Assembly: GCF_000159315.1 (NCBI RefSeq)
Contig: NZ_GG669993.1
Coordinates: forward strand, 460,135-524,134
Direction: 5' to 3'
Length of the DNA stretch: 64,000 nt
Source: Lentilactobacillus hilgardii DSM 20176 = ATCC 8290
GTDB lineage: Bacteria > Bacillota > Bacilli > Lactobacillales > Lactobacillaceae
This document shows, one piece after another, positions 1-64,000 of this stretch. Below the pieces are notes generated by a model, which saw only the letters and a list, made by a program, of their open reading frames with translations, did no database searches and was not told where the DNA came from. The translations under genes were made by a program, and so were the position numbers. Positions within the stretch are counted from its first letter, which is position 1, and each line of letters opens with the position of its first letter.

Positions 1-17
1 TCAATTTTTAAGCAAAA

Positions 18-68
18 ACTCAATTTAACTCAATAAGCCAAACACCCAAAAAGGTATTTGGCTTATTT
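18..68 (-). terminator. Possible terminator hairpin after recN
   Basis: A 15-bp near-perfect stem (AATAAGCCAAACACC and its complement, one mismatch) lies 41 bp past the recN stop. On the minus strand the following bases are only moderately T-rich, so termination strength is uncertain. Confidence 0.45.
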
Positions 69-108
69 GAGTGTGTTTCATGTTTTACCTACATAACCAA
101 TTTTCAAC

Positions 109-1803
109 TCAAGTTCGAATTCGGGCTTTCTCTTCATCGGCCATTGATATGAGTTCACTCGCGTGTTCTTTAGTTAATTTGGTCACCGTCGTTCCTGAAA
201 GCATTCTAGAAATTTCGTTAACGCTATCCTGCTTGTTCAGTTCCGTGATGGTAGTGGTTGTTCGACCGTCATGTATCTGCTTTTGAATAAAGTAGTGATG
301 GTCACTCATTGCCGCAACCTGTGGTAAGTGAGTAATACATAAGACCTGGGACTTCGTTGAAATTGTATAAATTTTATTTCCCATTGCTTGGGCTACTCGG
401 CCTGAAACTCCCGTATCAACCTCATCAAAAATGATCGAAGTGACACCGGCTGCTTTTGCAAACATCGTTTTTAGTGCCAACATAATCCGTGATAATTCCC
501 CGCCGGATGCCGACTTAACCAATGGCAACATTTTTTCACCGGGATTAGTTTGAATATAAAATTCAACTTGATCCGCACCTAAACGATTCAAAGTTGTATT
601 TTCCTTAAAGCGAACTTCAAAAACGGCTTTATCCATATAAAGATCACGCAATTGTTGATGAACTGCCCGCTCTAATTCCTTGGCAAAGCGCCTGCGAATA
701 TCACCGATCCTTTTAGCATTCTTAATTAAGGAAGTCTTGATTTCAGCAAGCTGCCGCTCTAAATTATCATCGTCATCCGCATCCCCAGACATGTCGCTTA
801 ATTCATTCTTTATTTTTTTTAGGTATTCTAAAATTTGAGTAACGGAGTCACCATATTTATGCTTTAACTGATATATTGTATTAAGTCGCTGTTCAACCTG
901 ATCTAACCGATCTTGATCAAATTCTAAATTACTTAGCTGATCGGAAATCTGACTTGCCACATCCTGCAACGTGTAAAATGCTCCAGATAAATCGTCGGAG
1001 ATTTGTTTAAAATCCGGGTCCAACTCTTCAATTTCCTGCATTGAACTCATTGATGAACCAACAGAATCCAAAGAACTGGTATCTTCACCACTGATGCCTT
1101 CGTAACTATTAAGAAGAGCATCATGAATTTTTTGGAAATTATTCAATCGATCACGTTCAGCCGTCAATTCTTCATCCTCATGTTCATGAAGATCAGCCGC
1201 CTCAATTTCTTTTATCTGAAATTTTAACATATCGACACGTTGCGCCCATTCCTTCTCATTTTGATGCTTTTTTTCATTAATTGCCCGTAATTTTACAAAT
1301 TGATCATAATCTTTTTGATACTTTACCAAAACCGGTTGAATGGTGTCCTCGGCAAAGTCATCCAACAATTCAATATGGCGTTCGGGCTTCATTAATTCTT
1401 GATGTTCATTTTGACCTTGAATATCAACCATTGTTTCACCAATTCGACGAAGCGTTGCAATATTAATCATCATGCCGTTAACACGACAGCTATTGCGACC
1501 ACTGGCAAATATCTCTCTTTCAATGATGACATTCCCATCACTATGGTCAATCCCAAGTTCATCTAAAACTTCATATGTAGGATTATCATCACTTAAAATA
1601 AAGTTGCCTTGAATTACTGATTTTTTAGCACCAGTTCGTATTAAATCGTGGGATCCTCTTCCACCAACCAGTAAACCAACCGCGTCAATGATGATAGACT
1701 TCCCAGCACCTGTTTCTCCGGTCAAGACAGTCATCCCGGACTGAAATTCAATATCTAAATGTTCAATTATGGCAAAGTCGGTAATAGATAATTCAAGTAA
1801 CAT
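109..1803 (-). CDS. recN: DNA repair protein RecN
   Basis: SMC-like ATPase of 564 residues that acts early at double-strand breaks in recombinational repair. The N-terminal Walker A motif (GETGAGKS, about residues 29-36) is followed by a long central coiled coil (about 150-370) and a C-terminal half-ATPase with the signature SASGGELSR, a Walker B segment ending IIFDEVDTG, and the RecN-typical ITHLPQVAA. The length equals that of Bacillus RecN. It is the last gene of the minus-strand operon; its ATG lies 40 bp beyond argR, an arrangement conserved in Firmicutes. Identification is secure from the motifs. Confidence 0.97.
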   Translation of the reverse strand: MLLELSITDFAIIEHLDIEFQSGMTVLTGETGAGKSIIIDAVGLLVGGRGSHDLIRTGAKKSVIQGNFILSDDNPTYEVLDELGIDHSDGNVIIEREIFASGRNSCRVNGMMINIATLRRIGETMVDIQGQNEHQELMKPERHIELLDDFAEDTIQPVLVKYQKDYDQFVKLRAINEKKHQNEKEWAQRVDMLKFQIKEIEAADLHEHEDEELTAERDRLNNFQKIHDALLNSYEGISGEDTSSLDSVGSSMSSMQEIEELDPDFKQISDDLSGAFYTLQDVASQISDQLSNLEFDQDRLDQVEQRLNTIYQLKHKYGDSVTQILEYLKKIKNELSDMSGDADDDDNLERQLAEIKTSLIKNAKRIGDIRRRFAKELERAVHQQLRDLYMDKAVFEVRFKENTTLNRLGADQVEFYIQTNPGEKMLPLVKSASGGELSRIMLALKTMFAKAAGVTSIIFDEVDTGVSGRVAQAMGNKIYTISTKSQVLCITHLPQVAAMSDHHYFIQKQIHDGRTTTTITELNKQDSVNEISRMLSGTTVTKLTKEHASELISMADEEKARIRT

Positions 1804-1843
1804 TTTTAAACCCTTTCAAATGATAATAAGTTGACTCAGCTTC

Positions 1844-2299
1844 CTAGCTGCTTACCATACTATTAATCCGCCCACGAAAATCAGCAGCGTCTTCATCTGT
1901 TTTGCAAACAATAAAAACGGTGCTGTCGTCGCCAATGGTCGCAAATATTTCACTATAATTCATTTGATAAAGCAGTGTTGAAATAACTGGACCACTCCCA
2001 GGCAACACCTTCATGAAAACAAATTTATCCTGAGAATCTACCGATACAAAAGAATCACGAATAGTTTGGATTAGCTTCTTTTCGGTATCAACATTTTTTT
2101 GAGTTGGTAAACTATATCGATAGCCCCCAGTAATCGAAGGAACCTTAACCAATTGCATATCTTTAATATCGCGTGAAACCGTTGCTTGGGTAACCTTGAC
2201 ACCTTGCTCGCTGAGCAAGGAAACGAAATCTTCCTGACGCTGAATATCGTTACTGACAAGCAGTTGTTTAATCAAGCGCTGCCTTTCCTTTTTACGCAT
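1844..2299 (-). CDS. argR: Arginine repressor family regulator (ArgR/AhrC)
   Basis: A 151-residue hexameric-type arginine repressor. An N-terminal winged-helix DNA-binding domain (about 1-70, with the conserved VTQATVSRDIKDM segment) precedes the C-terminal arginine-binding and oligomerisation domain. The arginine-pocket segment normally reads GTIAGDDT; here it is ATIGDDST around residue 123. By family it represses arginine biosynthesis and activates catabolism when arginine is bound. It sits between tlyA and recN, as in Bacillus. Lactobacilli often carry several ArgR paralogues, so this copy may not be the main arginine sensor; no arginine genes occur in this window. Confidence 0.93.
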   Translation of the reverse strand: MRKKERQRLIKQLLVSNDIQRQEDFVSLLSEQGVKVTQATVSRDIKDMQLVKVPSITGGYRYSLPTQKNVDTEKKLIQTIRDSFVSVDSQDKFVFMKVLPGSGPVISTLLYQMNYSEIFATIGDDSTVFIVCKTDEDAADFRGRINSMVSS

Positions 2300-2331
2300 G
2301 AGAACACCTCCAAAAATTAACGAGAAATCTT

Positions 2332-3147
2332 TTATTGCTTCTTTAACTCAGAATAAGCGTTTTCAATCACTTTTTCAATTGAAACATTTGGATTCATTCG
2401 AGGTTGCTCAACTGACTTTAATTCAACTAAAAACTCAATGTTGCCGGCCCCACCCTTAATCGGTGAAAAATCAAGGTTTTCAACAGAATAACCGGATGTG
2501 ACCGCAAAATTCAATATTTTTTCAAGCACCATTTTGTGAACGGCCGGATCGTGAACAATACCATGTTTACCAACATTTTTCTTTCCTGCTTCAAATTGAG
2601 GCTTAATCAAAGCAACAACCTCTCCGTTGGGAATTAAAATCGCTTTCAATGGCGGTAGGATTAATTCAAGTGAAATGAACGAAACGTCAATTGAAGCAAA
2701 CTGTGGCTGTCCCTGAGAAAAATCTGCCAATTTACTATATCTAAAATTGGTGTGCTCCATGACAACAACTCTTGGGTCTTGCCGCAGTTTCCACACAAGT
2801 TGGTTACTGCCAACATCCAAAGCATAACTGAGTTTGGCACCATTTTGCAGCATAACATCCGTAAATCCCCCCGTTGATGATCCGATATCAAGAACGGTTA
2901 AGTCTTTAACACTAATGCCGAAAACCTTAAGTGCTTTTTCTAGTTTCAATCCGCCACGACTCACGTATGGCATTGGTTTTCCCTTTAAATGCAACTCGGT
3001 ATCCACCGAAATCTTCATGCCCGGCTTGTCTAAACGTTCTTCGTTATCGCCAAGTATCTCCCCGGCCATAACGGCCCTCTTTGCTTTTTCACGAGTGTCA
3101 AAGAGGCCTTGAGTTACTAGTAATACATCAACGCGTTGTTTTTCCAT
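2332..3147 (-). CDS. tlyA: TlyA-family rRNA 2'-O-methyltransferase (S4 + FtsJ domains)
   Basis: A 271-residue protein with an N-terminal S4 RNA-binding domain (about 1-60: RVDVLLVTQGLFDTREKAKR) and an FtsJ/RrmJ-like SAM methyltransferase domain (LDIGSSTGGFTDVMLQNGA as SAM motif I, then LDVG). The family methylates ribose 2'-OH groups in rRNA; the Firmicute member is YqxC. The start was placed at the second in-frame ATG, 12 bases into the longest frame, because AAAGG lies just ahead of it. It overlaps the end of ispA by 20 bp, which suggests translational coupling. Confidence 0.9.
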   Translation of the reverse strand: MEKQRVDVLLVTQGLFDTREKAKRAVMAGEILGDNEERLDKPGMKISVDTELHLKGKPMPYVSRGGLKLEKALKVFGISVKDLTVLDIGSSTGGFTDVMLQNGAKLSYALDVGSNQLVWKLRQDPRVVVMEHTNFRYSKLADFSQGQPQFASIDVSFISLELILPPLKAILIPNGEVVALIKPQFEAGKKNVGKHGIVHDPAVHKMVLEKILNFAVTSGYSVENLDFSPIKGGAGNIEFLVELKSVEQPRMNPNVSIEKVIENAYSELKKQ

Positions 3148-4042
3148 TATGCCTTTCATCCTTAATTACAAAATAACTGCAAAAGTCTAATAATAAAGAG
3201 GTATCGATATTCAACTCATGACCTGCTGTATTTAAAGCGTGACGGGCTTGATCAACCGTCCGCTGTAAAGCTTCATAAGCACCATCCAATCCCATAAGAT
3301 TAGGATAGGTGTTTTTATCAGCATCCTGATGAACCGGTTTGCCAATTGCCTTTTCATCACCAACAATATCAAGAATATCATCATAGATTTGAAACGCTGC
3401 TCCAAAATTATTCGCAAACGCCAACAAATCTTTTTTCTGATCTTTAGGTACTTGTGCCATTATTAAACCGGCATTTACCGCATAAGAAATTAACGCTCCG
3501 GTTTTATTGCGATCAAGTTTCTGAAGTTCATGCAGCTTTAAACGTGTACCTTCGAATTCTATATCATCGGCTTGTCCGGAAGCCATACCACGTGGACCCG
3601 CTGCTTTTGCCAAAGCTAAGGCCAACTGACAACGAGTGTCAGCAGTCAAATCATTATCAACAACCCATTGAAATGCAAGTGCCTGTAAACCGTCACCTGC
3701 CAATGTCGCCATTCCTGCACCATATATTGTATGATTAGTAGGTTTACCGCGACGAAGACCGTCATTATCCATTGCTGGAAGATCATCATGAATTAACGAA
3801 TATGAATGCAATAATTCCAATGCACAAGTTGCCTTTAAAATTGAATCAGTTATTGCTTGATTGAAAGTTATTAAGGTTGCTATTGTTAAAAGCGGTCGTA
3901 ATCTTTTTCCTCCCGCATTAACCGAATAACTCATTGACTCAAACAATTTTTGCTGATCGGTATCCTGCTCGATTTTACTTTCCAACACTTGGTTAATCCT
4001 GGGCGTCCATTCCTTTATGAACTCATTGAGCTTGGTTCCCAT
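3128..4042 (-). CDS. ispA: Polyprenyl (farnesyl/geranylgeranyl) diphosphate synthase
   Basis: Trans-prenyltransferase of 304 residues that condenses isopentenyl diphosphate with allylic diphosphates and supplies C15/C20 chains for undecaprenyl-phosphate and quinone synthesis. The first aspartate-rich motif is DDLPAMDND (with LIH just before it) and the second is DDILD. The start MGTKLNEF, preceded by AAGGATG, lies 20 bp inside xseB; an upstream in-frame start would add 17 residues buried in xseB. The xseA-xseB-ispA order is conserved in Firmicutes. Confidence 0.94.
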   Translation of the reverse strand: MGTKLNEFIKEWTPRINQVLESKIEQDTDQQKLFESMSYSVNAGGKRLRPLLTIATLITFNQAITDSILKATCALELLHSYSLIHDDLPAMDNDGLRRGKPTNHTIYGAGMATLAGDGLQALAFQWVVDNDLTADTRCQLALALAKAAGPRGMASGQADDIEFEGTRLKLHELQKLDRNKTGALISYAVNAGLIMAQVPKDQKKDLLAFANNFGAAFQIYDDILDIVGDEKAIGKPVHQDADKNTYPNLMGLDGAYEALQRTVDQARHALNTAGHELNIDTSLLLDFCSYFVIKDERHNGKTTR

Positions 4043-4289
4043 TATTATCATCCTTTGTATTATCTGGACTTTCAAATTGAACTTCGTTGCCATCTTTATC
4101 CATCATTTTGGCCATTGTATGCTCGGCTTTTGTCAAGGTTTCTTGAAGCTCTTCACTTAGTTTAATACCGGTTTTAAATTTATCCATGGATTCTTCAAGC
4201 GAAACGTTTCCTTGCTCGAGTTGATTTACAATTTGCTCCAATTTATCCATTTTTTGCTCAAATGTTTCGTTAGACTGACTATCTGCCAT
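4023..4289 (-). CDS. xseB: Exodeoxyribonuclease VII small subunit
   Basis: An 88-residue helical protein with the family signature FEQKMDKLEQIVNQLEQGNVSLEESM. It forms the multi-subunit exonuclease VII with XseA and degrades single-stranded DNA from either end. The start MADSQ was chosen over an ATG three codons upstream; the upstream choice would lengthen the overlap with xseA. It overlaps xseA upstream and ispA downstream, so the three are likely co-translated. The acidic, asparagine-rich C-terminal tail is probably disordered. Confidence 0.93.
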   Translation of the reverse strand: MADSQSNETFEQKMDKLEQIVNQLEQGNVSLEESMDKFKTGIKLSEELQETLTKAEHTMAKMMDKDGNEVQFESPDNTKDDNNGNQAQ

Positions 4290-5637
4290 CATCTTCATCC
4301 TCTTTTCCTTTTGTCATTTTATTGATAGATGCATTGATAACACCATCAGAGAAGTGAACGTTAATCGTCTTCGCTTTTAAATCTGCCATTTTGCTAATGA
4401 AGTGATCATTTTCATCAGTTGTATACGTATATCCTCTACCTAAAATTTTCAAAGGACTTAGGTGATCAAGCGAGCCAACTAACATCAGATACTGTTGTTT
4501 GACTTTATTCAAATTCTGCAATTGACTCTGCTTAAGACGCAACTGCAACACATTCAAACGTTGTTTTTGCTCTTTAATCATATAAGTTGGCGCAACTAGG
4601 CGAAGTCTCATATGTAACTGAGACAAATTATTTTTTCGTGATGCAGTTACTTTATCTGCTTGATTTTCCAAACGTTGCCTTAGTAGGTCTAATTTTTGGG
4701 AAAAGGTCTCGTAAATCCGTTGGGGTGAAGTGAAAACCGTCGATTGTTGAAGCCGCTTCAATCTTAATTTAGCCTGTTCAATCAACTGATATTCCGCATT
4801 AATAATCCGATTTTGGGTTGTTTTTAATTCAACCAACACTTGATCTAAACGTGGAACCGCCAATTCCGCAGCCGCCGTTGGGGTCGCTGCTCGAACATCG
4901 GCCACCAGATCTGCAATGGTGGTATCCGTTTCATGACCAACAGATGAAATAACCGGAATTGTACTTGCAGAGATTGCTCGAGCCACATTTTCTTCATTAA
5001 ATGGCCATAAATCTTCAATCGAACCGCCGCCACGACCAATAATCAAGGTATCAAAATGACCAAGTTGGTTCACCTTTACAATTTGCCTAACAATATCGGT
5101 GCTGGCCTCGTCACCTTGCACTAAAGCCGGAAACAGAACAATTTGAGCAATCGGATAACGCCGTCGAACTGTTGTAATAATATCTCGAACAACGGCACCG
5201 CTTGGAGAAGTCACCACAGCAATCCTTTTCGGAAACTGGACCAACTGCCTTTTAGGTTGACTAAATAAGCCTTCTTTATCAAGCCTCTTTTTTAGTTGCT
5301 CATAGGCCTGATAAAGTTGGCCAACGCCATCCGGTTCCATACTGTCAACATAGATTTGATAGCTGCCACTCGGTTCATATACCGAAATGTGGCCGGTTAC
5401 CAAAACTTTCATCCCCTCTTCAGGAACAAACTTAATCCGATTAAATGCTGACTTAAACATAATCGCACTAATTTTAGCATGGTCATCTTTTAAGCTAAAA
5501 TATTGATGCGCATTTGGTCGTAATCTGAAATTGGAAATTTCACCTGTCAAATAAACTTTCATAAGATAAGGATCAACATCAAATTTTCTTTTAATATATT
5601 TTGTTAACGCAGTTACTGATAGATACTCAGTTGTCAC
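4279..5637 (-). CDS. xseA: Exodeoxyribonuclease VII large subunit
   Basis: Catalytic subunit of exonuclease VII, 452 residues. The N-terminal OB-fold (about 1-100) carries LTGEISNFRLRPNAHQYFSLKD. The catalytic domain holds the conserved RGGGSIEDLWPFNEE, SSVGHETD and DVRAATPTAAAE blocks, and a long coiled coil fills the C-terminal half. I place the start at a GTG (reading VTTEYLSVTALTKY) because the alternative ATG start would run further into folD and add ten non-conserved residues. The GTG overlaps the last codons of folD, implying coupling. Confidence 0.93.
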   Translation of the reverse strand: MTTEYLSVTALTKYIKRKFDVDPYLMKVYLTGEISNFRLRPNAHQYFSLKDDHAKISAIMFKSAFNRIKFVPEEGMKVLVTGHISVYEPSGSYQIYVDSMEPDGVGQLYQAYEQLKKRLDKEGLFSQPKRQLVQFPKRIAVVTSPSGAVVRDIITTVRRRYPIAQIVLFPALVQGDEASTDIVRQIVKVNQLGHFDTLIIGRGGGSIEDLWPFNEENVARAISASTIPVISSVGHETDTTIADLVADVRAATPTAAAELAVPRLDQVLVELKTTQNRIINAEYQLIEQAKLRLKRLQQSTVFTSPQRIYETFSQKLDLLRQRLENQADKVTASRKNNLSQLHMRLRLVAPTYMIKEQKQRLNVLQLRLKQSQLQNLNKVKQQYLMLVGSLDHLSPLKILGRGYTYTTDENDHFISKMADLKAKTINVHFSDGVINASINKMTKGKEDEDDGR

Positions 5638-6493
5638 GATGAATGCTCCATTCTGCCAAATCAACACTTTGCTGCATTAGAGTCGCAATTGTCATTGGAC
5701 CGACACCACCCGGTACCGGTGTGATATAAGCAACTTTGTCAAACAAATCATCGTAATCGACATCGCCAACCAAATGCCCCTCTTCATTAAGATTTTGACC
5801 AACATCAATTACGGTTGCCCCTACCTTTACGTCATTCTTGGTCAACGTATGTAGCTGCCCAGTTGCGGAAACAATGATATCTGCGTCTTTAGTATATTCT
5901 GTAATGTCTTTTGTTAATCGATGAAGAATCGACACACTTGCACCTTGGTTTAGCATTAGCGCTGCCATCGGCTTTCCTACAATAGCACTTCGTCCGAGCA
6001 TAACCGCATTTTTACCCTTTAATTCAATATGGTATTCGGAAAACATTGTCATAATTCCCTTAGGCGTGCAAGAAACAGGATATTTGGTGGAATCATTTAA
6101 AAATAATTTACCCACATTAACTGGATGAAAGCCGTCAACATCTTTTTCAGGTAAAATTGCACGGGTAACATCTTTTTCATTGATTTGGTCAGGTAAGGGA
6201 TCCTGAACCAAGATGCCATGAATTGTGGGGTCATTGTTATACTGATCGACCCACTTCAAAAGCTCTTTTTCAGAAACACTCTCAGGCAGCTGCTTCACAA
6301 TTGAATTAATGCCTAAACGTTGTGCAGTCCGATGCTTGTTACGAACGTATCGCTGACTTGCCGGATCATCTCCAACAATGATCACAACCAGTCCTGGTGT
6401 GATGCCATCATTTTCCTGCATTTTTTGAACCCGTTCACTGGTTTGCTGATTAAGCTTCTTTGCTAATGCTCTTCCATCAATCACTGTAGCCAT
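5627..6493 (-). CDS. folD: Bifunctional methylenetetrahydrofolate dehydrogenase/cyclohydrolase
   Basis: FolD, 288 residues, interconverts 5,10-methylene-THF and 10-formyl-THF in the cytosolic one-carbon pool used for purines and formyl-methionine. Visible signatures are the catalytic-lysine region YVRNKHRTAQRLGI (about residues 49-62), VQDPLPDQINEKDV, the NADP-binding GRSAIVGKPMAALML and the C-terminal PVPGGVGPMT. It is followed by xseA with a 10-bp overlap. A terminator separates it from nusB upstream, so it probably has its own promoter in the 127-bp gap; I could not assign one with confidence. Confidence 0.97.
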   Translation of the reverse strand: MATVIDGRALAKKLNQQTSERVQKMQENDGITPGLVVIIVGDDPASQRYVRNKHRTAQRLGINSIVKQLPESVSEKELLKWVDQYNNDPTIHGILVQDPLPDQINEKDVTRAILPEKDVDGFHPVNVGKLFLNDSTKYPVSCTPKGIMTMFSEYHIELKGKNAVMLGRSAIVGKPMAALMLNQGASVSILHRLTKDITEYTKDADIIVSATGQLHTLTKNDVKVGATVIDVGQNLNEEGHLVGDVDYDDLFDKVAYITPVPGGVGPMTIATLMQQSVDLAEWSIHRDN

Positions 6494-6592
6494 CTTTACA
6501 ACTCTCTCCCTTGTGTTTTATGACAATGCTTAAGGCCGCTATGTTGCGGATAGATTATGTCAAAAGTCCTTTTTGTAATCATGAATGTAAAG

Positions 6593-6627
6593 AAAAAAAT
6601 AGATTTACATTCATGTAAATCTATTTT
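6593..6627 (-). terminator. Rho-independent terminator overlapping the nusB stop
   Basis: On the minus strand AAAATAGATTTACAT, a two-base loop and its perfect complement are followed by TTTTTTT. The upper arm includes the nusB TAG stop codon. Confidence 0.85.
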
Positions 6628-7034
6628 ACCAGTTCTTCGAGAGCATGTGACAAAATCCCATTAACAAATTTTCTTGAACGATCATCGCTATACTTTTTAG
6701 CCAGTTCAATCGCTTCGTTTATAGAAACTTTTGCAGGGAGATCATCAACATGCAGCATTTCATAAAGGGCAATCTCCAAAATAATCAGATCAGTTTTAGC
6801 GATCCGATTAATTGACCAACCACTTTTTAAATACTTCTCAATTAAGTTGTCAAGTTCTTCTTTGTGATCCACTACGCCAGTAGTCAATTCATCCAGATAT
6901 TTCGGATACTCATCACCATACTTGCCATCAGTTAGAACTTCAAAGAAATTTTCCTTGTTTGTTTGTTTATTCGCATTTAGCGCAAATAAAGTTTGAAACG
7001 CGATTTCGCGAATTTGGTGTCGTGTTAATTCCAC
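6621..7034 (-). CDS. nusB: Transcription antitermination factor NusB
   Basis: A 137-residue all-helical NusB. The conserved opening RHQIREIAFQTLFALN and the C-terminal LPAKVSINEAIELAKKYSD and FVNGILSHALEEL segments are present. With NusE (S10) it binds boxA RNA and supports antitermination of rRNA operons. The start codon is GTG, overlapping the TAG stop of the upstream Asp23-family gene by one base (TAGTG), which suggests coupled translation. The asp23-nusB pair is typical of Firmicutes. Confidence 0.95.
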   Translation of the reverse strand: MELTRHQIREIAFQTLFALNANKQTNKENFFEVLTDGKYGDEYPKYLDELTTGVVDHKEELDNLIEKYLKSGWSINRIAKTDLIILEIALYEMLHVDDLPAKVSINEAIELAKKYSDDRSRKFVNGILSHALEELVK

Positions 7035-7468
7035 TATGCCTCACCATTCTCTTCGTCCGCAAAGGGGTTATTTGGATCAACAGAACTAGTTGTTTTTTCC
7101 GGAATAACGCCTTGCACATGAACGTTAACTTCATGAACCTGTAATCCAGTCATAAAAAAGGCCTGTTGTTCAACTTGTTCTTGAATTTCAAGAGCAACTT
7201 TGGGAACAGAAACTCCGTAATTTAAATAAACATAAATGTCAAAACTTAATTCTTCATTTTGATACGTCAGTTTAACACCTTTTCCATGCTCTTTTTTGCG
7301 TGAAAATAGTTCATTAACACTGGACGAGAAAGACCCCCTCATTCGATTAACCCCATCGACCTGTGAGGCAGCAATTCCCGCAATGATTTCCAAAACATTC
7401 GTGGCAAGTTCAATCTTACCTAATCCGGAATCATTCGCACGAAGAATAATGTTAGTGTCTTCAGCCAT
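7034..7468 (-). CDS. Asp23/Gls24 family envelope stress protein (YqhY type)
   Basis: A 144-residue Asp23/Gls24-domain protein. The core resembles YqhY: LATNVLEIIAGIAASQVDGV, a central VYLNYGVSVPKVALEIQEQV strand-helix unit and VNVHVQGVIPE near residue 125. Members are alkaline- or envelope-stress proteins; YqhY next to accB/nusB in Bacillus has been linked to lipid metabolism. Here accB/accC are absent and efp lies directly upstream. Function beyond the family is uncertain. Confidence 0.9.
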   Translation of the reverse strand: MAEDTNIILRANDSGLGKIELATNVLEIIAGIAASQVDGVNRMRGSFSSSVNELFSRKKEHGKGVKLTYQNEELSFDIYVYLNYGVSVPKVALEIQEQVEQQAFFMTGLQVHEVNVHVQGVIPEKTTSSVDPNNPFADEENGEA

Positions 7469-7498
7469 TCTAAAGCCTCCGTTTCTGTTCTAAAAAAG

Positions 7499-8059
7499 TT
7501 ATGCTCGTGAAATGTAAGTACCATCAGTTGTGTTAATCACTAATTTATCACCTTGGTTAACAAAAAATGGTACTTGAAGTGTCAGACCTGTTGTCATTGT
7601 GGCCGGTTTTGAACCACCTGAAGCAGTGTCACCTTTAATTCCAGGCTCAGTTGAGGCAACCTCAAGAGTAACCGTATTGGGCAAGTCAACACCAAGCGTT
7701 TCGTTGCCATATTGAATGACATTAACTTCCATGTTTTCTTGAAGATAGTTTAATTCAGATTTAATTTGGGAAGCTGGAATAGAAATTTGATCATAAGTAT
7801 CCATGTCCATAAAAACATGCATATCACCATCAGCGTAAAGATATTGCATTTTACGTTGTTCAATTTGAGCTTGTTCCATTTTGGCCCCAGATCTGAATGT
7901 CTTTTCCTGAACAGCACCAGTTCTAAGATTCTTTAATTTAGAACGAACAAATGCGCCACCCTTGCCGGGCTTTACATGTTGAAAACTCAAAATACGCCAA
8001 ATTGCGCCATCAACTTCGATGGTTAATCCATTTTTAAAATCAGCAGTAGAAATTGCCAT
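7499..8059 (-). CDS. efp: Elongation factor P
   Basis: EF-P, 186 residues, three beta-barrel domains, relieves ribosome stalling at polyproline. The loop that carries the modifiable residue reads [18 protein letters not shown] (about 28-45), with lysine at the tip, as in Bacillus-type EF-P. The C-terminal signature appears as [27 protein letters not shown]. The ATG has AGGAGGAAC just upstream. The 230-bp region before it holds an AT-rich stretch and the rpmA terminator. Confidence 0.97.
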
Positions 8060-8241
8060 TAAATAGTTCCTCCTAAAAGTACATGTTTGTCAGCTTGAAA
8101 TCAATAAATTATTGATTTTTAAAACTTCAAACAGCCTTATTGTAAAGTAGCATAACTTGATTATATAATATTTTGATCCTAAATAGCCAATTTTTCGTGA
8201 AACAAGTAAGGGTCTTAAAAATTATAACAATCAAAAAGCAT

Positions 8242-8263
8242 AAAAAAAGGACCACTAGGCCCT
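8242..8263 (-). terminator. Rho-independent terminator after rpmA
   Basis: On the minus strand GGGCC-TAGT-GGTCC is followed by TTTTTTT. It ends the rplU-prp-rpmA operon. The remaining 180 bp up to efp is AT-rich; a TATAAT at 8160-8165 could serve efp, but its -35 match is poor. Confidence 0.8.
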
Positions 8264-8290
8264 CTTCATCAAAGTTAGTTGTTAATAAAA

Positions 8291-8584
8291 TTACTTAGCA
8301 GCTTCAGTAACTGGGTAAACTGAAACTTGACGCTTGTCGCGACCTTTACGTTCAAAGCGAACAACACCGTCTACCAATGCAAATAATGTATCATCGTTAC
8401 CACGACTAACATTAGCGCCTGGGTAAATGTGGGTTCCGCGTTGACGATAAAGGATTGAACCACTGTGAACTGAAGAACCATCAGCAGCCTTAGCGCCTAA
8501 ACGACGACCAGCTGAGTTACGACCGTTGGCAGTTGATCCACCACCTTTATGGTGAGAGAAGAATTGTAAGTTCATTGCAAGCAT
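8291..8584 (-). CDS. rpmA: 50S ribosomal protein L27 (Prp-processed precursor)
   Basis: Ribosomal protein L27, 97 residues, lying near the peptidyl-transferase centre. The N-terminus [18 protein letters not shown] carries the Firmicute extension ending LQFF, which the protease Prp removes to expose the functional SHHKGGGS end. The conserved [28 protein letters not shown] core is present. It is the last gene of the rplU-prp-rpmA operon, so substrate and protease are co-transcribed. Confidence 0.98.
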
Positions 8585-8606
8585 ATCTACACCTCCAGAT
8601 TAAAGT

Positions 8607-8942
8607 TTAGTTTTCTACGTTCAACTTAATATATTTACTGTAGCTCGTTGCGATGTCAGCCATCCCATTCTCAAACGTCTTCAAAATGGCATCAGATTGA
8701 ATTTGTTTGGTTGAATTAGCAATAACTGGTATTTCAACCGATAAGTAACCACCGTTTTTCTCATCACTATCGACATTAACATCCAAGCCCACAACTTCTT
8801 GTAAGCCATTAACTGTGGTGATGCTAAGAACCGAAACTGCTGAGCAAACGATATCTTGTCCATATTCACCAGCATCTGCATGCCCAGTGATCGTGATCCC
8901 TGACACATGCCCTTTATAATGGTGGATAGTAGCCTTAATCAT
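8607..8942 (-). CDS. prp: Ribosomal-processing cysteine protease Prp
   Basis: Prp (YsxB family, 111 residues) cleaves the N-terminal extension of L27. The catalytic His and Cys are visible in GHADAGEYGQDIVCSAVS (His about 21, Cys about 33), a spacing diagnostic of the family. It sits between rplU and rpmA as in Staphylococcus and Bacillus. It is essential in Staphylococcus aureus. Confidence 0.95.
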   Translation of the reverse strand: MIKATIHHYKGHVSGITITGHADAGEYGQDIVCSAVSVLSITTVNGLQEVVGLDVNVDSDEKNGGYLSVEIPVIANSTKQIQSDAILKTFENGMADIATSYSKYIKLNVEN

Positions 8943-8968
8943 CTTATCAGTACCTCGTCATTCGTAAA

Positions 8969-9286
8969 TTAAGCCTTGATAGAATCGATAACAACCTTAG
9001 TATATGGTTGACGATGGCCCTTTTTAGAACGTGAGCCCTTCTTTGGTTTGTAACGGAAGATAATAATCTTCTTTTGACGACCTTGTTTTTCAACAGTGCC
9101 AGTTACTGATGCGCCATCAACTGTTGGCGTACCAAATTTAACTGAATCACCGCCGACCATAACAACTTGGTCAAAAGTAACCTTATCGCCTTCATTTGCG
9201 TCTAACTTTTCAACGTAAATAGCGTCACCTTCTGAAACCTTGTATTGCTTACCGCCTGTAGTAATAACTGCGTACATATTGTGCAC
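8969..9286 (-). CDS. rplU: 50S ribosomal protein L21
   Basis: Ribosomal protein L21. The mature product probably starts at [14 protein letters not shown], three codons inside the 105-residue frame that begins MHNMYAV. The conserved C-terminal block [22 protein letters not shown] binds 23S rRNA. AGGAGGTGC lies immediately upstream and fits the internal ATG (9277) better. An L21 leader RNA precedes it. Confidence 0.97.
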
Positions 9287-9297
9287 CTCCTTATAGT

Positions 9298-9393
9298 TTT
9301 GCTTAGACTCGCCGAAACGAAGCGCCCCATAAAGGGGGCTTATAGCTTGAACCGAGCGGTTGTAGCTGTGGAAGCCACAATTACAACGTTCTA
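9298..9393 (-). ncRNA. L21 leader (ribosomal-protein autoregulatory leader)
   Basis: The 5' untranslated region between the promoter and rplU contains several complementary segments: TAAGCCCCC pairs with GGGGCGCTT across a short loop, and TTGTAATTGTGG pairs with CCACAGCTACAA. Position and fold match the L21 leader found ahead of rplU in Firmicutes, thought to let L21 repress its own operon. Assignment rests on context and pairing, not on a covariance search. Confidence 0.7.
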
Positions 9394-9422
9394 AGTATAC
9401 ATAAATGAGGTACGTTCGTCAA
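9394..9422 (-). promoter_or_regulatory. Promoter of the rplU-prp-rpmA operon
   Basis: TTGACG (9417-9422) and TATACT (9394-9399), minus strand, are separated by 17 bp, close to the sigma-A consensus. It lies directly upstream of the L21 leader. Confidence 0.8.
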
Positions 9423-9444
9423 ATTAATTGTTAGATAGAATAAT

Positions 9445-9468
9445 AAAAAACAACCGACACCGCGGTTG
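9445..9468 (-). terminator. Rho-independent terminator after the small membrane peptide gene
   Basis: On the minus strand CAACCG and CGGTTG form a stem around a short loop followed by TTTTTT. It lies 13 bp past the stop of the 38-residue gene and separates it from the rplU promoter. Confidence 0.75.
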
Positions 9469-9480
9469 CTTTAATTATGG

Positions 9481-9597
9481 CTATTTGCGCTGAGCCAAAT
9501 GCTTTGCATTCCCCTTCATGGATGTTGGAGAACCGATAAAATACTGAATAAGTCCACAAATTGCGAAAATTAAAAAAATAAAAAGAACGAATCCCAC
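9481..9597 (-). CDS. Small single-span membrane peptide, unknown function
   Basis: A 38-residue peptide starting at GTG with a perfect GGAGGTGG 8 bp ahead, its own promoter and its own terminator. The sequence begins VGFVLFIFLIFAICGLIQYF, one hydrophobic span, then IGSPTSMKG and a basic tail AKHLAQRK. The N-out/C-in topology predicted from the basic tail is inference. I do not recognise a named family. The flanking signals make it a real gene; a larger overlapping frame in the same region lacks such signals. Confidence 0.7.
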   Translation of the reverse strand: MGFVLFIFLIFAICGLIQYFIGSPTSMKGNAKHLAQRK

Positions 9598-9644
9598 AAC
9601 TTCCACCTCCTAATATATAAGCAATATCAATACTGCTTAGTATA

Positions 9645-9673
9645 ATTATCCAGCTGAAGCGCAAACTTTTCAA
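9645..9673 (-). promoter_or_regulatory. Promoter of the 38-residue peptide gene
   Basis: TTGAAA (9668-9673) and GATAAT (9645-9650), minus strand, 17-bp spacer. It ends about 48 bp before the GTG start. Confidence 0.6.
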
Positions 9674-9770
9674 ATGTTTTGCATGAGAGACATTTTCATT
9701 TAATGAAAAATAAACTTTCTTAAGAAAAACGTAATTAATTCCGGAAGTAACAAATTAAACCAATTTCGCA

Positions 9771-9799
9771 TTGACTAGTTCCATCATATTTCCTATAAT
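9771..9799 (+). promoter_or_regulatory. Promoter of tRNA-Arg
   Basis: TTGACT (9771-9776) and a perfect TATAAT (9794-9799) with a 17-bp spacer, 15 bp before the tRNA 5' end. Confidence 0.85.
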
Positions 9800-9814
9800 G
9801 GTTATTGTTGATTT

Positions 9815-9888
9815 GTCGCAATAGCTCAGCTGGATAGAGCAACGGTCTTCTAAACCGTAGGTCGAGAGTTCGAATCTCTCTTGCGACA
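9815..9888 (+). tRNA. tRNA-Arg (anticodon TCT)
   Basis: A complete 74-nt cloverleaf without encoded CCA. The acceptor stem GTCGCAA/TTGCGAC has 7 bp and discriminator A. The D arm is AGCTCAGCTGGATAGAGC, the anticodon loop CTTCTAA reads TCT (AGA codons), and the T arm contains GTTCGAATC. It stands alone with its own promoter and terminator on the plus strand between minus-strand genes. Confidence 0.97.
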
Positions 9889-9899
9889 GTAATACAGGT

Positions 9900-9971
9900 C
9901 TTAACCAATGTAGTCGGTTAAGATGAAAGCTTCTCAAGTCGTTGGTAATCTTCGATTTGAGAAGCTTTTTT
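9900..9971 (+). terminator. Double hairpin and terminator after tRNA-Arg
   Basis: A first hairpin (CTTAACC/GGTTAAG, 9900-9922) is followed by a strong terminator: AAAGCTTCTCAA (9926-9937) pairs with TTGAGAAGCTTT and ends in a T run at 9971. Confidence 0.85.
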
Positions 9972-10118
9972 ACACTATAAAACCATCTCATTTTGGCTCT
10001 TCAAAATCATTTGCAATATAGTATCGCCAAATAAATGAGTGCCTGCCAGCATATTGATAGTTCCTTATTATTTTAAGGAAGAGTGATAGGTCTCTATATG
10101 CCAAAGAAATAAATATGC
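9972..10118. other. Intergenic stretch without a recognised gene
   Basis: AT-rich DNA between the tRNA terminator and the terminator of the next minus-strand gene. I see no coding frame with a ribosome-binding site and no repeat of the tRNA 3' end. Confidence 0.5.
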
Positions 10119-10151
10119 AAAAAAATCTGCTTCAAGCTAATATGAAGCAGA
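10119..10151 (-). terminator. Rho-independent terminator of the 85-residue gene
   Basis: On the minus strand TCTGCTTCA, an 8-base loop and the perfect complement TGAAGCAGA are followed by TTTTTTT. Confidence 0.9.
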
Positions 10152-10161
10152 CCTTTTAATC

Positions 10162-10419
10162 TTATGACTTAGAACTAAGTTCCCAACCATTATCTAGCAT
10201 CTGATGATATTTCCGACCAACCGGAATCCAAATCTTTTCCTGTAATATTTTTTCCATCGATTCCCAGAATAGTGGGTCTTGGCTCTCCTTCTTTGATAAA
10301 TTGAGTTTCCAATACTTCTGATTTTCAGTTTTTACAATAATGTATGGGAAGAAAACTTTTGTTAACTGAGCCGCCACAACATTTTTAATCAATTTTGTGT
10401 CATCTAATAATTTTTTCAT
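10162..10419 (-). CDS. Hypothetical 85-residue protein
   Basis: Not recognised. The product (MKKLLDDTKLIKNVVAAQL at the N-terminus) is basic, has no signal peptide or membrane span, and is rich in Lys and Trp. The start was chosen at the ATG preceded by AGGAAGG with 8-base spacing, 15 codons inside the longest frame. It is a stand-alone gene with a strong terminator and an unusual promoter region carrying four TTAA motifs at one-turn spacing. This suggests dedicated regulation; the role is unknown. Confidence 0.65.
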   Translation of the reverse strand: MKKLLDDTKLIKNVVAAQLTKVFFPYIIVKTENQKYWKLNLSKKESQDPLFWESMEKILQEKIWIPVGRKYHQMLDNGWELSSKS

Positions 10420-10480
10420 TTGGAATTCCTTCCTAAACTTGTTTAAATTTATTAGTACGATCACAGTATGCCAAAAATAG

Positions 10481-10520
10481 GTTAAACGGACCTTAAAATC
10501 AGTTTAAGTTAGTTTAAATT
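10481..10520. repeat. Helically phased TTAA motif array
   Basis: Four TTAA cores begin at 10482, 10493, 10504 and 10514, that is 11, 11 and 10 bp apart; three are preceded by G or GT and the last two lie in near-identical AGTTTAAGTT/AGTTTAAATT units. They lie 60-100 bp upstream of the 85-residue gene's start and just upstream of a possible TTGGCA-17-TAAATT promoter. One-turn phasing is what a cooperatively bound regulator or bent DNA would show. Confidence 0.5.
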
Positions 10521-10701
10521 ATCTTACCTGTCCTTATATCACTAACACTCACAGTGTCCATTTAACTTTCCCAATAAAAAATGACTCTCGCCTGAATGGC
10601 CATTGATATCAAAATCTAGCTGCTTGCTAATAATCACTTCTTCAATAGAAAATAGTAAACTCCATAAAATACAAATTAACTTGAAAAGTCAATTACATTT
10701 T
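10521..10701. other. Intergenic stretch without a recognised gene
   Basis: About 180 bp of AT-rich DNA between the TTAA array and the dUTPase stop codon. No open frame with start signals, tRNA or clear hairpin terminator was found. Confidence 0.45.
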
Positions 10702-11241
10702 TTAATAATTATTATCCTGTCGTTTTAAATTAATCTTATTTTTATCATTAAAAGTATCTTGAATCTCTTGTTCAGTATAACCAAAATCAACTAAACCAAA
10801 TTTTAGAAAAAGTCGCCAAGAATGATTGAAACTGTCTCCACTGTGATTAAAATAAGCATCAAACAACATGCGCTTCATTGCAAGATACTGTTTATCAAGG
10901 TTATCTTCTTTTTTTAAATGCTTGATCTTCTCAAAATCATCCTGCGACTTAAGAACAAAGTGATTCCAGTTTTTAAGATTCGAAATAAGAAGAAAGAAAT
11001 CCAGTGCATCTACATATTCATAAAGAAGCGTTTCCCGAGGCGTCTTGCCCGCATCACTCTTTCCACGATGCGTTTTCCAAACTTTAAACCATTCCGATGT
11101 ATTAGCCATTTCTGCCAATTCAACATCTAATGAAACAAAGGCATTTTTTAACCGGGCTTCGTTAGACCAGAAAATCTGTTTTTTTTGTTCAATTTGACGA
11201 TTTAAATAAACTGATGAAGAAACTAATGCCTGCAGATCCAT
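10702..11241 (-). CDS. Dimeric (all-alpha) dUTP diphosphatase
   Basis: A 179-residue dUTPase of the all-alpha NTP pyrophosphohydrolase superfamily, unrelated to the trimeric dut family. The metal-binding pattern is visible: E41-x2-E44 in ELAEM, then E75-x2-D78 in EYVDALDFF, with the family's WFKVWK between. It hydrolyses dUTP to dUMP, keeping uracil out of DNA and feeding thymidylate synthesis. This type is common in lactobacilli and their phages. It stands alone on the minus strand; the start has AGAGGTG just ahead. The enzyme class is clear, the exact substrate preference is inferred. Confidence 0.85.
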   Translation of the reverse strand: MDLQALVSSSVYLNRQIEQKKQIFWSNEARLKNAFVSLDVELAEMANTSEWFKVWKTHRGKSDAGKTPRETLLYEYVDALDFFLLISNLKNWNHFVLKSQDDFEKIKHLKKEDNLDKQYLAMKRMLFDAYFNHSGDSFNHSWRLFLKFGLVDFGYTEQEIQDTFNDKNKINLKRQDNNY

Positions 11242-11391
11242 ATTGACACCTCTTGTATTCTTAATAAATCATGTCGCTTTTAAATAAATAATCAAAATGC
11301 AAATCAGAATTGATCACATTTGAATTATTGAGTTTAAATGAATTTTACAACTTTTCATTCGCCCAAGAACACACTTGATTTTTTAAATAAT

Positions 11392-12330
11392 CTACCCAAA
11401 AATAAATTGATTAGATAAAATTTCGAGTTGTTTTTGGTTATTTAAATACCATTTTTTGATAAATGGATAGTCTAACAATAAATATAACCAATTTTCATTT
11501 TGTTGGTCATCACGAATAGTCGCACCCCATTTTGGTCGATTACCATTTTGATTTGCATCATACACAGTCATCTTAGTACCATTTCCCAAAGTTAATGAAG
11601 CACCACCATTATCTTCAGCCATTAACACAAAATGATTCTCTGCTGATTTAACAAAAAGCTCATCCATGACATCCTCAGACAATGCACCGGCAGCAAACTG
11701 ATAGAATTCACCATTAACACCGTCCAAAACATTAAAGTCAATCTTAAAACCAAAATTTTCTTTAAGAATAGCCGCAGCCTTTGTTAGTAATTCCAGTGCA
11801 TTTTTAATGGCATCAATTTCGAGTCCTTCCAAGTCAACAACAAAATACTCAATTAAAGAAGCACCATGAAACATTAATTCTTTATTTTTTAAATTTAAAT
11901 AAAAAAGTGGACGATTATTCAAAGTTGGTCCGAAAAAGAAGCCATCCGAATTCTTAGTTGATTTTGTAAATGTAAATGTTTGATCACCCAATGAATCGAA
12001 TTTACATAGAAGTTTTTGAACTCTTTGTGGATTACTAATCCGAAAATTATTTTCAATTCCAGATAATGAAAGCAGCCGCTCAAAGAAAATAAGCTGCACA
12101 TCCTCATCAGAAAACTGATGTGGAAAGGTTACAAAATCTGAATTCAACTTAAAATTCGTTAGCGAAACGGCCGCCGATAATAAACTCTGACCGTCAGTGG
12201 TTTCACTCAGCGTATGAAAAGCTTGTAAGTATTTAGAGCCATTATCCAACCCGTTTTGTACGGAATCACTATAGTTTGCCAGTAACTCGTTTGTGGTAAT
12301 TGCTTTTTCTTCTGTTTCATTACTCACCAT
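11392..12330 (-). CDS. Unrecognised 312-residue protein, second gene of a two-gene operon
   Basis: I do not recognise the family. The protein (start MVSNETEEKAITTN) is soluble, acidic and rich in Phe, Leu and Asn, with mixed alpha/beta character and no signal peptide, membrane span, Walker motif or cysteine cluster. A helical N-terminal third is followed by strand-rich segments (PLFYLNLKNKELMFHG; GASLTLGNGTKMTVYD). Its start lies 11 bp inside the upstream coiled-coil gene, so the two are probably translationally coupled and may act together. A shared N-terminal flavour (NELLANYSDSVQNG here, EKMQYLNDLNDSVKNG there) is visible but weak. Confidence 0.7.
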   Translation of the reverse strand: MVSNETEEKAITTNELLANYSDSVQNGLDNGSKYLQAFHTLSETTDGQSLLSAAVSLTNFKLNSDFVTFPHQFSDEDVQLIFFERLLSLSGIENNFRISNPQRVQKLLCKFDSLGDQTFTFTKSTKNSDGFFFGPTLNNRPLFYLNLKNKELMFHGASLIEYFVVDLEGLEIDAIKNALELLTKAAAILKENFGFKIDFNVLDGVNGEFYQFAAGALSEDVMDELFVKSAENHFVLMAEDNGGASLTLGNGTKMTVYDANQNGNRPKWGATIRDDQQNENWLYLLLDYPFIKKWYLNNQKQLEILSNQFIFG

Positions 12331-13201
12331 CACTCACCTGCGATTCCTTAGAAAGACTTTGGAGGTATTTTGTGTAAAGATTATTATTATTTTCAATGAA
12401 GGCATCGAAGCTTCCAAAGGTTGCTCTAATATTTTGCTTTTCCAAAGACAAAATAGTCTCTTCCTTCGATAATGCTAAAATTTTGTTTTCGTTTTCTTTG
12501 ATTGTTGAACGACCGCCTGTTGCTTCCTCATCAATTTGAGTTAGTTTTAACATTTCATCATTTAAACGTTGTCGTTCCTCTTTTACTTTTCCTGCTTCCC
12601 AAGGCATCGGTGATTTTTCTTGGTTCTCTTTTAACTGTTCCCGAATCTCTTCCTTACGTTTATCACGTTGATCTTGTTCGCTTATTAATTTAGTAATTCT
12701 TTCATTCTCATCACCCAATTTTTGCATTGTATCGTCATTCACGCGACGGTTCTCAGCTTCAAGTTGAAATGATTTTGATAACATTTGATATGCATTGTCG
12801 TCGAAATTAAAACGAACATTAATTGGATCAAGTTCACCAAACATACGATGATCCCACCAATTCCCAAAATAAATGTGAAATTTACCTAATTCATACTCAT
12901 GATAATAAAAGAATGGATATGTAGCCCCCAAATAATCAATCAGCTTATTACTCAAATGATGACTCAACTGAGCAGTTAAATCTGATGCTAGGCCAAAATG
13001 GTCCGTTTGAGATTTCTCAGTCTCTTCTGTCGCCAATTCATTTGCATAGCGGTTTGGATCCATTAATTGGTAAATTTGTAAATCATCACCATTTTTAACA
13101 GAATCATTTAAATCGTTTAGATACTGCATCTTCTCATTCAATGCAGAGGAGAGTATCGTATCATTTTGACTGAATTGATCCGTTTCCATTTGTCTTTCCA
13201 T
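12320..13201 (-). CDS. Unrecognised coiled-coil protein, first gene of a two-gene operon
   Basis: A 293-residue soluble protein, not recognised. The N-terminal 150 residues contain an aromatic-rich segment (YPFFYYHEYELGKFHIYFGNWW). Residues about 150-265 form a long charged coiled coil (heptad-like runs of E, K, L, Q, R). The coiled coil may attract automatic SbcC or SMC labels, but no Walker A, Walker B or ABC signature is present. The start was set at the ATG with GAGG 7 bp ahead. It is separated from glnA by the glnA terminator and its own upstream region. Confidence 0.7.
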   Translation of the reverse strand: MERQMETDQFSQNDTILSSALNEKMQYLNDLNDSVKNGDDLQIYQLMDPNRYANELATEETEKSQTDHFGLASDLTAQLSHHLSNKLIDYLGATYPFFYYHEYELGKFHIYFGNWWDHRMFGELDPINVRFNFDDNAYQMLSKSFQLEAENRRVNDDTMQKLGDENERITKLISEQDQRDKRKEEIREQLKENQEKSPMPWEAGKVKEERQRLNDEMLKLTQIDEEATGGRSTIKENENKILALSKEETILSLEKQNIRATFGSFDAFIENNNNLYTKYLQSLSKESQVSDGE

Positions 13202-13309
13202 AATATAGCCTCGTTTTTCCCCGTTATTTATATAATCAATGTTATCTGAAAAATGTAGATAAATAAAGACCAAACGTAATTATTTCGTAATAATTTATAA
13301 TTTTGAGAT

Positions 13310-13350
13310 AAAAAATCCCAGAAATATGCATTCAGCATACTTCTGAGACT
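13310..13350 (-). terminator. Rho-independent terminator after glnA
   Basis: On the minus strand TCTCAGAAGTATGC and TGCATATTTCTGGGA pair around a short loop and run into TTTTTT. Confidence 0.85.
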
Positions 13351-13388
13351 AAATTAACAGGTTAATTTTCGACAATATCATTCATTAA

Positions 13389-14732
13389 CTAATACTTTTC
13401 AAGATATTGATCGCGTTCCCACTCTGAAACTTGAGTTCTATATGAATCGTATTCAAGATTCTTAGCTTCAATGAAACTGTTATAGAGACGTTCTCCAAGT
13501 GCACCTTTCATCACTTCATCGGCAGAAAGATCTTTCAATGCGTTATGCAAAGTGTCTGGCAAGTTTTTAATATGACTCTTTTGTAATTCATCAGCATTCA
13601 TTCGGTAAATATTTCGGTCAACACTGTGTTCAGGTTCAATTTGATTTCTTAAACCATCAAGGCCAGCTTCCAAAACAGTTGCAATTGCCAAATATGGGTT
13701 AGCAGCCGGATCAACACTTCGCAATTCAAGACGAGTTGAATTGCCACGGGCGCTTGGAATTCGAATAAGAGGTGAGCGGTTTGAACCGGACCAAGCAACA
13801 TAAACAGGTGCTTCAAATCCTGGTACTAATCGTTTGTATGAGTTAACGATTGGGTTACATACAGCAGTAAAGGAACGAGCGTGCTTTAAGAGACCGCCAA
13901 GAAAATAATAGGCTTCCTGTGATAATTCCAATTCACCATCCTTATCAAAGAAGGTGTTTCCAGAATCATTAAAGAGTGACATGTTGATATGCATACCAGA
14001 ACCATTGATACCGCTTAATGGTTTTGGCATGAAAGTTGCGTATAAACCATATTTACGAGCAACAGTCTTAACAACCAGTTTAAAAGTTTGGATATTATCA
14101 GCAGCCGTCAATGCATCAGCATACTTGAAGTCAATTTCATGCTGACCAGGTGCAACTTCATGATGGGCAGCTTCAACATCAAAGCCCATTTCTTCAAGAG
14201 TAAGTACAATTTCACGACGACAATTTTCACCAAGATCCATCGGTGCCATGTCGAAGTAACTTCCCTTATCATTCAAATGTAATGTAGGATCACCATTTTC
14301 ATTCATTTTGAATAAGAAAAACTCTGGTTCAGGTCCAATATTGAACGAGGTAAAGCCTGCCTTCTTCATGTCGGCAAGAACACGAATCAGGTTATTTCGA
14401 GGATCAGCTGCGAACGGTTCACCATCTGGAGTATAAACTTCACAGATCACACGGGCAATTTTACCGCGATCAGTACTCCATGGGAAGATCATCCAAGTTG
14501 ACAAATCAGGATGCAAATACATGTCACTTTCTTCAATCCGAACAAATCCTTCAATTGAAGAACCATCAAACATCAACTTGTTATCCAATAATTTATCCAG
14601 TTGACCGATTGGAACTTCAACATTCTTAATTGTTCCGAATAAATCAGTGAACATCAGACGAAGAAACTTAACATCTTCATCTTTTACAATCTTGCGAATA
14701 TCATCTTTTGAATAATTGTGTCTCGTGGCCAT
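13389..14732 (-). CDS. glnA: Glutamine synthetase, type I
   Basis: GSI-alpha, 447 residues, makes glutamine from glutamate, ammonia and ATP in the cytosol as a dodecamer. Signatures: [14 protein letters not shown] near the N-terminus, FDGSSIEGF, the metal-binding [22 protein letters not shown], the [20 protein letters not shown] region, and [25 protein letters not shown]. The adenylylation loop typical of proteobacterial GSI-beta is absent. Feedback-inhibited GSI-alpha interacts with GlnR; the glnRA operon here matches that scheme. It ends at a strong terminator. Confidence 0.98.
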
Positions 14733-14746
14733 TTATAACGCTCCTA

Positions 14747-15148
14747 TCACTCATTAAATTTGTGGAAATTATTTGGATTGTCAAACGTCGAAGAAGGCGG
14801 CTTCAGCCCACCGATATTCATAAATTCATCTTGCAGAATTTTCCTGACATCACTATCAGTGAGACCCTTTTGTAAATTCTTTTTCCGTTCATCTTCGAGT
14901 TGTTCTTGCTTCTTATAAACCTCTTTAATCCCAGAAATGTTCAGACCATCATCCAGGTAATCTTTGATTTCGAGAAGCCTGTCGACATCATTAAGCGAAT
15001 ACATCCGCCTGTTACCTTCATTACGAACAGGTTTAATTAAATCTTGCTGCTCATAATATCGGATTTGCCGCGCAGTCAGGTCGGTAAGTTTCATTACGGT
15101 TCCGATGGGCAAAACTGACATTGAACGCCGTAGTTCCTTCTCTCGCAT
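14747..15148 (-). CDS. glnR: MerR-family nitrogen regulator GlnR
   Basis: GlnR, 133 residues, represses glnRA and other nitrogen genes when glutamine is plentiful. The MerR helix-turn-helix is plain: SVLPIGTVMKLTDLTARQ, then IRYYEQQDLIKPVRNEGNRR (about 11-50). A short dimerisation helix and a C-terminal tail follow, the latter sensing feedback-inhibited GS in the Bacillus protein. AGGAGGTG precedes the start. The gene ends 14 bp before glnA, and a GlnR box lies upstream of its promoter. Confidence 0.95.
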   Translation of the reverse strand: MREKELRRSMSVLPIGTVMKLTDLTARQIRYYEQQDLIKPVRNEGNRRMYSLNDVDRLLEIKDYLDDGLNISGIKEVYKKQEQLEDERKKNLQKGLTDSDVRKILQDEFMNIGGLKPPSSTFDNPNNFHKFNE

Positions 15149-15174
15149 GTTTCACCTCCTAAATTCTTGTAATC

Positions 15175-15202
15175 ATAATACCATTCCCACAAACAAAGTC
15201 AA
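15175..15202 (-). promoter_or_regulatory. Promoter of glnRA
   Basis: TTGACT (15197-15202) and TATTAT (15175-15180), minus strand, 16-bp spacer, 26 bp before the glnR start. Confidence 0.75.
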
Positions 15203-15209
15203 GAGCAAA

Positions 15210-15226
15210 TGTCATGTTTTATGACA
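15210..15226. promoter_or_regulatory. GlnR operator
   Basis: TGTCATGTTTTATGACA matches the GlnR/TnrA consensus TGTNA-N7-TNACA exactly and sits immediately upstream of the glnRA -35 element, as in other Firmicutes. It predicts glutamine-dependent autorepression. Confidence 0.85.
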
Positions 15227-15234
15227 TCATTTTT

Positions 15235-16158
15235 TCAATCCCTATTTTCAAGCCAGTTTTCAACGTCCACTTCTAGTCGTTTGACATAGTCAGGGAAGTC
15301 TAAAACATCGTACCAGTTTGGCTTTGTTTTATTTCGAAACCACGTCAACTGACGTTTAGCATAATGACGGGAATCTTTCTTTACAAGGTCAACCGCCTCA
15401 GTTAAACTGATTTGGCTTTTAAAATAATCATAAAATTCATGGTATCCAATTCCCTTTCCAGCTTGAAGCTTGTCGCCACCATTTTTATAGAGATAGTCTG
15501 CTTCTTTAAGCAATCCTTGTGTCATCATCAAATCAACGCGATGGTTAATTCTGTCGTACAATTTTTTTCTGTCAGTTGTCAAACCAATAATCAACGAATC
15601 ATATTGATTAGGTTGATTCTCCTGATCTGAAAAACGATTGCCGGTTTTGATATACACTTCTAAAGCCCGAATGACGCGGCGAAGATTGTTTGCCGGAATT
15701 TTTTTTGCAGCTTGTGGGTCCACACGCTCAAGTTGTTCATGCAAAGCCGCGTTCCCATGTTCCTTAGCCTGATCAAGAAGCTGCTGGCGTAGCGTGTCAT
15801 TTTCAAACCGATCCCCACCAAGATCAAGACCATCTAGCAATGCCTGCAAATAAAAACCGGTTCCCCCCACAATAATCGGCAAATTCCCCACTATGGATAT
15901 TTCGTTAATTAACTTGGTTGCCTCACTCACAAAATCTGCAACTGAAAATCGTTGATCAATATCCCTAACATCAATGAGATGGTGGACGACCCCTTCCTTT
16001 TCTTCCTCAGTAATCTTAGCAGTGCCAATGTTAAGATTTCGGTATACCTGCATAGAATCCCCAGAAATAACTTCACCTTGAAACATTTTCGCTAACTTTA
16101 TCGACATAGCAGTTTTACCAACTGCTGTCGGTCCTACAATTGCCAAAACCTTTTTCAA
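15235..16158 (-). CDS. miaA: tRNA dimethylallyltransferase
   Basis: MiaA, 307 residues, adds a dimethylallyl group to A37 of tRNAs reading UNN codons. Signatures: P-loop AIVGPTAVGKTAMSIKLA (about 6-23), ISGDSMQVYRNLNIGTAK, the dimethylallyl-PP region VGGTGFYLQALLDGL and the C-terminal SRHYAKRQLTWFRN. The start overlaps the end of the phosphodiesterase gene by 4 bp (ATGA-type), indicating one transcript. glnR lies downstream, as in many lactobacilli. Confidence 0.97.
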   Translation of the reverse strand: MKKVLAIVGPTAVGKTAMSIKLAKMFQGEVISGDSMQVYRNLNIGTAKITEEEKEGVVHHLIDVRDIDQRFSVADFVSEATKLINEISIVGNLPIIVGGTGFYLQALLDGLDLGGDRFENDTLRQQLLDQAKEHGNAALHEQLERVDPQAAKKIPANNLRRVIRALEVYIKTGNRFSDQENQPNQYDSLIIGLTTDRKKLYDRINHRVDLMMTQGLLKEADYLYKNGGDKLQAGKGIGYHEFYDYFKSQISLTEAVDLVKKDSRHYAKRQLTWFRNKTKPNWYDVLDFPDYVKRLEVDVENWLENRD

Positions 16159-16901
16159 ATCAAGCCACCTCGCATTTCTGAGCGTAATTGAACAGCCCTT
16201 CCCGGATAATCCGTAATAACGGCCGCCATATTCCGCTCAAAGCAATATTGCATGTCTTCGGTAGAGTTTACTACCCATGGTCTTAAATGCCGCGCAGGCG
16301 CATAGAAAGGATGTTGTTTAATCCATTTAATGTCAGGATGAAAATCTTCAACCACTTTACTGCGTTTTAATGTTTTTGCCTGCTTGGCTGCCGTTTTAAA
16401 GAGTCTGGCTTCATATGCTTTTGGGTCGATCTTATTCAAAATTTCCAGTGACTTGCCATTAAAGCTGGAATAGATTAATTGAAACGGATAACGCAACCCT
16501 GCAAAATATTCGTAAACTGCCCGCTCTAAACCAGGATAATGAATTTTATTGGTTTTTAATTCCAAATTAAAAATTCCAGTGAAATTTATTTTCATTAACA
16601 TGTTGACCACTTCTTGAAGTGTTGGTACCTGGGTTCCCTTGAACTCCTCACTAAATCTAATACCTGCATCCAATTTTTTAATTTCTCCCAGTGTTTTATC
16701 CATAATCAAACCCGTTCCATTGGTCGTTCGATCAACTGTTTCGTCATGCATAATAATGAACTGCTTGTCCTTGGAAAAATGAACATCGGTTTCAATTCCT
16801 TCTGCTCCCTCATTAATTGCAGTTTGAAACGAAACGAGGGTGTTTTCGGGGCGGGTTCCCCGACTGCCACGATGAGCAATTATTTTGGTATCAATCTGCA
16901 T
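16155..16901 (-). CDS. Glycerophosphodiester phosphodiesterase
   Basis: A GDPD of 248 residues that hydrolyses glycerophosphodiesters to glycerol-3-phosphate and an alcohol. The TIM-barrel signatures are IAHRGSRGTRPENTLVSFQ (catalytic His and Glu), GAEGIETDVHFSKDKQFIIMHDETVDRT (metal ligands) and FNLELKTN. There is no signal peptide or membrane segment, so it is cytosolic and likely recycles deacylated phospholipids. ATG was preferred to a GTG one codon upstream because of spacing from GGAG. It overlaps miaA by 4 bp. Confidence 0.93.
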   Translation of the reverse strand: MQIDTKIIAHRGSRGTRPENTLVSFQTAINEGAEGIETDVHFSKDKQFIIMHDETVDRTTNGTGLIMDKTLGEIKKLDAGIRFSEEFKGTQVPTLQEVVNMLMKINFTGIFNLELKTNKIHYPGLERAVYEYFAGLRYPFQLIYSSFNGKSLEILNKIDPKAYEARLFKTAAKQAKTLKRSKVVEDFHPDIKWIKQHPFYAPARHLRPWVVNSTEDMQYCFERNMAAVITDYPGRAVQLRSEMRGGLI

Positions 16902-17007
16902 CACAAATTAAGCTCCTTAATTTATATTTAAAACAATCAATTAACTAGAAATCTTTCTGTAAATAACGCATAATGAAAGTATAAAAGAATTTTTGGGAGG
17001 GATTGTA

Positions 17008-17184
17008 ATGAAACATTTCACTAATGGTTTGATCGTTGGTGTTTTAGGAACCGTCGCCGCTGGCTTAGGCGCATTACTAACATTTAAGAAATCTGTTGTT
17101 GATCCTATTGAAGATCAGGAACAAAAATTTGAAGATAACCGTAAACGGGCTATGCGCAAAAGTCGAGCAGCTCACCATGGATAA
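17008..17184 (+). CDS. DUF3042 family small protein
   Basis: A 58-residue protein with a glycine/alanine-rich hydrophobic N-terminal span (FTNGLIVGVLGTVAAGLGAL) followed by a charged segment and basic tail. It matches the DUF3042 family of lactobacilli and relatives, of unknown function. The start at 17008 follows GGGAGG with 7-base spacing; the longer frame would put the start over this site. It stands alone on the plus strand and ends at a bidirectional terminator. Confidence 0.85.
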   Translation: MKHFTNGLIVGVLGTVAAGLGALLTFKKSVVDPIEDQEQKFEDNRKRAMRKSRAAHHG

Positions 17185-17213
17185 AAATTAACCCAGTTTA
17201 ATAACATTAACGT

Positions 17214-17261
17214 AAAAAAGCCGGAACAAAAGAAATTTTACTTTTGTGTCCGGCCTTTTAT
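17214..17261. terminator. Bidirectional terminator between DUF3042 and the rhodanese gene
   Basis: GCCGGAACAAAAG pairs with CTTTTGTGTCCGGC around an 8-base loop; an A run precedes and a T run follows, so it can serve both convergent genes. Confidence 0.9.
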
Positions 17262-17278
17262 TTTAGTTTCACGTTATC

Positions 17279-17698
17279 TTAATGACTCTTTTTTTCCTTA
17301 CCATCCCAGTTTTGATAGCCGGTTTTTAAAATAAAAATATTCTGATACCCTTTTTTACTCAAAAAAAGAGCGGCACGTTTACTGACTGTTTTACCTTGAT
17401 CATACAGGTAAACCGGTAAATCTGGACGAAGTTGTTGATAAAAGTTCCGCATTGTTGAATATGGAACGTTTCGTGCACCAAGAATATGGCCATCCTTAAA
17501 GGTTTTCGGCTCACGCAAATCGACTACTTGTGCCTTACGCATACCTAATTGAAAATCCTTATTTGTCAGATACTTGGCTGCTTGCTTCACACGATAGTTT
17601 TGGACTAGTGTGTAGATAAGCCACCCCAACAAAATAACGATTAAAATAATTGACATCCAACCATTTGCATTCAACGCCCCAACAATCAATTTCAGCAT
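17279..17698 (-). CDS. Membrane-anchored rhodanese-like protein (no catalytic Cys)
   Basis: A 139-residue YqhL-type protein with an N-terminal membrane span (about residues 14-33) and a cytosolic rhodanese domain (about 42-137). The domain fold is clear (VVDLREPKTFKDGHILGARNVPY). The active-site loop reads YLYDQGKTVSKRAA, with Asp100 where sulfurtransferases have Cys. It is therefore probably not a sulfurtransferase. It is next to glk and yqgQ as in Bacillus (yqgP-yqgQ-glcK-yqhL). Function unknown. Confidence 0.85.
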   Translation of the reverse strand: MLKLIVGALNANGWMSIILIVILLGWLIYTLVQNYRVKQAAKYLTNKDFQLGMRKAQVVDLREPKTFKDGHILGARNVPYSTMRNFYQQLRPDLPVYLYDQGKTVSKRAALFLSKKGYQNIFILKTGYQNWDGKEKKSH

Positions 17699-17742
17699 CT
17701 CTCTTTCAAACTTTTATTTTTATTTCAAGGATTTAGCTATAA

Positions 17743-18723
17743 CTACATAGCTTTATCATTTTTAAACTTTAAAGCCAATGAGGCTGCTCCAATAACACCA
17801 GCATCATTGCCCAACTGTGCTAATTTTAATTTGGTTGAATCACGAACCGATTTAAACGCATTTTCTTGGAAATAACGTGTTGTTGGTTGTAATAACGTAT
17901 TTCCTGCATTTGAAACACCACCACCAATAATAATATTTTCAGGATTAAGTGTGTTTCCAACATGGGATAAAGCCAATCCGAGATATGAACAAACTTCATT
18001 GACAATTTGATTGGCCAAAATATCACCGTTGTCCGCCAAGAAGAAAACCATCTTCGACGTTAATTCTTCTTGACCTTCAATCAGTTCTTTAATGCGTGAT
18101 TTACCAGTAAACCGCTTTGCCAAACTCTTAGCTACCTTCACAACGCCAGTTGCAGAAGCGTACTGTTCCAAGCAACCACGTTTACCACAAGTACATAAAA
18201 ATCCGTTCTTTTGGACACAAATATGTCCAATTTCGCCAGCACCGTTATTAATACCATGGACAAGTTTACCGTTGGTGACAACACCACCGCCAACGCCGGT
18301 TCCAAGCGTCACGAAAACAACATCGTCAGCCTTATCGCCAGCACCTTTCCAATACTCACCTAATGCAGCGGAATTGGCGTCATTGTCAATTGCAATGGGT
18401 AATCCCAGTCCTTCAGTAATTGTCGGACCAACTTGTTGTACTTGATCCCAGCCAAGGTTGAATGCACCAACAACTGTCCCTTTTTCACGATTGACAGCAC
18501 CTGGCGTCCCCATTCCAATACCGATAAAATCATCAGTATTATAATCTTCTCTTCTCATTTGATCGGCAATTGATTTAATCATATTTGGAACAATCTTGCT
18601 GCCACTATCGCTAATATCTGTTGGAATACTCCATTTTGTGAGAATATTTCCATCCTCGTCAATAAATGCGAACTTTGTGGTGGTTCCTCCAAGATCAATT
18701 CCAATTAGTCTCTTACTTGCCAA
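17743..18723 (-). CDS. glk: Glucokinase (ROK family)
   Basis: ROK-family glucokinase of 326 residues that phosphorylates glucose with ATP. Signatures: IGIDLGGTTTKFAF phosphate-binding loop at the N-terminus, NDANSAALGEYWKGAG with catalytic Asp, GTGVGGGVV, and the ROK zinc motif GHICVQKNGFLCTCGKRGCLEQY. The start is assigned to TTG at 18723 because AGGGGG lies 8 bp ahead and the product then begins LASKRLIGIDLGG; an ATG farther upstream adds residues not seen in the family. It overlaps yqgQ by 11 bp. Confidence 0.95.
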   Translation of the reverse strand: MASKRLIGIDLGGTTTKFAFIDEDGNILTKWSIPTDISDSGSKIVPNMIKSIADQMRREDYNTDDFIGIGMGTPGAVNREKGTVVGAFNLGWDQVQQVGPTITEGLGLPIAIDNDANSAALGEYWKGAGDKADDVVFVTLGTGVGGGVVTNGKLVHGINNGAGEIGHICVQKNGFLCTCGKRGCLEQYASATGVVKVAKSLAKRFTGKSRIKELIEGQEELTSKMVFFLADNGDILANQIVNEVCSYLGLALSHVGNTLNPENIIIGGGVSNAGNTLLQPTTRYFQENAFKSVRDSTKLKLAQLGNDAGVIGAASLALKFKNDKAM

Positions 18724-18937
18724 GATAAGTCCCCCTGCTTTCATGTTTTTCTTCAATACGGTGTTCATGAGTCAAAATGAGTTTGGCATGGATAAAGTCA
18801 TCATGGCTAATTAAGTGCGCCTTATGCAAGTGATCAAGCTCCAATGCCATCACCTCTATGTCCCACAACCGTTTGCCAACATATACATATATGTTGAATT
18901 TTTTCAGTAACTGCTGAACATCATACAGCGTTTTCAT
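18713..18937 (-). CDS. yqgQ: YqgQ family protein (DUF910)
   Basis: A 74-residue helical protein with the family opening MKTLYDVQQLLKKFNIYVYVGKR and the central DIEVMALELDHLHKAHLIS. YqgQ proteins form small three-helix folds of unknown function and are nearly always encoded between a rhomboid protease and glucokinase, as here. The end overlaps the glk start. Confidence 0.9.
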   Translation of the reverse strand: MKTLYDVQQLLKKFNIYVYVGKRLWDIEVMALELDHLHKAHLISHDDFIHAKLILTHEHRIEEKHESRGTYLGK

Positions 18938-18983
18938 TATCTCACATCCTCAGCCAAATTTCTTTCAATTTTAGAAATTTATC

Positions 18984-19646
18984 CTAAAAACTACTACGCA
19001 TGCCCATTATAAACATTGCAATAATAATCACAACCAGCGTGATACCGGCCACAATCCGCTTTACCAAGCTGACCTTTCCAAAAGTAACGCCAGAAACATA
19101 CGCAATTAAAAAGCCGCCTACCAAACCACCTAAATGACTGGCAATATCAATCCCGGATACAAAAATATCCGTTGCGATATTTAAGACAATAAATAAAAGA
19201 AACGTTCTAGCCATCGACACAATAGCTTGGTTTCTGGAAAAGCTTTCGCCAAGCATCATAAAAGCACCAAACAACCCAAAAATAGAGGTGCTTGCACCGG
19301 CAGATAAACTTGGACTGAAAGCAAAACTTGCTAAGTTACCGGCAATCCCAGAAACCAAAAAGATTAATAAAAATCGCCAATGGCCAAACAACGTCTCTAC
19401 ATATTGACCTATAAAATATAAAGTAATCCCGTTCATTAAGATGTGTGTAAAGCCGATATGGATGAAAATAGGTGTCAGTAGCCGCCAATATTCACCAGCA
19501 CGGATAAGTGGATTATATTTAGCGCCAAAACGAACTAAATTGGCGACGTTTTCGGTTCCTCCGGAAATAGTCATCAGTAAATAAACAAGTACCATTATTC
19601 CGAGTAAGGCATAAGTCATATACGGTTTATCTCGTAATCTGCCCAT
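18984..19646 (-). CDS. Rhomboid family intramembrane serine protease
   Basis: A 220-residue rhomboid with six predicted membrane spans. The catalytic Ser is in GASTSIFGLFGA (about Ser119 from the chosen start), the catalytic His in DIASHLGGLVGG (about His171), and the HILMNGITLY oxyanion segment (His-x3-Asn) is present. The second Gly of the usual GxSG is Thr here. It lacks the long extra domains of Bacillus GluP (YqgP). The start follows GGGAGAGA; 5-formyl-THF cyclo-ligase ends 22 bp upstream. Confidence 0.9.
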   Translation of the reverse strand: MGRLRDKPYMTYALLGIMVLVYLLMTISGGTENVANLVRFGAKYNPLIRAGEYWRLLTPIFIHIGFTHILMNGITLYFIGQYVETLFGHWRFLLIFLVSGIAGNLASFAFSPSLSAGASTSIFGLFGAFMMLGESFSRNQAIVSMARTFLLFIVLNIATDIFVSGIDIASHLGGLVGGFLIAYVSGVTFGKVSLVKRIVAGITLVVIIIAMFIMGMRSSF

Positions 19647-19668
19647 AAAACTAATCTCTCCCTTTCCA

Positions 19669-20217
19669 TTAATGGATAATTTTATCAATCTTTATATCAA
19701 AGGATTCAATTGGCCAGACCGGCTCATCAAAAAATTGAGGCGGTGTTGCAATTGAAATGGAAAGGCCATGAAAATCAGTAAGGAAGCGGTCATAATAACC
19801 ACCACCAAAGCCAACCCGATAGTGATTACGAGAAAATGCCAGTCCAGGAACAACGAGGATATCAATTGCAGATTTAGATACCACAGATCCACCTATTGGT
19901 TCCCTGGTCCCAAACTTTGTGATTGCCAACTGTGTTGAATCATCGAATAACACAAATTCCATTTGACGGTGTGGAAGCGTTCGTGGAACCACGACTTTTT
20001 TGCCATTCGACAATGCAAAGTCAATCACTTTTTGGGTGGGAACTTCACCATCCATGCTTAATGTAATTCCTATTGTTTCAGCCCTTAAATAATCTGGATC
20101 AGTAAAAAGCTGTTGGTATAGTTGCTTAAGGAGCGTATTAGCATTTTTACATTGTAAAAAGTGATTTATCTTTTGCAATTGCTGTTTTCGCAGATTCATT
20201 TTTGCTTTATTTTGCAT
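19669..20217 (-). CDS. 5-formyltetrahydrofolate cyclo-ligase
   Basis: A 182-residue 5-FTHF cyclo-ligase (methenyl-THF synthetase) that returns 5-formyl-THF to the active folate pool using ATP. Signatures: the opening R-x2-L-like region RKQQLQKINHFLQ, LSMDGEVPTQKVIDFALSNGKKVVVPR, and the C-terminal VPGLAFSRNHYRVGFGGGYYDRFL glycine-rich loop. An internal ATG six codons in is an alternative start. It is followed closely by the rhomboid gene, an arrangement also found in Bacillus. Confidence 0.93.
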   Translation of the reverse strand: MQNKAKMNLRKQQLQKINHFLQCKNANTLLKQLYQQLFTDPDYLRAETIGITLSMDGEVPTQKVIDFALSNGKKVVVPRTLPHRQMEFVLFDDSTQLAITKFGTREPIGGSVVSKSAIDILVVPGLAFSRNHYRVGFGGGYYDRFLTDFHGLSISIATPPQFFDEPVWPIESFDIKIDKIIH

Positions 20218-20261
20218 TCTCCAACCTACTTTAATTGACCTAACTATCGTGTGTTACGAGA

Positions 20262-20304
20262 AAAAAGAGACTGGACAAACTGATTACAGTTTGTTTCCGG
20301 CCTC
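20262..20304 (-). terminator. Terminator hairpin with GAGACTGGACAA arm
   Basis: On the minus strand GAGGCCGGAAACAAACTG and CAGTTTGTCCAGTCTC pair imperfectly around TAAT and are followed by TTTTTT. Similar GAGACTGGGACAA-type hairpins recur between genes in lactobacilli. It separates rpmG from the cyclo-ligase gene. Confidence 0.75.
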
Positions 20305-20313
20305 TTCTGTTTA

Positions 20314-20410
20314 GGTTGCATCGTTGTAAAATGAATGCGGATAGGCCTTCGACTGTTTTAACTACCCAAAAATAATTAAATCGAAATTCCGCATCATTCA
20401 ATTTACAACC
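20314..20410. repeat. Long imperfect inverted repeat, about 97 bp
   Basis: GTTGTAAAATGAATGCGGA (from 20324) is the inverted partner of TCCGCATCATTCAATTTACAAC (ending 20409), with a 3-base difference. GGTTG/CAACC lie at the outer ends, and an inner TTCGA/TCGAA pair brackets an AT-rich core. No T run follows, so it is not a normal terminator. It could be a remnant of a small mobile element. Confidence 0.55.
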
Positions 20411-20418
20411 TGACGCTC

Positions 20419-20568
20419 TTATTTTGTTTCTCGATGTAATGTCACTTTGCGTTCACGTGGGCAATACTTTTTAAGCTCCAAACGGTCAGGATTGTTTCGA
20501 CGGTTTTTGCTTGATAAGTAAGTACGTTCATGGCATTCAGTACATTCCAATGTAATGTGTACTCGCAT
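20419..20568 (-). CDS. rpmG: 50S ribosomal protein L33
   Basis: A 49-residue L33 beginning [20 protein letters not shown] and ending [17 protein letters not shown]. One CxxC pair is kept near residues 9-12 and one further Cys in YCPR, so the four-Cys zinc site is incomplete, as in other RpmG copies with this CPR motif. GGAGGT lies 7 bp before the ATG. Firmicutes usually carry two or three L33 paralogues; the rpmG next to pbp genes is a common one in lactobacilli. Confidence 0.95.
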
Positions 20569-20684
20569 GGAATAGGACCTCCAAACTTTTTCTTTTTATA
20601 GCTAGTCTAATAGCATTAACTCTGAATATTTTATCATCAATCTTTATAAATTACTAGGATTAAATTGATAAATGTTAAGTATTT

Positions 20685-22742
20685 TTACTTAACAGTCGAC
20701 GTTGACTGGACCTCTTTCCAATATGCCGCATAAATTCTCTTTGCCAACTGCATGTTATTGCTTTCGGCGTTTACGCCTAAATTAGGCATAGCCAAAGCAA
20801 CAACAACCTGGGGATGAGTAGATGGCGCATAAGAAGCTAAACTAAGTGTAACTGTTTCATTACCATTGTAGAAGGTCTGAGCTGTACCGGTCTTAGCAGA
20901 GATTTCCGGTTTGATTGTATCCAATTCTCCACCGGTCTTATAGGTGTTTGTTCCATGAACAACGTCATAAAGGCCACGCTTAACAACCGCACGCTGCGCA
21001 CTTGTCATATCAATATGATTGAGAACTTTTGGCATCACAGTTGCCTTCACAGCACCCAAACTTCCATTTTTGTTGGTCCCGCGAATTGATTGAACAACAT
21101 GAGGTGCAATCCGATAGCCGCCATTAGCAATGGTCGACATGTACTGAGCAACCTGCATCGTTGTATAGGCATCATAGTTACCAAAGGCCTCATCAAGGGC
21201 ACTTCCGATGTGTTGCCGCCCACTGGCACCCTTTAATCCGGTTGACTCTCCAGGAATATCGATACCGGTATCAACCCCTAAACCAAACTCATTAAAATAA
21301 CCTCTAAGTTTGCTAAAAATTGATGGGCTCATGGTTAAAGCACCGCCCTCAACATACTTGAAGTGAGCCTCTTTCATGGCCAACTGCATCATATACGAGT
21401 TCGATGAAACTTCCAATGCCCCACTAGCATCAACAGAAATATTTGATCCACCGTTATGATTAAACCATGAAGATTTTTTTACGCCTCCGGTTGTAATTGG
21501 CTGATCTGTCAATGTACTATTTGTCGGTGTGATGACGCCATCCATTAAAGCACCAGAGACCATTGCACCCTTAACGACTGACCCCATAACAATCGGGCTG
21601 TTAATATTTCCAAGGACATTGTCAGTGATTTTAGAAGTCTTCGGATTACGATCTACACCAGCCATCCCAATAACAGCACCGTTGTTAGGATCCATTACAA
21701 CTGCATACGTACCGGTTGAGTTACCACCGGCACCCTGTTCAGCTGATCGAACCAAAGATTGAAGGGTCTTCTGGAACTTGGCATTAATGGTTAATTGAAG
21801 GTTATCACCCTTTTGACCACCGTATTTTTTAATTTCCTTCTTAATCTCATTATCACTGTTTAAAACAACCTGAGTTTGTGATTTGGTACCACGCAAAACA
21901 GGTTCATATTGACGTTCCAAGTAACTTTGGCCAACGCTATCATTTCTAGAGTATCCTTCAGCCAGCAACTCATTTACCCGATCACTTGGCAAACCGGTCT
22001 TTTCATTTGAAACTGTTCCTGCAAGCCCTTGAATTGCCTTGCCGTTAGGATAATTACGGCTCCAGCTGGTTCCAACATTGACACCGGGCATTTCAGACAA
22101 ATGCTCACCGACTTGCGCAATTTCAGTTTCGGAAACATTATCATCCTTAATGTTAACCGTTGACAGTTGATACGCACCACTCATTTTTGCAAAGATTTCG
22201 GCCGCATTTTTGGTTGCTTGACTAAATCTTGAATTTGGAATCTTTTCCACGTATTCAAGTGCCTTATTGTACTTTGCATCTTCACTATAGCTATCAAGAC
22301 CACCTAATCTCTTCTCTACAGCAGTTAAACGATTAGTATTAGCCAAATAGTAATCGGCCAATTGACGCTTTGTTAGACTGCTCTTAGAAACTTTAACGTA
22401 CTGAGAAAGCTTCGTAGCCGTCTGGTATAGATCACTGGACATTTCATTAACGCCCTTAGTGTAAATAATGGCCTGATGTGCTGAATTTCCAACCAACACC
22501 TTACCGGTCGAATCATAAATCATCCCTCGCTGAACGTTTCCAGAAACGACGGACGTATCTGATCGATTAACCTCTGCCTTAAATTTCGAGCCGTACATGA
22601 CCTGAAGATAAGCCAGCTGGGTTAATAATGCAATAAATAAAATACCAACAACAATAAAAATAATGTTAATTCTAAAAGGCAATGACGCTGCCTTAGTTTT
22701 CTTGCTCTTCTTATTTCGTTTTTTAAAGATTTTCAAAGTCAT
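20685..22742 (-). CDS. Class B penicillin-binding protein (PBP2B-like transpeptidase)
   Basis: A 685-residue class B PBP. A basic cytosolic tail and one membrane anchor (about residues 26-48) precede the PBP dimerisation domain (about 60-300) and the transpeptidase domain. Catalytic motifs are SVVK (Ser388), SSN (446-448) and KTG (617-619). It cross-links peptidoglycan, most likely in septal synthesis with FtsW/FtsI-type partners. The start follows GGAGTA; the longer frame begins in non-conserved sequence. rpmG follows. PASTA domains are absent. Confidence 0.92.
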   Translation of the reverse strand: MTLKIFKKRNKKSKKTKAASLPFRINIIFIVVGILFIALLTQLAYLQVMYGSKFKAEVNRSDTSVVSGNVQRGMIYDSTGKVLVGNSAHQAIIYTKGVNEMSSDLYQTATKLSQYVKVSKSSLTKRQLADYYLANTNRLTAVEKRLGGLDSYSEDAKYNKALEYVEKIPNSRFSQATKNAAEIFAKMSGAYQLSTVNIKDDNVSETEIAQVGEHLSEMPGVNVGTSWSRNYPNGKAIQGLAGTVSNEKTGLPSDRVNELLAEGYSRNDSVGQSYLERQYEPVLRGTKSQTQVVLNSDNEIKKEIKKYGGQKGDNLQLTINAKFQKTLQSLVRSAEQGAGGNSTGTYAVVMDPNNGAVIGMAGVDRNPKTSKITDNVLGNINSPIVMGSVVKGAMVSGALMDGVITPTNSTLTDQPITTGGVKKSSWFNHNGGSNISVDASGALEVSSNSYMMQLAMKEAHFKYVEGGALTMSPSIFSKLRGYFNEFGLGVDTGIDIPGESTGLKGASGRQHIGSALDEAFGNYDAYTTMQVAQYMSTIANGGYRIAPHVVQSIRGTNKNGSLGAVKATVMPKVLNHIDMTSAQRAVVKRGLYDVVHGTNTYKTGGELDTIKPEISAKTGTAQTFYNGNETVTLSLASYAPSTHPQVVVALAMPNLGVNAESNNMQLAKRIYAAYWKEVQSTSTVK

Positions 22743-22869
22743 TACTCCTTGCCATGAATTCAATTCTATCAAATTTCTATTACAAAAACTAGAACTGTTG
22801 GCCAATCTTTAACTTCTTATGATATTCTAAATATTGACATTTATTTTTTTGAGAAAAGGAAGTTCAAAA

Positions 22870-25500
22870 ATGAAATCAAAGCGTTATCCTTTAATACTGT
22901 GCTTTTTGATTCCAATCATTGTCACAGTTGGGTACTTTATCTTCAGACATTTTGCACCGTTTGGTAATTCCTCAATATTGACAGTTGATATGGGGCAGCA
23001 ATACATTGATTTTTTTGCTTACTACCGAGATACGTTACTCCATAATCCCAGCGGTATTTTGTATTCCTTCGCAAAGGGACTGGGCGGCGATATGTTTGGA
23101 ACTTGGAGCTATTATCTGATGAGCCCGGTCAATCTGTTGATTTTACTATTCCCTATTTCAATGTTGCCAAGTGTTTTAGCACTTATGACAATTTTGAAAT
23201 ATGGATTGGCTGGCTTAAGTTTCGGTTATTTTCTTCAAAAAAAATATCAAGCAACCGACTGGCCTGTCATTGGCTTTTCAGCTTCATACGCATTAATGGG
23301 CTGGATGGTTGCCAACCAATTAAATATGCTTTGGATAGATGCAGTCATTTTGCTTCCAATCATTTTTCTTGGAATTGATAATATCCTCAAGCACCAATCA
23401 ACTAAACTGTACATAATCAGTTTTACAGCCATGCTTATTATTAATTACTACATGGGCTGGATGGTTGCCATATTTGTGAGCGCATATATGGTGACTTTCG
23501 GTATCGCAAGGGCTTTACCTACTTCTTATTCATATGGAAAAATATTCTATAGATGGATCAAAGCCTCACTAATTAGTGGGATTTTATCAGCTTGGATCCT
23601 AATTCCAACTTTTTTCTCTTTATTGACGAGCAAAACCAATTATTCAAAAAATGAATTTCGAGTGCGTTTCGAATATAATCCGCTTGATATTCTCGGCAAA
23701 TTTATAAATGGTTCATTTGATTTTAAACAACTGCCAAACGGTACCGCCAATATTTTTGTTGCCAGCATCATCATCATTTTGTTTGCTTATTACTACCTCT
23801 CACCAACAATTAAGGGACGGCTTAGAATCGCCAGCTTTGCCCTAACTGTCTTTTTTGTGCTTTCGATGTGTTTCCAGCCACTCGATCTTTTCTGGCACGG
23901 CATGCAGTTGCCGGTTTGGTACCCATATAGATTTTCATTTATTTTCTCATTCTGGATGATTTTAACCGCTGTTGAAGCTTTTAAAGACATTTTGACCAAT
24001 GGTCTTCATTGGAAAACTTTTATTGGCAGTACACTGATTATTTTAATTGGCATGATTTACATTGGTACAAAAATAAAATCATTTGAATACTTAAAACCAG
24101 AAAACTATGTTTGGGGATGGATTTATTTAATCTTGAGCATCGGATTAATCGTCTTTTATGGTTTATATCGCAAAAATATACTGCTTTCAATCGCAATGGC
24201 TATTTTAATGACCGGTGAAATGAGCCTAAACTTTGTCAACTCGCTTAATAATATTTCGTACTTAAATAATAGTGATTACACAAAATTCGCCTCTATTACC
24301 AGACCACTTGTGGATAAAATTAAACAATCAGACAAGGGGTTTTATCGAACAGGAGAAACCTTCTCCAGGACCAAAAATGATGCCCTAACAGCCGGCTTTA
24401 ACGGTGGTTCTATTTTCTCTTCGACATTGGAGTCGGCAACTTCAAATTTCTTTGGAAATATCGGCCAACCTAATGGAGATGCCTACGTATTCTATTCCAA
24501 TGGCACAATGTTTACCGATTCGCTTTTATCCATGAAGTATTGGATGAATGAACGTCCGGTTACAATAAGAACAAGCCAAAAAACGATGCCTCAATTTTTA
24601 AGCACGCTCACAAGCAAACCGGATTTGAGTAAATACGACCTGACTTCTCAAACAAAGTTAACAAATACCTACAAGAATCCATATGCTCTTCCTCTAGGCT
24701 TCGTATCACCCGAAAACAGTCTAAAAACAACTGTTGTTCCAAATAATCCGATCACATATCAAAATCAATTGGCTCAGCAACTCGATCCTAAAATCGGCGA
24801 CCTCTTCAAGTCAGCAAACTATACCAACGTTTCATATCATAATATTTATCCGGTTTTGGACTTGGATAATGCCGTCCTTCGAAAGAAAAATATGATGGAA
24901 CAGTCTTACGTAACAATTAAGGTGCCAATCGAAAAGAACACTTCTTATTACATGACAATGGGGCCAAACATCTCAAACACGCAGTTATCAGTGTTGGTTA
25001 ATGGTAATAGTCTGGTTCAGTTTAGGCCCGCTAAAAAAACCGTAGTCGCAAATATTGCCACTGGTGGTACTGCAAATGACACGATTAACGTTAAATTCTA
25101 TGCAAACGCAAATGATGTTTGGTTACAAGATGTTAAACTTTACAAAGTAAATGATCAAAAGATTGCCAACTTTGCAAAAGATCTAAAAAAATCACCTTAT
25201 AAAATCGACAGATGGTGTAATCATAAATTTACTGGCACTGTTAACGTTAAAGCAAAGCAACAAGCCCTCACAACAACTATTCCTTATTCGAAGGGATGGC
25301 ATGTAAAAGTAGATAACCATTCGGTGACCCCCAAAAAATGGGCTAAAATGTTTATCTACGTACCAGTCTCAAAGGGAACCCATCATGTGACGTTTACCTA
25401 TTGGCCACAAGGGCTGGGCATTGGTGTAACCATCTCTTTGATTGGCGTATGTTTAATCATCGGGGAATATTACTATAACAAGAACAAAAAAGTTATTTAA
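22870..25500 (+). CDS. yfhO: YfhO family multi-pass membrane protein
   Basis: An 876-residue GT-C-type membrane protein with about 12-14 hydrophobic spans. The spans cover roughly residues 8-480 plus one at the extreme C-terminus, around a large extracytoplasmic domain (about 490-840). Family traits include VDMGQQYIDFFAYYRD in the first loop, KGLGGDMFGTWSYYLMSP, and PYRFSFIFSFWMI. YfhO of Bacillus is needed to glycosylate lipoteichoic acid; the sugar acceptor here is inferred. The start at 22870 follows AAAGGAAG. It is monocistronic and ends at a bidirectional terminator. Confidence 0.92.
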   Translation: MKSKRYPLILCFLIPIIVTVGYFIFRHFAPFGNSSILTVDMGQQYIDFFAYYRDTLLHNPSGILYSFAKGLGGDMFGTWSYYLMSPVNLLILLFPISMLPSVLALMTILKYGLAGLSFGYFLQKKYQATDWPVIGFSASYALMGWMVANQLNMLWIDAVILLPIIFLGIDNILKHQSTKLYIISFTAMLIINYYMGWMVAIFVSAYMVTFGIARALPTSYSYGKIFYRWIKASLISGILSAWILIPTFFSLLTSKTNYSKNEFRVRFEYNPLDILGKFINGSFDFKQLPNGTANIFVASIIIILFAYYYLSPTIKGRLRIASFALTVFFVLSMCFQPLDLFWHGMQLPVWYPYRFSFIFSFWMILTAVEAFKDILTNGLHWKTFIGSTLIILIGMIYIGTKIKSFEYLKPENYVWGWIYLILSIGLIVFYGLYRKNILLSIAMAILMTGEMSLNFVNSLNNISYLNNSDYTKFASITRPLVDKIKQSDKGFYRTGETFSRTKNDALTAGFNGGSIFSSTLESATSNFFGNIGQPNGDAYVFYSNGTMFTDSLLSMKYWMNERPVTIRTSQKTMPQFLSTLTSKPDLSKYDLTSQTKLTNTYKNPYALPLGFVSPENSLKTTVVPNNPITYQNQLAQQLDPKIGDLFKSANYTNVSYHNIYPVLDLDNAVLRKKNMMEQSYVTIKVPIEKNTSYYMTMGPNISNTQLSVLVNGNSLVQFRPAKKTVVANIATGGTANDTINVKFYANANDVWLQDVKLYKVNDQKIANFAKDLKKSPYKIDRWCNHKFTGTVNVKAKQQALTTTIPYSKGWHVKVDNHSVTPKKWAKMFIYVPVSKGTHHVTFTYWPQGLGIGVTISLIGVCLIIGEYYYNKNKKVI

Positions 25501-25516
25501 GTAAAGTAAAACTAAA

Positions 25517-25553
25517 GGAGCTAATACCGCCAATCAAAATCGGTATTAGCTCC
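25517..25553. terminator. Bidirectional terminator between yfhO and the HesB-like gene
   Basis: GGAGCTAATACCG and its perfect complement flank an 11-base loop. Short A- and T-rich tracts on either side allow use in both directions. Confidence 0.9.
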
Positions 25554-25568
25554 TTAACTTTATTAAAA

Positions 25569-25880
25569 TTATAATTCACCATTGGGTGTATAAGAATAAG
25601 TGACATTCTCAGGATCCTTCTTCGGATCAAAGTCGACTCCTAAATCATAGCCCTTAAAGAACCATTCATCGCCAGCATCCACAAAATATTTGATGCCATC
25701 TTTATCAGTTTCCGTATAAACCTCTTCAGGATTATCATCACGGGTAATCGCTAATGAGAAGCCATCGTGTACGGGAGTCTTGCCATAAACCTTTCCATAA
25801 AATCGAACGCCATTACCATCAGATAATCCCATTTCATCATGGAACCATTTACTTGCAGCATCGGTAATCTCAAGTTTCAT
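25569..25880 (-). CDS. HesB/YneR-like protein without cluster-binding cysteines
   Basis: A 103-residue protein of the HesB/IscA-like fold (MKLEITDAASKWFHDEM at the start, then GVRFYGKVYG and GIKYFVDAGDEWFFKGYDLGVDFD). True A-type iron-sulfur carriers have three conserved Cys; this protein has none, as in Firmicute YneR relatives, so it is unlikely to carry a cluster. The start follows AAGGAGTG with 8-base spacing. Flanked by terminators, it is transcribed alone. Confidence 0.85.
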   Translation of the reverse strand: MKLEITDAASKWFHDEMGLSDGNGVRFYGKVYGKTPVHDGFSLAITRDDNPEEVYTETDKDGIKYFVDAGDEWFFKGYDLGVDFDPKKDPENVTYSYTPNGEL

Positions 25881-25966
25881 TAATCGCACACTCCTTATAG
25901 ATTTTCTCTGAATTCGCTTACAACACATTATATCATCGTTTGTGAAATTAACAAAGAAAGAGCAAA

Positions 25967-26006
25967 AGGCACCCGGTTAAGTATTTCACTAAACCGGGTG
26001 CCTTTA
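25967..26006 (-). terminator. Rho-independent terminator after greA
   Basis: An 11-bp GC-rich stem, GGCACCCGGTT and its complement, encloses a 12-base loop and is followed on the minus strand by TTTTGCT. Confidence 0.85.
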
Positions 26007-26016
26007 AAAAAATAGT

Positions 26017-26493
26017 CTATTTAACTTCCAAAATTTTTACTTTCATATCACCAGCGGGAATATGAATAACTACCTCTTCATTTAAGCGGTGTCCTAAAAG
26101 TCCCTTGGCAATTGGTGAATCATTTGAAATTTTGCCAGACATTGGATCAGCCTCAGCAGCCCCAACAATCGTATATGTTTCCGGTTCCTCATCAGGGAGT
26201 TCTTTAAATGTCACAGCTTTCCCAACAGTAACCTCGTCCTTGTCACTGTCATGAGAGTCAATAATCTGTGCATATTGAATCATATGCTCAATTGTCGTAA
26301 TTCGACTCTCTAACATACTCTGCTCATCTTTTGCTGATTCATACTCGGAGTTTTCCGATAAATCACCATAACTTCGAGCAATTTTAATTCTTTCAACCAC
26401 TTTTGGTCGTTGATTTACCTTCAAATCCTCCAATTCTTTTTGTAACTTGTCCCGACCTTCTGCGGTCATTGGATATGATTCTTGTTCAGCCAT
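26017..26493 (-). CDS. greA: Transcription elongation factor GreA
   Basis: GreA, 158 residues, rescues backtracked RNA polymerase by stimulating transcript cleavage. The N-terminal antiparallel coiled coil (about 1-78) carries [18 protein letters not shown] and the acidic tip motif [15 protein letters not shown]. The C-terminal FKBP-like domain ends [29 protein letters not shown]. The udk pseudogene lies just upstream. Confidence 0.97.
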
Positions 26494-26517
26494 CTAAAAA
26501 TTCTCCTTTATAAAAGA

Positions 26518-27202
26518 TTAAATTGTTGAATCAAAATTCTGTTTGATTTGTTCACTGCCACGACTCTTTAAAATCGAGCGCATTTTGGTTGTTAACAGAT
26601 CAATTGCAACTTGGTTCTCGCCACCCTCAGGCACAATGATATCTGCGTAACGCTTAGTCGGTTCAACAAACTGATGATACATTGGTTTAACCGTTGTCAA
26701 ATACTGATGAATAATGCTGTCTAATGAACGGCCGCGTTTCTTAGTATCCCGCTCAATACGGCGAATCAGTCGAATATCATCGTCTGTATCGACAAATACT
26801 TTAATGTCCATTAAATCACGTAATCGCTCATCGTCAAGTATTAAAATGCCATCAAGAATAATAACTTCTCGAGGATCCTGATGAATGGTTTTTTTACTTC
26901 GAGTAAATTGATTATAATCGTATACCGGCGTATACCGGTTTTTCAATCGCTTGATACTTTAGAAGTGACTTCAGCTGTTTAACCAATAAATCATAGTCAA
27001 AAGCCATCGGATGATCGTAGTTAACCCGTTTTCGCTGCGCCATTGTCATCTCATCTTGATCTTTGTAATACGAATCCTGCTGCAAGATCATGATTGAATA
27101 GTTTGATAACTCATCAAATATTTTTCGGCTAACGGTTGTCTTACCACTTCCCGAGCCACCAGTGACACCAATCACAACCGGTTTTTTTGCTGGTTCTGTC
27201 AT
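26518..27202 (-). pseudogene. udk: Uridine kinase, frameshifted
   Basis: Uridine/cytidine kinase of the pyrimidine salvage pathway, split into two frames. The N-terminal frame (27202 to a stop at 26912) holds the P-loop GVTGGSGSGKTT and QQDSYYKDQ, then runs off frame after AIEKPVY. The C-terminal part reads on as [25 protein letters not shown] and the Arg-rich lid DTKKRGRS. Deleting one copy of the 10-bp tandem duplication at 26919-26938 restores one 224-residue frame through [10 protein letters not shown], the usual Udk size. As given, the gene cannot make a full kinase. A TTG at 26946 could start the C-terminal piece, but that piece lacks the ATP site. Confidence 0.93.
26919..26938. repeat. 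10-bp tandem duplication inside udk
   Basis: CGTATACCGG occurs twice in direct succession (26919-26928 and 26929-26938). The insertion of one unit shifts the udk frame by +1. Confidence 0.97.
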
Positions 27203-27231
27203 TAATCGAATTTCCTTTCGGTTATCAACTC

Positions 27232-28350
27232 TTAATTATTTGAAGCATGTTTAGCAATTTGCTGTTGATGTTCTTCGTACGTTTTCGAATAATATACTTT
27301 CCTGGTCTTGGTATTTGCAACAAAGTATAAATAATTTTTTGAACGATCAAGTGGATGAAGTAATGCTTGAACAGAGCTGATACTTGGACTATCAAAAGGT
27401 CCAGGGCCAAAGCCTGTATATTTATATAGATTATAAGGAGAGTTACTCTGAAGATCCTTAGTTGTCAGTTGTTTATTATTACGATGAATGGCATACAACA
27501 CGGCGACATCAGACTGAAGCGGCATGTTAATGTCGATTCTGTTCAATAACACGCCTGACATCTTACGACGATCTGTCTGATTAACCCCTTCCCGCTCAAT
27601 TAGAGAAGCCAGTGTCATAAATTGCTGAACGGTCAATTTAGTCTTTTTAATTTGTTGATAGTGAGGCGCTAATACTTGATTAGTTTTGGCAACCATCTGA
27701 TTAACAAGAGACTTAAGTGACGTATTCTTCTTAACTTCATAAGTTGCTGGATACAAATATCCTTCAAGCCGGTATCTGACTTGCTTTGCTTTCATAGCAG
27801 AACCCAATAACTTAGGATAAGATTTTTCAAGCTGTTCCATAAATGCTTGATCTTTCATCACACTAATAAAGTTTTGCTTCGAAAAATCTGTCGTTAAAGA
27901 AACCTGAGTAGCAATTTGATCAATATTTGCTCCCTCGCGAACCAAAACCTTTCCTTTAGTACTTTGGATTGGCTGATCACTGCCACCTTTTTGAAGCTGT
28001 TTAGCAATTGTTTTCAAACTCATCGCTGGTTTCAACTGGTAATAGCCAGCACGAAACTCACTCATGTTATTGGATTTAACATAGTAATCAAAAACCATCC
28101 CACTCTTTACAACTTTCTTGTTCTGCAAGATTGAGCCAATCTGTTTATTGGATGCCCCAAGTGGGATATGAACCTGGGTAACGTTTGTATTCTGCGGATT
28201 CATTGGTTTCAGGGCCTCTTGAAAATACCGATAACCAAGAAAACTAATGGACACCGCCAGAATAATTAAAATCGCAATTACGGAAATAATGATTTTTCGC
28301 CCTAAACTACGGTTGGGTTTGGGGGTCCGTTCATTTGAGTTGTTACTCAT
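27232..28350 (-). CDS. mltG: Endolytic transglycosylase MltG (YceG-like)
   Basis: MltG, 372 residues, cleaves nascent glycan strands and is thought to terminate peptidoglycan chain growth. A cytosolic N-terminus of about 15 residues precedes one membrane span (about 16-38); the extracellular part has a LysM-like region and the YceG catalytic domain. The catalytic Glu lies in MTLASLIEREGVNQTDRR, and the conserved MPLQSDVAVLYA and SPYNLYKYTGFGPGPFDSPS follow. GGAGGAGC precedes the start. It lies upstream of udk, a frequent order in lactobacilli (mltG-udk-greA). Confidence 0.95.
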   Translation of the reverse strand: MSNNSNERTPKPNRSLGRKIIISVIAILIILAVSISFLGYRYFQEALKPMNPQNTNVTQVHIPLGASNKQIGSILQNKKVVKSGMVFDYYVKSNNMSEFRAGYYQLKPAMSLKTIAKQLQKGGSDQPIQSTKGKVLVREGANIDQIATQVSLTTDFSKQNFISVMKDQAFMEQLEKSYPKLLGSAMKAKQVRYRLEGYLYPATYEVKKNTSLKSLVNQMVAKTNQVLAPHYQQIKKTKLTVQQFMTLASLIEREGVNQTDRRKMSGVLLNRIDINMPLQSDVAVLYAIHRNNKQLTTKDLQSNSPYNLYKYTGFGPGPFDSPSISSVQALLHPLDRSKNYLYFVANTKTRKVYYSKTYEEHQQQIAKHASNN

Positions 28351-28394
28351 TAGATGCTCCTCCTATATTCTCAGCTTTCATTATAAGTTTGAAA

Positions 28395-30806
28395 CTACCT
28401 AATTTCCGCATTTAGTTCATCAGTTAACCGTTTTTTAATCTTTTCAAAAGCAGTTGTCACAACTTCATCCTTTAATGTCTCACGAGGATTGACATAATGT
28501 AACGAATAAGCCATTGATTTTTTACCGTCAGGAACATTTGCACCATCATAAATATCAAACAAACGAATATCATGAAGGAATGCACCACCACGTTTTTTCA
28601 TTAAATTAACAATTTGATCATTAGTCACGTCACTGTCAACTAAGAATGAAATATCTCGTTCAACTGATGGATACTTCGAAATTGCCTGATATTGATCATC
28701 ACTCTTTGGCAGATCGATTAATGTTTGCAGATTAAGTTCAAAAGCATAAGTTTCCTTAATCTTGAATTGTTTGGTGATCTTTGGATGAACTTGTCCAATA
28801 AATCCTACATAATGACCGTGGATATTAATATCTGCAGTTCTTCCGGGATGCATTTCCGGATACTTATTTGTTGACGTATACTCAATATCACCATTAATGC
28901 CAAGGTTCTCGATAAACTGATCAACAATTCCCTTTAAATCGTAAAAATCAACCGATTTAACATGATTATTCCATGAAGGATCTGTTAAATTACCAGTTAC
29001 AACACCGGCAACATGTTCCACTTCATCTGGACGAACTTGATCATCGGTATCTTTGTAGAATACCCGACCAGTTTCATATAAGGCAACATCATTAACCTTA
29101 TGAGCATGATTATAAGAAACATCATCCAACAAACCACTAAGTAGATTCATTCTTAATGTCGAATGATCCTGTGTCATCGGAGAAAGTAATTTTGTCAGTT
29201 TGCTCTCCCGCATCATGAATAGTTGCGCCTTTTCTTCCGTTGTCAATGAATATGAAATAGCTTGTGTTAATCCAAGCCCCTCCAGCACATGTCGAGCAAC
29301 TCTTTGGACTTTTTGTGCCGACGTTAACACACCTATCGTTTGACGACCAGTCGGCAACGTTGCTGGCAAATTATCATAGCCATAAATTCGAGCAACCTCT
29401 TCAAATAAGTCAGCCTCAATATGAATATCCCAACGACGTGCTGGAATTGTAACGTTTAACCCATCGTTTTGTTTTTCACTGATAAATCCTAAACGATCAA
29501 AAATTGCTTTAATGTCTTCAATCTTAAGATCAGTACCAAGAACATGATTCGTTCTTGCAGCTGTTATAAAAATCGTTGGTAATTCGGGATGATATTCTGA
29601 AGCAGTCACGATTCCTTTAGCAACTTTGCCACCAGCAAGCTCTTGAATGAGATTAACAGCTTCATTAATGGCATCTTCAACGCCATCTGGATTAATACCA
29701 CGTTCAAAGCGTTGTGATGCTTCGGAATGAAGGACGTGTCGTTGAGCTGTCTTCCGGATTCTAATAGAATCAAAAATAGCAGATTCTAAGACAACGTTTG
29801 TCGTCTGCTCATCAATTTGAGTATTGTAACCACCCATCACCCCTGCAAGTGCAATTGGATGATCATTATCGGCGATGACAATATCTTCGGGAGACAAATC
29901 ATGGTCCTCTTCGTCAAGTGTTTTGATCTTTTCGCCCTTTTGCGCCAAGCGAACTTGGATATCGCCATCAATTTTATCCTCATCAAAAGAATGTAGTGGC
30001 TGCCCATATTTCATCAAAATATAATTAGTCACATCAACAACGTTATTTATAGGTCGAACACCGGCATTCCAAAGGATAATCTGTAACCATGACGGACTAG
30101 GTGCAATTTTTACATCCTTAATGACACGTAACTTATATGTTTTTGCGAGAGAATTATCTGCAGAAGCTTTAATTTCGTCATTAACATTTAATGCTGAATC
30201 TTCATGAACAATCGGTTTTTTAATATCAGGATGCTGATCGTAAATAGCGGCTAATTCATGAACAGTTCCTAAAATACTTAACATATCTCCGCGGTTGGGT
30301 GTGACATCCAAATCAATGATTGGATCATCCATTCCTAAATAATGATAAACGGGTTCACCGACTGGAACGCTATCATCAAAGACATAAATACCATCTGCCC
30401 ATTCCTTTGGGACAACATCTTTGCTGAATCCAATTTCGTCCAGAGCGCAGATCATCCCTTCGGATTCAACGCCACGCATCTTCGAACGCTTAATTTTAAC
30501 GTTGCCACCAATACGCGAACCGGGCAGAGCTACAATAACTTTTTGTCCTGCATCAACATTTGGCGCACCACAAACGATTTGGAGCGGCTCCTCTTCACCA
30601 ACATCAACAGAGCAAACGTGTAAATGATCGGAGTCCGGATGGGAAGTCATTGATAAAACGTGGCCAATAACTAACTTTTTCAAGCCTTCCTCTGCGATGT
30701 CGACAGAATCAACTTCAACTGCAGTCCGTTCAATTTTTTCAGCTAAATCTTTAGCTGGAATATCTAAATTCAAGTATTTTTTTAACCATTTATATGATAC
30801 TTTCAT
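28395..30806 (-). CDS. pheT: Phenylalanyl-tRNA synthetase beta subunit
   Basis: PheT, 803 residues. Domain order: EMAP-like tRNA-binding domain (about 40-150: VIGHVLSMTSHPDSDHLHVCSVDVG), B3/B4 editing domain (about 210-390), B5 (about 400-480), a catalytic-like core, and the C-terminal ferredoxin-fold anticodon-binding domain (SKYPSVERDISFLVD onwards). With PheS it forms the alpha2-beta2 enzyme; B3/B4 hydrolyses Tyr-tRNA(Phe). It starts 3 bp after pheS ends and is governed by the same T-box. Confidence 0.98.
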   Translation of the reverse strand: MKVSYKWLKKYLNLDIPAKDLAEKIERTAVEVDSVDIAEEGLKKLVIGHVLSMTSHPDSDHLHVCSVDVGEEEPLQIVCGAPNVDAGQKVIVALPGSRIGGNVKIKRSKMRGVESEGMICALDEIGFSKDVVPKEWADGIYVFDDSVPVGEPVYHYLGMDDPIIDLDVTPNRGDMLSILGTVHELAAIYDQHPDIKKPIVHEDSALNVNDEIKASADNSLAKTYKLRVIKDVKIAPSPSWLQIILWNAGVRPINNVVDVTNYILMKYGQPLHSFDEDKIDGDIQVRLAQKGEKIKTLDEEDHDLSPEDIVIADNDHPIALAGVMGGYNTQIDEQTTNVVLESAIFDSIRIRKTAQRHVLHSEASQRFERGINPDGVEDAINEAVNLIQELAGGKVAKGIVTASEYHPELPTIFITAARTNHVLGTDLKIEDIKAIFDRLGFISEKQNDGLNVTIPARRWDIHIEADLFEEVARIYGYDNLPATLPTGRQTIGVLTSAQKVQRVARHVLEGLGLTQAISYSLTTEEKAQLFMMRESKLTKLLSPMTQDHSTLRMNLLSGLLDDVSYNHAHKVNDVALYETGRVFYKDTDDQVRPDEVEHVAGVVTGNLTDPSWNNHVKSVDFYDLKGIVDQFIENLGINGDIEYTSTNKYPEMHPGRTADINIHGHYVGFIGQVHPKITKQFKIKETYAFELNLQTLIDLPKSDDQYQAISKYPSVERDISFLVDSDVTNDQIVNLMKKRGGAFLHDIRLFDIYDGANVPDGKKSMAYSLHYVNPRETLKDEVVTTAFEKIKKRLTDELNAEIR

Positions 30807-30809
30807 TCT

Positions 30810-31859
30810 TTAGTTACCCCTCTTATCAAATTGATCTAAGAATCGAACATCATCAAGATAGAAATCCCGAATATCATCGACGCCGTATTTCAACATTGCA
30901 AAACGGTCAGGGCCAACACCAAATGCAAAGCCACCATACACTTTCGAATCTACACCGGCCATTTCCAAAACATTTGGATGAACCATTCCGGCACCCAAAA
31001 CTTCGATCCAACCGGTATGCTTGCAGACATCGCATCCCTTACCCATACAGTTAAAACAGGTAACATCAACTTCCACAGATGGCTCCGTGAATGGAAAGTA
31101 ACTCGGCCGAAGGCGAATATCAAACTTATCACCGAAAATCTTTTGCGCCATTGTAATAAGTGTTCCTTTAAGATCAGCCATCGTCACGTGACGGTCGATG
31201 ACCAATCCTTCAACTTGATGGAATTGATGCGAATGAGTAGGATCGTCAGTATCGCGACGATAGACGATTCCTGGTGAAATCATTTTCAAAGGACCCTTTG
31301 AAAAGTCATGCTTTTCAAGTGCCCTAGCCTGCATTGGAGATGTTTGAGATCGCATTAAAAACTCTTTACTTAAATAAAAAGTATCTTGCATATCACGAGC
31401 GGGATGGTTTTTAGGTAAGTTCATCATTTCAAAATTATATTTATCAGACTCAACCTCAGGGCCTTGCAGTACTTGATAGCCCATTCCTAAAAACAAATCA
31501 ACAAACTCATCAATGATTTGCTGAATCACATGGGGCTGACCTTGTGCAACAGGCTTTCCCGGTAAGGTCACGTCAATTGTTTCAGCTGAAAGCTGCTTAT
31601 TTAGTTCAGCATCTTCAAGCTTTTGACGACGTTCTGCAACCGCTTGAGTAATCGCATCACGAATTTTATTTGCATAACTACCAACTTCAGGACGGTCTTC
31701 CACAGGCAAGTCTTTAATGCCGCGCAAGGCAGCAGTGATTGGTCCTTTCTTACCAAGCAGATGAACCCGAATCTCGTTTAGCTTCTTAAGATCAACGGTT
31801 GAATCAATATCCGTTAAACCATTTTGTTTAATTTCTGTTAATTTATCGCGTAACGACAT
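30810..31859 (-). CDS. pheS: Phenylalanyl-tRNA synthetase alpha subunit
   Basis: PheS, 349 residues, the class II catalytic subunit. The N-terminal coiled-coil arm (1-90) is followed by motif 1 ([14 protein letters not shown]), motif 2 ([21 protein letters not shown]) and motif 3 ([18 protein letters not shown]). A cysteine-rich insertion reads [17 protein letters not shown]. The start MSLRDKL follows GGAGGGAA; the longer frame upstream would read into the T-box leader. Confidence 0.98.
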
Positions 31860-31926
31860 GGTTTCCCTCCAAATATTTTTTATTGCGTCAAAAACAAAGT
31901 CAATAACTATTTCGTCAGCAAAATAA

Positions 31927-32165
31927 AAGCACAAAAAAAGCCCCGTCCATCAAGGGACGAAGCTTCGCGGTACCACCCTAATTTGTCACTAAAAAATGAC
32001 ACACTTAAGAATCATTAACGGTGACTACCGGAAAATTTTTGTTAATATTAACTCCCATTTTCTGCTCGAAAAATGAATTCGTACAACCAATTTCTCTGTT
32101 CACACCAACCACAGAGTCTCTAAAAAAATTAATTGCCTACTGCCTTTTTCTCAAACGCATTTACT
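31927..32165 (-). promoter_or_regulatory. T-box leader controlling pheST (tRNA-Phe sensing)
   Basis: The conserved T-box sequence AGGGTGGTACCGCG lies at 31966-31979 (minus strand), followed by a terminator GTCCC-TTGAT-GGACGGGGC then TTTTTTT. Upstream lies a stem I region with a candidate specifier UUC (Phe) in the ACGAATTCA segment. Uncharged tRNA-Phe would stabilise the antiterminator and switch on pheST. This accounts for most of the 342-bp gap between pheS and the HxlR gene. Confidence 0.93.
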
Positions 32166-32171
32166 TAATGA

Positions 32172-32200
32172 ATGATAATCTAAAATAAAAAAATGGTCAA
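32172..32200 (-). promoter_or_regulatory. Promoter of the pheST T-box operon
   Basis: TTGACC (32195-32200) and TATCAT (32172-32177), minus strand, 17-bp spacer; it starts directly after the HxlR gene's stop codon. Confidence 0.7.
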
Positions 32201-32201
32201 G

Positions 32202-32549
32202 CTAACTTTCAGTGCTTGGATACCATTTTTCTGACCATGAGTGAATTGCATGCATAATTGGTGCCAACTCTTTGCCTTGATCCGTTAACGAATACTCAAT
32301 AAGGGATGAGTTTGGATAATCTTTACGAATGACAACCCCGTCATCCTCAAGTTCACGCAATCGTTCTACCAATACCCGGTTGCTGCACTTTGGAATTTGT
32401 CTGGCAACTTCACGAAATCTCAAGGCACCTTCTTGCAATAAAACATCAATGATTAGACCGTTCCATTTCTTCCCCAGAAACGAAAATGTTTTTTCAAACT
32501 TCGGACAAAGAAAATAGTTGATGGGTTCACGTAATGCAATGTTTTCTTT
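32202..32549 (-). CDS. HxlR-family winged-helix regulator
   Basis: A 115-residue HxlR (DUF24) regulator. The domain is complete: CPKFEKTFSFLGKKWNGLII, LRFREVARQIPKCSNRVLVERLRELEDDGVVIRKDYPN and YSLTDQGKELAPIMHAIHSW. The single Cys near the N-terminus (about residue 16) is the position used for redox or electrophile sensing in many HxlR proteins. The start follows a perfect AAGGAGGGG. It lies 52 bp downstream of the HD-domain gene; the target is unknown. Confidence 0.9.
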   Translation of the reverse strand, partial: KENIALREPINYFLCPKFEKTFSFLGKKWNGLIIDVLLQEGALRFREVARQIPKCSNRVLVERLRELEDDGVVIRKDYPNSSLIEYSLTDQGKELAPIMHAIHSWSEKWYPSTES

Positions 32550-32601
32550 CATAAGTTTCCCCTCCTTAAACTTACTTGGATTAATACGAAAATCAAAAAA
32601 A

Positions 32602-33099
32602 TTATTTAGTCGTTGCAATTCTGTCAATTTGGTTCTTAACTTTGGTTCTAAATGGATTCATAAACTCTCTAACCGCTTCGTAGTCATCAACTAGCGAAAC
32701 AATCACACTCTCTTCATACTTCGGACGGGCAAGGGTAAGTCCCCACATGTGCTTTAAAATAATATCCTTTTCAACTGGTGAAAGCGTTGTAATCTTTTCT
32801 GCGTTTCTAAGTGCTACACGTGGGTGAACAAATGCATGTGACCCCAAGTCAAACTTAGTTGTCCGCCAATCGTAAAAGAACAGGTCGTGAAGAAGACCGG
32901 CTCGAGCGACCGCCCGATAATCCAAATCTCGCTTTTTTGCAATTCGATAACTATCAAATGAAACAGCTAAAGAATGTTCAAGTCTGGTAGAATGATGGTG
33001 TTGTTTATAGTTGGCTAATTTTTGAACAGTTGGGTTCTTAATCAGATCGCCAACAATTTGAACGTATTCAGAATCATTTTTCCATTCATCTTTGCGCAT
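32602..33099 (-). CDS. HD-domain phosphohydrolase, unknown substrate
   Basis: A 165-residue HD superfamily protein. The metal-binding residues are visible: His in HHHSTRLEHSLAVS (about 35-48), the HD pair in ARAGLLHDLFFYDW, and later His/Asp residues (FVHPRVALRNAE; SLVDDYEAV). No partner domain or membrane span. Members hydrolyse nucleotides or phosphomonoesters; nothing here shows the substrate. It may be co-transcribed with the HxlR gene below it. Confidence 0.8.
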   Translation of the reverse strand: MRKDEWKNDSEYVQIVGDLIKNPTVQKLANYKQHHHSTRLEHSLAVSFDSYRIAKKRDLDYRAVARAGLLHDLFFYDWRTTKFDLGSHAFVHPRVALRNAEKITTLSPVEKDIILKHMWGLTLARPKYEESVIVSLVDDYEAVREFMNPFRTKVKNQIDRIATTK

Positions 33100-33170
33100 A
33101 TTATACCCCTTTGCCCTTTATTACAAGACATCATACTAGATATCACCAAAAATATCAACAAAAACGAACA

Positions 33171-33938
33171 TTACTTTACAAAATGAAATATTAAGATTCC
33201 TGTCGCAACCGCGACATTCAATGATTCGGCTTCTCCATTCATTGGAATATACAAATTTTGATCCGTTTTGTCAAGTAGATCTGCTGAAACGCCGTTTCCT
33301 TCATTTCCCATCACCAAAGCAAACTGTTTGGTAGGCTCAACATCATCATATGAAATAGCCTGATCATTCAATTCCGTTCCATACACTGGTACATTATGCT
33401 TGTTAAACGCTGCCATCCACACTGCCAAATCACCCGAGTATAGTCGAACATGGAACTGACTTCCCTGCATAGATCTAACGACTTTTGGATTATATATATC
33501 AGCAGTTCCTTTTCCAAAAATAACACCATTCATTCCAGCAGCGTCTGCTGTCCTCACCATCGTTCCGATATTACCGGGATCCTGAATATTATCGAGCATT
33601 AACCACGACCCGCCCAATTTTTCTGGAATTGATTCATGGTAGTTTTCTGTTGTCAAAACCGCAAAAACGCCCTGGGGCGTCTCAGTGGCAGAAATATGTT
33701 TGGCAACTTCAGGTGTAATTAAATACGTATCAGTCACTGCAGGATCAACTTCCAACTGATCCAAAAAATTGGCATCCGTTACAATAACCGCATCAATTTG
33801 CTGATCATGTTTGATTGCTTCATCCACAATATGCCATCCCTCAATGATATATTGGCCCGAACTCAATCGTCCTTTCTTAGATTGCATCTTACGCCATTCT
33901 TTAACTCGATTATTTTGATTAGAAGTAATTGATTGCAT
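33171..33938 (-). CDS. TrmH/SpoU family RNA 2'-O-methyltransferase
   Basis: A 255-residue SPOUT methyltransferase that methylates 2'-OH groups in tRNA or 23S rRNA with SAM. The N-terminal L30e-like substrate-binding domain (1-100) is followed by the knotted domain: LDNIQDPGNIGTMVRTADAAG (motif 1), FALVMGNEGNGVS (motif 2) and IPMNGEAESLNVAVATGILIF (motif 3). Bacillus YsgA lies in the same context near pheS. The modified nucleotide cannot be told from sequence. Divergent from the acylphosphatase gene. Confidence 0.92.
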   Translation of the reverse strand: MQSITSNQNNRVKEWRKMQSKKGRLSSGQYIIEGWHIVDEAIKHDQQIDAVIVTDANFLDQLEVDPAVTDTYLITPEVAKHISATETPQGVFAVLTTENYHESIPEKLGGSWLMLDNIQDPGNIGTMVRTADAAGMNGVIFGKGTADIYNPKVVRSMQGSQFHVRLYSGDLAVWMAAFNKHNVPVYGTELNDQAISYDDVEPTKQFALVMGNEGNGVSADLLDKTDQNLYIPMNGEAESLNVAVATGILIFHFVK

Positions 33939-33994
33939 TAAGCTCTTCCTTTTATAATTAATTTATTAGTATAAAGTGAGGTGACTTTTAAAAT

Positions 33995-34279
33995 ATGGAT
34001 AAAGAAATCAAAACAACTGAACTGACTATTTTTGGAATCGTCCAAGGAGTGGGATTTCGTTGGGCAACCATTCAAGTTGCAAAAGAAATGGGCATTTCCG
34101 GATGGGTCCAAAACAAGCCAGACGGTTCCGTGAAAATCATTGCCCAAGGAAAACCAATTCCCCTGGCACAGTTTATTATGAAAATAAAAAATTCACCAAC
34201 ACCATACGCTCATATCAGATCTGTCTCTACTAAGTATATAACGAATCCAACGTTAAAGGGCTTCAATGTCAAATATTAA
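33995..34279 (+). CDS. acyP: Acylphosphatase
   Basis: A 94-residue acylphosphatase that hydrolyses acyl phosphates. The phosphate-cradle and catalytic Arg lie in GIVQGVGFRWATIQVAKEMGI (Arg about residue 23), and the catalytic Asn in GWVQNKPDGSVKI (about 42). GGTGAC precedes the ATG. It is encoded directly before yidC on the plus strand, a pairing found in many lactobacilli and enterococci. Confidence 0.95.
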   Translation: MDKEIKTTELTIFGIVQGVGFRWATIQVAKEMGISGWVQNKPDGSVKIIAQGKPIPLAQFIMKIKNSPTPYAHIRSVSTKYITNPTLKGFNVKY

Positions 34280-34309
34280 TAAAGATTAATAAGTTTCGTC
34301 AAGATTAAA

Positions 34310-34338
34310 TTGAAAACTTTCCCAGTATCGAGTAAGAT
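34310..34338 (+). promoter_or_regulatory. Promoter of yidC
   Basis: TTGAAA (34310-34315) and TAAGAT (34333-34338) with a 17-bp spacer, 39 bp before the yidC start. Confidence 0.6.
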
Positions 34339-34377
34339 TTACTTTGTCTATGTATAAATAAAGAAAGGTCTTAATCG

Positions 34378-35409
34378 ATGAAAAAACTTAAGCGCATAAC
34401 GACATTCGGAATGCTTTCCGGGATGGCGTTACTACTCAGTGGTTGTGTTCAGACCACCAAATCAGGTAAACCATATGGCCTGGTATACGATTATCTTGCT
34501 CGACCGGCTCAATCAATTATGGAGGCAATTGCACAAATTGTCGGAAGTTATGGATGGGCAATTGTTGTATTGACCGTCATTGTTAGAATGTTTCTTTTGC
34601 CAATTATGGTTCGTCAAATGAAGAGTTCGACAATTCAACAGGAACGCATGCAAATGATTCGTCCACAAATGCGTGAATTGCAACAACGGCAAAAAGCAGC
34701 AAAAACGACCGAGGAACAAACGGCTGCCAGCCAAGCAATGATGGCACTATATCGACAGAATAATATTTCAATGACGGGTGGCATTGGATGTCTGCCGCTC
34801 ATCATACAAATGCCGATCTTTACTGCCTTGTATGCCGCAATTCGATATTCGCCCGAACTATCCCATACGGTCTTTATGGGGATTCGGCTTGGTCAATCCA
34901 GTTGGCTTCTGGCTGTTCTTTCATTTTTGTCTTACTTACTACAGGGATATTTAATGATGTTAGGAACGCCTAAAGCACAGAAAAAGCAAATGGGTGCCAT
35001 GATGCTCATGAGTCCTATTATGATTTTGCTGTTCACTATTTCTGCCCCGGCCGGCCTGGGGATTTACTTCTTTATCGGCGGATTGTTTGCTTGTCTCCAA
35101 ACAATTATTATGAATTTATATCGTCCTGGCATTCGAAAAAAGATTGCCAAAGAGATGGAAGGCAAGAAGCCTGTCACTGTCGAAGACTTAATGCCGAAAG
35201 CACCTATAAATAAATCAAACGGCACTGATACCAAGGAAAATATTCATAATCGAAATCGGCAACGAAATGCTGGAAAGCAACAAACTGGTGAAACACAGCA
35301 GATAATCAAACCGGTTGAAGATGTTAATCCTGAAAAAACACAAACCAAGAAGCAACCTCACAAGAATGACAAACGGCGAAATGCCGGTAAGCAACAAAGG
35401 CATCGTTAA
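34378..35409 (+). CDS. yidC: Membrane protein insertase YidC/OxaA (lipoprotein form)
   Basis: YidC of 343 residues. The signal peptide ends in the lipobox LLSGC (Cys23), so it is a lipoprotein as in other Gram-positive YidC proteins. Five membrane spans follow (first about residue 60, last about 225-245), with the cytosolic hairpin about 85-125. The hydrophilic-groove Arg lies in IVVLTVIVRMFLLPIM, just after the first core span. The last 80 residues are a highly basic, Gln/Asn/Lys-rich tail that probably binds the ribosome. Which of the usual two YidC paralogues it represents is unclear. Confidence 0.95.
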   Translation: MKKLKRITTFGMLSGMALLLSGCVQTTKSGKPYGLVYDYLARPAQSIMEAIAQIVGSYGWAIVVLTVIVRMFLLPIMVRQMKSSTIQQERMQMIRPQMRELQQRQKAAKTTEEQTAASQAMMALYRQNNISMTGGIGCLPLIIQMPIFTALYAAIRYSPELSHTVFMGIRLGQSSWLLAVLSFLSYLLQGYLMMLGTPKAQKKQMGAMMLMSPIMILLFTISAPAGLGIYFFIGGLFACLQTIIMNLYRPGIRKKIAKEMEGKKPVTVEDLMPKAPINKSNGTDTKENIHNRNRQRNAGKQQTGETQQIIKPVEDVNPEKTQTKKQPHKNDKRRNAGKQQRHR

Positions 35410-35429
35410 AAAAATAAATTTTACCAAAA

Positions 35430-35470
35430 AAGAAGCGTCGGGGGATCTTTTTCCCGGCACTTCTTTTTTA
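35430..35470. terminator. Bidirectional terminator between yidC and the kinase gene
   Basis: AGAAGCGTCGGG and CCCGGCACTTCT form a stem with a small internal mismatch, an A run before and a T run after. Confidence 0.85.
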
Positions 35471-37045
35471 ATGATCATTTTTTTGATTAGATTGATCCGG
35501 TTCCTTGGAATCTGAACTATTAAGGTTAAGTAGTGTATCTCCTTCACCGCTGCCATTATCATCCTCTTGAGACATATTCTTCAAAATTGGTAAATTAATT
35601 TGAAAAATTGATCCATATCCTAAGGAACTTTCGATTGAAATATTACCATGATAAGCTTCAATCAATCGGTGAGCAATTGATAGTCCCAATCCATTGCCAC
35701 CTTTGTCTCGGCTTCTAGCCTTATCAACTCTATAAAACCGATTAAACACCTTATTAATATCTTCTTGGGAGATTCCTTCGCCAAAATCTTGAATAGCAAT
35801 GTTTACCATTGACATTGAAGTAGAAAGCGACATATGAACCTCTTTACGTTTTTCGGAATACTTAATCGCATTATCCAATAAAATGACTAATACCTGTTCT
35901 AAATGATTACGATAAATTTGAACATATACATGGTCATCAGTATCATCATCAAAGGTAAACGTAAAATCTGGATGAATCATTTTGAAATCATTATAAACCT
36001 GCTCAAAGACTTCAGTAACATTAGTAATCTCTTCGCCATAATTTAATTCAATCTGTTCTGCCCGTGATAAATCCAACATTTCGGACACTAAACTCTTCAT
36101 CCGCTTCGTTTCTTGAAGTGATGCTTTTAACGATTCTTCCAGCACTTCAGGATCATCTTTCCCCCACCGCAGCAACATGTCTATATGCCCCTGAATGACT
36201 GCAACAGGTGTTCTTAATTCGTGCGATACATCTTCAACGAACTGCTGCTGCTGATCAATGTAACGACGGGTCTGATCCAGCATGCTGTTAAGCAAGTCCG
36301 CTAAATCGGAAAGCTCATCGTGAGTCTTAAGATCTGGTACCCGGGCGTCAGAATCCGGATCAGTTTTAACCTTATTAATCGTTTCTTGAATCTGATTAAT
36401 GGGACGCAATAATTCAGCCACCAATACATAGGCAAGAATCATTGATATCAAAACCGAAATTAAAACAAGAATTGCTAAAATAGCAGCCAATTTTCGAGCT
36501 GTTGCCCGATAGCTACTTAATTCATCGATAACTTGGGCATAGCCAATAAGCGATCCATTCTTCTTGGAAAGCAATGGTTCAATACCGATTAAAATATTTT
36601 TGCCATTCTGCCTAGAAGTTATGATTTTTCGTTTTGAAGAAGACGCAAGTTTGGAATCATTTTTCTTTGACTCAAAAAGCCGCTTGCCATTAACACTATA
36701 TACATTAACAAGAATGCTATCGCGTGAAAAATTAACAACTAACGAGTCCGAATAAATGTTTCTGTCATCGCTTTGAGAGTCACCACTATTAAGTTGTGGT
36801 CTTAAACAACGTTCAACGTCACCCTTCCCCAAAGTCGAAGAATAATTCGTTAGTCTCGAAGAAACTGTTGATAACGTATTATCGATATGCATTCTTTCTT
36901 GTTCAAGTAAAACATTTGTAAAGCGATTAAAAATCAACACTGAAAAAGCAACCACAATTGCCAAAACACCGATCGAGGTAAAAAAGGCCCATTTCCATTT
37001 TAACGAAATCTTGCGTTTCCCAGATTTGTTATTGGCTTGACTCAT
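35468..37045 (-). CDS. HAMP-containing sensor histidine kinase
   Basis: A 525-residue membrane kinase. Two membrane spans (about 19-40 and 187-210) enclose an extracellular sensor of about 145 residues; then come HAMP (about 211-265), the HisKA domain with phospho-acceptor His275 in FVEDVSHELRTPVAVIQ, and the HATPase domain with N-box VILLDNAIKYSE, G1 DFGEGIS and G2 GGNGLGLSIAHRL. The last 35 residues are acidic and Ser/Asn-rich, an unusual tail. It overlaps its response regulator by 4 bp. The architecture resembles ArlS/LisK-type kinases controlling envelope genes; the signal is not evident. Confidence 0.93.
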   Translation of the reverse strand: MSQANNKSGKRKISLKWKWAFFTSIGVLAIVVAFSVLIFNRFTNVLLEQERMHIDNTLSTVSSRLTNYSSTLGKGDVERCLRPQLNSGDSQSDDRNIYSDSLVVNFSRDSILVNVYSVNGKRLFESKKNDSKLASSSKRKIITSRQNGKNILIGIEPLLSKKNGSLIGYAQVIDELSSYRATARKLAAILAILVLISVLISMILAYVLVAELLRPINQIQETINKVKTDPDSDARVPDLKTHDELSDLADLLNSMLDQTRRYIDQQQQFVEDVSHELRTPVAVIQGHIDMLLRWGKDDPEVLEESLKASLQETKRMKSLVSEMLDLSRAEQIELNYGEEITNVTEVFEQVYNDFKMIHPDFTFTFDDDTDDHVYVQIYRNHLEQVLVILLDNAIKYSEKRKEVHMSLSTSMSMVNIAIQDFGEGISQEDINKVFNRFYRVDKARSRDKGGNGLGLSIAHRLIEAYHGNISIESSLGYGSIFQINLPILKNMSQEDDNGSGEGDTLLNLNSSDSKEPDQSNQKNDH

Positions 37046-37728
37046 GACCTCATCACATACCCGGTCCCTCTAACAGTTTGGATATAGCTATTTTCACCTG
37101 GACGATTGATCTTATTACGAAGATATCTGATATACACATCAACAACGTTTGTTTCGACTTCAGAATCATATCCCCAAACCTTTGTTAACAGAACATCCCG
37201 TGCCAACACAACGTCAACATTTTCCATCAACGTTAATAACAACTCATATTCACGTTTGGTCAAGTTAATCACTTCGTCGCCTCTGCGAACAATGCGACTT
37301 TCTTTTTCGATTGTAAGGTCTTTAAAAGTAACGGATTTCTTGCTACTCTTTTGCTGATCGTTTTCAATCTGAATGCGTCGCAATAGTGCCCGAATCCTTG
37401 CAAGCAATTCTTCGATTGCAAACGGCTTCACAATATAATCATCGGCGCCGTGATCAAATCCGGAAACACGATCGATAACAGAGTCCCTGGCGGTCATCAT
37501 AATAATTGGTGTGTTCTTCTTTTCACGAAGGCGTCGTGCAACTTCCATCCCGTTAAGCTCTGGAAGCATTAAGTCAAGCAATATCACATCAAAATTTTCA
37601 TCCAATGCAGCTTGTAGACCTGTTCGTCCATTCAACTCAACTTGGGTGTCATATCCTTCGTGTTTTAATTCAAGTTCGACGAAACGCGCCAAATTCTTTT
37701 CATCCTCAATTATCAAAATTCGACTCAT
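37042..37728 (-). CDS. OmpR-family response regulator
   Basis: A 228-residue response regulator. The receiver domain contains acidic IIEDE, phospho-acceptor Asp52 (VILLDLMLPELNG), the Thr switch (IIMMTARDS) and Lys (DYIVKPF). The winged-helix DNA-binding domain (about 130-226) ends YIRYLRNKINRPGENSYIQTVRGTGYVMR. It is first in the operon, before the kinase. Two 12-bp direct repeats 17 bp apart lie upstream and may be its own binding sites. Confidence 0.95.
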   Translation of the reverse strand: MSRILIIEDEKNLARFVELELKHEGYDTQVELNGRTGLQAALDENFDVILLDLMLPELNGMEVARRLREKKNTPIIMMTARDSVIDRVSGFDHGADDYIVKPFAIEELLARIRALLRRIQIENDQQKSSKKSVTFKDLTIEKESRIVRRGDEVINLTKREYELLLTLMENVDVVLARDVLLTKVWGYDSEVETNVVDVYIRYLRNKINRPGENSYIQTVRGTGYVMRS

Positions 37729-37781
37729 AAATAATCAGCTCTCCTAAAGTATCTTAATTTATTTATTATTGTACCTTAAAA

Positions 37782-37810
37782 CATTTTAACATAATTCTCA
37801 TTTTAACATA
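37782..37810. repeat. Direct repeat upstream of the response regulator gene
   Basis: CATTTTAACATA occurs at 37782-37793 and again at 37799-37810 (17-bp period), 54-82 bp before the regulator start and at the expected -35 region of a TACAAT -10. Head-to-tail pairs are typical OmpR-family binding sites. Confidence 0.5.
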
Positions 37811-37889
37811 GTTATGAGAAAATTAGTGTAGTAGTTTAAGAATTCGAAAGAATCTTAAATTTTGGAAATATTTTTCACTTTATTCATTT

Positions 37890-37934
37890 ATGTGCATTTT
37901 TTCACTTGAATCATTTTCCTTTCTTGCTTATAAT
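37890..37934 (+). promoter_or_regulatory. Promoter of adh with a Rex-like operator
   Basis: TTGAAT (37906-37911) and TATAAT (37929-37934), 17-bp spacer. Overlapping the -35 is ATGTGCATTTTTTCACTT (37890-37907), which keeps 10 of 14 fixed positions of the Rex consensus TTGTGAA-N4-TTCACAA. Rex represses alcohol dehydrogenase genes at low NADH/NAD+ in many Firmicutes. The promoter is well supported, the operator tentative. Confidence 0.6.
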
Positions 37935-37977
37935 GAACTTGTTTGAAAATAAATTACAAAAAAGGATGATCTATTAA

Positions 37978-38994
37978 ATGAAAGCTGCAGTTGTTAGAGA
38001 CCCAGTTGATGGTTACGTTGATATTAAAGATGTTCAGTTACGACCAATTCACCAAGGGGAAGCACTTGTAAAAGTTGAGTATTGTGGATTATGTCACACA
38101 GATCTCCACGTTGCTGCCGGCGATTTTGGTAAGGTTCCGGGGAGAATTATTGGACACGAAGGCGTTGGAAAAGTTATTCAAGTTGCTGATGACGTCGACA
38201 GTTTAAAAATAGGCGATCGTGTATCTATCGCTTGGTTTTACAGAGGCTGTGGTCACTGTGAATACTGTACTACCGGCCGTGAAACACTTTGCCGAAATGT
38301 TCAAAATTCCGGTTTTTCTGTTGATGGCGCAATGGCCGAACAAGTTATTGTACCGGCAGATTATGCCGTTAAGGTGCCAGAGGGTTTAGATCCTGTTGAA
38401 GCAACTTCCTTGACTTGTGCAGGTGTTACAATGTACAAAGCGTTGAAGGTTGGCGAAACTCGTCCCGGACAATGGGTAGAGGTTGTTGGTGCTGGTGGTC
38501 TTGGGAATTTAGCCGTTCAATTTGCTCACAATGTTTTCGGTGCAAACGTCATCGCTGTTGATGGCAATGAAGACAAGCTCAATGCTGCTAAGGAAAACGG
38601 TGCTGATATTACCATTAACCGTCATGACCCTGATGTTGCTGAACAAATCCAGAAAAAGGTTGGCGGTGTGCATAATGCTCAAATCACTGCTGTTACAACT
38701 GAAGCATTCACTACTTCAGTAAATGCCCTTCGTCCAGATGGTCGTTTAGTTGCTGTTGCCCTTCCAAAGGGTGATATGGCACTTAATATTGACAAGACCG
38801 TCCTAGATGGCATTCAAGTCGCCGGTTCATTGGTTGGAACTCGACAAGATCTGGCAGAAACTTTCCAATTTGGTTCAGAAGGAAAAGTTAAACCAATTGT
38901 TAAAACCCGTCGTTTAGACGAAGTTAATGATATCATTGATGAAATGAAACAAAACAAAATCGTTGGTCGCATGGTTGTTGACTTTACCAAATAA
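37978..38994 (+). CDS. adhP: Zinc-dependent alcohol dehydrogenase (AdhP type)
   Basis: A 338-residue medium-chain dehydrogenase that interconverts alcohols and aldehydes with NAD(H). Catalytic zinc ligands are C36, H60 (GHEGVG) and C147; the structural zinc is held by C91, C94, C97 and C105. The Rossmann motif [13 protein letters not shown] is followed by AVDGNEDKL, whose Asp favours NAD. It most likely reduces acetaldehyde to ethanol and re-oxidises NADH. Stand-alone, with a strong promoter and terminator. Codon usage favours GGT, GTT and GTC, like highly expressed genes. Confidence 0.95.
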
Positions 38995-39026
38995 AGAGTT
39001 CCATAATTCATAAAAACTACGTTATA

Positions 39027-39070
39027 AAAAGGAATGTGAGGGGATTCGTCTCCCTTATCGCATTCCTTTT
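39027..39070 (+). terminator. Terminator after adh
   Basis: GGAATGTGAGGG and CCCTTATCGCATTCC form a stem (with a small bulge) around GATTCGTCT and run into TTTT. The remaining 140 bp up to the rpmF terminator holds no gene that I can see. Confidence 0.8.
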
Positions 39071-39214
39071 ACATTCGGTCAATTCATTTCTAAGTAAAAA
39101 TTGTACACTTTTACACAAGAAAAAGGCGAAAATTTTTTCTAAAATAATTCTTACTACAAAACATCGGTTACTCAAACCATGAATAAGTGATTCCGATCTT
39201 TAAAATTTAGACAG

Positions 39215-39257
39215 AAAAAAGCAATTTAGAATCCATGGCGTTCTAAATTGCTTTTTG
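39215..39257 (-). terminator. Terminator after rpmF
   Basis: AAAAAGCAATTTAGAA pairs perfectly with its complement around a 9-base loop; T runs on both sides. It lies 3 bp beyond the rpmF stop and ends the yqeG-to-rpmF cluster. Confidence 0.9.
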
Positions 39258-39259
39258 TT

Positions 39260-39433
39260 TTACTTATTCTTTAAAACCTTACGGCCTTTGTACATGCCAG
39301 ATAATGAAACGTGATGTGGTAATGTATATTCGCCGGTTCTTGGGTCGAGACTCAAATTAGGAGTCTGTAACTTAATGTGACCGCGACGCATCCCTTTTCT
39401 AGCTTTTGAAGTTCTACGTGCTGGTGTTGCCAT
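39260..39433 (-). CDS. rpmF: 50S ribosomal protein L32
   Basis: A 57-residue L32 beginning [20 protein letters not shown] and ending [12 protein letters not shown]. The four zinc Cys seen in the C+ form are all absent, so this is a C-minus (zinc-independent) L32. GAGGAGGG precedes the ATG. It follows the YceD gene, an association conserved across bacteria. Confidence 0.96.
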
Positions 39434-39484
39434 GTCTTTCCCTCCTCGTAACTAAAATATCCACTAGTGAATTTTTAAGCCCAG

Positions 39485-40039
39485 CTAATTAGAGCCCTTA
39501 TCTTTGAAAAAGTTCTTTAATTTTGCCAGACGTGGATCAACTGTTTTTAATTCTGCCTTCTGATCTTCGTAATCATCAACTGAAAGTACGTTCCAATCGT
39601 GTCCGCTTGGCATTGTTTTGCCAGCTTCCTCTTCAGGAGACAAAATGTGCATAGGAATATGCAAAATCACGTTATCAACGACCGCAGAACGATTATCAAC
39701 TTCGTCCTCTTCACCAAGTATAAAAACGACATCGTCCTTACCATATCTTGATTCAGCAGCTTTTGACGGAACATAATACTCTTCAACCGTAAAATCCAAC
39801 GGTAAATCAACAGGTGTTAATGACCTCGAAGAAGGAACCACCAACTTACCAACAATATGAGTATCAATGATCACATCACCACGATCAGAGAATGCAGCCC
39901 CGTCTATTTTAAAAGTGCTTGCATCGATCACTTCATCAGCGTAACGACTCAACAAGTCACTTTTAATATCAAGGGTTTCATTGAACGTGAACGGATCTGT
40001 ATCGGAGTACTTTTGCAAATCCTTAAAAAACCATTTCAC
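39485..40039 (-). CDS. yceD: YceD family protein (DUF177)
   Basis: A 184-residue DUF177 protein, linked in other bacteria to 23S rRNA accumulation and nearly always encoded just before rpmF, as here. The conserved core is RSLTPVDLPLDFTVEEYYV and the later VDNVILHIPMHILSPEEE. Cytosolic, acidic, no catalytic motif visible. Confidence 0.88.
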   Translation of the reverse strand: MKWFFKDLQKYSDTDPFTFNETLDIKSDLLSRYADEVIDASTFKIDGAAFSDRGDVIIDTHIVGKLVVPSSRSLTPVDLPLDFTVEEYYVPSKAAESRYGKDDVVFILGEEDEVDNRSAVVDNVILHIPMHILSPEEEAGKTMPSGHDWNVLSVDDYEDQKAELKTVDPRLAKLKNFFKDKGSN

Positions 40040-40122
40040 TGTAATTCCTCCAATGCAACAAAATTCATTATACCGGCAACAAAAACGCTTGTCAAGGTGA
40101 TTTGCTTGATAGTATTAACTCA

Positions 40123-41256
40123 TTAATGAAGAATGATTGGGTGTTTATAAAAATCCTGATGTGCGCCATTAACCATCTCGATTAACATCCCAGCCTTAAA
40201 GTCCAAATAAACAAACTTTTTTGCAACTTCCTGATTCACCTTGGAGATCATTGGCAACTCTAAATCATTTTTAATTTGATTCAAATATCGTCTCCCTTGA
40301 CGCGTACACCCTAGCAAACGAATATACTGAGGATTAACCAGCATTTCAGATGAAGTTACATGTAACAGCACGTAACAGCACAAACGCTGAATCCTAGTGT
40401 AAGTATAACGCTTTGTTTTCACAAATTGTAAAAATTGCGAGAATGTTTCAGATTCAATTGCCGCTTGTTTCAGGCGATATTCAATTCCCTCAGTCATTTG
40501 ATATATCGAATGCAGTGTATCAATAGGTGCTTCAATAAGTTCAAATCTTAACAACGGCCAAAATTGTTCCCAATCAATCACTTTAGCTGTTGAAAAGGTT
40601 TGCCAGGAAGATTCAGGTACAAATTTTCGAACAATATCGAAATTCCCATTTCTCAGCTGATCCCTAATTGCAGAAGCGCTAGATATTAAACCCGAACTTA
40701 GTTGATGATCGTTATGTGCACTTCCAACTCTTTTAATGGGCACCAGATGCAATGGAGAGCCTATCAACATGTTTGCATTAGCATATCCAAAAGCCAATAT
40801 ATCATTGGGTTTATCAATTCGAATACCGGTTCTGTTATATAAATATTCTTGAAAAATTGAGGCATATGGCCGATTAAACTGTTTAAAGGAGTCGTCTTTC
40901 TTAGGTTGGTTATTAATTAATTTTTGATAATCAATCTCCGGTGTTTCAGCCCCAAAGGCCAGCCAATCACATTTCATAGCGGCTACAAGTCTAACGGCCC
41001 CTGCCGAAAAAATATGTGATGGCTGAACAGCCGCATAAAACGGCAATTCAATCACCACGTCCACTCCCGTTTCAAGTGCAGCTAGTGCTCGAGTCCATTT
41101 GTCATACATAGCCGGTTCACCTCGTTGCAGCCAGTTACCACTCATTACCGCAACGGTGACATCTGCACCGGTTTTTTTCTTTGCTTGTGTCATCTGGTAA
41201 AGGTGCCCATTATGAAACGGATTGTATTCTGAAATAATGCCGACTGCTTTAAGCAA
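40123..41256 (-). CDS. tmcAL: tRNA(Met) cytidine acetate ligase (TmcAL family)
   Basis: A 377-residue nucleotidyltransferase-fold protein (formerly YlbM/DUF795) that in Bacillus makes N4-acetylcytidine at the wobble position of elongator tRNA-Met from acetate and ATP. The HxGH-type motif is in GIISEYNPFHNGHLYQM (about 6-22), with MSGNWLQRGEPAMYDKWTRA and the SSASAIRDQL motif later. It starts one base after the methyltransferase gene ends. Function is by homology. Confidence 0.92.
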   Translation of the reverse strand: MLKAVGIISEYNPFHNGHLYQMTQAKKKTGADVTVAVMSGNWLQRGEPAMYDKWTRALAALETGVDVVIELPFYAAVQPSHIFSAGAVRLVAAMKCDWLAFGAETPEIDYQKLINNQPKKDDSFKQFNRPYASIFQEYLYNRTGIRIDKPNDILAFGYANANMLIGSPLHLVPIKRVGSAHNDHQLSSGLISSASAIRDQLRNGNFDIVRKFVPESSWQTFSTAKVIDWEQFWPLLRFELIEAPIDTLHSIYQMTEGIEYRLKQAAIESETFSQFLQFVKTKRYTYTRIQRLCCYVLLHVTSSEMLVNPQYIRLLGCTRQGRRYLNQIKNDLELPMISKVNQEVAKKFVYLDFKAGMLIEMVNGAHQDFYKHPIILH

Positions 41257-41257
41257 A

Positions 41258-41998
41258 TTAATTTACCTTCTTACACTCAAATAACCATCGCTTAACGTCA
41301 TTTTTAAAAGAATCTTCCCCAAAATTTGTCGTTATTTGGATTTCAGAGAAACCTGCACCAGTTAACATTTGAGAATAACGGTCTACCGGATAAGTACGCT
41401 CTTTATGAAGCTCATTATAAGCATCGTAGGCATTCTTATCTCCGTCATAAAGGAAGAATGTCAGCTCATGCTCCACAGCGTGAGAAACGCTCTCAGAGGC
41501 ATAACTTGACCACATAAATGCCCGATCTTCATCCTGATAATTGTACATATATCCAGGATAAACCTCATCGGTTTGATATGGCGTAATCACATCAAATAAG
41601 AAACTACCGCCAGTTTTTAAGTGAGTGCTAACCTGGGAAAAAGTTTGTCGTAAATCAGACTCTGATGACAAGTAACACAAAGAATCATCAAAGCATGTAA
41701 TGTTATCATAAGATGGCAATTCGCTTAAATTTCGCATATCCAACTGAAAGAAGTTAATTTGTTGATCAGCTTCCCGCGCTCGCTGATCGGCCATTGTGAG
41801 CATATCTTCAGATAAATCAGCACCATCCACATTGTATCCAGCTCTGGAAAGTCTTACTGCAAGCCGTCCGGTACCACATGCAAGGTCCAATATTTTATCC
41901 GACCGATTCGTACGCCTAAGCGTATACTCAAGCCATTTATCGTATAACGTTTCATCAAATAAGTCATCATAAAACTTGGCAAATTCGTGGTAAATCAT
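41258..41998 (-). CDS. Class I SAM-dependent methyltransferase
   Basis: A 246-residue methyltransferase of the YqeM type, unknown substrate. Motif I is ILDLACGTGRLAVRLSRAGY (about 36-55), followed by VDGADLSEDML, ITCFDDSLCYL and the late GGSFLFDVITPY. It overlaps the rsfS stop by 4 bp and belongs to the yqeG-tmcAL cluster, whose partners act on the ribosome and tRNA; this hints at an RNA or protein target but proves nothing. Confidence 0.9.
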   Translation of the reverse strand: MIYHEFAKFYDDLFDETLYDKWLEYTLRRTNRSDKILDLACGTGRLAVRLSRAGYNVDGADLSEDMLTMADQRAREADQQINFFQLDMRNLSELPSYDNITCFDDSLCYLSSESDLRQTFSQVSTHLKTGGSFLFDVITPYQTDEVYPGYMYNYQDEDRAFMWSSYASESVSHAVEHELTFFLYDGDKNAYDAYNELHKERTYPVDRYSQMLTGAGFSEIQITTNFGEDSFKNDVKRWLFECKKVN

Positions 41999-42351
41999 AC
42001 CTCAACCCATGAATCAATGTTAACAATTGGTGCATCTGACCATAATTTTTCCAAATTATAGAAATCACGGGTATCCTTTTGGAACACATGAACAATGACA
42101 TCGCCTAGATCAATTAAAATCCAGTTAGACGATTCTTTGCCAGAAACACTGTAAACATGGATATCATTTGCCTCAACCTGATCGATAACTTCCTCAGCAA
42201 TAGCTTTTACCTGCCGGTTTGAATTAGCATCGGCAATGACAAAATAATCGGCCATCAAACTGACTTTTTCCATATCCAGGACAACAATGTCGTGAGCTCG
42301 CTTACTGTCAGCAGCACGTACAACAATCTGTGAAATCTCTTTACTATCCAT
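41995..42351 (-). CDS. rsfS: Ribosomal silencing factor RsfS
   Basis: A 118-residue RsfS/Iojap protein that binds L14 and blocks 30S-50S joining in starved cells. The core reads VLDMEKVSLMADYFVIADANSNRQ, then DDLGDVIVHVFQ-like IDLGDVIVHVFQKDTRDFYNLEKLW. It is translationally coupled to the methyltransferase gene and follows yqeK. Confidence 0.96.
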   Translation of the reverse strand: MDSKEISQIVVRAADSKRAHDIVVLDMEKVSLMADYFVIADANSNRQVKAIAEEVIDQVEANDIHVYSVSGKESSNWILIDLGDVIVHVFQKDTRDFYNLEKLWSDAPIVNIDSWVEV

Positions 42352-42361
42352 AAAATTCTCC

Positions 42362-42973
42362 TTATTTCAAATCAAACTTTGGTACCCAGCTATTATAAGT
42401 GATGATAGTTTGTGGAAAAACTGGTTTATTATGTGCCACCAAATAACTTAGCGTCTGCTTAGTTTGATAGGCAACGCCTTTCTGTAAATTAGAAAAGGTA
42501 ATTTTCCTCGCGTCATCAACTCCCGGAAAGTCACGACCAGGTTCAATATAGTCAGCCATATAAACGATTTGTTCCAAAGGGGTCATATATTGATGGCCTA
42601 CTGTATGGTATCTAACAGCATTCAAAACTTCAATATCATTAATTTGAAGTTCATTTTTAACAAATAGCCAGCCAACCACACCATGCCAAATTGAATTACC
42701 GTAATTCAACAAAATTGGATTTAGTTGATACTCATGAATTGCTTTAATAAAATCTTTATCAGGTCGTTGTTTGGCATAATCATGAACCAAACCGGCAATG
42801 CTTGCCCGTTCAATATCAACATTATTTTTCTCAGCCAAATCCATTGCAGTTTGTTCTACCCTCAGAACATGCTGATAACGACTATCCGTTAAGGCATCTT
42901 TCAATTTTTTAACTAATTTTTTTCGAGAATATGGCACAATTTGTTCATGATACGTCATTTGACTATTTTTCAT
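42362..42973 (-). CDS. yqeK: YqeK family HD hydrolase
   Basis: A 203-residue HD-domain protein. Members hydrolyse diadenosine tetraphosphate symmetrically to ADP. The HD motif is in ASIAGLVHDYAKQRP (about residues 60-75), with RYQHVLRVEQTAMDLA before it, YGNSIWHGVVGW, then RYHTVGH and YMADYIEPGRDFPG downstream. It overlaps nadD by 11 bp, a pairing conserved in Firmicutes. Confidence 0.93.
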   Translation of the reverse strand: MKNSQMTYHEQIVPYSRKKLVKKLKDALTDSRYQHVLRVEQTAMDLAEKNNVDIERASIAGLVHDYAKQRPDKDFIKAIHEYQLNPILLNYGNSIWHGVVGWLFVKNELQINDIEVLNAVRYHTVGHQYMTPLEQIVYMADYIEPGRDFPGVDDARKITFSNLQKGVAYQTKQTLSYLVAHNKPVFPQTIITYNSWVPKFDLK

Positions 42974-43595
42974 ACAACTGATTCTCCTTTATATATTTCA
43001 AAACAGCATCCGGTGCTAGATAACGAATAGACTGATGCTGGCGAATTTTAGACCTGATCAGTGTCGAAGAAATATCAATGTACGGTACGTCTACCCAAAT
43101 TATAGGATATTTTGATGATGGTGTATAACCATCACGTTTGACCCCTACAAAGGAAACCAACTTAACTAAATCATCAATTCGATGCCACTTTGATAAATAA
43201 TTTACCATATCACCACCGATAATAAAATAGTACTGATTCTCCGGGTGTCGACGCGTTAAATCCAGCATTGTATCGTACGAATAACTAACCCCACCCCTGA
43301 AAATTTCAGTCATTTCAATCGCAAATTTAGAGTTTCCAGTAATTGCTAAGTTAACCATTGCAACTCTATCCTTGGCGTCAATCGCAAATTTAGGATCTAC
43401 GTGAGGTGGATTTGCATCCGGCATAAAATAAACCCGATCTAATCCAAGTTGGTCACGCACCTGTTCGGCAATAATTAAATGACCATTATGAATAGGATTA
43501 AAAGTACCACCCAAGATTCCAACCCGCTTACGCTTTCCCTGAGTGACAACCTTTGTTTTGGGTAAAGTTTGTACTGTTTGACTGACATTAACCAT
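42963..43595 (-). CDS. nadD: Nicotinate-nucleotide adenylyltransferase
   Basis: NadD, 210 residues, adenylates nicotinate mononucleotide in NAD synthesis. The nucleotidyltransferase motif is GILGGTFNPIHNGHLIIAEQ (about 26-45), with YFMPDANPPH, IIGGDMVNYLSKW and the ISSTLIRSKI motif near the C-terminus. The first 22 residues (MVNVSQTVQTLP) are an extension common in lactobacilli. Confidence 0.96.
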   Translation of the reverse strand: MVNVSQTVQTLPKTKVVTQGKRKRVGILGGTFNPIHNGHLIIAEQVRDQLGLDRVYFMPDANPPHVDPKFAIDAKDRVAMVNLAITGNSKFAIEMTEIFRGGVSYSYDTMLDLTRRHPENQYYFIIGGDMVNYLSKWHRIDDLVKLVSFVGVKRDGYTPSSKYPIIWVDVPYIDISSTLIRSKIRQHQSIRYLAPDAVLKYIKENQLYEK

Positions 43596-43616
43596 TTTGA
43601 AATACCTCGATACTAA

Positions 43617-43928
43617 TTAGATTGAAAAAACGTTGCTTGATAGATCACGATTATCCTTATTTGCGGATTGCTTAAACAGCACTAGCGTCTTCCCCAACTT
43701 CTGGACTACTGTAATATCGCTGTTTCCTTCGATAAAGCCTTGAACATCATCAGTGGTAACAGCTGCATTTTGCAAAATATTAATTTTGATCAGCTCTCGA
43801 GTATCAAGTGCTTTTACAACCTCTTCAAGCCATATCTTTGAAAGACCATTTTTACCAATTTCAAAAATAGGTCTCATCCGATTAGCTGATGCTCGTAAAT
43901 AGCGTTTTTGCTTCCCTGTTAATTCCAT
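43617..43928 (-). CDS. yhbY: RNA-binding protein YhbY (CRM domain)
   Basis: A 103-residue CRM-domain protein associated with pre-50S particles. Conserved elements: LTGKQKRYLRASANRMRPIFEIGKNGL (with the GKNG turn) and LIKINILQNA, ending with VQKLGKTLVLFKQS. It lies between yqeH and nadD as in Bacillus (yqeI). Confidence 0.94.
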   Translation of the reverse strand: MELTGKQKRYLRASANRMRPIFEIGKNGLSKIWLEEVVKALDTRELIKINILQNAAVTTDDVQGFIEGNSDITVVQKLGKTLVLFKQSANKDNRDLSSNVFSI

Positions 43929-43946
43929 AAATACCCCTTTAGTCTT

Positions 43947-45083
43947 CTAAATCATTGCTGGTCGAATCAAAACTGAAACGCCCTTCGGTGCCCATCCTGA
44001 AACAACAACATCACTTGGAACCGTTACCCAACCCAAGCCTTCAATCACTACATCACTTTTTTGCGAGGTTTTAAATTCGTGACGTTCCAATGGCGGAAAG
44101 TCATCTTTTCGATTTTCACTTGGAGGTGATAATAAGTCTCCCAAATGCTTTTCATAAAAGGCTTCGGCGTTCTCCAACTTTGTTCTGTGAATATATAAGT
44201 TGTTTTCAGCATATACCGTAAATCCATGTTTTCCATCACCTGAATCGTAATCAAAACGGGCAACACCGCCAAAAAATAACGTCTGCTCAGGGTTCAATTG
44301 ATAAATCTTTGGCTTAATTGTTTTCTGAGGCGTTACCAAATTCAGCTCTTTACCGACCAAATGATGTGCCATCTGTTCAGGTTGAATAATCCCAGGAGTA
44401 TCAACAATTGAGTGCCCATCGTTTAATGGAATATCAATTCGATCCAATGTTGTTCCCGGAAAGCGAGACGTCGTGATTAATTCCTTAATACCGGTAGACT
44501 GACGAATAACCGCGTTGATTAAAGTAGATTTGCCTACGTTAGTAACCCCAACAACGTAAACGTCCTTGCCATCTCGATACTTTTCAATTTGATCAAGCAG
44601 ATGATCAACGTCAAAATTAGTCTTAGCTGAAATTAATTCAACGTCAATTGGTCGAATACCGGCCGAATTAGCGCGTTGACGCAGCCAATCACGCACCTTG
44701 CGTTCCTTAATAGAAGCCGGTAAGACATCCAACTTGTTACCCACAAGTAAAACTGGATTATCCCCAACAAATCGATGCAGTCCCGGAATCAAACTCCCGT
44801 TAACATCAAAAATATCAACAACATAAACGATCAAGGAGTCTGTGCCGGAAATACTGGTTAACAACTTCAGAAAGTCATCATCAGACAAGCTGACCGGTGC
44901 GATTTCGTTGTAATGGCGTAATCTAAAACATCTTTGGCAATATACCTCACCATTTTGCAGTCCCTTTTCCAAAGCTGATTTTGGTGTATACCCCAATGCA
45001 TCTTTATTCGTTGTTTGGACCTTTGCACCACAACCAATACAGTGAACAACCTCACCATCAACTACAACTTCATTTTCTGACAT
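43947..45083 (-). CDS. yqeH: Ribosome biogenesis GTPase YqeH
   Basis: A 378-residue circularly permuted GTPase needed for 30S assembly. The N-terminal C4 zinc finger (CIGCG ... CQRCF, about residues 16-55) precedes the permuted G domain: G4 NKLDVLP, G5 SAKT, G1 GVTNVGKST, G2 and G3 DTPG, in that order. A C-terminal RNA-binding domain follows. It sits between yqeG and yhbY. Confidence 0.96.
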   Translation of the reverse strand: MSENEVVVDGEVVHCIGCGAKVQTTNKDALGYTPKSALEKGLQNGEVYCQRCFRLRHYNEIAPVSLSDDDFLKLLTSISGTDSLIVYVVDIFDVNGSLIPGLHRFVGDNPVLLVGNKLDVLPASIKERKVRDWLRQRANSAGIRPIDVELISAKTNFDVDHLLDQIEKYRDGKDVYVVGVTNVGKSTLINAVIRQSTGIKELITTSRFPGTTLDRIDIPLNDGHSIVDTPGIIQPEQMAHHLVGKELNLVTPQKTIKPKIYQLNPEQTLFFGGVARFDYDSGDGKHGFTVYAENNLYIHRTKLENAEAFYEKHLGDLLSPPSENRKDDFPPLERHEFKTSQKSDVVIEGLGWVTVPSDVVVSGWAPKGVSVLIRPAMI

Positions 45084-45092
45084 GCTCTCCTC

Positions 45093-45608
45093 CTATTCCC
45101 AATGTAAATTAGGATACTTTTTAATCAGTTTATTCCAAATGATCTTTTCTAGACAACGATTAAGTGTCGTGTTCCAAGCGTCATTGTCAACCAACGGTTT
45201 AACAAGAATACTTCGAACATGACAACTGTTTGCAGCGACAACATCTGTTAAAAGTTGATCACCAATCATAACCGTATTTTTTTTATTCAAATTAAACGAC
45301 TTTAATGCATGACGAATGCCAATTGTTAAAGGCTTCATCGCACGTGGAACGAATGGCAGCTCATAATCTTGAACAGCTTTTTGAATTCTTTTATGACTAT
45401 TGTTTGAAACGACGATGACTTTAATCCCATACTTTTTGACTTCATGAAGCCAGGATCTTAATTCTTCCGACCCTTTTTTAGAATTCCAGGGAACTAAAGT
45501 ATTGTCCAGATCGGTTAGAACACAGTTGATATTATTTTCCAACAAGAACTGAGGAGATACATTATAAATACTCTCAATCATCCAAGTTGGTCTAAATTTT
45601 GACAACAT
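45093..45608 (-). CDS. yqeG: YqeG family HAD-type phosphatase
   Basis: A 171-residue HAD hydrolase with motif I LTDLDNTLVPW (about 31-41), motif II VVSNNS (about 66-71) and motif III/IV MIGDQLLTDVVAANS. The second Asp of motif I is kept. The family is close to mitochondrial phosphatidylglycerol-phosphate phosphatase; the bacterial substrate is unproven. First gene of the yqeG-yqeH-yhbY-nadD operon. Confidence 0.92.
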   Translation of the reverse strand: MLSKFRPTWMIESIYNVSPQFLLENNINCVLTDLDNTLVPWNSKKGSEELRSWLHEVKKYGIKVIVVSNNSHKRIQKAVQDYELPFVPRAMKPLTIGIRHALKSFNLNKKNTVMIGDQLLTDVVAANSCHVRSILVKPLVDNDAWNTTLNRCLEKIIWNKLIKKYPNLHWE

Positions 45609-45640
45609 ATGCTCCTCCTTAGTTTTAATAGTTTTTATTT

Positions 45641-45673
45641 AAAAAACTTCCACCAAAATTATCGGTGAAAGTT
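45641..45673 (-). terminator. Terminator of the infC-rpmI-rplT operon
   Basis: On the minus strand AACTTTCACC, a 9-base loop and GGTGGAAGTT are followed by TTTT. Confidence 0.85.
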
Positions 45674-45691
45674 AATTTTAGCATATCGAAA

Positions 45692-46048
45692 TTACTTAAG
45701 AGCCTTTTTTGCTTCATCAGTTAGTGCTTTAAAAGCATCAGCATCATTGACAGCTAATTCAGCAAGCATCTTGCGGTTCATGTCAATGTTGGCAAGCTTA
45801 AGTCCATGCATCAATTTGCTGTAGCTAAGATCGTTTAAACGAGCAGCAGCGTTAATTCGGGCAATCCAGATTTTACGGAAGTTACCCTTATTGGCACGAC
45901 GGTCACGGAAAGCATAAACCTGTGACTTCATAACTTGGTCTTTAGCAGTCTTGAATAAACGTGACTTACCACCGCGATAACCTTTTGCTAATTTCAAAAC
46001 ACGTTTACGACGTGCGTGTGTAACTGTTCCACCTTTTACTCGTGGCAT
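45692..46048 (-). CDS. rplT: 50S ribosomal protein L20
   Basis: L20, 118 residues. The basic N-terminal extension ([20 protein letters not shown], then [19 protein letters not shown]) is complete and the globular domain ends [20 protein letters not shown]. In Bacillus, L20 represses its own operon by binding the infC leader; the matching leader is present here. Confidence 0.98.
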
Positions 46049-46111
46049 TTTGAATTCCTCCTATGATAAATATCAATATAATTAATCTAGTTGCATGATG
46101 TTACAAGAAAA

Positions 46112-46306
46112 TTACTTTGCAAGCAGTTTCTTATAAGTCTTAAGATTAGTGTGATCCATCATATGTGTACCACGAAGTTGGCGACGTTGCTTCTTTGTCT
46201 TACCGTGAAAACGGTGACTTGTATATGCATGGGCACTCTTGATTCCACCGTTTGCAGTTTTCTTGAAACGCTTTGCTGCGGCACGGTTTGTTTTTTGTTT
46301 AGGCAT
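46112..46306 (-). CDS. rpmI: 50S ribosomal protein L35
   Basis: L35, 64 residues ([20 protein letters not shown], then [20 protein letters not shown]). It lies between infC and rplT in the invariant order; GAGGAT precedes the start. Confidence 0.98.
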
Positions 46307-46336
46307 TGGTAAAAATCCTCCTCAAAATTTAAATAA

Positions 46337-46858
46337 TTATTTATTATCGGGTTCCTTTGGCGAAAGCATTAAGAACATACTTCTTCCGTCCATTTTCGGC
46401 CGCTGGGTAACAGTTGCAACATCATCTGTTTCCTTAGCCATTCTTTCGAGAACGTTTCGACCAATTTCCTTATGTGTAATGGCACGTCCTTTAAAACGAA
46501 TTAAAACTCGAACCTTTTCGCCCTTTGCCAAAAACTTCTTAGCATTCTTTAGTTTGGTGTTAAAATCATTAACATCTATTGTTGGGCTTAATCGTACTTC
46601 TTTGACACTGATGACTTTTTGTTTCTTACGAGATTCTCGTTCCTTCTTTTGAAGCTCAAAACGATATTTCCCATAATCAAGAATCTTAGCAACTGGTGGT
46701 TTTGCTTTCGGAGCAACAAGAACTAAGTCCAATTCAGCGTCTTCAGCCAATTTAAGTGCCTCGGACTTTGACTTAACACCTAGTTGATCACCATTAGGAC
46801 CGATCAAACGAACCTCGCGTGCGCGGATTCCTTCATTAACCATCATATCTTTAGCTAT
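46337..46858 (-). CDS. infC: Translation initiation factor IF-3 (likely ATA start)
   Basis: IF-3, here 173 residues, binds the 30S subunit and enforces start-codon fidelity. The N-terminal domain ([23 protein letters not shown]) and C-terminal domain ([37 protein letters not shown]) are complete. The only good ribosome-binding site, GGAGGTG, lies 7 bp before an ATA codon giving [10 protein letters not shown]; the first ATG is 12 bases farther, at 19-bp spacing. Rare AUU-like starts are known for infC and let IF-3 control its own synthesis. First gene of infC-rpmI-rplT. Confidence 0.92.
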
Positions 46859-47026
46859 GGTGCTTCACCTCCAAATAATTTGAAAAAGCAGAAAAGTGGC
46901 GGGTACGCAATGCACCCGCCACCATTAAAGAACCTAGTTGAACAGGTTCTTACTCGATATCATGCCCAGCAAAATAATTTTACTAAGGCGAGAAGCGGGT
47001 TGCCTCTGCTTTCATGTCAACTTAAA
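46859..47026 (-). promoter_or_regulatory. L20 (infC operon) leader
   Basis: The infC 5' leader carries the conserved AAAGCAGAGGCAACCCGCTT segment of the Firmicute L20 leader, further paired regions (AAGAACCTGTTCAACTAGGTTC), and a strong terminator GTGGCGGG-TGCATTGCGTA-CCCGCCAC plus TTTT at 46892-46922. L20 binding in this leader stops transcription in Bacillus. Same layout here; regulation inferred. Confidence 0.85.
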
Positions 47027-47027
47027 T

Positions 47028-47056
47028 ATAATATCATTGATTAATAATCGTGTCAA
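47028..47056 (-). promoter_or_regulatory. Promoter of infC-rpmI-rplT
   Basis: A perfect TTGACA (47051-47056) and TATTAT (47028-47033), minus strand, spaced by 17 bp. Confidence 0.85.
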
Positions 47057-47076
47057 CAATCATTAACTGTTTGCGA

Positions 47077-49020
47077 TTAATCATTACGCGAATACGATGC
47101 AATGTCCTTTTGAATTTCATCAACAAACGTATCTAATGATTCTGCTTGTGTCTCTTTTTCACCATAACGACGAACAGAAACGCTCTTGCCATTGACTTCT
47201 TCATCACCAACAACCAGTGTATACGGAATCTTGTGTGTTTGAGCATCCCGAATCAGATATCCCATCTTTTCAGCTCGGGTATCAACGGACGAACGGATCT
47301 TCAATCGACGCAACTGATCATTAATCTGCTTAGCATAATCCCCATGTTTATCCTGTGAAACCGGAATAATCTTAACTTGATGCGGTGCCAACCATGTCGG
47401 AAAAGCACCCTTATAAATTTCAGTCAGGTAAGCAACAAATCGTTCCATTGTTGAAACCAGGCCACGATGAATCATGACCGGACGATGTTGCTTACCATCT
47501 TCTCCAACATAATGAAGATCGAATCGTTCCGGCAACATAAAGTCTAGTTGAATTGTCGACAATGTTTCTTCATTGCCAAGCGCAGTTTTAGTTTGGACAT
47601 CCAACTTGGGACCATAGAATGCAGCCTCACCTTCCGCTTCGACATAATCCAAGCCAAGCTCATCCATAGCACCCTTTAACATGCTTTGAGCACGATTCCA
47701 CATTTCATCGTCATCGAAGTACTTTTCAGTATTCTCAGGATCACGATAACTCAAACGGAACGTATAATCATTTATATCAAAATCATGGTAAACTTCAACC
47801 ATTAATTTCAAAATGTTTTGGAACTCTTCTTGAATCTGGTCAAGAGCAACAAATGTGTGGCCATCATTAAGTGTCATTTCACGAACCCGTTGTAGGCCAC
47901 TTAAAGCACCAGACTTTTCATATCGATGCATCATCCCTAATTCAGCAATTCTCAACGGGAGCTCACGATATGACCGAATATGGTGATTGTAAATTTGAAT
48001 ATGACTGGGGCAGTTCATAGGACGCAGCTCAAGTTCCTCACCGTCGCCCATGTCCATTGGTGGAAACATATCTTCACGATAATGCTCCCAGTGACCTGAT
48101 TGTTTATACAGGTCAAGATTTGCCAAGACAGGTGTGTAAACATGTTCATAGCCATTAGCAACTTCTTTATCGACAATATAACGTTCGATTGTTCGTCGAA
48201 TAGTCGCACCATTTGGCATCCAATATGGCAGCCCTGCGCCGACTTTAGGATCAACAAAGAATAAGTCGAGTTGGTTACCGATTACTCGATGATCACGTTC
48301 ATGAGCCTCCTGACGCTTCTTTAAATCTTCATCAAGTTCAGATTGTTTGTTAAAGGCAGTTGCGTAAATCCGCTGAAGCATTGGATTTGACGACTTGCCT
48401 TGCCAATAAGCACCGGCAACAGATAATAATTTAAAGATCTTTACTTTACCAGTCGATGGTAAAACAGCACCTTCAGCAACAGACTTGAAATCACCAATTT
48501 CGAAGAACTTAACCTGATTACCATCAGCAATTTCGTTAATAAGTTCAGTCTGATATGGGTCCCCAACAACTTGTTTCAGTGCATCGTCTTTACTTAAGAA
48601 CGTGACCTTAATAGGTAAATCTTTGCTGATAATTTGTTGCATCGATTTTGTTAAACTGTCTAATTGATCAACACTGATTTGAGTCTCAGGCTTATCGGTA
48701 TCAACAAAGAAGCCATCATCATCGGCTGCACTTTCACCAAAACGAATATCCTTGAAATTTGAAGCAATTGCAGCTTTAAGTACTTGAGCCGCAGTTTCTC
48801 GAAGAACATTCAGGCCATCTTGACTGTCGCCTGTGACGATTTCGACTTTACCACCCTTATGTAAAGGCTCGTTATCATTTACAAACTGACCGTCAACCTT
48901 TCCGGCAACAGCCTTTTTCCCTAAACTAATTGAAATCGATTTTGCAATGTCTTCAGCGGTAACGCCGTCGTCAAATTCTTTTACACTACCGTCTGGAAAT
49001 TCAAATGAAAGTTTTGACAT
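47077..49020 (-). CDS. thrS: Threonyl-tRNA synthetase
   Basis: ThrS, 647 residues. Domain order: TGS (about 1-62), the editing (N2) domain about 65-240, the class II core (motif 2 [54 protein letters not shown] region about 300-385, motif 3 [15 protein letters not shown]) and the anticodon-binding domain from about 540. In the editing domain, the usual zinc-binding HHxxxH pattern is not obvious and should be aligned. The start MSKLSFEF follows GGAGTTAGAGG; a frame 11 codons longer would read into the leader. T-box controlled. Confidence 0.97.
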
Positions 49021-49066
49021 ATCCTCTAACTCCTTTTTTCTTTCTAGAACCACAAAAAATCCCTAG

Positions 49067-49300
49067 TACACAATTGTATACTAGGGACGTTATTAGCGCG
49101 GTTCCACCCTTTTGGATTTTGGAAAAGTATCCACTTCACCAAAAAGCTCTCAAGTGGTTGCTAACGGGACCATCCGGGATAGCATTATCCGCAATCCGAT
49201 TATCAAAAAGTGGTAACAACCATTTTCTAAACAAACAGCCTTTCAGTTTAGAGCCGTCCTCCCTTTGATGAGAAATGATTATCATATCTTCTTGATTCAT
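49067..49300 (-). promoter_or_regulatory. T-box leader controlling thrS (tRNA-Thr sensing)
   Basis: The T-box motif AAGGGTGGAACCGCG lies at 49098-49112 (minus strand) followed by the terminator CGTCCCTAGTA-TACAATTGTG-TACTAGGGA and TTTTTT. Upstream is a stem I with the candidate specifier ACC (Thr) in the GTTGTTACCACTT segment. This accounts for the 332-bp gap between thrS and dnaI. Confidence 0.93.
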
Positions 49301-49308
49301 TGCTTTTA

Positions 49309-49337
49309 AGTATAGGATTCCTTCTTAAAGTTGTCAA
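49309..49337 (-). promoter_or_regulatory. Promoter of the thrS T-box
   Basis: A perfect TTGACA (49332-49337) and TATACT (49309-49314), minus strand, 17-bp spacer. Confidence 0.85.
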
Positions 49338-49352
49338 TCTAAATTAAACAAT

Positions 49353-50291
49353 TTACATTGGCCGACGATTTTGACCCGGCATTTCTACCTCGCGAGATAG
49401 GAACCTAATTCGTTGCATGAGCCGTTGTGCCTTTAACGGTTCAGCGTCACCGTGATTGTTAAATGTCAGCCACTCTTCTTCCAATTGCTCCATGGACAAA
49501 TTTGAACTGAAGAACATCGGTAGTTGCTGCTGCATTCGATATTCAAGGATAACGCCCAGAACTTCATCACGTACCCACGATGACAACGAACCGGCACCAA
49601 CATCATCCAACATTAAAATCTGTGATTTTTTGACAGCATCAATTTTGTCTAGATAACTGTTATCTGAAATTGACGCCTTCATTTCACTTTCAAAACTGGG
49701 AAAATGAACCAACGTTGTCAATACGCCACTATCCGCCAAATCATTAGCAAGTGCACCTAATAAATAAGTTTTACCAACACCGAAAGGCCCGTAAATATAG
49801 TAACCAGGTTCAAACTGGTCTTTGGCCATATACTTTGAAGTAAAGTGAACGGCTTTTGCAAATGCCCGATATCGACAGTCGGTTTGATCAAAATTATCAA
49901 GCGATGCATTGCGAATATCTTTGGGCATTGAAATAGTCGTAACACGTCGTGCCAGTCGTTCGGCCTTTTGCTTATTAAGCGTCTCAGCCGATGGTGCGTA
50001 AGAAACTTCGATCAAATGATCGCTGACAACAAGCTTTGGCACATATCCCGGTACAAATGATTTTTGTTTTTTCTTCAATGTATCACGAACCATTAAATAT
50101 TCACGAAGCTTTGCTATAGATCGTTGAGCTGCATCCTCTGCCAACTTCGACTTATTTTCTTTTAGAAACTGTTGAATTTCAGGATCCGTTTCAATTTGCC
50201 TAACAGCGACCTGAAAGCTTTTTCTTGCGCCCTTTCCGTTAATTGTTCGTTCCTTCAAAAACTGCTGAATATATTTGCTAACCGGTTCCAT
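49353..50291 (-). CDS. dnaI: Primosomal protein DnaI (helicase loader)
   Basis: DnaI, 312 residues, loads the replicative helicase with DnaB and DnaD. The N-terminal helicase-interacting domain (1-130) precedes an AAA+ ATPase: Walker A YIYGPFGVGKTYLLGALAND, Walker B SQILMLDDVGAGSL and the sensor-1 FFSSNLSMEQLEE. It overlaps the dnaB stop by one base. The nrdR-dnaB-dnaI block is conserved in Bacilli. Confidence 0.95.
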   Translation of the reverse strand: MEPVSKYIQQFLKERTINGKGARKSFQVAVRQIETDPEIQQFLKENKSKLAEDAAQRSIAKLREYLMVRDTLKKKQKSFVPGYVPKLVVSDHLIEVSYAPSAETLNKQKAERLARRVTTISMPKDIRNASLDNFDQTDCRYRAFAKAVHFTSKYMAKDQFEPGYYIYGPFGVGKTYLLGALANDLADSGVLTTLVHFPSFESEMKASISDNSYLDKIDAVKKSQILMLDDVGAGSLSSWVRDEVLGVILEYRMQQQLPMFFSSNLSMEQLEEEWLTFNNHGDAEPLKAQRLMQRIRFLSREVEMPGQNRRPM

Positions 50292-51736
50292 CAGTTCTCA
50301 CCTCGTTTCTCTTTTCTCTTCCGCAACTCTGCCAACTCTTCATTAACTCGCTTTCGTTCTGCTTCATCAGGACCTGTTTTCTGTTGCTCAGCCGACTGCT
50401 TTGCCTTTTTTGATGCTTCCTTAGTCTGCTGCTTTTCTTTCTTTGCCCAGTCAGGAAGTGTTTCTGTAATCTGTCGGCGGCCACCGGATGAATATCGTCG
50501 TCGCGATCGTTGTGTCTCTTTTTCCTGCTTTTCTTCAGCTCGTTTTTGAACCTGTAAAATAGCTTTTTCTGCATTCGTTACATGATGTTGAGCCCAATTA
50601 TCCGCAATTGTATTAACCAAGTTTTGATTGAGGGTTGAGTTTCCAATTCCGATGAGAACATAGTAAATAAGAACGTTAATAACTTCACGCGGAAGCAATC
50701 CCTTCGAAACCAGTTCTCGAATCATTCGTTGCTCACCAGCAGTTACCATACCGCCCTTTTGGTCCTTGATTTGCTTTAAAAAGCTAATCGGCGCATTTTC
50801 TTTACTAATCTGGATAACTTGTTGAGTGGGCTGATCAAATTGTTGTACCAGTTGTTGAGCATCCGCATCATCTTCAGGATTCTTGTTTATTGAATCCGTC
50901 ACCCTAACTTGTGGTTGTGTAAAGTCGCGTGCAATAATGAATTTCAAACTTTTCTGATTCAATTTATTCGTGTTTAGATTTGTCGCTTTTTTGATCAATT
51001 CACCCATTTTAATTTCATCTATACCATAAAGTGAATACTCAGACAAAATCAATGGCTGTGCCGCCTTAACACTGGCAGCATCAACGTATGAATTTTCTAA
51101 AATATCCAAAAGAAGATTGAAATCAAACTCCTCTTTTGAAGCTTCCAAATAAAGATGATTCAGTTCAGCAGAATTCCCTGAGATGGTTTGCTTGGCAATA
51201 TTAACCGGACCAGGAATATTTTTAACAGAATTTTCTGGGATCTGAAAAACATCAAGGAGCGAAGCCGAGACATTCTTAACCTGACCAACATCCGGCATTG
51301 GAATAAACAGCCGAGCAACAATTCGGTTATAGGTATCCTCACCCACTCTTCCCAAAAGTAAAATCGACAAAATATCAGTTTTTAAAAACTCGGTTGCCGT
51401 GCATGGCTCTCTCATGGAATAAACATAACTATCAGGTGAAGTAAGTGAGACGGATGTGACTAATAAATTAACTGCTTCGAGCTTACGGCGATACCGTAAT
51501 AATTTGTCAATACCAATATCCAAAATACTTTGGAGTTCAAAATGTTTATGAAGAATCAATCGATTATGATCGCTCACACTCAATGACCAAAGTAAATTAT
51601 AAAGCTGCACTGCACCCCGCCCAATAATTGGTAAATACAAGTTGGTAAGAACACTTTGATCTACACTTTTGTTTGCACTGGCATTCAAAACAAGATATTT
51701 CGAATCGGGAGTTAATTTATTTTCCGAATTTAACAT
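50291..51736 (-). CDS. dnaB: Replication initiation and membrane attachment protein DnaB
   Basis: Firmicute DnaB (481 residues), which works with DnaD and DnaI to open and load helicase at oriC and at restarted forks. It has DDBH1-type (about 1-200) and DDBH2-type (about 320-410) winged-helix domains and no catalytic motif, and ends in a long, highly charged Lys/Glu/Arg/Gln tail (about 400-481). The tail is more extended than in Bacillus DnaB. It sits between nrdR and dnaI with one-base overlaps on both sides. Confidence 0.92.
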   Translation of the reverse strand: MLNSENKLTPDSKYLVLNASANKSVDQSVLTNLYLPIIGRGAVQLYNLLWSLSVSDHNRLILHKHFELQSILDIGIDKLLRYRRKLEAVNLLVTSVSLTSPDSYVYSMREPCTATEFLKTDILSILLLGRVGEDTYNRIVARLFIPMPDVGQVKNVSASLLDVFQIPENSVKNIPGPVNIAKQTISGNSAELNHLYLEASKEEFDFNLLLDILENSYVDAASVKAAQPLILSEYSLYGIDEIKMGELIKKATNLNTNKLNQKSLKFIIARDFTQPQVRVTDSINKNPEDDADAQQLVQQFDQPTQQVIQISKENAPISFLKQIKDQKGGMVTAGEQRMIRELVSKGLLPREVINVLIYYVLIGIGNSTLNQNLVNTIADNWAQHHVTNAEKAILQVQKRAEEKQEKETQRSRRRYSSGGRRQITETLPDWAKKEKQQTKEASKKAKQSAEQQKTGPDEAERKRVNEELAELRKRKEKRGEN

Positions 51737-52230
51737 TACTTCTCCTCAGGATGCTGTTTAGCAGCATTCTTTTTCTTATCCTTCTCCATAACTTCTTTGA
51801 GTTCTTTATAAAAAACAGACATATCCTTAAATTGACGATAAACACTGGCAAACCTGATATACGCAATCTCATCCAGATTCACCAGTTCCTCCATCACATA
51901 CTCTCCGATTTGACGACTGGTAACTTCATTTTCACCTGAAGAACGAACTTTATTTTCAACCCGATCAACCAAATCAGTAATCGCATCCATTGAAATCGGC
52001 CGCTTTTCAGCCGACCTCACGACACCTTTAAGAATTTTTTCGCGGTTAAACTCTTCTCGATTGCCATTTTTTTTGATAACCAGAAGTGGTGTTGCTTCGA
52101 CCCGTTCAAACGTCGTGAATCTAAAGCCACAGTGTTCACATTCTCTACGGCGCCGAATGACACGACCATCATCGGTTGGTCGACTATCGACAACCTTTGA
52201 CCCGTTATATCCACAATGAGGACATTGCAT
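51736..52230 (-). CDS. nrdR: Ribonucleotide reductase regulator NrdR
   Basis: A 164-residue repressor of ribonucleotide reductase genes. The zinc ribbon ([18 protein letters not shown], then [12 protein letters not shown]) precedes the ATP-cone domain (about 50-140: [20 protein letters not shown]). The start MQCPHC fits family length; upstream codons read into coaE. No nrd gene is in the window, so targets are elsewhere. Confidence 0.97.
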
Positions 52231-52241
52231 GGCTTTCACCT

Positions 52242-52835
52242 CTAATATTTCTTTTCTTGTTGTAACCAATCTTCTACTTGCATATTTGTATTTTCTAAAC
52301 TACCTGAATTATAAATAATTGTATCAGCCAAATCACATTTTGTCTGCAGTGACCACTGGCTTTTAATTCTGGCAGACGCCTGACTAATTGTTAAATCATC
52401 TCTGCGTCTTAAACGTTTCATTTGAGTCACTGGATCACAATATACAACAACAATTGAATCTGTCAAATAAGTATACCCGTTTTCAAATAAAGTTGGGGCG
52501 TCTAGGACCGTTAATTGCTTATCACGGTAACGATCAATTTCATGAATGATTTTTTCTCTGATGAAGGGATCCATCACTTGAACAAGTCGTTTTAATTTTT
52601 GAGGATGTTGAAAAACAATTTCCCCGAGTCTGGTTCGATCAAGGCAACCGCTTGGCGCTAATACTTCCTGACCGAATTCCGCTATGATTGCTTTTAAACC
52701 GTTCTCACCGGGCTCTTGAACCTGACGTGCCACGATGTCTGCATCAATTATCGGAATGCCTTTCCTGCCAAGAAAAGTGCTCACTGCCGATTTTCCCGTT
52801 GCAATACCACCTGTTAATCCAATCACTTTATTCAT
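52242..52835 (-). CDS. coaE: Dephospho-CoA kinase
   Basis: CoaE, 197 residues, phosphorylates dephospho-CoA in the last step of CoA synthesis. The P-loop is [16 protein letters not shown] (about 4-19), followed by [14 protein letters not shown] and [11 protein letters not shown]. The start at MNKVIGL avoids an ATG three codons upstream that reads deeper into mutM. It overlaps mutM by 8 bp and is followed by nrdR. Confidence 0.96.
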
Positions 52836-53670
52836 GACGATCACCGTGAATCACCTGACAATTTGGGCAAAAATGTGTCCCCCTTTGGGCCAGTTTGATT
52901 TTTTCAATAGGTGTACCACACCTAAGACAAGGTTCTCCCTGTCGACCATAGACGTTTAAATGATTTTGAAAATTGCCAGCTTCGCCATAAGCATTGGAGT
53001 AGGAATGAACAGTAGTCCCGTGACCATCAATTGCCCTTTTGATTTCATCAATAATACTTTTACGGAGTAATTTGAGTTCTACCACTGATAGTGTATTGAC
53101 AGGCTGCTTAGGGTTGATTTTGCTTAACCAAAGCACCTCATCGGCATAAATGTTTCCCAAGCCGGCAATATTACTCTGATCCAAAAGAAACGGCTTGACC
53201 AGCTTTTTACTTTTACCAAATATTTTTCTCATGTAATCTAAGGTTAAGTCCCTTTCAGTCGGCTCAGGACCTATTGTTTTTAATCCAGCCACAGTCAGTT
53301 CATGCCCGGTGTCAACCAAGTTCATTCTACCGAATTTTCGCGTATCATTATATCGAAGCTGACGCCCATCGGTTAAATGAAAAACAATATGAGTGTGCTT
53401 GCTTAGAGGTGTTCCTTCAGGCTCAACATCGTACTTTCCTTCCATTCGAAGGTGGGATACAATTGTTAATCCATTGTTAATCCGAATAAATAAATATTTA
53501 CCCCGGCGATCAATTTTTTTAATGATCTGATTTTTGAGTGCGTTTGTGAAATCCTCAGGTGGTAAATTAATCATTTTAGGATATAACACATCTACCGTCC
53601 GAATTTGACTTCCTGCAACCAGTTCGGTCAGGCCCCTTCGAACAGTTTCAACTTCTGGTAATTCAGGCAT
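52828..53670 (-). CDS. mutM: Formamidopyrimidine-DNA glycosylase
   Basis: MutM/Fpg, 280 residues, removes 8-oxoguanine and other oxidised purines. The catalytic N-terminus MPELPEVETV (Pro2, Glu3), the lysine in the GKYLFIR segment and the C-terminal zinc finger (CLRCG ... HFCPNCQ, about 245-270) are all present. The conserved helix-two-turn-helix SNIAGLGNIYADEVLW lies near residue 170. It lies between polA and coaE, the typical lactobacillar order. Confidence 0.97.
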   Translation of the reverse strand: MPELPEVETVRRGLTELVAGSQIRTVDVLYPKMINLPPEDFTNALKNQIIKKIDRRGKYLFIRINNGLTIVSHLRMEGKYDVEPEGTPLSKHTHIVFHLTDGRQLRYNDTRKFGRMNLVDTGHELTVAGLKTIGPEPTERDLTLDYMRKIFGKSKKLVKPFLLDQSNIAGLGNIYADEVLWLSKINPKQPVNTLSVVELKLLRKSIIDEIKRAIDGHGTTVHSYSNAYGEAGNFQNHLNVYGRQGEPCLRCGTPIEKIKLAQRGTHFCPNCQVIHGDRHE

Positions 53671-53761
53671 AATCTATCTCCTTGATTCTACTTAATTAAA
53701 CGCTTAAAAATTGTTGCCTAAATAAAGCAATAATCTGTCAATCAAACAATAATATCTTGCT

Positions 53762-56413
53762 TCATTTAGCCTCATACCAAGTCTTTCCCCAATGACTCTC
53801 TACTTTTAATGGAATGTTAAGCCTGATTGCAGAATCCATCACTTTTGGAATTAACTTTTCGACAGTTTCCATTTCATCATTAGGAACCTCAAAAATTAAT
53901 TCATCATGAACTTGAAGCAGCATGCGCGTTTTTAAAGGCTTCAATGCCTCATCCATATTAATCATCGCAATTTTAATGATATCTGCTGCACTCCCTTGAA
54001 TGGGTGTGTTCATTGCTGTTCGTTCCGCAAAGGACCTTAAATTGAAATTCCTTGAATGAATATCAGGTAAATAACGACGTCGATGAGCAATGGTTTCAAC
54101 ATAACCATGATTTTTAGCGAATTCAACAATATCTTCTGTATATTTTTTGACACCCGGATATTCCTCAAAATACCTTTGAATAAATTGATGAGCCTGTTTT
54201 CGACTAATACCAGTGTTATTAGCCAATCCGTAATCACTAATGCCATAAACAATTCCGAAATTAACTGCCTTTGCCTGCCGCCTTAACTCAGGTGTCACAT
54301 CATCATTTGAAGCCAACCCAAAAATTCTTCGGGCCGTTGTTGCATGAATATCTTCTCCCTCCCGAAAGGCTTCCTGCATATTCTTGTCTCCGGTAATGGA
54401 TGCCAAAACACGCAATTCAATCTGCGAATAATCAGATGACCAAATCTGCCAATTTTCATGGGAAGGAATAAATGCTTGACGAATTAAACGTCCCTCTTCG
54501 GAGCGAACCGGGATATTCTGCAAATTCGGATCCACGGAAGACAAACGGCCGGTCTGCGTCAATGTTTGTAAATATCTTGTATGAACTTTTGAATCATTCC
54601 TATGAATCACTTTTAACAAACCATCAATGTAAGTCGATTGTAATTTCGAAATTTGACGATAATTTAAAACATTTTGCACGATAGGCGCATCGGGTGCTAA
54701 CTTTTCCAATACATCAACTGAAGTTGAATAACCGGTCTTGGTTTTCTTTAGAATCGGCAACCGCATCTTTTCAAAAAGAATATGACCGAGTTGTTTAGGA
54801 GAACCGATATTAAATTCTTCACCAGCCTCTTGAAAAATGGTTTGTTCAATTTCAGCCAAGCGTTCTTTAAATTTGCTTCCCATCTGTTCAAGCGTCTCTG
54901 GATTTACTTTGATTCCCGCAATCTCCATTTTAGCCAACACAAAAGCAATCTTAATTTCAATATCCCGATACAAGGTTGTTTGATTATGTTCATCAAGTGC
55001 TTTAAACATATCATTATGCAATTGATCAATCGCTTTTGCCTTGTGAACAATATGATCAAAGAATTCGGGTACTTCAGGATCGATTTTCTTCTTCGCACCT
55101 TTTCCGTAAACTTCTTCATCAGTTTTAATGTTTGCAAACCCATGAAGCTTTGCGACTGTGCCAACATCATTACTATTATTAGTTGTATTAAGCAAATATG
55201 AAACCAGCAACATATCAAAATCAACATTTTGTAGCGTGATTGAAGACCGATAAAGCCCAACGTAAGTCCGTTTGGCATCAAACACATTTTTTTGAACAGT
55301 TGAACTTTCGAGAATCGCTTTAACCTGTTTAGTGTTCAATAAAGAAATATCATTTGACGCAAACCACTGAGCCTCATGCCCAAGCACAAACCCCATCAAA
55401 TTGGCCGTATGATAATTTTCATCATCCATTTCTAAGTAAAAGGATACTTCATCCTTAAATTGGTTTAACTGATCAAGATTATCTGAAGTTAATTTCGTAT
55501 ATTGAATGTTTTCAATTTCATTTTTATCTGTTGCGTCAACACCAAGATTTGACAGAAAAGATTTGAAGCCCATTCGTTCATAAAAATCGGTCAGCTTATC
55601 TAGGTTGTCGCCCTCATATTTTAAGTCATCCAAGGACACTTTAATCGGTGCGTCTCGTTTAATCGTTGCTAAAACTTTACCACGTTCTGCTTTATCCTTA
55701 TCGTTTAGCAAATGTTCCTTAAGCATTTTCCCCGAAACATGATCAATATTTGAATAAATATTTTCGATTGAGCCAAACTGCTGAACCAATTTCATTGCAG
55801 TTTTATCACCAACTTTTGTGACGCCAGGGTAATTATCAGAATTATCTCCCTTTAGTCCTTTAAAATCGATGATTTGTGAAGGTTTAACACCCAACTTTTC
55901 TTCTACATGTTGAGGTGTATATTTTTCAAGATCCGTTGTCCCCTTTTTTGAAATTTGAACAGTTGTTTTGTCAGAAGTTAATTGTGTCAGGTCCCGATCA
56001 CCTGTCAAAATGACAACTTGATAATCTCCCTTGTCCTCTGCCTCTTTTGCCAAGGTACCGATAATATCATCGGCTTCGTAATCAGGTAGTTCATAAGATG
56101 AAATTCCTCGAGCTTTGACCAATTCTCGGATAAAAGGAAACTGTTCCGATAGTTCGGTTGGCGTTTTTGCCCTGTTTGCCTTATAGTCAGAAAACATTTT
56201 AGTTCGAAAAGTTGTTTTGCCAGCGTCAAAGGCCACCAAAATATCCGTTGGTTTCTCTTCTTGGAGAACTTTGTCTAACATTCGATTAAATCCATAAATA
56301 GCAGATGTATGTAATCCGGATGAATTGGTAAAGCGCTCCAATGAATTATAAAGTGCATAAAACGCTTTAAACGCAATACTGTTGCCATCGATTAATAATA
56401 ATTTTTTAGTCAT
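53762..56413 (-). CDS. polA: DNA polymerase I
   Basis: Pol I, 883 residues. The 5'-3' exonuclease (about 1-290: LLIDGNSIAFKAFYAL, LPDYEADDIIGTLA, GDRDLTQL) is complete. In the 3'-5' exonuclease domain (about 310-480) the metal-binding DxE site is degenerate (FYLEMDDENYHTANLMG), so proofreading is probably lost, as in other Firmicutes. The polymerase domain has motif A SSDYSQIELRVLAS, motif B RRQAKAVNFGIVYGIS and motif C LLQVHDELIFEV. Confidence 0.97.
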   Translation of the reverse strand: MTKKLLLIDGNSIAFKAFYALYNSLERFTNSSGLHTSAIYGFNRMLDKVLQEEKPTDILVAFDAGKTTFRTKMFSDYKANRAKTPTELSEQFPFIRELVKARGISSYELPDYEADDIIGTLAKEAEDKGDYQVVILTGDRDLTQLTSDKTTVQISKKGTTDLEKYTPQHVEEKLGVKPSQIIDFKGLKGDNSDNYPGVTKVGDKTAMKLVQQFGSIENIYSNIDHVSGKMLKEHLLNDKDKAERGKVLATIKRDAPIKVSLDDLKYEGDNLDKLTDFYERMGFKSFLSNLGVDATDKNEIENIQYTKLTSDNLDQLNQFKDEVSFYLEMDDENYHTANLMGFVLGHEAQWFASNDISLLNTKQVKAILESSTVQKNVFDAKRTYVGLYRSSITLQNVDFDMLLVSYLLNTTNNSNDVGTVAKLHGFANIKTDEEVYGKGAKKKIDPEVPEFFDHIVHKAKAIDQLHNDMFKALDEHNQTTLYRDIEIKIAFVLAKMEIAGIKVNPETLEQMGSKFKERLAEIEQTIFQEAGEEFNIGSPKQLGHILFEKMRLPILKKTKTGYSTSVDVLEKLAPDAPIVQNVLNYRQISKLQSTYIDGLLKVIHRNDSKVHTRYLQTLTQTGRLSSVDPNLQNIPVRSEEGRLIRQAFIPSHENWQIWSSDYSQIELRVLASITGDKNMQEAFREGEDIHATTARRIFGLASNDDVTPELRRQAKAVNFGIVYGISDYGLANNTGISRKQAHQFIQRYFEEYPGVKKYTEDIVEFAKNHGYVETIAHRRRYLPDIHSRNFNLRSFAERTAMNTPIQGSAADIIKIAMINMDEALKPLKTRMLLQVHDELIFEVPNDEMETVEKLIPKVMDSAIRLNIPLKVESHWGKTWYEAK

Positions 56414-56503
56414 TAAATTCTCCTCACAAGATAGTCTTATAAGTTAATTTTACCACTCGTAACAGGCAATAATAAGACCTTGACAAACGAAAATCCAAGC
56501 ATG

Positions 56504-56529
56504 AAAAAAACCGGGGAAAATTCCCCGGT
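56504..56529 (-). terminator. Terminator after the Bax-inhibitor family gene
   Basis: ACCGGGGAATTTTCCCCGGT with TTTTTTT on the minus strand; an 8-10 bp GC-rich stem with a tight loop. Confidence 0.9.
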
Positions 56530-56550
56530 CCATCGATTTTAAATCATATA

Positions 56551-57258
56551 TTAGCGTTCGTCACCCATACCAAAAATCTGCAATAATTGTAAGAATAGGT
56601 TAACAAAATCCAAGTATAGTTGAAGGGCACCAAACACGGCCAGCCCACTAACAGAAACTTGACCAGTGCTACCCGCCTGATTGTACATTTGCTTCATCTT
56701 TTGCGTATCATATGCCGTCAGCGCTGTAAAAATAACAACGGCAATAATTGAAAAGACAAACGTAATTAGGCTGCTTCTCAAGAAGATATTAATAATCATC
56801 GCAATAACAAGTGCAATTAACGCGGCAATTGCCTGCCGACCAATTTTATCCAGGTTCTTTCTAGTCACTAATCCGAAAACTGTCATTGTGATAAAGATTG
56901 CCGACGCTGACACAAAGGCCGCCGCAATTGAAGCACCTGTATAACGATAAGCAAGGGTTGAAAAGACGAACCCGCTTAAAACAGCGTACCCCATTAACGC
57001 AGCGAAAGCCAACGATGGTCGCTTTAAGGCCTGAAAAGACACAACAAACGGTAAAATAAACCAGGCGATTATTGCGATCCACATACCTCCGCCGTTCAAA
57101 ACATCTCTTGAAACTGTCGTAACAGTCAGAAAAGCCGTTGCAGCTGATACCAATACAGCTAAACTCATCCAACCATACATTTTAGTTAAAAAAGCATTTA
57201 AACCAGCAGCATTGTTAACAACTCGCCGCTCGTTTCGTTCATTTGAAAAATTGTCCAT
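56551..57258 (-). CDS. Bax inhibitor-1/YccA family membrane protein
   Basis: A 235-residue integral membrane protein with seven predicted spans. The family opening FLTKMYGWMSLAVLVSAATA is followed by spans from about residue 32, and the C-terminal segment LTAYDTQKMKQMYNQ carries the conserved di-Asp-like latch region (AYDTQ). Bacterial members include the pH-gated calcium leak channel BsYetJ. Transcribed alone between murC and polA with its own terminator. Confidence 0.92.
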   Translation of the reverse strand: MDNFSNERNERRVVNNAAGLNAFLTKMYGWMSLAVLVSAATAFLTVTTVSRDVLNGGGMWIAIIAWFILPFVVSFQALKRPSLAFAALMGYAVLSGFVFSTLAYRYTGASIAAAFVSASAIFITMTVFGLVTRKNLDKIGRQAIAALIALVIAMIINIFLRSSLITFVFSIIAVVIFTALTAYDTQKMKQMYNQAGSTGQVSVSGLAVFGALQLYLDFVNLFLQLLQIFGMGDER

Positions 57259-57360
57259 TAATTTCGCTCCTTCTTTCGAATCCCTGCCTTAATTTTACAA
57301 CAAATAAATCAAAACAGTTGCGGAATTTACTCCATCTCTTAATAAGTAATCTTAACAAAC

Positions 57361-57398
57361 AAAAACCATTAATCAAGCAAAATATCTCGATCAATGGC
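57361..57398 (-). terminator. Terminator after murC
   Basis: On the minus strand CCATTGATC and GATTAATGG pair with one mismatch around a 14-base loop, then TTTTT. Confidence 0.7.
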
Positions 57399-57413
57399 TT
57401 TTCCTAAGAAATC

Positions 57414-58745
57414 TTAATTATTATTCTTGCTAAGATGACTTAGAAGGTCTTCATAAGTCTTTTCGTATTTTTGAATATCGCCGGCACCCATAAAAATAAT
57501 CACATCGTTATCATAATCCAATAAAGGTGACATATTATCGGAAGACAAGATTCTGCCGCCCTTTGTGATTTTCCTTGAAAGATCCTCGCTTGAAACTTTA
57601 CCAGAGCTTTCACGCGGTGAACTGTAAATCTGGGTCAAGAAAACTTCATCTGCCAAGTTCAAACTCTTCGCAAAATCATCCATTAACGCGATGGTACGAC
57701 TAAACGTATGTGGCTGAAAAACCACCGCAATTTTTTTGCTTGGGTATTCTTGTCTGGCAGCATCAATCGTTGCTTTAATTTCAGTTGGATGATGAGCATA
57801 ATCATCAATAATTGTCATTCCGGAAATTTTACGTTCTGAAAAGCGTCTCTTAACGCCATCAAACGTTTTCAGCTCTCTTCGAATTTCTTCAAGATCTACA
57901 TCCTCAGAGTATGCAACGGCAATTACCGCTAACGAATTAAAGATGTTATGTTCACCAAATAATGGAACTGTGAATTCCCCCAAGTCCTTACCTTTAAATC
58001 TCACATGGAAACTTGATCCCTTGGTCGTTCGCTTAACATCAAAGGCTTGAAAATCATCGGTATCATTAAGTCCATAATAATAAATCGGAACCTTGGCTTT
58101 TAATTTACGAAGACGCTTATCGTCGCCCCAAGCAAAAATTCCTTTCTTCGTTTGGTTGGCAAACGTCTGAAAAGCATCTTGGACATCGTCAATGTTCTTA
58201 TAGTAGTCAGGGTGATCAAAATCAATGTTAGTCATGATGGCATAATCAGGTTCGGTCGCCAAGAAATGACGTCGATATTCATCCGCTTCATAAACGAAGA
58301 AACGAGCATTTGGCACACCCCTACCAGAGCCATCACCAATTAAGTAATCGGTTGGTGCAATTCCGGACAAAACATGTGAAAGCAATCCGGTTGTACTTGT
58401 TTTACCATGAGCACCAGATACACCAATACTTGTTTTACCCTTAATTATCTTTCCAAGAAATTCGTGATAACGGTATACCGTCAAGCCCATCTCTCGAGCT
58501 TTCTTAATTTCTGGATGATCATCAGTGAAGGAGTTCCCCGCAATGACAGTTAAACCCTCGTGAATATTATTGGCATCAAAGGGTAATATTTTAATACCTG
58601 CCTGTTCCAATCCACGTTGCGTAAATGTGTACTGTTCAATATCAGAGCCCTGAACTTTTTCACCTCGATCATGAAGGATTAAAGCCATCGCACTCATTCC
58701 TGTTCCTTTAATACCTACAAAGTGATACACCGTATCTGAATTCAT
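57414..58745 (-). CDS. murC: UDP-N-acetylmuramate-L-alanine ligase
   Basis: MurC, 443 residues, adds L-Ala to UDP-MurNAc, the first peptide step of peptidoglycan. The N-terminal Rossmann motif [17 protein letters not shown], the ATP loop [18 protein letters not shown] (about 108-125), GDGSGRG and [22 protein letters not shown] mark the three Mur-ligase domains. It follows sftA with a 32-bp gap, as in Bacillus (sftA-murC). Confidence 0.97.
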
Positions 58746-58777
58746 ATTGCATCCTACCTATCCCATCTAATTTAGAT

Positions 58778-61093
58778 TTACTCTTTCTCGTCTTTTGATT
58801 CATCGCTTGTTTCATCATCCGGATGATAGTAAACCGTCCGAGGTTTTGAACCACGTTGTTCAGAAATCAAATTCCGATCCTGCAAACTGTCAATTATGTT
58901 TGCAGCTCTATTATACCCGATTGAAAATACTCGTTGAAGCTTTGAAGTAGAAATTGTGTCTTCTTGAGCAATAAATTTCATTATCTGTGGCATTAAATCA
59001 TCTTGTGACTCGTTATTATCAACAGCAGCCTTTAATGAATCCGGTGTAAATAAATAATGAGGTTGCCCCTGTTGACGAACAAAATCAACCACATTTTCCA
59101 ATTCTTTGTTATTGACAAACGCGCCTTGAAGACGAATTGGTTGACTAGCTCCATTTCCAAGATACAACATATCCCCACGTCCTAACAATCGCTCTGCGCC
59201 AGCGGTATCCAGAATTGTCCTGGAGTCCACTTGACTTGAAACCATAAAAGCAATTCGTGATGGAATATTATTTTTAATCGTTCCAGTCACAATATCAACA
59301 CTCGGTCGTTGAGTCGCAACAATCAAGTGAATCCCAGCGGCACGCGCTTTTTGTGTAATTCGGACTATGTAGTCTTCAACCTCACTGGAAGCAGCCATCA
59401 TCAAATCAGCTAATTCATCAATGATGACTAGTATATATGGCATCTTCAAGCCATATTCCTCGGCATCACTTGCTTTTTTATTGAATTGCTCGATATTTCG
59501 AACACCGGCAGCAGATAACTTTTCGTATCGTTGGTCCATTTCCTTTGTAACCCAATGCAATGCGGCAGCAGCTGATTTGGGATCCGAAATAACTGGTGAT
59601 AAAAGATGCGGAATGCCATCGTAAGGGGCCAGCTCAACAGCTTTAGGGTCAATCAGCAATAGTTTCAATTCTGCTGGTGTTGCTTTATACAGTAAAGAAA
59701 CCAATAAACTATTAATAAAGACACTTTTTCCTGAACCCGTGGCACCGGCAATCAAGCCATGCGGCATTTTCCGAACATCCGCAATTCTTGGTGTCCCGGA
59801 AAGGTCAACTCCCATTGCGGTAGTCAGTGGTGAACGACTATTAGTGAAGTTACTAGTAGAAATAATCTCAGAAAGGACAACTGGTCTTGGTTTGGGGTTT
59901 GGAATTTCAATGCCCACCGTTGATTTGCCAGGGATTGGTGCTTCAATACGAATATCTTTAGCCGCTAGTGCAAGTTTAAGGTCATCGGTTAAATTGGTAA
60001 TTCGACTTACCTTAACGCCTAAAGCCAACTTAACCTGAAATTGGGTAACGGTCGGTCCATCCGTCCAATCAACAACTTGAGCATTCACCTTAAACGCATG
60101 AAAGGTTTTGTCTAAAGTCTCTATCTGGTTTTCTATCCAGTCATCCATTGCATTTTCATCAGTTGGTTGGGGCTTTTTTAATAAGCCCAAAGAGGGAAAA
60201 TGATACCCATCAGTTGACGTAGATGATTGAGATTGGATTGTAGCTGTCTCCGTTGGCAAACCGGAAGTTTCAACAGCCAATTTTTCAACAACTGGCTGTC
60301 GCTTTTGATCATCTTTCGCAGAGATTTCTTTAGTGTCGGACAAACCATCTTTTGTCTGCTCATGAAATAAAGACAAATCAGGTTTTGCAGCACGTTCACT
60401 ATCAACAATTGAAACCAGCGATTGTCCCAATCCGTGCTTAATTGGATGTGAAACTTCCGGTCTCGAATTTGTGGATTTCGAGCTATCAATCACATGATGA
60501 TTCAACTCATTCTCAAGATCATCTTTTTCATAATTGCCAACGTTCTCTTTTAAATCGCCCTCATCGGTTTGGTTAACTCGGTCAGTGTCAGTATTATGAT
60601 TCAAATCAGAATCAGATAGAGGAGCTTCGAGCTGTTCCGTGTTTGGTGTAATGTTGTGATGCTCTAAAATATGGTCATCAGTCTTTTTTAATGTTCCTTT
60701 TTCACTCTGAGTCACTGAATTCAAAGGATCTTCAAGAACAATTAAATCATCATCAGATGTCCTCAACTGATCCATTAATTTTGAATAATATGTTGATCGT
60801 CGATTCTTCTGACTAACAAAATAATTTGTCTCAATTTGTTTCTTTTGCTTTCTTCTTTTTGCATTCACATCACGCTGATTCGGTACAAAATTACGAATTT
60901 CTTTCAAAAAAGCAGGTGTTGTATCATCACTAACTCTATTATCTGTAAAATGCGTATCCTCTTTTTTTAAATCACGAGTCGGCTTGCGAGAATAATCAGG
61001 TGCTGATTGGTATTTATTTTTCCCCTTTTTAGGCGTTCGCGACTTGATTAAATCTCGACGACGAAAAAAGGCGGGTCCGTCATAATACTTCAT
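58778..61093 (-). CDS. sftA: Soluble FtsK-like DNA translocase (SftA)
   Basis: A 771-residue FtsK/SpoIIIE-type motor with no N-terminal membrane anchor, matching Bacillus SftA (YtpS), which clears DNA from the septum. The first 300 residues are highly charged and low-complexity. The motor (about 310-700) has Walker A GATGSGKSVFINSLL (from residue 450) and Walker B VIIDELADLMM, and a gamma domain at the C-terminus (about 705-760) reads KLQRVFSIGYNRAANIIDSL, the winged-helix that binds KOPS/SRS-type sites. The ytpP-ytpR-sftA-murC order supports the assignment. Confidence 0.93.
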   Translation of the reverse strand: MKYYDGPAFFRRRDLIKSRTPKKGKNKYQSAPDYSRKPTRDLKKEDTHFTDNRVSDDTTPAFLKEIRNFVPNQRDVNAKRRKQKKQIETNYFVSQKNRRSTYYSKLMDQLRTSDDDLIVLEDPLNSVTQSEKGTLKKTDDHILEHHNITPNTEQLEAPLSDSDLNHNTDTDRVNQTDEGDLKENVGNYEKDDLENELNHHVIDSSKSTNSRPEVSHPIKHGLGQSLVSIVDSERAAKPDLSLFHEQTKDGLSDTKEISAKDDQKRQPVVEKLAVETSGLPTETATIQSQSSTSTDGYHFPSLGLLKKPQPTDENAMDDWIENQIETLDKTFHAFKVNAQVVDWTDGPTVTQFQVKLALGVKVSRITNLTDDLKLALAAKDIRIEAPIPGKSTVGIEIPNPKPRPVVLSEIISTSNFTNSRSPLTTAMGVDLSGTPRIADVRKMPHGLIAGATGSGKSVFINSLLVSLLYKATPAELKLLLIDPKAVELAPYDGIPHLLSPVISDPKSAAAALHWVTKEMDQRYEKLSAAGVRNIEQFNKKASDAEEYGLKMPYILVIIDELADLMMAASSEVEDYIVRITQKARAAGIHLIVATQRPSVDIVTGTIKNNIPSRIAFMVSSQVDSRTILDTAGAERLLGRGDMLYLGNGASQPIRLQGAFVNNKELENVVDFVRQQGQPHYLFTPDSLKAAVDNNESQDDLMPQIMKFIAQEDTISTSKLQRVFSIGYNRAANIIDSLQDRNLISEQRGSKPRTVYYHPDDETSDESKDEKE

Positions 61094-61119
61094 ACTTTCT
61101 CACCTTTTGTTTTCTATAA

Positions 61120-61761
61120 TTAACTGAATAAATGTTGTGCTTTTTTGAAATCGAACGGTTCTCCCACCGCTTGATAATCATCCGGTAAAATTAATGCTCC
61201 TGGAACTTGTGGTGCATGAGGAATCTGAAGTTCTCGTCCTGAACAAATCATACCATCGCTTTCAACACCCCGAAGTTCTCCAGGCCAAATAATTAATCCG
61301 TTGGGCATCATTGCACCAATTTTTGCAACAACAACTTTAATGCTGGCCTGCATATTTGGCGATCCACTAACGATTTGCAATTCCTGACCGTTATCAACTT
61401 CCGTCGTTGTTATTTTTAAATGATCAGACCGTGGATGATCTGTCATTGTTTTGACATACCCCACGACAAACCGTGCTTCTTCATCCGCTTTAAGGTCACC
61501 CGGAAAACCATGTGCAGTCAAAAATTGATTTAACTTTTGAACTTGCCCTTCTGTTAAATCAATCTGACCGTTTTGATCAATAACTTCAGGAAGAATTTGA
61601 CTTGCTTTTAAGAAGTTGTACCCCAATGTTTGATCGGTTTTTGAATCATAGATACGAGCAACGTTGTCGTGAACAACCGTTTCCTGATTATTCACATCCT
61701 GATTTATAATTACCACCATCGTGTCACCCGTGTTCTTAGGGTTATAACTCGCAATTAACAT
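61120..61761 (-). CDS. ytpR: YtpR-like tRNA-binding-domain protein
   Basis: A 213-residue protein. The N-terminal half is specific to the YtpR family. The C-terminal half (about 95-205) is an EMAP/Trbp111-type OB fold: VVGYVKTMTDHPRSDHLKITTTEVD, QIVSGSPNMQ and GELRGVESDGMICSGRELQI, closely resembling the PheT N-terminal domain also encoded here. It binds tRNA by family; its role is unknown. It starts 26 bp before sftA. Confidence 0.9.
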   Translation of the reverse strand: MLIASYNPKNTGDTMVVIINQDVNNQETVVHDNVARIYDSKTDQTLGYNFLKASQILPEVIDQNGQIDLTEGQVQKLNQFLTAHGFPGDLKADEEARFVVGYVKTMTDHPRSDHLKITTTEVDNGQELQIVSGSPNMQASIKVVVAKIGAMMPNGLIIWPGELRGVESDGMICSGRELQIPHAPQVPGALILPDDYQAVGEPFDFKKAQHLFS

Positions 61762-61785
61762 TATTTTATCCTTCCCTATCCATCT

Positions 61786-62109
61786 TTATTTATTTAATGA
61801 ATCAATAAATTTTTCAACTTCTTGTTTAGTCTTGCGATCAGGATTTGAAAAACGACCAATCTCCTGGCCATTATCATAGGCAACAAAGCTTGGAATCCCC
61901 ATAACATCCATTTCACCAGCTAAATCAATATTTTCATCTCGATCAACTTTTAAAAATGTATAGTCTTGATACTTTTGCTCGATTTCAGGCATTGCAGGTT
62001 TAATGAACCGGCAATCAGGGCACCATCCCGCTGTAAAGAACAACATATATTTACCTTCAGGAATTTGAGATTCCAAGGTAGCTAAATCGGTTTTAGGTAA
62101 CTCTTTCAT
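61786..62109 (-). CDS. ytpP: Thioredoxin-family protein (YtpP type)
   Basis: A 107-residue cytosolic thioredoxin-fold protein with active site WCPDC (about residues 28-32), more acidic than the usual WCGPC. The conserved cis-Pro lies in MDVMGIPSFVAYDNG. The substrate is unknown. First gene of ytpP-ytpR-sftA-murC. Confidence 0.92.
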   Translation of the reverse strand: MKELPKTDLATLESQIPEGKYMLFFTAGWCPDCRFIKPAMPEIEQKYQDYTFLKVDRDENIDLAGEMDVMGIPSFVAYDNGQEIGRFSNPDRKTKQEVEKFIDSLNK

Positions 62110-62262
62110 GACTTTATCATCCCTTCAAACTTTTTGCTTTCATTTAGTAAGCAACCAAATTATATCGCATAAATCCAAATTATTATGTGCTTTTGCTCAA
62201 TGCCTTGTTCCTAAAAGCGTATACTTAAGTTTAAACAACTATCGCTAAAGAGGTGAACACCT

Positions 62263-62592
62263 ATGGAAACTAAATCATTTTATCAAAGTGTCATGTTCGC
62301 AAGTATTGTTACAAGCGTTTACGCAATATTTAATCTGAATAAAGATTACCAGAAATCACGAATTCGCGAAAGCCTTTTAAATAAAATGATTAAACAACAT
62401 CGTGATTTGACTATTGACGGAAAATATCTCGGGCATTGGAGCGTTTCTTTTGAAAAAGCAAAGTCAACGTCCCCTATTTTCCACTTTGGTTATAATTATC
62501 AAACCAATGACGGTAACGTTGAAGTTCACGCGTTCTGGGTCAATTACTTAACTAATAAAACGTTAAAAGAAGAAGTCTATGAATTAAAATGA
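62263..62592 (+). CDS. Small membrane-anchored protein, unknown function
   Basis: A 109-residue protein, not recognised. A hydrophobic segment near the N-terminus (about residues 8-24, [18 protein letters not shown]) may be a signal anchor; the remainder has alternating charged and aromatic residues ([20 protein letters not shown]). AGAGGTG lies 7 bp before the ATG. It is the only plus-strand gene here and its end overlaps the trmB stop by 16 bp, convergently. Function not inferable. Confidence 0.65.
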
Positions 62593-63218
62593 GCAACTAA
62601 TTTATAAATTGGCCCATTCGGACTAAACTTTTCCTCATACTCAGTTTCAATGTTAGTCTCATTTTCTGGTGATTGATGAAGATCAAGAAATACATCATCA
62701 AAAATCATCGGAAAATTGTTCATTGTCACTAGTGTGTACTCAAAGAGACCCCGATTATCGGTCTTAAATTCGATGTCTCCGTTTGAAGCAAGTACTTTTT
62801 GATACGTTTTAAGAAAGCCAGGCGATGTCAATCGCCTTTTTGCGTGTCTTTTTTTGGGCCATGGATCTGAAAAATTCAGAAATATTTTTTGAATTTCACC
62901 CGCCAAAAATAATTCGTCCAAGTTAGCACCATCGGTCAAAACAAATTGTAGATTTGGCAATGGATCTTCCATGAATTTTCGAAGTGCAGTTGCAATCACC
63001 GATTTCTGAAGTTCAATGCCAATGTAATTAACTTCCGGATGGGCCCTTGCATTTTCTATAATAAATTGTCCCTTGCCGGTACCAATTTCAACGTTTAATG
63101 GTTGCTTACTTTCGAACCGTTCCTGCCACTTGCCAAGCCAATTTTTGGGCTCTGTTACAATATAATCCGCATGATCTTTAATGTAACTATCTGCCCAAGG
63201 TTTATTTCTTACACGCAA
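62577..63218 (-). CDS. trmB: tRNA (guanine-N7-)-methyltransferase
   Basis: TrmB, 213 residues, methylates G46 of tRNAs. SAM-binding motifs: [15 protein letters not shown] (about 44-58), [17 protein letters not shown]; the catalytic region [25 protein letters not shown] is intact. The start is assigned to a TTG preceded by GAGGTG with 6-base spacing, so the product begins [12 protein letters not shown], which fits the family; the ATG 33 codons upstream lies inside ecsB. The ecsB-trmB order is common in lactobacilli. Confidence 0.93.
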
Positions 63219-63255
63219 ACTTTTCACCTCTTCATTTAATTTATCAAATTTATCG

Positions 63256-64000
63256 TTATCTACTAAATTCACTTTTTTTAATTCTTCTTGGTACGTACAT
63301 AAAAATAAACAAGCCAACTTCTATCGCTTCACCAATGAGCACGCCAATAACCGTAACGGGCGTTGTTAAGTTCACGGCAATGACCGCAATTGCAAAAATG
63401 ACCGCAACAGTCCCCATCATCATTAACAGCACTCTTTGGAAATTCTTTAATTGAAACTCAGTTGTAACTGGATAAATGTGAACAAACGCATTGTCATCAA
63501 AATGAAAGTAGAACGGGATCATTTGGAAGCCAATTAAATAGAGAAACAGTAAACACAAAACAATTGGTAAGACTTCCCCTTTAATAAAAACCAGGAGTAA
63601 CGTACCAATAACTGTTAATCTTACATATAAACCGCTCATCTCATTATCACGAATAATGCCATGTGCATAAAGGTACAAATAGGTGTTGTCCGGCAAAAGC
63701 TTAATTTTGTGTAGCAGCCAGTCCAAATATCTCCTTCGTTTTACAGAACCCCTTAGCGATGGCACATCAGTAAATAAATTAAAGAATTGGTAAATTGAAT
63801 GCATGCGACTATTTTCATCGGCAATCAGTGTTTGCCAATCTACAGAGCGTTTTTTCCAAGCATTTTGAGTAAACAATCCACCAATCATGACGATCGCAGC
63901 TAAGATGACCCCTATAAAGTAATTAACATAGATAGAGATTGCCAGCACAACAACTGGAATGATCAATCGAAAGAGCCATCGATTTCCCATCCATTTATGC
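63256..64000 (-). CDS. ecsB: ABC transporter permease EcsB, 3' part
   Basis: The C-terminal part of EcsB, running off the window edge (the frame stays open to 64000, reading HKWMGNRW at the edge). About 248 residues are seen with at least six hydrophobic segments (for example [20 protein letters not shown] and [13 protein letters not shown]) and the family's [17 protein letters not shown]. EcsAB is an ABC transporter affecting secretion and intramembrane proteolysis in Bacillus. The ATG at 63990 is likely internal, because EcsB is about 400 residues. Confidence 0.85.

Follow-up and report, generated by a model that had tools for sequence, protein, structure and literature searches.

A 10-bp tandem duplication and a broken uridine kinase frame in a Lentilactobacillus genome: probably a recent loss-of-function allele

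Does a Lentilactobacillus genome whose udk gene is read in two frames still make a uridine kinase and, if it does not, what kind of event split the gene and how is its loss tolerated? The gene lies in a window of 64 kb (the whole stretch of DNA that was analysed) within a 662-kb contig of a draft genome of 2.72 Mb and 113 contigs. The initial annotation had placed the break at an exact 10-bp duplication, and this was confirmed: on the minus strand, the udk frame changes at a tandem pair of exact copies of the unit CGTATACCGG, leaving two udk frames (Table 1). The two copies are identical and their borders show no microhomology. The N-terminal fragment reads through KPVY into five out-of-frame residues and then a TAA stop. 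The true udk start is preceded by AAAGGAAA, while inspection by eye of the bases before TTG at 26946, the listed start of the C-terminal fragment, showed no Shine-Dalgarno-like sequence. The source genome is close to L. farraginis and L. raoultii, its nearest named records, at 93% and 92% over the udk C part. The rejoined gene had been predicted to encode 224 residues, which is the length of the intact Udk of a relative.

Table 1. Coordinates of the duplication, the udk fragments and the flanking genes in the window.
Feature	Position	Strand	Basis or remark
Exact tandem duplication, 10-bp unit, two copies	26919..26938		Match run at lag 10 exactly 10 bases long
udk N-terminal fragment, 96 aa, P-loop GGSGSGKTT	26912..27202	-	ORF listing, profile match, tblastn
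C-terminal fragment of udk, open over 142 aa, TTG start in ORF listing	26518..26946	-	Profile match, tblastn
Overlap of the two udk frames, 35 bases	26912..26946	-	
Presumed greA-like transcription elongation factor gene, intact, downstream of udk	26017..26493	-	
Presumed mltG-like gene, intact, upstream of udk	27232..28350	-	

Both fragments resemble uridine kinases. They matched the profiles NF004018 (uridine kinase) and TIGR00235 in complementary positions, the N part covering positions 4-89 and the C part positions 86-208 of the 210 of NF004018. The C part scored 197.8 bits against NF004018, above the cut-off of 180, and 182.6 bits against TIGR00235, below the cut-off of 220.3; the N part, at 119.8 bits (NF004018) and 107.3 bits (TIGR00235), was below both. 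Thus a uridine kinase cut-off was passed by one part alone in a single case, the C part against NF004018. In L. farraginis (L027) and L. raoultii (L028) the ortholog is encoded in one frame, and each part of the gene in the source genome matches its own stretch of the family. Unlike these orthologs, the gene studied here is split by the duplication, neither part is a complete enzyme alone, and no continuous frame carries the P-loop together with the C-terminal part.

Comparison with close relatives had been proposed as a check, and its outcome was uniform. A match to the C part was found in 23 of 24 Lentilactobacillus genomes including the source (22 of the 23 others), the one miss being a genome that is 86% complete. 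At all 22 other loci the break site reads as a single uninterrupted KPVYDY stretch without the repeat. The frame is therefore broken in the source genome at a site where the 22 other orthologs read are intact, one of them (L022) being broken elsewhere. That case is Lentilactobacillus sp. Marseille-Q4993 (L044, 2723-3393, the same locus as L022), whose own udk break lies further upstream, in an A-rich run before NYDHP. It would be a second, independent break in the genus, and is possibly an error, since that genome is also a draft.

Apart from the duplication, both halves had been described as intact and the mutation as recent. The comparison of coding divergence is in keeping with this. The dN of the N part was 0.112 to L. 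farraginis and 0.079 to L. raoultii (83.9% and 89.7% identity), and that of the C part was 0.039 and 0.049, respectively. Eight other genes of the window gave 0.019-0.259, and the four adjacent ones 0.019-0.093, so that the N-part value to L. farraginis is slightly above the adjacent genes and inside the range of all eight. Since dS was saturated or undefined (1.26-3.63; undefined in three rows of the comparison), the word recent refers here to the lack of further decay only. With so few amino-acid changes in both parts, the break, if real, would be recent, and at most a very recent event would fit. In the same terms, udk has apparently been under purifying selection until recently, or is so still if the break is an artefact.

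How often such repeats arise by chance was estimated with Markov copies. With 20 copies in each case, exact tandem repeats with units of 10-30 occurred at a mean of 0.05 per first-order copy of the window, and those with units of 10-60 at a mean of 0.4 when 304 kb were modelled at third order. The actual 304 kb held four with a unit of at least 10, three in the window and one in a 240-kb sample. Three of the four sit within long open frames, and the udk repeat is the only one without a spanning frame; a repeat is therefore no proof of an event in itself. What makes the udk repeat meaningful is the frame change combined with its absence from relatives. The other two of the window, at 40362-40381 (10 bp) and 53462-53483 (11 bp), lie in intact frames that they do not break, in genes which we take to be tmcAL-like and mutM-like. 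With units of 8 or 9, five more exact repeats were found in the sample, and one of these is without a spanning frame (L150, 19320-19338, unit 9, a multiple of three). As for the relatives, with units of at least 10, the genome taken to be L. farraginis had none in 70.9 kb and that taken to be L. raoultii one in 80 kb, with a unit of 12 and within an open frame. A genome-wide tendency to such repeats, or frequent mis-joins at short repeats, was rejected, as there are four in 304 kb and three of them lie within open frames.

Other split genes were searched for by tblastn of six-frame ORFs of at least 90 aa of L. farraginis and L. raoultii against the window. Matches were obtained for 120 of 138 and 91 of 115 ORFs, and eleven matched more than one frame. 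By eye, these eleven comprised two belonging to udk, four explained by a domain common to pheT and a paralog, three antisense or overlapping, and two at a gene start at 22.7-25.5 kb. A second split gene at 22.7-25.5 kb was considered and rejected, as the extra matches precede the likely start codon. By our reading, udk would be the sole sense gene of the window that is split with respect to the two relatives. In the L. farraginis draft, the homolog of window positions 22834-25500, a large membrane-protein gene (L138, 1788-4430), is itself in pieces in different frames, which represents either a broken gene or a draft error.

Several further features of the window were recorded. A T-box leader (31950-32164, minus strand, 122.6 bits) lies upstream of the frame 30810-31934, presumably a pheS-like gene, and Rfam leaders of ribosomal proteins L21 and L20 were found at 9295-9371 and 46885-47017, both on the minus strand. 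A tRNA gene at 9815-9888 (plus strand) is followed by a few frames at 10162-13273 that could not be named by eye, the whole forming a possible small island.

The reading that we favour, with a probability of about 75%, is that of a recent, ordinary loss-of-function allele of udk, taken to be a dispensable gene, in one Lentilactobacillus species. Duplication of the 10-bp stretch in tandem would shift the frame by one base, so that translation stops at the TAA after the five out-of-frame residues. The first piece keeps the P-loop, with over half of the enzyme missing; in the second piece no translation start is evident, and no Udk activity is to be expected. The loss would be tolerated through de novo synthesis of pyrimidines and through uridine passing via uracil, by a hydrolase or phosphorylase and then Upp. 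This account takes the base sequence to be right, the protein to be inactive and the bypass to be operating, and we infer each of these.

The first of these three points is at stake in the main alternative, in which the true gene is unbroken and the second copy arose in sequencing or assembly, for example because contig ends with a 10-base overlap were joined unmerged. This is an unlikely explanation that nevertheless carries appreciable weight. The assembly is a draft in many contigs, and strong conservation of both udk parts is what an intact gene would give. According to the excerpt available of Cooley and Wright (PMC11017572), many frameshift pseudogenes are assembly errors. The fragmented membrane-protein gene of the L. 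farraginis draft also illustrates that frame breaks in drafts occur in the genus. Against an artefact, the window contains no N, sits inside a large contig and, by eye, has no other split sense gene across 64 kb, which together suggest that the sequence is locally good. Moreover, an open frame spans each of the three remaining repeats of unit length 10 or above, and a 20-base repeat would be shorter than usual assembly k-mers.

Among 395 Lactobacillaceae genomes at least 95% complete, with at most seven candidates scored per genome, a Udk match was found in 353 and none in 42, the latter counted without recheck. In 13 of the 353 genomes, as counted from the match table, all matches were weak (E weaker than 1e-7). 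In three of these (G118, G210 and G335) the matching frames are 233-340 aa long and 21-27% identical, and are taken as probable pantothenate kinase-like proteins. Twelve family genomes including the source were picked by eye: udk was in two adjacent pieces in three (the source, G000, together with G021 and G371), a single strong match in six and weak only in three. Among the matches listed, at least two other Lactobacillaceae genomes thus have a broken udk, a count from which no rate is derived. G371, a one-contig genome from another genus of the family, has udk in two frames (L115, 1471-2116), with the change near query residue 175 in the MYxQFIEP region. As in the source, the N and C parts of udk in Marseille-Q4993 and G371 occupy separate frames and are otherwise well preserved; unlike in the source, the breaks are at other codons and the duplication described here is absent. 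Within the limits of this survey, loss or breakage of udk seems to have occurred more than once or twice in Lactobacillaceae, which argues that the gene is dispensable and that the source is not a special case. Among the papers listed by searches aimed at udk in lactobacilli, no title or abstract opening concerned its loss.

The tolerance of the loss would depend on the remaining pyrimidine routes. The initial annotation had expected uridine salvage to fall to another kinase. PF00485 matched the two udk pieces, a type I pantothenate kinase and nothing else in the source genome; the third match was considered as a second uridine kinase and rejected, as it scores 425.4 bits against the pantothenate kinase cut-off of 235. 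Kinase-free routes are present instead. In the excerpt available of PMC13328217, uracil is converted into UMP via Upp and uridine via Udk. The upp gene was found (302.8 bits, cut-off 208.35), as was a pyrimidine-nucleoside phosphorylase (Y_phosphoryl, 561.9 against 409.05). Three nucleoside hydrolases of PF01156 are present, one of which scores as RihC (455, cut-off 382) and has a match to a nucleoside transporter some 1.4 kb away, the other two being under every equivalog cut-off listed. Two PF01048 proteins correspond to DeoD and an MTA/SAH nucleosidase and not to uridine phosphorylase. The de novo route was searched for through one gene, pyrB for aspartate carbamoyltransferase, which was found over its cut-off (283.2 against 236.95). 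With hydrolase or phosphorylase and upp genes, uridine can reach UMP through uracil and no other kinase would be needed. By the same known pathways, fluorouridine would be turned into fluorouracil and then by Upp into FUMP, so the resistance to fluorinated uridines that had been predicted need not follow. The tetrameric cytidine deaminase, the only deaminase type searched, was not found in the source genome, although 10 of the 14 controls were positive for it; the source may for this reason salvage cytidine less well.

The exact short repeat also raises the matter of reversal, and contraction of a two-copy 10-bp unit makes reversion plausible. A reading built on this is that lactobacilli undergo recurrent selection for switching udk off and that exact short duplications are a reversible off state and not decay; both this and an accompanying benefit, for instance uridine being directed into ribose catabolism or toxic nucleosides being avoided, are very improbable. 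A shade less probable still is udk as a reversible on/off (contingency) locus, in which two copies correspond to the off state, with slippage or recombination bringing the gene back in part of the population. Exact tandem repeats can contract, and udk frames are broken at other sites in two other Lactobacillaceae genomes. Reversible frameshift silencing and reversible indels are described in other bacteria, as far as the excerpts of two reports go (PMC8339072; PMC10710837). With the frameshift scars and contingency loci of these excerpts, the udk locus shares a short insertion that shifts the frame and is in principle reversible, but its repeat is missing in relatives and no sign of switching is seen. 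There are only two copies, and a repeat tract conserved and variable among relatives, as in a contingency locus, was not found: the repeat is present in 0 of the 22 other genus loci, so it is not conserved as a switch. Each of the three breaks has a site of its own, as expected of random loss, and a mixed population is something that an assembly cannot reveal.

It is hardly credible that udk still works, either by ribosomal +1 frameshifting in the overlap or by assembly of the two fragments. By frame arithmetic, a +1 shift within the 35-base overlap would give a near-normal protein, and both parts are conserved. However, no familiar +1 shift motif was recognised by eye, no Shine-Dalgarno-like sequence was seen before the TTG, and the local DNA hairpin does not stand out, since 26 of 200 shuffles fold at least as well.

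The origin of the repeat was considered separately. A hairpin-driven event was rejected, as the local DNA fold was not clearly better than the same shuffles (z -1.26). The slip that had been suggested is not supported, with a match run of exactly 10, no flanking microhomology and this ordinary hairpin. That the copies are the target-site duplication of an excised insertion sequence and not a replication error is scarcely conceivable: exact 10-bp direct copies with borders free of microhomology would suit it, but excision leaving both target copies is rare in bacteria, and the two genome matches to PF01609 (DDE_Tnp_1 transposases), the sole insertion sequence family searched, were both under the cut-off.

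If the loss-of-function allele of udk is real, Lactobacillaceae would have lost uridine kinase independently once more, here with a gene that has yet to decay, and the case would illustrate that a salvage gene can disappear where no replacement kinase is seen in the genome. The genome keeps the hydrolase or phosphorylase and Upp route, and the relevance of the loss would lie mainly in the annotation and the metabolic models of the species.
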